IMG/VR virus record: IMGVR_UViG_3300030202_002298
Coordinates: 49,668 to 70,722 of that record
Direction: 5' to 3' (one strand)
Length of the DNA stretch: 21,055 nucleotides
Source of the DNA: a virus
A model generated the notes under the pieces. The model made no database searches. It was not told where the DNA came from and saw nothing but the letters and a program-made list of their open reading frames with translations. Below, piece by piece: positions 1-21,055 of the stretch (positions are counted from its first letter, which is position 1; each line of letters begins with the position of its first letter). The position numbers and the translations under genes were made by a program.

Positions 1-132
1 AGCCCTGATAAATTCTGATTTCTTTCCATTAAACAGCCTAGATCCAGCCGTAATTAGCTGGTCTGTATGTGGGTCAACAGCGAATCCCCTAATCCGATCT
101 TTTAAAATTTTCTCTTTCTTTGTTTGCTGCAC
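1..132 (-). CDS. Partial ribbon-helix-helix (CopG/DUF1778-like) protein, N-terminal part
   Basis: A minus-strand frame runs open off the left edge. From a GTG at 132 it gives 44 residues, beginning VQQTKKEKILKDRIRGFAVD and ending KKSEFIRA. A short basic strand, a first helix (about TDQLITAGSRLF) and an SEFIRA turn/helix start are the hallmarks of an RHH DNA-binding fold, as in CopG or antitoxin-type repressors. It probably binds DNA as a dimer and may control the divergent genes at 298 onward. The start is uncertain: the frame is open back to a stop near 243, contains no ATG, and no clear Shine-Dalgarno precedes the GTG. The C-terminus lies outside the window, so full length and any partner toxin or accessory domain are unknown. 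Confidence 0.5.
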   Translation of the reverse strand, partial: MQQTKKEKILKDRIRGFAVDPHTDQLITAGSRLFNGKKSEFIRA

Positions 133-141
133 GGGACAAGT

Positions 142-201
142 GTTACCATATCTTTTAATAACACCACAATATCTTTTTTTAGTGATGGTAACGATTCTTT
201 T
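142..201. promoter_or_regulatory. Direct and inverted repeats in the divergent RHH control region
   Basis: Three copies of a TCTTTT-centred element (TCTTTT at 151, 172 and 196) recur at 21 and 24 bp, roughly two helical turns apart. The outer copies are framed by an exact inverted repeat, GTTACCAT (142-149) and ATGGTAAC (185-192). RHH proteins typically bind tandem or inverted short sites cooperatively. Position between two divergent RHH genes suggests an operator for one or both; this is inference. Confidence 0.4.
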
Positions 202-211
202 AAAGAAAATG

Positions 212-239
212 TTGACACCTGATAAAAACCCTTTATTTT
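212..239 (+). promoter_or_regulatory. Sigma70-type promoter for the lysogeny operon
   Basis: A perfect -35 TTGACA (212-217) is followed after 16 bp by TATTTT (234-239), a 4/6 match to the -10 consensus. It would start transcription near 246 and drive the genes from 298 onward. An inverted repeat ACCTGA (217-222) / TCAGGT (244-249) brackets the spacer, -10 and start point, a plausible repressor site. Confidence 0.5.
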
Positions 240-297
240 CGCTTCAGGTTGTTAGTATTTTTAAAAGAAAAAAAATGCACTTGAAAATCAACCACAT

Positions 298-639
298 ATG
301 AAAACTAAAAAGAAACAGCGACAATTTAGATGCACAGACACGCTATATAGTTTGGTGGAAGCTGCGTCTAAGGAAGCTGAAATGAGCGTGAATGAGTGGG
401 TGTTATCCGCTATTCGTACCCAATTAAAGGAGGGTGTTCATGGAGAGGGGCTTGATGTTGATAACGTATCAGAGCTGGCAACGGCACAGGCGATCAATAA
501 TTACAGTCAAAGCAATGAAAAAGCTGCTGAAGTTTTAAAAGCGGCAATTGAGAAAACAGATAAAATATTTGAATTATCAAGGGAGAGGTTAGAGAGATCT
601 CTACAATTGAAACGAAATCAAGAAAACAATAAAAAATGA
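298..639 (+). CDS. Ribbon-helix-helix DNA-binding protein with C-terminal coiled coil
   Basis: 113 aa. After a basic N-terminus (MKTKKKQRQ), residues 8-12 (RQFRC) suit the RHH beta strand, 15-28 (TLYSLVEAASKEAE) helix 1 and 31-43 (VNEWVLSAIRTQL) helix 2, with the usual S/N-E-W turn. Residues about 70-107 are charged, heptad-like and probably coiled coil, ending in a basic tail. The fold is that of Arc/CopG-type repressors, so the likely role is transcriptional control of the lysogeny operon, possibly of its own promoter. It is first in an operon with a 31-aa peptide (ATGA overlap), a membrane protein and the integrase. No strong Shine-Dalgarno is seen; an 8-codon frame ending across its ATG (275-301) may couple translation. 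Function as repressor or as excisionase-like factor cannot be separated. Confidence 0.75.
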   Translation: MKTKKKQRQFRCTDTLYSLVEAASKEAEMSVNEWVLSAIRTQLKEGVHGEGLDVDNVSELATAQAINNYSQSNEKAAEVLKAAIEKTDKIFELSRERLERSLQLKRNQENNKK

Positions 640-731
640 ATAGTTCAAGTAACACTCGCAATAAACGTATGGCTATCGCTATTAATAAGCGGTACGAACA
701 TAATAAGATAAAAAGTAAGAGAAAATTATAG
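636..731 (+). CDS. Small basic peptide, 31 aa, unknown function
   Basis: The ATG overlaps the TGA of the upstream RHH gene (ATGA at 636-639), the usual signature of translational coupling, and the frame ends with TAG at 729-731. The product, MNSSSNTRNKRMAIAINKRY plus a KIKSKRK-rich tail, is strongly basic with no membrane segment or Cys motif. A nucleic-acid-binding or excisionase-like helper is conceivable from size, charge and place before the integrase, but no family is recognised. It may also be a chance frame in AT-rich DNA. Confidence 0.4.
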   Translation: MNSSSNTRNKRMAIAINKRYEHNKIKSKRKL

Positions 732-749
732 TACAAAACACAAAACATA

Positions 750-1769
750 ATGACAGAAGGTCAACAAGAAGAACAACGGATGGGGTTTGCAAAAGTAACG
801 CAGAATCAAGGATGCTCAGAAATAAATGCAATTGAACGCAGTGATGTTATAGAATCAAATGCTGAGTTACGACATAGTAGAGCTGAATGCACCCACTCAC
901 ATCGAGAGATGCGCTGGATGAAACGCTGGATTGCCGCCGTAGCCGCAGCTATTGTCGCAGTTATTGGTGCAACATGGTACACAACGAGTTATGTTACCCA
1001 TTGGTACGGGAATCGTGTGTATCCCGAAGCCCCGCCGACTGCTGCCCTTATGGATGAATTGGCTGCACACAAAAAATTAACGGCATCACTCGTGGCTGAA
1101 TTCGAGAGAATGAAAGAAGCGACAGCAACAACGAAGAGAACAGTGTTTTGGTTCGACAGAAAACGTCAACACAACGATTTAAAGTTCGCTATAGTGGATA
1201 ACAAATACCCAGCCGGATATGAAGTCTGGGAGGATGGTGAACTCATTGAGCGGTGGCATTGGAAAATTGAGGGGAACCCTAAAACGGATCAGTACGGCGA
1301 TTATATATTCAGATGCGTTTCAACGTACAATAAGGAAGGTGAATACTCAGGTTTTAAACAATATGTCATGGCAAATTATCCTGACGACGAGGGTTTTATC
1401 ATGCCAATTGACAATGCTCTGGAGTACACAGTGAATATAAAAAAGAACTGGCTCAAACTAAAGTCATACGACAAGGACATGAATGGGATGGAAATTATGT
1501 GGAAGGACGGAAAGGTACTTCATACCTATTTACATGAACGGGATTTTATGCACTCAAAACAAGAAGGAACTGATCGCGATTTGTATTCAATTATTCAGGA
1601 ACCTGATCAGTTAACATACATGGAACACCTGTCAAAAATGTTTCCGTTCATTCAAAATGATGTTCTCGAACCGTTCAAAAAATCTATACGTTATGAAAAA
1701 ATCAAGGCAGCACAATCGGCTTTAAACAAAAGCAAAGCGGCGGTTAAAAGTGTTAGGAGGAAGGGGTAA
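750..1769 (+). CDS. Single-pass membrane protein of unknown function
   Basis: 339 aa, not recognised. A hydrophilic N-terminal stretch of about 55 residues ends in a basic patch (MRWMKRW). One strong transmembrane helix follows (about 60-80, IAAVAAAIVAVIGATWY), then about 255 soluble residues. The positive-inside rule predicts the N-terminus in the cytoplasm and the large C-terminal part in the periplasm. The C-terminal part carries a helical stretch (about 98-127), then an aromatic, probably beta-rich segment (about 130-260) with YEVWEDGELIERWHW and MEIMWKDGKV, which resemble short repeats of the kind seen in MORN-like or antigen-type proteins. The end is basic (KSVRRKG). It lies between regulators and integrase, where lysogenic-conversion or superinfection-exclusion genes are often found. 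No clear ribosome site precedes 750; the ATG at 780 is an alternative. Its stop is directly followed by the integrase start. Confidence 0.75.
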   Translation: MTEGQQEEQRMGFAKVTQNQGCSEINAIERSDVIESNAELRHSRAECTHSHREMRWMKRWIAAVAAAIVAVIGATWYTTSYVTHWYGNRVYPEAPPTAALMDELAAHKKLTASLVAEFERMKEATATTKRTVFWFDRKRQHNDLKFAIVDNKYPAGYEVWEDGELIERWHWKIEGNPKTDQYGDYIFRCVSTYNKEGEYSGFKQYVMANYPDDEGFIMPIDNALEYTVNIKKNWLKLKSYDKDMNGMEIMWKDGKVLHTYLHERDFMHSKQEGTDRDLYSIIQEPDQLTYMEHLSKMFPFIQNDVLEPFKKSIRYEKIKAAQSALNKSKAAVKSVRRKG

Positions 1770-3158
1770 ATGGCTCAACCGTGGATTAAATGGGTGCGAG
1801 GTTCTAAACAAGAAAACTTGATCGCAGAACTACTTGGTATCAAATATAAAAAAGAAGGCGGCAAATATAAGGTTCGTTATTGGACAAGTACGATTCACAG
1901 AAATGCGTTTCGTAAAGACAATGCCAGAAAACACCTTCCAGTATTAGACAAGTTCATTAGAGACAGAATTAAAGAGTATGAAGATCATCAACCTGTTGAG
2001 CCAAAAGTAGCCAAACAATATGAATCCGATGAGCTTCTAACTGCTAAACAAATACTCAAGGATTGGAAGATAACAACTCCCCTATTAACATTTGTTAAAC
2101 AGCAAGCAGAACAAGAGTTTAACACGAACGGAAAAACACAAGACATCTCACCTAAAGAGGCGTACAAACAATACCGTGTATCGAAACCTCTGGCACACAA
2201 CTCAATTCCCGCTGCTCAAAAAATATTCAAGGATGTGTTCAGTCCATTTTTCGACATGGAAATGCGGAGAATTAATTTTACTGATATAGATAAACAGTTG
2301 ATTGCTCTCTGGAAATCTAATGACTGGTCTGTCGATACATTTAATAAACGAGTCACGGGTACATCAGGTTTTCTAAAATGGTGTCAGTCTTCAAAAAGGC
2401 GATACATTAGCATGAGTTGGCCTGTTAGCTCATTGGAACGTATGCCAGAGGAAGAATATGAAACATTAGCTGGCGGCATAACCAAATATTTCACACCTGA
2501 CCAAACCAATGATTTACTACATTCTGCAACAGGTCGAGATACAGACAAATATCAATTCGATTATATGCCGAATCTCGCAACCCAATTTTTTGCAGGGCCG
2601 CGACCTTTCGAGACATACCGTCTACCGTTGGAAAATTTCAATATGGAGGATAACACGGTTAAACTGGTTAAATCAAAACTAGGAGACAACAAACATCGTT
2701 TAGTTAAATTAAAACCTAACCTAAAAGCCATAATTCTCCCCTACTGGGAAGCTCAAGGAGGAAGAGGTTTAATGTTACCGCCAGAATTAAGGGTAAAACT
2801 AGAACCATTGTTCTATGGGCTGAATGCTGAACTTGCAAAAACAGGTAAAATTAGAAACAAAAAAGCGAAGAGGGAATATGACGAATGCCTAGCTTCTATC
2901 GGTGGTACGTTTAGTCAGGCATTTAAGCGAATGGCCGAGCGGCTCAAATTAGATTGGATTCGTGACGGATCTAGGCACAGCTATGGCTCCTATAGGTACA
3001 ATCAGTTATTCCATCAAGATAACTCCGATAATTTTATATCAACAAAAAACACTCTCAAAGAAGAGATGGGTACAAATGTTGAGAACCTGGAAAAACATTA
3101 TGTTGGTAGCGGTATTAAACTAGCTGAGGTTAACCAATATTTTTCTGTGGGATTGTGA
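1770..3158 (+). CDS. int: Tyrosine recombinase (phage integrase)
   Basis: 462 aa, typical integrase length, beginning right after the preceding TAA with a strong site (AGGAGGAAGGGG) upstream. The first 65 or so residues look like an arm-binding region, about 110-235 fits a core-binding SAM-like domain, and about 245-462 the catalytic domain. Arg I is in AGPRPFE (R278); box II is DGSRHSYGSY (R402, with D399 where His is usual); the nucleophile is in EKHYVG (Y444). The MGT (433-435) takes the place of the common LGH. It should integrate and excise the phage chromosome by strand exchange at att sites. The adjoining tRNA-Met gene, whose 3' end touches its stop codon, is the expected target. The substitutions match, in my memory, integrases of PVC bacteria where MGN/MGH and RHSFGSY boxes are common. 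Confidence 0.93.
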   Translation: MAQPWIKWVRGSKQENLIAELLGIKYKKEGGKYKVRYWTSTIHRNAFRKDNARKHLPVLDKFIRDRIKEYEDHQPVEPKVAKQYESDELLTAKQILKDWKITTPLLTFVKQQAEQEFNTNGKTQDISPKEAYKQYRVSKPLAHNSIPAAQKIFKDVFSPFFDMEMRRINFTDIDKQLIALWKSNDWSVDTFNKRVTGTSGFLKWCQSSKRRYISMSWPVSSLERMPEEEYETLAGGITKYFTPDQTNDLLHSATGRDTDKYQFDYMPNLATQFFAGPRPFETYRLPLENFNMEDNTVKLVKSKLGDNKHRLVKLKPNLKAIILPYWEAQGGRGLMLPPELRVKLEPLFYGLNAELAKTGKIRNKKAKREYDECLASIGGTFSQAFKRMAERLKLDWIRDGSRHSYGSYRYNQLFHQDNSDNFISTKNTLKEEMGTNVENLEKHYVGSGIKLAEVNQYFSVGL

Positions 3159-3235
3159 TGGTAGCTGCGAGTGGAATTGAACCACTGACCTGAAGCTTAT
3201 GAGTCTTCCGCTCTAACCAACTGAGCTACGCAGCC
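3159..3235 (-). tRNA. tRNA-Met (CAT), probable attP/attB core
   Basis: The reverse strand folds as a complete 77-nt cloverleaf. Acceptor GGCTGCG pairs with CGCAGCT (G1-U72 wobble), D stem GCTC/GAGC, anticodon loop CTCATAA with CAT, T stem AGTGG/CCACT with loop TTCAATT, then A and an encoded CCA. The long pattern resembles elongator tRNA-Met rather than initiator, as the first base pair is wobble-paired and the D region is TAGCTCAGTTGG. In the anticodon stem (GAAGA/GCTTC) the pair next to the loop is A-G, a mismatch. Its 3' end abuts the integrase stop codon, the classic position of an integration site. Whether it is the phage's own tRNA or a recombined host copy cannot be told. Confidence 0.92.
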
Positions 3236-3520
3236 ATCGAAGAAGGGCAATTTAAACACACTTGTCAATCGTTCTCAATCCTCCCAAATTCCAGATCTAG
3301 GGGGGATGAAAGGGGGATTTCTAAAAACTGGTCAAAATTGCCCCACCTTAAACTACTGCCTATAAGATAGTTAGATGCCTTTAGACTTCTGGCCTCATAA
3401 TCCAAAATTCTTGTAACTATAAACCACTGATAATCAGCAACATAACCCTCTCTGTTTTTTTTGTGATTATGTCATTTACTCCCATTTACTCCCATCCATA
3501 GGGGGGATTTAGGGGGGATT
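3236..3520. promoter_or_regulatory. Gene-free region between tRNA and pilin-like gene; likely attP arm region
   Basis: No plausible gene is seen. The stretch carries paired G-rich repeats at both ends, a tandem 10-bp repeat and a 9-bp inverted repeat, GGGCAATTT (3245-3253) with AAATTGCCC (3335-3343). Beside an integrase and tRNA such repeats are usually sites for integrase, excisionase or bending proteins. A TTGACA on the minus strand (3263-3268) lies just upstream of the tRNA but has no well-spaced -10. No convincing terminator was found. Confidence 0.4.
3300..3320. repeat. G-rich repeat pair, copy A
   Basis: Two copies of a GGGGGAT element, at 3300-3306/3307 (GGGGGGATGA) and 3312-3320 (GGGGGATTT), are spaced about one helical turn apart. 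The same paired arrangement recurs at 3501-3521. Confidence 0.55.
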
Positions 3521-3521
3521 T
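3473..3521. repeat. Tandem 10-bp repeat followed by G-rich repeat pair, copy B
   Basis: CATTTACTCC occurs twice head to tail (3473-3482, 3483-3492), followed by a third partial CAT start. Then GGGGGGATTT occurs at 3501-3510 and again at 3512-3521, the second touching the stop codon of the pilin-like gene. The 10-11 bp phasing suits cooperative protein binding on one DNA face, as for integrase arm sites. Confidence 0.5.
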
Positions 3522-3769
3522 TAAGGCAGGGTTGGATGACACTCCCAGCACCTATCTAAGATAGTATCTCTTTTGACTAGGAAGTCTGCTCCCCTCTCCT
3601 CTTCGTACCCTACATAATGAACAATGAGCTGCTGCTTGTAGACCTTGCACACTGCCTCATGAGCCTGATCTTTTGCTCTACTAAAACTGGATGCCGTTAA
3701 TGCCGCCAAGATCCCGATAATGGCGATAGCTATGAGTAGCTCCATTATGGTCATTCCAGCAAATCCCAT
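3521..3769 (-). CDS. Type IV pilin-like (prepilin N-terminal motif) small protein
   Basis: 82 aa. The N-terminus reads MGFAG then MTIMELLIAIAIIGILAAL: a Gly before the cleavage point, Glu at +5 and a hydrophobic helix of about 18 residues, matching the type III prepilin signal recognised by PilD-type peptidase. The following SSFSRAKDQAHEAVCKVYKQQL resembles the amphipathic helix start of pseudopilins. The remaining domain is tiny and has three Cys (one after the helix, then CWEC). The leader is very short and lacks the usual Lys/Arg, so processing is unproven. It overlaps the nuclease gene by 19 nt and ends the leftward cassette. It might enter or poison a host pilus or secretion pseudopilus, act in adsorption or exclusion, or serve as a membrane lysis helper. 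A spanin with pilin-like sequence is the main alternative. Confidence 0.7.
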   Translation of the reverse strand: MGFAGMTIMELLIAIAIIGILAALTASSFSRAKDQAHEAVCKVYKQQLIVHYVGYEEERGADFLVKRDTILDRCWECHPTLP

Positions 3770-4143
3770 GACCCTTCAAATTTGTAGAATCTATTACCTG
3801 TGCCATTATAGATTTTCGCTGTTAAACCTCTAACCTCATCAAACGGAATAATCCAGAATTTCAATACGTCGATTGCACAGCATATAAAATAATCAACATC
3901 ACCTGGATCGTAACGCTTTTTAGCGGAGAGTCCGTGAGCTAATTGAAACTGATAATGCGGCCTGTTGTCTTTGTATTTGTGTTGCTGAAGGGTTGCCTTA
4001 ACTTGGATACGAAGGAACCTTTGCCGTTTGACCACTAATAGATCAAAACGGGCGGTGTCTGAAAGGGGGTGTGCTACGCTCCAACCGTGTTCTATCAATT
4101 TCTCCGCTACCAGCAGTTCCCCCCGCTGGCCAGTGGAACGCAC
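3751..4143 (-). CDS. PD-(D/E)XK nuclease-family protein (PDDEXK_5 / intron endonuclease-like)
   Basis: 130 aa from a GTG start, 6 nt after the holin-like gene. The N-terminal half fits the small PD-(D/E)XK fold: E9 in the GQRGELLVAEKL helix, D34 in ARFDLLV, and Q47-x-K49 in LRIQVKAT, a Q-x-K variant of the (D/E)-x-K site. This is the arrangement of the I-Ssp6803I-type and archaeal Holliday-resolvase-like families. Catalysis would be metal-dependent DNA cleavage; substrate is unknown. The C-terminal half (YDPGDVDYFICCAIDVLKFWIIP) is the usual strand-rich continuation seen in this family. A role in packaging, resolution of DNA branches, host DNA damage or exclusion of other phages is possible. 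Its place between holin-like and pilin-like genes is unusual. No group I intron is visible nearby. Confidence 0.75.
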   Translation of the reverse strand: MRSTGQRGELLVAEKLIEHGWSVAHPLSDTARFDLLVVKRQRFLRIQVKATLQQHKYKDNRPHYQFQLAHGLSAKKRYDPGDVDYFICCAIDVLKFWIIPFDEVRGLTAKIYNGTGNRFYKFEGSWDLLE

Positions 4144-4149
4144 ACCGTT

Positions 4150-4314
4150 TTATTTTTCAGCTTCGGTTTTTACGCCGTGACGCACGAATATGGCTAATAG
4201 AGAGGTTATGGCTATATTAATAGCAGCACCCATTTCTAATTCACCTGTCATGTATCCCGCCAAACTACCGATTATACCGGTAACGCCACTCCAGAGGGTC
4301 TTTGATTTTAGCAT
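4150..4314 (-). CDS. Small two-helix membrane protein, holin candidate
   Basis: 54 aa, starting MLKSKTLWSGVTGIIGSLAG. Two hydrophobic segments (about 7-22 and 30-46) are separated by a short polar turn (TGELEMG), and a charged tail follows (RHGVKTEAEK). This layout is typical of phage class II holins, which form lethal holes in the inner membrane at the end of infection. AAGGA lies about 8 nt before its ATG, which is 2 nt after the TAA of the preceding membrane-protein gene. No endolysin follows; the next gene is a nuclease. The assignment rests on size, topology and neighbours. Confidence 0.7.
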   Translation of the reverse strand: MLKSKTLWSGVTGIIGSLAGYMTGELEMGAAINIAITSLLAIFVRHGVKTEAEK

Positions 4315-4316
4315 TT

Positions 4317-4478
4317 TTAGTCCTTGTTTTTGTTAAGCCTGAAACAACGCATGATGATGTAAACTAGGGTAGCCAGAGAAACTAGGCATTTAAGAACCAG
4401 ATCTATATCTGTTAGAAACCAGTTCCCCACCCCTAGAATACTAGCCACTCCTACTTTAAAATCATCAATCAGTTGCAC
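4317..4478 (-). CDS. Small membrane protein, possible holin or antiholin
   Basis: About 53 aa from a GTG at 4478, which overlaps the 71-aa gene by 14 nt. It has an amphipathic start (VQLIDDFKVGVASILGVGNW), one clear hydrophobic helix (about 25-43, DLVLKCLVSLATLVYIIM) and a basic tail ending KNKD. Small proteins of the form D-D-x-K-x-G-x-A-S-x-L-G-x-G next to holins are common in marine phages. It could be a second holin or an antiholin timing lysis together with the gene that follows. The start is uncertain: an ATG at 4544 is in frame but would add an implausible basic segment and an 80-nt overlap with the upstream gene. Confidence 0.55.
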   Translation of the reverse strand: MQLIDDFKVGVASILGVGNWFLTDIDLVLKCLVSLATLVYIIMRCFRLNKNKD

Positions 4479-4680
4479 TTTCAGGCATTTCGATAGTCGG
4501 GTTTTCCTCGCTACCTTCTGCTTCCTGTGCTGGTGGTTGAACATCTAGTCCGAAATGTTTAGCTAATATTTGAATAGCTGCATCTCTTTGACGACCAGAA
4601 GGCCCATCCACCATTGCACGATCCGCGACTTGAGCGAGTACTTGCACCGCTGTTTTTAACTGTTCTGTGTTATCTGCCAT
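4465..4680 (-). CDS. Hypothetical 71-aa protein, first gene of the terminal cassette
   Basis: The product starts MADNTEQLKTAVQVLAQVAD. The first 45 residues are probably helical (AVQVLAQVADRAM, then RDAAIQILAKHFGL), and the last 25 are acidic and proline-rich (PPAQEAEGSEENPTIEMPESATD). No signal peptide or membrane segment is seen. GGAG lies 9 nt before the ATG. It follows the palindrome-containing promoter directly and is overlapped at its 3' end by the next gene, so it is likely co-expressed with the membrane proteins. Its family is not recognised; a small regulator or lysis-timing partner is a guess. Confidence 0.7.
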   Translation of the reverse strand: MADNTEQLKTAVQVLAQVADRAMVDGPSGRQRDAAIQILAKHFGLDVQPPAQEAEGSEENPTIEMPESATD

Positions 4681-4695
4681 GATAATTGCTCCAAA

Positions 4696-4711
4696 ACACT
4701 AATATTAGTGT
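4696..4711. promoter_or_regulatory. Perfect 16-bp palindrome, operator candidate
   Basis: ACACTAATATTAGTGT is a perfect inverted repeat without a spacer. It covers the -10 box (4702-4707) and the predicted start point of the minus-strand promoter before the 71-aa gene. A dimeric repressor or activator bound here would block or time the terminal cassette. As RNA it would form only an unstable hairpin with no loop, so a DNA operator is favoured over a terminator. Confidence 0.55.
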
Positions 4712-4729
4712 CACATATTAATTTGTCAA
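4702..4729 (-). promoter_or_regulatory. Sigma70-type promoter for the terminal (lysis-type) cassette
   Basis: On the minus strand a perfect TTGACA (4724-4729) is followed after 16 bp by TAATAT (4702-4707, 4/6). It starts 2 nt after the stop codon of the 46-aa gene and would initiate transcription near 4695, about 15 nt before the ATG of the 71-aa gene. This gives the cassette control separate from the upstream structural genes. Confidence 0.55.
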
Positions 4730-4731
4730 TT

Positions 4732-4872
4732 TTATGGTTTGCGTTTTTTTCGAGCAGTTTTAGCTGCGGCTTTGAAATCAGCGTCACTTGGGGCACCTTT
4801 CTCACCCTTTTTTCTCATGGGCTTTCCGCTTTTGCGTTTCTCGTTAATGTTATAATACAACCCTTTAGCCAT
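4732..4872 (-). CDS. Small basic phage protein, 46 aa (MAKGLY family)
   Basis: The product begins MAKGLYYNINEKRKSGKPMR and ends in a Lys/Arg-rich helix (AAAKTARKKRKP). Small proteins of this MAKGLYxNIxxKRxxGKPMRKxGxxGAP type recur in marine tailed phages, usually close to structural genes; their function is not known to me. The strongly basic character fits DNA or RNA binding, perhaps with packaged DNA. Its ATG overlaps the TAA of the 51-aa gene (TAATG at 4870-4874), so the two are translationally coupled. Recognition rests on the conserved K-R-K-S-G-K-P-M-R-K-K-G block. Confidence 0.8.
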   Translation of the reverse strand: MAKGLYYNINEKRKSGKPMRKKGEKGAPSDADFKAAAKTARKKRKP

Positions 4873-5027
4873 TATCTACCTACCTTCTTCATAGCTGCCT
4901 TGTGAGACTCACCAAATGTTTTACCCTGTTTCATCATAGTCTTCATAGCACTCATATGTTTTGCTGAGTGATGTTCAGAGTGACGAGCAAGCGTATCTTT
5001 TTGTCGTTGTGTTAATTCTTTTTTCAT
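4872..5027 (-). CDS. Small basic His/Met-rich phage protein, 51 aa
   Basis: The product begins MKKELTQRQKDTLARHSEHH and ends GESHKAAMKKVGR. It is helical, basic and rich in His and Met (SAKHMSAMKTMMKQGKTF). The pattern LTxRQxDTLxxHSxHH...SHKAAxKKVG is one I recognise from many marine phage genomes as a small uncharacterised protein. The ATG overlaps the TGA of the 20-aa Cys-rich gene (ATGA at 5024-5027), and its own stop overlaps the next start, placing it in a coupled chain. A DNA-associated or structural accessory role is a guess. Confidence 0.8.
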   Translation of the reverse strand: MKKELTQRQKDTLARHSEHHSAKHMSAMKTMMKQGKTFGESHKAAMKKVGR

Positions 5028-5086
5028 TTGCAGTTTCCTTGGCAAGTATCGTCAAAGCAATAGGGGTTTTCACATTTATTCTCCAT
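5024..5086 (-). CDS. 20-aa Cys-rich micropeptide, probable metal binder
   Basis: The frame encodes MENKCENPYCFDDTCQGNCK, with four Cys in C-x4-C-x4-C-x3-C spacing, suited to one zinc or another soft metal. The start overlaps the end of the 140-aa gene by 11 nt, and its TGA shares ATGA with the next start. A strong site (AGGAGGG) lies 7 nt before the ATG, inside the acidic tail codons of the upstream gene. That site and the overlaps on both sides argue that this tiny gene is real. Confidence 0.6.
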   Translation of the reverse strand: MENKCENPYCFDDTCQGNCK

Positions 5087-5498
5087 CTGATCCCTCCTCT
5101 TCATCTTCATCTGCGTCCACATCAACAACTGGTTCAGGCCCAGGTATTGGTTCAGGCTCTGGTACTGGTGCTGGTTCCACAGTAGTATCAATCGTAATCT
5201 CTGGAGACTCAAAGTCCTCGACATTCTTAGGTTGAGCTTTCTGCGCTTCAATCTGGGAATCTAAACTAGCAATCCACTTGTTATCAGCAGCGAACTGTGA
5301 CACTAGAGCATTTGCCTGTTCTTTAAACTCATTGAGCATAGGCATACTATCCATTGGATATTGGTATACCCCGTCAATGTATGAACTGTTCCCGTCTGGG
5401 TCTGTTGCTGTTAGTCCTATGACCACCTCGCATACGCAGTTGGGGTCTTCCGATTTGTGGCGTGGCTCTAGCCTCACGCAGGTATATGTATTAGCCAT
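5076..5498 (-). CDS. 140-aa phage protein with Pro/Glu-rich acidic tail
   Basis: The N-terminal part begins MANTYTCVRLEPRHKSEDPN and is probably a small beta domain (to about residue 45, with CEVVIGLTATDPDG). A helical segment follows (about 50-85, MLNEFKEQANALVSQFAADNKWIASL), then a low-complexity tail of PEP repeats (about 107-122) and an acidic end (DADEDEEEGSDGE). MANTYTxx proteins of this size are common between fibre and lysis genes in marine phages, but the role is unknown to me. AAAGGAT precedes the ATG, which is one base past the stop of the 32-aa gene. The acidic tail codons carry the ribosome site of the next gene, so tail composition may partly serve translation. Confidence 0.75.
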   Translation of the reverse strand: MANTYTCVRLEPRHKSEDPNCVCEVVIGLTATDPDGNSSYIDGVYQYPMDSMPMLNEFKEQANALVSQFAADNKWIASLDSQIEAQKAQPKNVEDFESPEITIDTTVEPAPVPEPEPIPGPEPVVDVDADEDEEEGSDGE

Positions 5499-5499
5499 T

Positions 5500-5598
5500 T
5501 CAATATCCTTTCATTTTCTTTGTACCAGTTTTTTTACTGTTGGGTTTTGGTTTTGGTTTATTAGTACTTGGTTTTCCGTATCCTTTTCCTTTTGGCAT
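5500..5598 (-). CDS. 32-aa Lys/Pro-rich basic peptide
   Basis: The product begins MPKGKGYGKPSTNKPKPKPN and ends KKTGTKKMKGY, so about 40 percent is Lys. AAAGGAT lies 8 nt upstream of the ATG, and the stop codon is two bases before the next start. Short MPKGKGYG-type peptides occur widely in marine phages near virion genes. It is probably unstructured and nucleic-acid-binding or a virion accessory; no function is established. Confidence 0.7.
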   Translation of the reverse strand: MPKGKGYGKPSTNKPKPKPNSKKTGTKKMKGY

Positions 5599-5614
5599 TA
5601 TTTATCCTTTCTAT

Positions 5615-6241
5615 TTAGCTTGTTGCTTGTGTGTCTACTGGTTCCATTGTGGATGCCAGCATTTGTGTAAATCTTGCTAATCCCTCGGCAGGAGAATTCT
5701 GGGTACATTCCACGTCAATGCTGTAACGAGCTGAGAAGTCTGATGATCTAATGTTTTCAGAATGTGATGTAACTGTTCCTGTATGTGAATTGGAATGAGA
5801 TCCACCTGCATCAAACCCTACTCCCCAGAAGTGACCACTTACAGATGCATGAACTTCAGACTCCGAATGATCCTCTTGTTTATTGTCGTGTGACTCTGTG
5901 TTTTGGGAATGACTCTTAACCTCCATATCAAAATGTACCTTAACATCAGATATAGATAGGTTAGGTATAGTTACCATCGTTAGTAACGGCATCTTCACCA
6001 TTTGTTTTAATGGTTTGGTTTGACCTTTGATTAGCCGTTCGACTTCTACATCAACGGTACGGGTCCTGGTTTTCTTTGGATCTTCTGGATCAGGCTCAAA
6101 CCCAATCGAGGATACAAAGTCCAATGTTACTCCAGCTAATTTCTTCTGGCCTTTAGCCGCTGACACTAGAGGGTCAATTATGAGTTCCGAAAGCGGGAGG
6201 CCTTGGAAATCTTTTAGTTGTTTATCGTCTGCTCCTGGCAT
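5615..6241 (-). CDS. DUF2589-family protein
   Basis: 208 aa. The N-terminus has the helix LIIDPLVSAAKGQKKLAGVTLDF (21-42), then SSIGFEP, then the family's signature strand pair MPLLTMVTIPNLSISDVKVHF (84-104). Near the C-terminus ARYSIDVECTQNSPAEGLARF (171-191) matches the closing PxGLxR segment of this family. Between lies a His/Ser-rich insert (about 110-168) that may bind metal or be surface exposed. The DUF2589 family is of unknown function, known mainly from bacterial chromosomes, and I assign it by pattern. The adjacent 129-aa gene is a shorter paralogue. The position straight after the giant fibre suggests a virion or fibre-assembly role, but a host-interaction protein is equally possible. 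Confidence 0.75.
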   Translation of the reverse strand: MPGADDKQLKDFQGLPLSELIIDPLVSAAKGQKKLAGVTLDFVSSIGFEPDPEDPKKTRTRTVDVEVERLIKGQTKPLKQMVKMPLLTMVTIPNLSISDVKVHFDMEVKSHSQNTESHDNKQEDHSESEVHASVSGHFWGVGFDAGGSHSNSHTGTVTSHSENIRSSDFSARYSIDVECTQNSPAEGLARFTQMLASTMEPVDTQATS

Positions 6242-6251
6242 AATGATTTAT

Positions 6252-6641
6252 TTATATTGTTGGTATTAGTTTTATTAGGTTATCTCCGATACGAGCCATG
6301 CCTTCAGCTTGATCCGTACTGGAAAATTTTATCTTTACGTTAGCCATCTTGGATTTTCTTAGTTTACCCAAACAGCCAACTGCTTTGTCTCCGTCATGGT
6401 CAAGGTTCACCTGTAGATCAACCTCGCATGATTCTATTTTTAGTGTGTTATGAGGAACCAGCACGAACAATGGAGCTTCTACATCTTTATCGTTAAGCCT
6501 AATCTTCACTGTCTTAGCTGATCCGTCCTCATTAAAGTACCCTTCCCTTATATTATTTGAGAGAGACTCCTCCACTGATTTTTGAGCCTGTACCACTGCT
6601 GAGTACAAGCTATCGAATATGTTCTGTAATTCTCCTGCCAT
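6252..6641 (-). CDS. Short paralogue of the DUF2589 protein
   Basis: 129 aa. An N-terminal helix (IFDSLYSAVVQAQKSVEESL, 8-27) is followed by KTVKIRLNDKDVEAP and a strand pair PLFVLVPHNTLKIESCEVDL (57-76). That segment lines up with PLLTMVTIPNLSISDVKVHF of the following gene. QAEGMARIGDNLIKLIPTI (111-129) lines up with the PAEGLAR end of its neighbour. It lacks the His/Ser-rich insert. The two genes are 10 nt apart, so they are probably co-expressed and may form a hetero-oligomer. Function is unknown. Confidence 0.65.
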   Translation of the reverse strand: MAGELQNIFDSLYSAVVQAQKSVEESLSNNIREGYFNEDGSAKTVKIRLNDKDVEAPLFVLVPHNTLKIESCEVDLQVNLDHDGDKAVGCLGKLRKSKMANVKIKFSSTDQAEGMARIGDNLIKLIPTI

Positions 6642-6652
6642 TTTAAAAAATG

Positions 6653-9600
6653 TTATATCTGTCCTTCATACTCAACTTCGTATCTATCAATATCTGCTCG
6701 CTCTCCGTAAATTGTGTAGTAGCAATCAATAGCGTTACCATCTGCCTCGCCTATTTTTATCTCTATATTACTAGCAGAAATTACAAACAGTTTTTGGTAT
6801 GAACCTTTAGGGGTTAGCTGAACTGTAACTGTTCCATCTCTAACCAACCCTGCCCAATAATCTGGTAGATCAATAGTGTCACCTTGAACTTCACCACGTT
6901 GGTAAACCCCAATCTCTGGCCCTTCCAATGAGGAGTGGCGAAGATTCATTCCTTCTTTTGTAGGGTGAGGTATTTTAAATGATTTACTGTACCCGCCTAT
7001 GTCACCGTTAGAATAAATATTGCCACTAAAGAAAGCCGTGTAAGAACTATTCGGGCTGGTTCCAACGCCTAGTCTTGTAGTTATCTGAGCATCTCCAACA
7101 ACGTGTAGGTTCTCATTACCAGGAGATGTCTTGTTAACAGTTAGTGAATGATCAGAGCCATTGTAAAATAAACGTGGAGCTTGTTTAACTGTAGTGCTGT
7201 CTGTGTAAACCGCTATGTTTCCATTGGTTGTGCTGCTAGTAACTGAGCTTGATGAAACTGTTCCACTACCACTGCCTCCTCCGCTTTGGTCTGCCCATTC
7301 TAATGTGGTTCCACTACTAGGTGCTGTAAGAACTTGCCCCGCACTGCTAGGTGCTGACGTTGGAAATGTGTATGCATCATGGAACCTAATTCCAGAGTTA
7401 GATACGGACATACGACTATTACCCCCAGAGGTAAATTCCATTGTGTCGTTTGCGCTTCTAAAAATACCTGTGTTTAAATCATTTATAAATGTGATACCGG
7501 GATTACCAGCACTACCATCTCCTGAACGGAAGAATGCTGAAAAAGTATTTAACCATCTGAGATTATATGCACCCGAATCTCTCACTGCATCAGCGTAAGG
7601 GCCGATGTTTCGCTCAAAGTAAGTTTGTTTATTGAAATAAAACGATGGCCGATCCGTCATAAAGTGACAGAAAGAACTATTTTGTGGCCCTGTTTGTAAC
7701 CAGCCATGATCAGTGACTGTTATTAAAGAAGTGTTAGTGGAATTATGTTGATATGTGTCCGCACCGAAATATAACTTATCAGATATTACAACATTACCTC
7801 CAGAGTCTACACGGAATTTTTGTGATCCGTTTTCATCAATGTAGAGCAAAGGATAACCCGCAGAAGTTCCAGACGAGTTGACGCTAATTCGCACACCATA
7901 CGGAGTTGTGCTGCTTGTTTGGAAATGCCCAGCATAGGTTGTTCCACTTGTGACTGCATGAATTTTTGAGTCAGGGGCGTTAGTCGCTATACCTAATCCT
8001 GTGTTATTTACAAATGCCCTTGCAGTGCCTCCCGTTACAAACCCAATACTATCCGCAGAATTTTCGTATATATATGTGTTAGAACCTCCGTCTAGGTAAA
8101 ACGCTTCAGAAGCACCCACAAAGACTTCACCATTAGCTTTAACACCAAATTTATAAGTCCCATTAACATTAACACCGAGAGCCATTCCAGAACTCCCCGG
8201 CTCATCCATTCGCACTAGCAACCCACCTGAGTTTCCACTAGTTGCAGTGTTGTAAATTTTTGAAACCCAGTTGCCTGTTAATGATTTCTGAACGTGAAAC
8301 GGGTACGATGGAAAAGCTCCTATGCCTAAAGCGTTTTGGATTTTTATGTTCCCATCATTGTAGATCATAAAATCCGCAGTCCCACTTAAATCAGGATCAG
8401 TGGTAGCACTTGAACTTCTGATAATTGCAAACTTGTTTGTACCGTATGCATTAGTTACCAAGAACCTTCTAGCACTAGATGTGTGTCCTGTGTTTGCGTG
8501 AAATAATAAACCTCCGTAGGAACCGTAGTTGCTTGTTGTTGAGTAACCCGCTAGTCGCAATGCGTTGTTATCTGGATCTCCATTAACTTCACCTATTGTT
8601 AAACCTCGCCCCGAAATGTGCTTTATGTACGAATCACCACCACTATTTTCAAGTTGCAACGCTCCCGCATTTGTTATGGTTAATCGGTTAGTATTATTTG
8701 TTGCAAAATTGATAGCACCATTTTCGTAGTTATGTATTCCAGCGTTAAGGCCAGATAAATAAAATTCAAGTCCGTCACTAGCTCCCGTGCCACTACTGTT
8801 GTTTTGCAGTGCCATTTTTACGGGAGTGGTGTCGTAAATTGTTAGTTTTTTAGTCGCAGCAGAAAGGCCGATTCCTAAACGACCTCGGTTAGAAACAAAC
8901 ACACCAGTTCCAGTTGGGGTATAACAAGCTAAATTTGGTACGTCATTGACGATGTTGTTTGCTGTATCAATTGACAAACCATAAGCACCTCCGTTGTTTT
9001 CAAATCTGCCAGTCCAGTTAACAGTAGTCTGTTGTACGTCCAGTAAATATCCTGTTTTTCCAATGATGCTTACCTTGCCGTTAAATGTAGCAGTGTCACC
9101 TATTCTACTGTGTTGTTCATGGCAAGATATGTTGTCTATGTTAAAATTACCTCCAGCAGTGTTAGCCCAGAATCCTAAAGTTGTGTCTGTTGGAACAATT
9201 TCTATAGTGTGCGTTCCATTACCGTAACTAACATATCCATTTGAACTAGTGTAAGCACTTCCACTTCCAAGTTTATTACCAATCCAAATATTTGCTAGAC
9301 CGCCACTTCCAACTTGAATTGTAAATGAGAGTTTAAATGTTTTGCCAGAATCGTTAGCAACAAAAACACTGTCTTGAGCTAAAGTTCCGTTACTAGAATC
9401 GTCAAATGATGCAACTCCATTGAGAATCTTCCACGGAGCAGAACTTGTGGTGATTGCAACATTGCCTCCATTATACATTGTCCATGAACTGGTACTCGCC
9501 ATAGCACCATTGGATATTTTGTCAGTAGTGCTGTGAGTTTTAATTTCACCTGAGACATCTAATTTAGAATTTGGTAAAGTATCTGCTATCCCCAAATTCC

Positions 9601-12600
9601 CATTTCTCAGTGTCATTGTGTTTACCCCTCCATTAGCTGATCTGCAATAGAGAGTGTCGGTGTCAAAATAAATATCCGAAGTTCCGCTATAACCGAATCT
9701 GTAGGAACTGCCGTTAGCATTAGCAATCTGAATTTTAGAGTCAGGAGCAGTTACCCCTCCAATGCCGCAATTTCCATTTGTATCAATTACAAAACGAGGG
9801 CTACTGTCTAGGTTGCCAGCATTGTTTTCGCTGATAAAAAACCCAGCACCATTTTGGCCAATAGATGTTGAACCTCCTGACCCTTTAAATATCAGAGGGA
9901 CTTCACCTTTGCTTGCATCGCCAATCGTTATCCCTTGTTCACTTGCGGCTGGAGTTACTTGGAGAGTTCCTGTGATTGTGCCGCCAGATGAGTTTAGTAT
10001 TAGTTTCTGACTGTTCTGAACTCTGAACTCTAAGTTGCCGCCGATACTGTCAACAATGCCTGAAGTGTTCCCGTTGGAGTATGTTAGCTTAATTCCATAC
10101 GTTGAACTTTGTGTGAAGTTTGCTGCACCGTTTGAATCTATCTCAAATTTCTTACTTCCGCCGCCAAAACTACTGCCTGTCCAAAATTCTATTCCTCCTT
10201 GACCGTGAAGTTTTAATCCTGCTGTAGAATATTTTAGTGCTAATCCTCCACGGTTCCCCCCGCTGTCAGCTAATATCAAGTAAGGTTGCCATGTATTTGC
10301 TGTTTGTGAAACATTTCTAACGTAAACAGTACCAGTGCTATCTGAAGAATTTCTAAAACACGCATGACCAGCACCCGCCGAATAAAGACCTAAAAGCTCA
10401 TTGCTTGAAGATATGGTAGCTGCGGTTCCTATGCCTAAAAAAGAACCACTCAGCGTCATTTGCTGAGAGTTGTTGGTGAAAAACTTTAACGTGGAATTTG
10501 TAGCTTCAATTCGCTCATGTGAGTCAGCCCATTGCAGTGAGTATCCGTGGTCTAAGTTTAAATGACTGTTATCAATTATTAAATCGCCACTTAAATTAGT
10601 ATTACCTCCTGATGAAACAGAAAAATAATGTGATCCGTTTTGCTCAACTTTAAGTAAAGGATAACCTGAAGAAGTTCCTGACGAGGAAGCGTTAATCCTC
10701 ACACCATACGGAGTTGTGCTACTTGTTTGGAAATGTGCAGAATAAGTTGAACCACTGCTAATTGTATGAATCCTAGAGTCGGGTAAAGTTGTGTTTATAC
10801 CAACATCTCCATTTTTTACGATCAGTCCGGTGTGAGTGGTAGCCCCATTAGAATCTACCGTTGTAAGCTGTGCATAACGGTCAGACGAAGCGTTGTTACC
10901 TTTAAGAAGTAAAGCACCTCCGTAACTTCCACTCCACATTGGGAGGTTGTTTCCGATCTGTATTTTTCCATCACCCCGCACAAGCATTAGGCTAGTGCCG
11001 TTACTGTATGTTGTATTGTTTGTTCTAACGTGGAGTACCTCTACATCTGAACCATCGTTAACCGTTGAAATTACAGTCCCATCATACTCTGAGGTGTTGC
11101 CCGAATTATGAAGCCATGCAACAGGAGTGTTAGCTGCACCTGAACTACCAGAGACAGTTAAAGGGCCACCAATTGTTGTTGTATTCCCACTTGTCCCGCA
11201 CAAAGCAACGCCTCCAGCCCGTTTAACAACCAAGTCCATGTTGTTGACGTTTGGTTGATATACATACCAATCACCGTTGCTAGTCCCATATGCAGGGGTT
11301 GTATTATAAGCCATGCCCATCCGTGCGGAATTAGCATAAGTGGAGTTGGTAAAAAATATTTCACACCATTGGCTGCTCTTTACCTCAATGCCGCATCTGG
11401 CAGAGGTGTTACCGAATTGAGCCATTTGTTGGCCTGATCCAGTTGCGGTTATGTTACCACTAAATATAGCGTTCCCGTTATACAACGTCAGAACATTGTT
11501 GCCTCCCGGTTGGCCACTCGTTTCACCTATTTTAAATGCTCCTGAATCAGTCCTATCAATACCTACACACCAGTTAGTTGTGTTGTCACCGAAGGAAATG
11601 TATGGGTCGTTATTCCCTGAAAATAACCTAAGTTTTGTTGCTCCCGAAGATTTGGAAACTGTTAAGTCACCACTAGGTATTTCTACATCACCAGCATTAA
11701 GTAACTTCAGTACTGTTTTTGGAGAACCAGTGTTATCGGTGATGAAATGAAAATCTCCTACATTTGTAGCGGTTTTATATTGATATGCAATTCGTCCATC
11801 AGCATTTCTCGCTCGGAAATCTAGATTAGCATAAACATTGTCAGCCTCTGTTGTGTTGTAAATTAAAAACCCCTGCCCAGCACCTCCACCACTTAACCCA
11901 TCTTCTGTTACATTTGTGCCTGAACGTGCAAAAACTACAGAAAGAGTTTTATTCGGTGTTGTGCTACCTATGCCTACCGAATCACTACCGATAGTCATCA
12001 CCGCACTATTGTTGTCCCAGATTTGCGTTTTTAAATTACTAGCATCAGCAACAATGCGTCCGACTATAGTATGATCTAGTCTCCTCCAGATTAACGCTGA
12101 CGATGTTCCTGTGTTTGTTGGTACATCAATGTAGGTTGTGTTATTAACCTCTAGTTGACCTGATAAAACGCCATTGTTGTCCTCGGTTAATTCAAACGCT
12201 GTATTGCTGTCTGTGGTGTTTCTAAATTTTAGTCCAGTGCCAGCGACATAAACCTTCCAATCATCTGTACCACTCTCCGCTGAAACTAATGAGAGTGCGG
12301 GGTCGCTTGATGTAGAAATTAAAAGATCGCTGCCAATAGTCCCACCATTGAACGAACTACTTGTCTGAATTACGTTACCACTAGAATCAACTGCTAGATA
12401 TTTGGCTACCGTTCCTGTTAAACCACTGCCACCGTATTTGTTTAATTTAAGCTGCCCCGTTTCCCCGCTTACCTCTAACAACCAGTCAGTAATCGCCCCA
12501 GATTGCCCATGCCTACCTATACTGAAGTCTGCTCCTGAAGTGTTATTATTATTACTGTCTAGATTTACAAACAGTCCTCCGAAAGTATTAATTCGTAAGT

Positions 12601-13936
12601 CATCCGCAGCATTACCTGAACTGTTACGACTACCAATAGCGTGTTCCGTGTGACCCCCGCCATAAAATGTTATATAAGGAGCCTGAGATGCGAAGTCTAT
12701 ATTTTGAGCAAAAGTCACCTTGCCGTTGCTGGCTATAGTTACCCTCTCCGTAGCGTCAGTATAAAACTTTAGATAATCTCCGCCATTGCTCCCGACTATC
12801 TTTGCTTTGGTTCCACCCCACCTAATGCTTTGCCCGTCATCAAGAAATGAATCACCATTGTTTATTCTAACATCGCCATTGACTTGAAGTCTGTAGCTAG
12901 GTGTGCAAGCGATCCCTACCTTGCCATTATCAGCAACAGTGAATCTTGTAGTGCCAGCGGTTTGCACATAAAAATAATCATTGCTGACAAACATACCAGT
13001 ATTCGCGTCTGTATCGCCAATATTGTAACCATCTGAGACTGCTATACGGCCGTTGTGAACATGAAGCTTTTGGCTTGGCTCAATTCCTAAACCCAGCGAT
13101 CCATTCTGCATGAAATACCACTTGCGAGTACCGTTAATGCCGATAAACAAATCGGATGAACCCATCTCTAAGTCGGCATAGGTTCCATTCTTGTTTATTC
13201 TAAGTGTCGGGTTGTGAGAAGCAGTATAAATTTCTAGGTCTTTAGCTGGGGCTGAACTGCCTATGCCAACGCCCGTTGATTTTACAACAAGGTGATTCTC
13301 GTTGAACGTAGCACTAGCATTAAATTTTAAAGCAGTTGATGAATGATCCCATCCGATTTTTGCATTAGCTGATGTATCAGAAAAAAGTATGTAGTTGTCA
13401 TGCGAAGTGCCGCCTTTAACCTCAATGCCAGTATGACTAGACGTTTCAACTGTCAGGTTGCCCGTAAGTGTGCCGCCAGTTGCGGTTATTGCTCCACTAA
13501 ATGTAGCGTTACCGTTTTCTGACCCGTCCAAAGTCAAAGCAGTTTTTACAGTGCCACCATCCTTGATCTTAAAAAGAATATCTTTGTCATCAATAGGGTT
13601 TTGAATAACAAAGTTGTTTGAAGAGTTTTGTAAAATCCCAAATCTAACTCCATCATCTTTAAGGCTAATAGTATCGCCACCAGCGTCTAAAACAATTCCA
13701 TCAGCGGAGTCTATTATAAAGTCGCTAGTTGACGCGATTGTTCCACCGATAGTTAAAGTGCCACTAAGTGTGCCGCCAGCTAGGGGGAGATGATTGTTTA
13801 ACTGTAGAACACCATTGGCAGCGGCATTGCCGACATAGAGTTTACTGTCATGTAGATTAACTGCTAACTCGCCAGCCGCTAAACCGCTAGGTACGCCAGC
13901 AGTTGCCTTGCGCTTAATCTGAAGTGTATTAGCCAT
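6653..13936 (-). CDS. Giant repetitive tail fibre / host-recognition protein
   Basis: 2427 aa. It opens with a virion-attachment-type module (MANTLQIKRKATAGVPSGLA, then GELAVNLHDSKLYVG) also found in the next upstream gene. The long shaft has about twelve copies of a (L/V)GI(G/A)xxxPxxxLxV motif set among beta-strand repeats such as GTLTGNLTV and ATFSGAITATGG, typical of trimeric phage fibres. At about 1470-1610 lies a jelly-roll-like domain (KISNGAMASTSSWTMYNGG ... NFNIDNISC) resembling carbohydrate-binding modules. Residues about 2000-2075 repeat about 1065-1145. The last 115 residues (KSFKIPHPTKEGMNLRH, SLEGPEIGVY, TVQLTPKG, YTIYGERADIDRYEVEY) are a conserved end domain of marine phage fibres, perhaps a folding or tip domain. 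It should bind the cell surface or glycans. No catalytic motif is evident. Confidence 0.88.
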   Translation of the reverse strand: MANTLQIKRKATAGVPSGLAAGELAVNLHDSKLYVGNAAANGVLQLNNHLPLAGGTLSGTLTIGGTIASTSDFIIDSADGIVLDAGGDTISLKDDGVRFGILQNSSNNFVIQNPIDDKDILFKIKDGGTVKTALTLDGSENGNATFSGAITATGGTLTGNLTVETSSHTGIEVKGGTSHDNYILFSDTSANAKIGWDHSSTALKFNASATFNENHLVVKSTGVGIGSSAPAKDLEIYTASHNPTLRINKNGTYADLEMGSSDLFIGINGTRKWYFMQNGSLGLGIEPSQKLHVHNGRIAVSDGYNIGDTDANTGMFVSNDYFYVQTAGTTRFTVADNGKVGIACTPSYRLQVNGDVRINNGDSFLDDGQSIRWGGTKAKIVGSNGGDYLKFYTDATERVTIASNGKVTFAQNIDFASQAPYITFYGGGHTEHAIGSRNSSGNAADDLRINTFGGLFVNLDSNNNNTSGADFSIGRHGQSGAITDWLLEVSGETGQLKLNKYGGSGLTGTVAKYLAVDSSGNVIQTSSSFNGGTIGSDLLISTSSDPALSLVSAESGTDDWKVYVAGTGLKFRNTTDSNTAFELTEDNNGVLSGQLEVNNTTYIDVPTNTGTSSALIWRRLDHTIVGRIVADASNLKTQIWDNNSAVMTIGSDSVGIGSTTPNKTLSVVFARSGTNVTEDGLSGGGAGQGFLIYNTTEADNVYANLDFRARNADGRIAYQYKTATNVGDFHFITDNTGSPKTVLKLLNAGDVEIPSGDLTVSKSSGATKLRLFSGNNDPYISFGDNTTNWCVGIDRTDSGAFKIGETSGQPGGNNVLTLYNGNAIFSGNITATGSGQQMAQFGNTSARCGIEVKSSQWCEIFFTNSTYANSARMGMAYNTTPAYGTSNGDWYVYQPNVNNMDLVVKRAGGVALCGTSGNTTTIGGPLTVSGSSGAANTPVAWLHNSGNTSEYDGTVISTVNDGSDVEVLHVRTNNTTYSNGTSLMLVRGDGKIQIGNNLPMWSGSYGGALLLKGNNASSDRYAQLTTVDSNGATTHTGLIVKNGDVGINTTLPDSRIHTISSGSTYSAHFQTSSTTPYGVRINASSSGTSSGYPLLKVEQNGSHYFSVSSGGNTNLSGDLIIDNSHLNLDHGYSLQWADSHERIEATNSTLKFFTNNSQQMTLSGSFLGIGTAATISSSNELLGLYSAGAGHACFRNSSDSTGTVYVRNVSQTANTWQPYLILADSGGNRGGLALKYSTAGLKLHGQGGIEFWTGSSFGGGSKKFEIDSNGAANFTQSSTYGIKLTYSNGNTSGIVDSIGGNLEFRVQNSQKLILNSSGGTITGTLQVTPAASEQGITIGDASKGEVPLIFKGSGGSTSIGQNGAGFFISENNAGNLDSSPRFVIDTNGNCGIGGVTAPDSKIQIANANGSSYRFGYSGTSDIYFDTDTLYCRSANGGVNTMTLRNGNLGIADTLPNSKLDVSGEIKTHSTTDKISNGAMASTSSWTMYNGGNVAITTSSAPWKILNGVASFDDSSNGTLAQDSVFVANDSGKTFKLSFTIQVGSGGLANIWIGNKLGSGSAYTSSNGYVSYGNGTHTIEIVPTDTTLGFWANTAGGNFNIDNISCHEQHSRIGDTATFNGKVSIIGKTGYLLDVQQTTVNWTGRFENNGGAYGLSIDTANNIVNDVPNLACYTPTGTGVFVSNRGRLGIGLSAATKKLTIYDTTPVKMALQNNSSGTGASDGLEFYLSGLNAGIHNYENGAINFATNNTNRLTITNAGALQLENSGGDSYIKHISGRGLTIGEVNGDPDNNALRLAGYSTTSNYGSYGGLLFHANTGHTSSARRFLVTNAYGTNKFAIIRSSSATTDPDLSGTADFMIYNDGNIKIQNALGIGAFPSYPFHVQKSLTGNWVSKIYNTATSGNSGGLLVRMDEPGSSGMALGVNVNGTYKFGVKANGEVFVGASEAFYLDGGSNTYIYENSADSIGFVTGGTARAFVNNTGLGIATNAPDSKIHAVTSGTTYAGHFQTSSTTPYGVRISVNSSGTSAGYPLLYIDENGSQKFRVDSGGNVVISDKLYFGADTYQHNSTNTSLITVTDHGWLQTGPQNSSFCHFMTDRPSFYFNKQTYFERNIGPYADAVRDSGAYNLRWLNTFSAFFRSGDGSAGNPGITFINDLNTGIFRSANDTMEFTSGGNSRMSVSNSGIRFHDAYTFPTSAPSSAGQVLTAPSSGTTLEWADQSGGGSGSGTVSSSSVTSSTTNGNIAVYTDSTTVKQAPRLFYNGSDHSLTVNKTSPGNENLHVVGDAQITTRLGVGTSPNSSYTAFFSGNIYSNGDIGGYSKSFKIPHPTKEGMNLRHSSLEGPEIGVYQRGEVQGDTIDLPDYWAGLVRDGTVTVQLTPKGSYQKLFVISASNIEIKIGEADGNAIDCYYTIYGERADIDRYEVEYEGQI

Positions 13937-13939
13937 TTA

Positions 13940-15040
13940 CTAAAATGTTCCACAGTCTATTGTTAGGTTTGCTGGTTCTTTTGTTTTTACCCAGGTGGTT
14001 CCGTTTGATTCAAGAATTCCGTATGAATTTGCACCTGAAGAAGTATGTCCAAAACCAGCTATAGTGTTTAAGTCAGCGTCATACGCTTGAACATCTCCAC
14101 CTATTGTTAAGCCAAGATTGGATCTAGCTCCACTAATGGTTGAAGCTCCTGTACCTCCATCTGCTACAGCAAGATCGCCTTGTGCGCCAATACCAGCATG
14201 AGTCAAGTCTACCTGAATCTCACCAGCATTAATCTCCAAACCAGCATTGGCTTTTAAATCTACACTAAGAGTATCACCAACTTTTTGGAGTCCGTTGCCA
14301 GCAGTAATCTGCCCTGCTCCAGAGAACTGAGAGAATGCTAAACTTGTTGAACCTAATGTGATTGAACCCGTTGTTGAGAGAACAAACCCAGAATTTGCAT
14401 GAGTGCTACCATCCTCAACAAACGTGAACATTCCAGATGTAACCTCCCCGGCTGGAGAGTTGTCAGCATCAGTGGCCCTTATAAAATCATCTGCACTACC
14501 ACTTTGTTCGTATCTGTAAATACCGTTTTCACTAGCAGTGCTTTGATCCTTTACTAAGACTCTATCGCCAGTGGATAAAGTCACACCATCAATAGATACA
14601 GAGCTACCAAGGTTTGGCCAGCTACCACCTAAGTCTGCTGTTGTAGCAACTCTAACTGATCCTTTTACATCTAAACCTGTTTGCGCTGCGTCCACATAGC
14701 TTTTATTTACAGCATCGTTAGCGGTTGTGGGAGTGCCAAGACCTGTGATCTTGTTGTTTCCCATTGCGACATTACCGCCAACCGTAAAGGTTTCAAGATT
14801 AGGGAAGGTGTTAGAAGAAGCTGTTAGGTTTTTGTTAGTTAGCGTCTGAGTGGAAGCAAGATCAACAAATCCACCTACACCTCCAATAGCCTTCTTTGTC
14901 CTAGATGAATCTGTTCCTGAACCGTGTCCTATATAAAGTGTGTTATCTTGCTCGTTATATGCAAGCTCGGCTCTAGCCAGTTCTCCAGGTGCCCCAGCAG
15001 CTCCAGATTGCCTCGATTTAATTTTTAATACGTTTGCCAT
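13940..15040 (-). CDS. Tail fibre / collar-type structural protein
   Basis: 366 aa. The N-terminal MANVLKIKSR...ELAYNEQDNTLYIGHGSG parallels the start of the giant fibre. It is followed by TLTNKNLTASSNTFPN, NKITGLGTPTTANDAVNKSYVDAA and GLDVKGSVRVATTADL, a block common to many phage fibre and collar proteins. The later part (about 160-350) is beta-rich and ends ANLTIDCGTF. It likely forms a short trimeric fibre or links the long fibre to the tail. GGAGGA before the ATG is provided by the Gly codons at the end of the preceding gene, whose stop overlaps this start (TAATG). Its own stop is 3 nt before the giant fibre. Confidence 0.82.
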   Translation of the reverse strand: MANVLKIKSRQSGAAGAPGELARAELAYNEQDNTLYIGHGSGTDSSRTKKAIGGVGGFVDLASTQTLTNKNLTASSNTFPNLETFTVGGNVAMGNNKITGLGTPTTANDAVNKSYVDAAQTGLDVKGSVRVATTADLGGSWPNLGSSVSIDGVTLSTGDRVLVKDQSTASENGIYRYEQSGSADDFIRATDADNSPAGEVTSGMFTFVEDGSTHANSGFVLSTTGSITLGSTSLAFSQFSGAGQITAGNGLQKVGDTLSVDLKANAGLEINAGEIQVDLTHAGIGAQGDLAVADGGTGASTISGARSNLGLTIGGDVQAYDADLNTIAGFGHTSSGANSYGILESNGTTWVKTKEPANLTIDCGTF

Positions 15041-15441
15041 TAGAATGATCCTCCACCTATTATTTTACTTTCAATTTGTTGCTCGTTTAATGTTCCAACT
15101 GCTTCACCTAAAATCCCTAAAGCCTCTTCAATTTCTTCCTTAGTCATTTTACCAGATGAAATACTACTCTCCAGACTGCTAAGTTTAATTCTCTCAGAGT
15201 CGCTAAACACATTGGTATTAGAATTTGATTCATAGAGAGTTTTAATCTCACTTGCTGTTAACGTGGATGTAGATGCAGGTGTGGTGGTTGTTGACGAACT
15301 AACGTCTTCCACCTTGTCCCTTACCCTATCAATGACAGCTTTAGCATCATCCCACCAATCCTTTAAATCTTCTGATGGAATGTCAGGCAGCTCACCTTCA
15401 TCTCTTTGGACTAGGGTGGCAGACTTTTGAGTGAAAGCCAT
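15040..15441 (-). CDS. Small fibre-associated structural protein
   Basis: 133 aa. An N-terminal region (MAFTQKSATLVQRDEGELPD) precedes a helix (DLKDWWDDAKAVIDRVRDKV), a Ser/Thr linker (SSSTTTTPASTSTL), and the block TASEIKTLYESNSNTNVFSDSERIKLSSLE. That block is a widespread element of phage tail-fibre and appendage proteins. A final helix pair (MTKEEIEEALGILGEAVGTL) and GGGSF end the protein. Start and stop codons overlap both neighbours by one base (TAATG), so translation is coupled in the fibre operon. Its exact place in the virion is unknown. Confidence 0.7.
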   Translation of the reverse strand: MAFTQKSATLVQRDEGELPDIPSEDLKDWWDDAKAVIDRVRDKVEDVSSSTTTTPASTSTLTASEIKTLYESNSNTNVFSDSERIKLSSLESSISSGKMTKEEIEEALGILGEAVGTLNEQQIESKIIGGGSF

Positions 15442-15959
15442 TAAATCTCTTCAGTATATGTCGCAGTAAACTTAGTTGATGTGGCAACGTGTATCTTGGC
15501 CTTTGTTTGACCTAGTTCATCGTCGACTATATTAGCAACAGTAAGGTTTCCAGCTAGAGTTGTAGCTCCTACTGCTGCCCCAGATGTAAGGGTTAAGACT
15601 CCTCCGTTTGTAAAATACAGTGCATCACCTGAAGGTATCGCTTTAGCTAGAGCGTCTACAGTTACAGACACACCGTTTGCGACTGAGTATCCGCTGGCGT
15701 TATTAACTGTTGCCTGTCTACTTGGAACCTTGATAGGAGCATTTAGACTTATTGCTGATCCAGCACCAACTTGAGCAAGTAACTCACCGGAAGCCCCGTA
15801 GTATTTAAGACTAGCCATATTGCTGCCATCTCCATTAATAAGGTCTACAAGGTGAACTGCCTTACCTGACTTTGAGGCTTGAACCAATGTGGCCCCTGCC
15901 CCTGTAGTGTTGGCTGTGGATATTTTACGAGGTAGTATTTGGTTCGTATCTATTATCAT
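15441..15959 (-). CDS. Beta-rich phage structural protein, possible adaptor or decoration
   Basis: 172 aa, beginning MIIDTNQILPRKISTANTTG. Predicted strands run throughout, with GDALYFTNGGVLTLTSGAAVGATTLAGNLT (about 112-141), a pattern often found in phage decoration, capsid or fibre-base proteins (the IPxGxxLxFxxG-xxTLTxxAxxGxTTL type). No membrane segment or enzyme motif is seen. It begins the fibre operon after a 41-nt gap from the giant protein gene and has no strong ribosome site. An adaptor between virion and fibre is a reasonable guess. Confidence 0.65.
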   Translation of the reverse strand: MIIDTNQILPRKISTANTTGAGATLVQASKSGKAVHLVDLINGDGSNMASLKYYGASGELLAQVGAGSAISLNAPIKVPSRQATVNNASGYSVANGVSVTVDALAKAIPSGDALYFTNGGVLTLTSGAAVGATTLAGNLTVANIVDDELGQTKAKIHVATSTKFTATYTEEI

Positions 15960-16000
15960 ATCTGTTATTGTTATTACTATTTTTAGTGTGACAATTCAAG

Positions 16001-19000
16001 TTAGAAGCCGATTGCGGTACTAAAAGCCTGACGCTTAATTGCTTCTGATGAAGGAAGGTCTAAGTCTCTTGTTATCTGGCTTCTAAATGAAGTCGCAGTT
16101 TTAGGTTTCTCTAGTTTTCCTTCACTTGGGGTTATCCCTAAAATCGTTCCATATTCGTTTATATTCCTGATCGTCTGCTGTACTGACGCTTGGCCATCTG
16201 CATTCATTGTATCCAGTAATTCGTAGTATTCTGCGGCTGTAGGCATTGTTTGGAATACATATCTTAATGGGTGGTATGCTTGGAAACTACGCTTCACACT
16301 GTCTATTGGGTCTTCTTTGCCCATCGCTTCAGCTTCCAGCACTGCTCTTTGCCATGCTTTATCAAACCACATCTCGTCATCCACGACTGCTGCCATAAGC
16401 ATTTCAGATACCCAAGGTCGCATCCTAGTTGATGTAATCCCTTTAGCTCCAGAGAATGTGCGAACATCGAGATCCATATATCTACCTGCTGCCCTGAGAT
16501 AATTGTTTGTAGATATTCGACTAGCCATTGCGTATTCCTGCTCAAACATCGGCTCTGATCCTGCCTTGGCTAACCCATTGTTTAAGATCTGAGCGTACTG
16601 AAGGAACCCTGCACCACCTAAAGATGTGGCTAATGGTCTGTAAACCGTGGCGTAGTTTGCACTCCGTTGTGCTGCCATATTGGTTATGACCTTCTTAATA
16701 GTGCCTAACGTATTCAAAGCATACACTCGGCTATCAATACTTAGCTCTCTGCCAGACTCATTATTCAAGGTAGTGTTCATTATCTCACCACCAAATCCGA
16801 ATGTTCCTACCCTATCAAATCTTTCTATTGCTATCTGAAGGGCATTGTAAGGGTCAGTCTGGATCTCCTCTAGGCTAGGCATTCCGTCACCTTTAAATAT
16901 CAATCCCTTACCAGCTTGTAAGCTACTCTTCTTACCTAGTATCTCTTCGTCATATTCGTCCCTCAAGTAAGCGTAGATTAATCCTATAGGGAAGACAGCC
17001 AAGTAAGCTTTAAGTGCCTCCACGTTGCCTAGTAGGTAGCCGTATGAGTTCCTGTCAGTTGCGACTGTCTTATTGACATCAACAAACTTTTGAACACTCC
17101 AGCCAAGTAAAGGCATAGAAGCGTAAGCAAATCCGTTAGTCAGGAATATAGGAGATCTAGTTGTTACATCTGTTTCCATCATTACCTGAGATACAGTTGT
17201 GTGGGCTAAAGCCATATACAGTGCATTCTCAGTAGGTAAATAGCTGGCTGCTAGTGGATCTGCCTTCATGTCTGTTTTCTTTCTGTTGATGTAGTCGAGT
17301 GCTACTTGTTCAACATTGAACCCAGACTCAAGCAAAGTGTTATACATATGGTGATAAGCCTTGCTGTTATTAAAGAACAAGAACGACTTACCGTAACCCA
17401 TCTCATCTAATGCCTTATTAAGTCCAGCTTGCCCAAGGGCTTTCTCGTTAAAGATCATCCCGTGCTTCTTGTAGACTTCCATAGCTTCAGGATTGTTCTC
17501 GATGTACTCAGCGGCATTTACGATAAAGTTCCTGAACATCTTCCAAGTACTGATTGTGTTAGCCATTGATGACTGCTTGGCAATCTGTGAGAAGATAGCT
17601 TGTGGTCTAAATACTGGGAATGCTCCTCTCCCTTCCTCGGCAGATCCTATTCCTGTTTCCAAGAAAGCTCTGATACCTCTGGATGTAGTTTCAAAAGCCT
17701 TACCTATTAGACCTTTGCTAACCATCTCATCAGCCATGTTGGATTGGAACTCAGTGCGTAATCTTCTAAAGAACCCTCCCTCTAAAGAAGCTGTTGCATC
17801 ATCAAGTCCAATGTCCATCATCTTAGCCATGTCATCATGGGCAAACTTGATACTTCTATTAAACATCTGGAAGAAACTACCAAACCCTAAGCCTAGGGAA
17901 TTAGTTATATTATTCTTCATCATCTGGAACCCGAATCTATTTAGCCCCATTCTTTTCCAAGGTTGTTCTACAATTGAAATGGTATCAATCAAAGCTGTTC
18001 CAGGTGACTGCACGATTAACCCTGTCATGGATCTAATCAAATCATTGAACACGGAGAACTCCATTGCAGAATCACGCTCTTTAGATATGTAGGCTTTAAA
18101 GAAACTTTCGATCTTCTTCATCTGCCTTTGATTGTTGATTGCGTTTCTTAAGTACTTACCTGTGTATTTTGCACCTTTGCCCTGAAGTTCCTTAGCAAGT
18201 TCATCATACTTCTTAATGTACATTTTGCGGCCCCATCCAGTAATCCTAGAAACAAGCCCCATCTCCCCAATCTTTTCCTCTATTTGTTCGTGGAAACTAG
18301 CAGCATCATCCATCTCGCTATTAGCAAGTGCGAAATCGTTATTAACTTGAACCATATCCCTACCAAATGCGGATTCAGCAGCAAGGTTCTTGACGTATTG
18401 ATACATCTTTCTTTCTGTAAACTCTGCATAATCAACCCACTCAAGAGGGAAGTCATTGAACTTACGAGCATCCATCATCACATGAATAGGAATAGCCCTC
18501 TTGTCTCCTAGGAAACCGTTTGCTTCATCTGATTGAGAGATAACACTATTAAGTTTACCGTAGAATCCTTGTAGTGTGTGTAAGACATTAGCTTGGAACT
18601 CTCTGGAATCTTCAGCACTTACCTTTGCACCAATAGTAAGAGTATCAAGGAAACCTTTCATGTTAATAGAATTATCCCTTAAATCAAAAGCAGCTTCCAC
18701 TAAACCTTGAGGCAGTGGGTTTCCGTCCTCATCTTTGAATACACTTTTTCCAGGTCGTTTAACAATTTTTGACACGAAGTTATCCATAGTGCCTATACCC
18801 CCCTCATACATTTGTAGTATGTAATTGTTAAATTCTTCCTCAGACATTTCCTTTATTTGGGAAACGCTTTTTTGAAATTCTTTTCTACCCCATACACCTT
18901 TAAGTCTATTGTAAACATTTTTGGCTACAGAGTTCGTCTGCCTCATTGTGGTAGTTAGGCTTGATCCAATTCTTCCACGGAAATAATTACCTTCACTTTC

Positions 19001-21055
19001 ATATACCATTACCCCCATGTCATCAGAGATCCCAGCGATCTGCCTAGAATTAATTGCAGTCTGTTTATAGAAAGCTCTAAGCTCTGCTTCTGATTTATCA
19101 ATAACAGGTTTTAATTCTCTAATTTTTCTTAATTCATTTAACCAAGTGTCAATTAACCTATCTTCTCCTATATCCCTATTCGGTGCATCATTTAGAATAT
19201 CTCTTCTGTGATGGAAGAACTGCATAGCTTGGTGATAGAACTGCTTTTTAAAACCATTCATATCCCTAATCACGCCAGCTCTAGCGACAGCGTTCTTTGC
19301 TTCAGTTAATTTCCTGCTCCAAACTTTACCGTTCCTGACAGCAGACTTAGCACCACTACCTGCAAAGGAAGCTATGTATGTTGCGAACTTCTTAAGCTGT
19401 GCTGCTATCTTACTTGCCGCAGGTGATCCAGACATCTCAAGCATATCAGTCAAGCTGCCCATCATTCTAACCACAAAACTGTTTGATAATTCTCTATGAT
19501 ATTGGACGGCTTGGATTTCAGTCATCCTGTCTACCATCCTTTTAATCATGTAGTACTCTCCACCACGACGACTTTCAGGCTGTTTCTGCAACCAACTGTT
19601 CATCTTCTCGATGTCTTGTACGATACCTCCGATTTCTTTTATATCTCTGAGGTTAAGTGTCTTTTGATTATCTTCGTTCTTAAGTTCATTTATTGTGGAA
19701 TCAGGAGATGGAGGAACTACATATAAAGCCCCATCAACTGCTGCCCATTCTTTACCAGAACTAGACGCCCCTCTGAACCAATCAGGAAAGATACTCTCTC
19801 TTCTGAATAAAGAACCAATTCTCTCAAGAGTTTCTTCTAGGTTAGGCATTACTGCGTCATAGATCTTTAAGTCTCTTTCAGCGATAACTCTTTCTTGAAA
19901 TACATTACGAGATTTTTCTAACGCTTCAGTAAACTCAAACAGAGCTATCTCTGCCTTCCTTGTAATACGAGTAAACGCACCGCTTCTGGTTCTGTCTCCA
20001 TCCACATATGTACGCCAACCCTTCAAGGCGTTTTCGATGTTTCCATCTATTGCAGTTTTTATTGCCGTATTAAATGCTGTAGTCCACCCATCTACATCAG
20101 ACTCCCTTCTCAATGAAAGAAGACTCATTAATGATTTTTGCCTACGAGCCACAGATATTGCTAACGCGAGCATCGCTGGATCATTGAATACTTCGAGTAA
20201 AGGATCACCTAATGATTCAATAAACTCTTTTATCTTCTTAGCATTTCTCCAAGGGATAGCACCAAGAGATGCTTCATTGCTAACTAGCGTGGCTAACCTT
20301 TCAAATGCATCAGTAATTCGTTCTGCCCTAGCTCTGTTTAATGCTCGGTCAGTTGCTTTACCTCTACCTACAATTGCGTCTCTTGCTTTTTGAATCTCTT
20401 CATCAGTAGCAGTCTCACCCATTTCGCTTAGGGCTTTGCTAATCATGTTGTCCGTCTTCTCTGCTTTGCCTTTTACTACTTCATCAACTGTTTCAACAAT
20501 TCTGTTCTGAATAATTTTTAAATCTTTATAGTTTGAAGCAAGAAGGTTTAGTTTTATTTGCAGTTCCTTATGTCTGCTAACCGCTGATGACTTAACATCA
20601 AAAGATAACTGAGTGTCAGCCTCTATGCGTAGTGAATTTATGTTAGTCTCGACCTGGCGTAGTAGTTTATCAAGAGCTTCAGCAGCACGGGGTCTGGCCT
20701 CTTCGACTTCGAGATCTTGCAGTTGTGTGTTCGCAAGTGACGGGTCGCCGGATATTTCCAAGGCTTTTTTAATCCTCTCATCAGGTAGTTTATTATTAGT
20801 AATTTCCTTAATGAAGTTCTCCTTACTCATCTTCCCGTACACACCACTCGTTCTTCTGAATGAATCGTGTAGGTTTGATAGTATATCTTTTAAAGCATTG
20901 TTGGTTGCTATGATCCTTTGTGCTTCCATTCGTACAACAGCAAGATCAACTTGGTCATACATATCACGATCAGGAGCAAACATTACTTTAGTGAAAAGAA
21001 GATTATGCTCTACTGCTTCAGGTGAATCACCGACAACCTCCTTATACTGTACAGT
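16001..21055 (-). CDS. Giant virion-associated (putative ejected) protein, C-terminal part, open at the right edge
   Basis: At least 1684 residues are in the window. The frame is open to the last base: 24 codons precede the ATG at 20983 and read like protein (EVVGDSPEAVEHNLLFTKV), so that ATG is internal. The chain is largely helical, charged and coiled-coil-like in its first half. Later it has LIRSMTGLIVQSPGTALID (visible residues about 1010-1028) and a hydrophobic patch AYLAVFPIGLIYAYL (about 1350-1364). Its end has YHPLRYVFQTMPTAAEYYEL. Such length and style match giant internal or ejected proteins of podophage-like marine viruses, some of them polyvalent proteins with enzymes at the N-terminus. 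It could enter the cell with DNA and form an envelope channel or act on the host. No catalytic motif is visible here; family assignment is by resemblance. Confidence 0.75.
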   Translation of the reverse strand, partial: TVQYKEVVGDSPEAVEHNLLFTKVMFAPDRDMYDQVDLAVVRMEAQRIIATNNALKDILSNLHDSFRRTSGVYGKMSKENFIKEITNNKLPDERIKKALEISGDPSLANTQLQDLEVEEARPRAAEALDKLLRQVETNINSLRIEADTQLSFDVKSSAVSRHKELQIKLNLLASNYKDLKIIQNRIVETVDEVVKGKAEKTDNMISKALSEMGETATDEEIQKARDAIVGRGKATDRALNRARAERITDAFERLATLVSNEASLGAIPWRNAKKIKEFIESLGDPLLEVFNDPAMLALAISVARRQKSLMSLLSLRRESDVDGWTTAFNTAIKTAIDGNIENALKGWRTYVDGDRTRSGAFTRITRKAEIALFEFTEALEKSRNVFQERVIAERDLKIYDAVMPNLEETLERIGSLFRRESIFPDWFRGASSSGKEWAAVDGALYVVPPSPDSTINELKNEDNQKTLNLRDIKEIGGIVQDIEKMNSWLQKQPESRRGGEYYMIKRMVDRMTEIQAVQYHRELSNSFVVRMMGSLTDMLEMSGSPAASKIAAQLKKFATYIASFAGSGAKSAVRNGKVWSRKLTEAKNAVARAGVIRDMNGFKKQFYHQAMQFFHHRRDILNDAPNRDIGEDRLIDTWLNELRKIRELKPVIDKSEAELRAFYKQTAINSRQIAGISDDMGVMVYESEGNYFRGRIGSSLTTTMRQTNSVAKNVYNRLKGVWGRKEFQKSVSQIKEMSEEEFNNYILQMYEGGIGTMDNFVSKIVKRPGKSVFKDEDGNPLPQGLVEAAFDLRDNSINMKGFLDTLTIGAKVSAEDSREFQANVLHTLQGFYGKLNSVISQSDEANGFLGDKRAIPIHVMMDARKFNDFPLEWVDYAEFTERKMYQYVKNLAAESAFGRDMVQVNNDFALANSEMDDAASFHEQIEEKIGEMGLVSRITGWGRKMYIKKYDELAKELQGKGAKYTGKYLRNAINNQRQMKKIESFFKAYISKERDSAMEFSVFNDLIRSMTGLIVQSPGTALIDTISIVEQPWKRMGLNRFGFQMMKNNITNSLGLGFGSFFQMFNRSIKFAHDDMAKMMDIGLDDATASLEGGFFRRLRTEFQSNMADEMVSKGLIGKAFETTSRGIRAFLETGIGSAEEGRGAFPVFRPQAIFSQIAKQSSMANTISTWKMFRNFIVNAAEYIENNPEAMEVYKKHGMIFNEKALGQAGLNKALDEMGYGKSFLFFNNSKAYHHMYNTLLESGFNVEQVALDYINRKKTDMKADPLAASYLPTENALYMALAHTTVSQVMMETDVTTRSPIFLTNGFAYASMPLLGWSVQKFVDVNKTVATDRNSYGYLLGNVEALKAYLAVFPIGLIYAYLRDEYDEEILGKKSSLQAGKGLIFKGDGMPSLEEIQTDPYNALQIAIERFDRVGTFGFGGEIMNTTLNNESGRELSIDSRVYALNTLGTIKKVITNMAAQRSANYATVYRPLATSLGGAGFLQYAQILNNGLAKAGSEPMFEQEYAMASRISTNNYLRAAGRYMDLDVRTFSGAKGITSTRMRPWVSEMLMAAVVDDEMWFDKAWQRAVLEAEAMGKEDPIDSVKRSFQAYHPLRYVFQTMPTAAEYYELLDTMNADGQASVQQTIRNINEYGTILGITPSEGKLEKPKTATSFRSQITRDLDLPSSEAIKRQAFSTAIGF

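Follow-up and report, generated by a model that had tools for sequence, protein, structure and literature searches.

A mini-pilin from a marine verrucomicrobial phage that probably slips into or jams host pilus or secretion filaments

The window analysed here is the whole stretch of 21,055 nucleotides that corresponds to positions 49,668-70,722 of a virus record of 70,722 bp. The last 177 bp of the record repeat its start at 98%, which indicates a circular or terminally redundant genome with strain variation, so that the gene discussed in the following is not stray flanking host DNA. A leftward string of genes leads from structural genes through a DUF2589 pair and small proteins to two holin-like proteins, a PDDEXK_5 protein and, as its last member, a short prepilin-like gene (Table 1). 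Past this gene lie G-rich repeats, then a tRNA-Met and then a divergent integrase. The initial annotation had described the prepilin as the end of a cassette with holin-like proteins. Its position is as described, but neither of the two small proteins matches a family, and they are holins by appearance only.

Table 1. Features of the prepilin locus and attachment region, in window coordinates
Position	Strand	Feature	Basis or remark
3521..3769	(-)	prepilin-like gene, 82 codons, mature product 77 aa	very probably a headless prepilin; TIGR02532 above cut-off
3755..3769	(-)	leader MGFAG, predicted cleavage after Gly5	sequence; Gly -1 and Glu +5 kept in L002 despite different leader length and residues
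3647..3649	(-)	Cys41 codon, the helix-end cysteine common to host prepilins	Cys at this position in 35/39 host prepilins
3536..3550	(-)	CWECH codons (Cys74-His78), terminal CxxCH	kept in L002, L096 (CYRCH) and both decayed MAG copies
3751..4143	(-)	PDDEXK_5 nuclease-like protein	PF11645 (Pfam), E 3e-16; also in relatives that lack the prepilin
4150..4314	(-)	small membrane protein, holin-like by appearance	no family match; conserved in relatives
4317..4544	(-)	small membrane protein, holin-like by appearance	probably starts further inside, as its relatives do
3499..3521	.	G-rich repeat adjoining the end of the prepilin gene; probable arm site of the integrase	23-bp family with 3298-3320
3298..3320	.	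second copy, probable arm-type repeat	23-bp family with 3499-3521
3159..3235	(-)	tRNA-Met (CAT), probable attachment core	ARAGORN; 87% identical tRNA-Met beside a decayed prepilin end in MAG G001
1770..3158	(+)	divergent tyrosine-recombinase-like integrase	adjoins the tRNA; late RH..Y residues; 93.5% identical in L034

The start of the prepilin gene is overlapped by the PDDEXK_5 gene by 19 nt, an arrangement that likely couples their translation. A scan for sigma-70-type promoters gave no promoter-like match immediately ahead of the prepilin gene on the minus strand, and no terminator was found for the gene. Since it has no recognizable promoter of its own and ends a late, lysis-side string, its expression in a lysogen is only putative. 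The integrase matches no Pfam family and gives no convincing PHROG match, despite its position at the attachment site. In this region, the tRNA-Met is a complete gene followed by CCA-like sequence and not a mere 3' fragment. Between a ribbon-helix-helix-like protein and the integrase lies a protein of 339 aa that has a single N-terminal membrane segment and matches no family (window 750-1769). The DUF2589 pair (window 5615-6641) is strongly conserved in many related viral contigs, and a second tyrosine-recombinase-like open reading frame adjoins the terminase region of the same genome, outside the window (G000 24179-25009).

A near-canonical type IV pilin start, three cysteines and nearly no globular domain had been noted in the product, and all three observations hold. 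The open reading frame translates as MGFAG followed by MTIMELLIAIAIIGILAALTASSFSRAKDQAHEAVCKVYKQQLIVHYVGYEEERGADFLVKRDTILDRCWECHPTLP. Behind the leader MGFAG the mature chain opens with MTIMELLIAIAIIGILAALTASSF..., which places Gly at -1 and Glu at +5, and the cysteines occupy positions 41, 74 and 77. The NCBIfam model TIGR02532 scores the protein at 22.7 bits against a cut-off of 16.3. The suggested check with the Pfam profile N_methyl gave a divided result: the window protein stays just under the cut-off of 21.2 (19.3-20.6 bits), whereas an 86-aa relative in a second phage, L002, passes it with 30.5 bits and TIGR02532 with 32.3 bits. A strict prepilin motif scan matched only the window, copies overlapping it, L002 and a further contig (L003), and gave zero matches in 1.35 Mb of shuffled sequence. 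Structure models, of low confidence (pLDDT 61 and 66), consist of helices only; the C-terminal globular (beta-sheet) domain is absent from them, with about 30 residues left past the long helix. PF07596, the profile of the full DUF1559 outer domain, does not match the window protein. The product is thus very probably a headless prepilin. That a phage encodes a minimal prepilin beside its attachment site is borne out by the signal, the tRNA-Met and the 23-bp repeats.

Full copies of the mini-prepilin were found in three phages: the window, L002 and the more diverged L096. In L002 the order of PDDEXK gene, prepilin and attachment region is the same, and a longer leader, MAFARMRQG, precedes the same frame of Gly -1 and Glu +5. 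Between the mature proteins of window and L002, about 30 changes are synonymous and 10 non-synonymous (dN/dS 0.05; binomial P 2e-12); for the last 47 residues the numbers are 12 and 2, respectively. Such a ratio over the mature protein marks a constrained gene, whose signal and tail are held by selection on the protein. A functionless passenger, acquired from the host by imprecise excision, is therefore hardly credible. The abundance of host prepilins and the position of the gene at the attachment edge speak for a passenger, but in addition to the low dN/dS the amino acids of the tail are identical in three lineages despite synonymous divergence, and no host protein with a CxxCH-type tail was found. 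Past the prepilin, both the tRNA-like 3' end and the tandem repeats of L002 differ from those of the window (judged by eye), so the gene stays in position even where the attachment module is another one.

A near-twin of the window, L034, shares the integrase region (93.5% identity over 1,742 bp), the same tRNA-Met and its flanks. It matches the window on both sides of the prepilin and lacks positions 3523-3765, which is the prepilin open reading frame almost to the base. The gene is thus optional cargo. This presence or absence as a unit between near-identical phages, which is also what is expected of a moron, goes beyond the initial annotation, as does the probable marine verrucomicrobial host described below; the promoter and terminator of its own that a moron would have were not found, the promoter scan covering the sigma-70 type. 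Optional cargo at the attachment side would also suit a beneficial lysogenic conversion, in which the mini-pilin, instead of blocking a phage receptor, would benefit the lysogen through altered adhesion, DNA uptake or secretion of the host. Remnants at prophage edges in the host genome and the great number of prepilins in the host order point in the same direction. Nevertheless, we judge this reading unlikely, given that no independent promoter or terminator was detected in the sigma-70 scan and that the outer domain which would carry an adhesive surface is missing.

The same near-twin informs us on a possible role in lysis or late infection, as a spanin substitute or as a late receptor blocker that protects progeny. 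The prepilin ends a gene string containing holin-like proteins, and related contigs such as L046 and L036 carry a spanin-like pair after the holin-like gene that is missing at the corresponding place in the window and L002. L034, however, lacks both the pair and the prepilin, which disfavours a spanin replacement. Moreover, no open reading frame with a lipobox overlaps the prepilin, the protein matches no spanin or holin family, and the L096 copy follows a primase-like gene. Taken together these points render a lysis function quite improbable. The initial annotation had held that conservation of the helix only as a generic spanin or holin segment would speak against a prepilin. Such a generic helix does not explain the data, since the alignment with host prepilins extends well past the helix, and the protein also has a constrained CxxCH tail of its own. 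Spanin-like overlapping gene pairs after a holin-like gene were seen at L046:3578-3881, L036:2509-2833 and L043:2653-2971.

To look for a host, genomes were scanned with the C-terminal half of the prepilin. One real match was obtained, in the Pedosphaeraceae MAG G001 (titled Limisphaerales bacterium), a member of the Verrucomicrobiota; two matches in Streptomyces span 9 residues only and were discarded as chance. The first remnant in the MAG (L047:5933-6064) retains the last 21 codons, with 21/21 amino acids identical to the window and 7 synonymous DNA differences. It lies about 80 bp from the 3' end of a tmRNA gene, with 55 bp of a different phage gene directly beside it. The second (L052:16592-16837) is more decayed and lies on the same contig; about 115 bp separate it from a tRNA-Met sharing 87% identity with that of the phage. 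Both keep the CxxCH, one with Trp changed to Arg, and both are read as probable scars of decayed prophages. Decayed 3' ends beside tmRNA and tRNA-Met genes point to the host. This is probably a marine bacterium of the Verrucomicrobia type that itself encodes dozens of prepilins of the same family, an assignment that rests on one MAG. In both scars the prepilin end converges on the 3' end of the RNA gene, unlike the orientation of attP in the window, which implies that the donor phages were arranged differently or that the regions were inverted afterwards. A capsid search of 293 genomes of the host order, run with no positive control, yielded no intact related prophage. The second scar adjoins the start of an open reading frame that looks TIR-domain-like by eye.

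A comparison with host pilins had been proposed for the protein. G001 encodes 52 prepilins, mostly of about 240-330 aa among those read, and gives seven matches to T2SSE-type ATPases. BLAST gives significant alignments of the phage proteins to most of these prepilins, with about 31-57% identity over up to 79 residues. Similarly, a profile of the three phage proteins matches 293/293 genomes tested in the order; most of these matches cover profile positions 5-60 and lie in frames of 240-350 aa, and the number of prepilin copies per genome is usually in the tens. The start of one host protein matches N_methyl and DUF1559 in Pfam. The phage protein shares with these verrucomicrobial DUF1559/PulG-type prepilins (PF07596 with N_methyl or TIGR02532) the signal, the hydrophobic helix, the AK..A motif and, past the helix, the helix-end Cys, Gln, Tyr and acidic positions. 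In contrast, the host proteins are about 240-350 aa long, carry the outer domain and lack a CxxCH, while the phage protein has 82 aa and a CxxCH tail. Judged by its sequence, the window protein is the helix and neck of the host DUF1559-type family with the head missing. A prepilin peptidase was not found in G001, a MAG that may be incomplete, and is present in 2/4 of its relatives. Four short host frames (70-106 aa) were considered as standalone short prepilins and rejected; three stop where their contig stops and the remaining one begins at a contig start, so that all four are probably truncated genes, which provide no evidence for such proteins.

The part of the phage protein without counterpart in the host is its tail. 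Here, the diverged copy in L096 is useful, an 87-aa protein with 42-45% overall identity that sits after the primase-like gene in a replication region, outside any lysis cassette. It keeps AKxQAxEAVCK, the three cysteines and the CxxCH, and differs from the window and L002 in much of the tail outside the motif. Its residue -1 is Ala, not Gly; Ala at this position may be processed less well by prepilin peptidases. When the tail is shuffled with its composition kept, a CxxCH arises by chance in 0.2-0.7% of cases. Further candidates for copies were set aside: two viral contigs with matches to the DNA pattern of the tail (L053, L054) have unrelated frames and are chance, and three others (L097-L099) are longer pilin-like proteins or a chance frame.

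CxxCH is the attachment motif of heme c. An anchored redox or heme protein, in which the prepilin signal only places a periplasmic heme c, thiol-disulfide or metal site in the membrane, therefore deserves attention, and we consider it possible, if somewhat unlikely. Several observations favour it. L002, L096 and both decayed MAG copies retain the motif, and it is missing from 39 host prepilins, in whose 10,586 residues a single CxxC occurs. Three copies share the same last 21 residues in spite of differing DNA, and proteins for cytochrome c assembly are present in the host order. On the other hand, a simple disulfide of the kind found in many pilins would also account for the three cysteines, the helix-end one among them, and for the tail a disulfide is as simple an explanation as heme. 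No distal heme ligand was found, the models of cytochrome families do not match the tail, and L096 differs in much of the tail outside the motif. In the context of pilus assembly a precedent for a cytochrome exists in Myxococcus, where a noncanonical cytochrome c is reported to be needed for T4aP formation (PMC8833165). That protein is host-encoded and acts on PilY1, unlike the one described here (PMC8833165). A bolder combination, in which mini-pilins bring a redox or heme centre that replaces the head, so that the phage rewires the filament and does not only block it, and in which they form a distinct class in temperate phages of Verrucomicrobiota, is speculative and has little probability in our view.

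Known filament systems give an idea of what a headless prepilin could do. The chain of Geobacter PilA-N (Geopilin domain 1), a solved pilin structure that is among the best PDB sequence matches to the phage protein, has about 61-69 aa and, like the latter, is nearly only the pilin helix. PilA-N differs in being a host-encoded major pilin, and its partner PilA-C supplies the missing part of the pilin. PilA-N is evidence that a pilin with almost no head can serve as a filament subunit. The competence pilin ComGC (NF040999) is similarly small, and residues 5-71 of the 82 of the phage protein align with 3-73 of its 84; with 19.8 bits against a cut-off of 75 the phage protein is not a member of that family. 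Phages are also known to interfere with pili. The small proteins Tip, Aqs1 and Zip, from phages of Pseudomonas, shut down type IV pili and confer superinfection exclusion (PMC11656802, PMC11436027). In contrast to the protein studied here, they are not pilin-like and target the PilB motor or PilZ (PMC11656802, PMC11436027). Within the passages, titles and abstracts covered by a search of open-licence literature, a pilin-shaped phage inhibitor of type IV pili is not described (PMC11656802, PMC11436027).

In our preferred reading, to which we assign a probability of roughly 45%, the headless pilin would enter or cap host filaments and shorten, block or alter them, leaving fewer receptors for rival phages. 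The phage gene would have been taken from the large DUF1559-type prepilin family of the host, whose outer domain its product lacks. Host prepilin peptidase would cleave after Gly5, and the mature helix would join the pool of pilins in the inner membrane. From there it may co-assemble with, or cap, filaments of the type IV pilus-like or type II secretion-like kind, which would be shortened, blocked or altered because the headless subunit lacks the outer domain. The short Cys/His tail may stabilize the headless subunit by folding back onto Cys41 or by binding a cofactor or a partner. The most likely benefit would be that rival phages find fewer receptors on a lysogen or an infected cell.

If this is true, a headless copy of a host pilin would act at the level of the subunit to disable pili and related secretion filaments or to change them. 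Those phage inhibitors of type IV pili that are described in the literature consulted target the motor or its regulators (PMC11656802, PMC11436027). As the hosts have many prepilins per genome, mostly with no known role, a phage antagonist or mimic would offer a handle on that system, and the conserved CxxCH tail provides a specific and easily tested prediction.

Small phage prepilins of other families were also seen. A search of 50,697 phage records gave distant terminase matches only, and no homologue of the prepilin, the integrase, the capsid protein or the L003 protein. PHROG 3433, annotated as 'pilin' in the moron category, and PHROGs 13280, 11263 and 10597 match the N-terminus of the prepilin (E about 1e-5 to 3e-3); in these the N-terminal segment alone aligns, the Cys tail is left uncovered, and most are without assigned function. 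PHROGs 13280, 11263 and 10597 are short phage families and hint that small phage prepilins recur. The L003 protein is encoded after clamp-loader-like genes in an unrelated 142-kb phage (L003:5986-6168); this prepilin-like protein has 60 aa, scores 45.7 bits with N_methyl and contains no cysteine.
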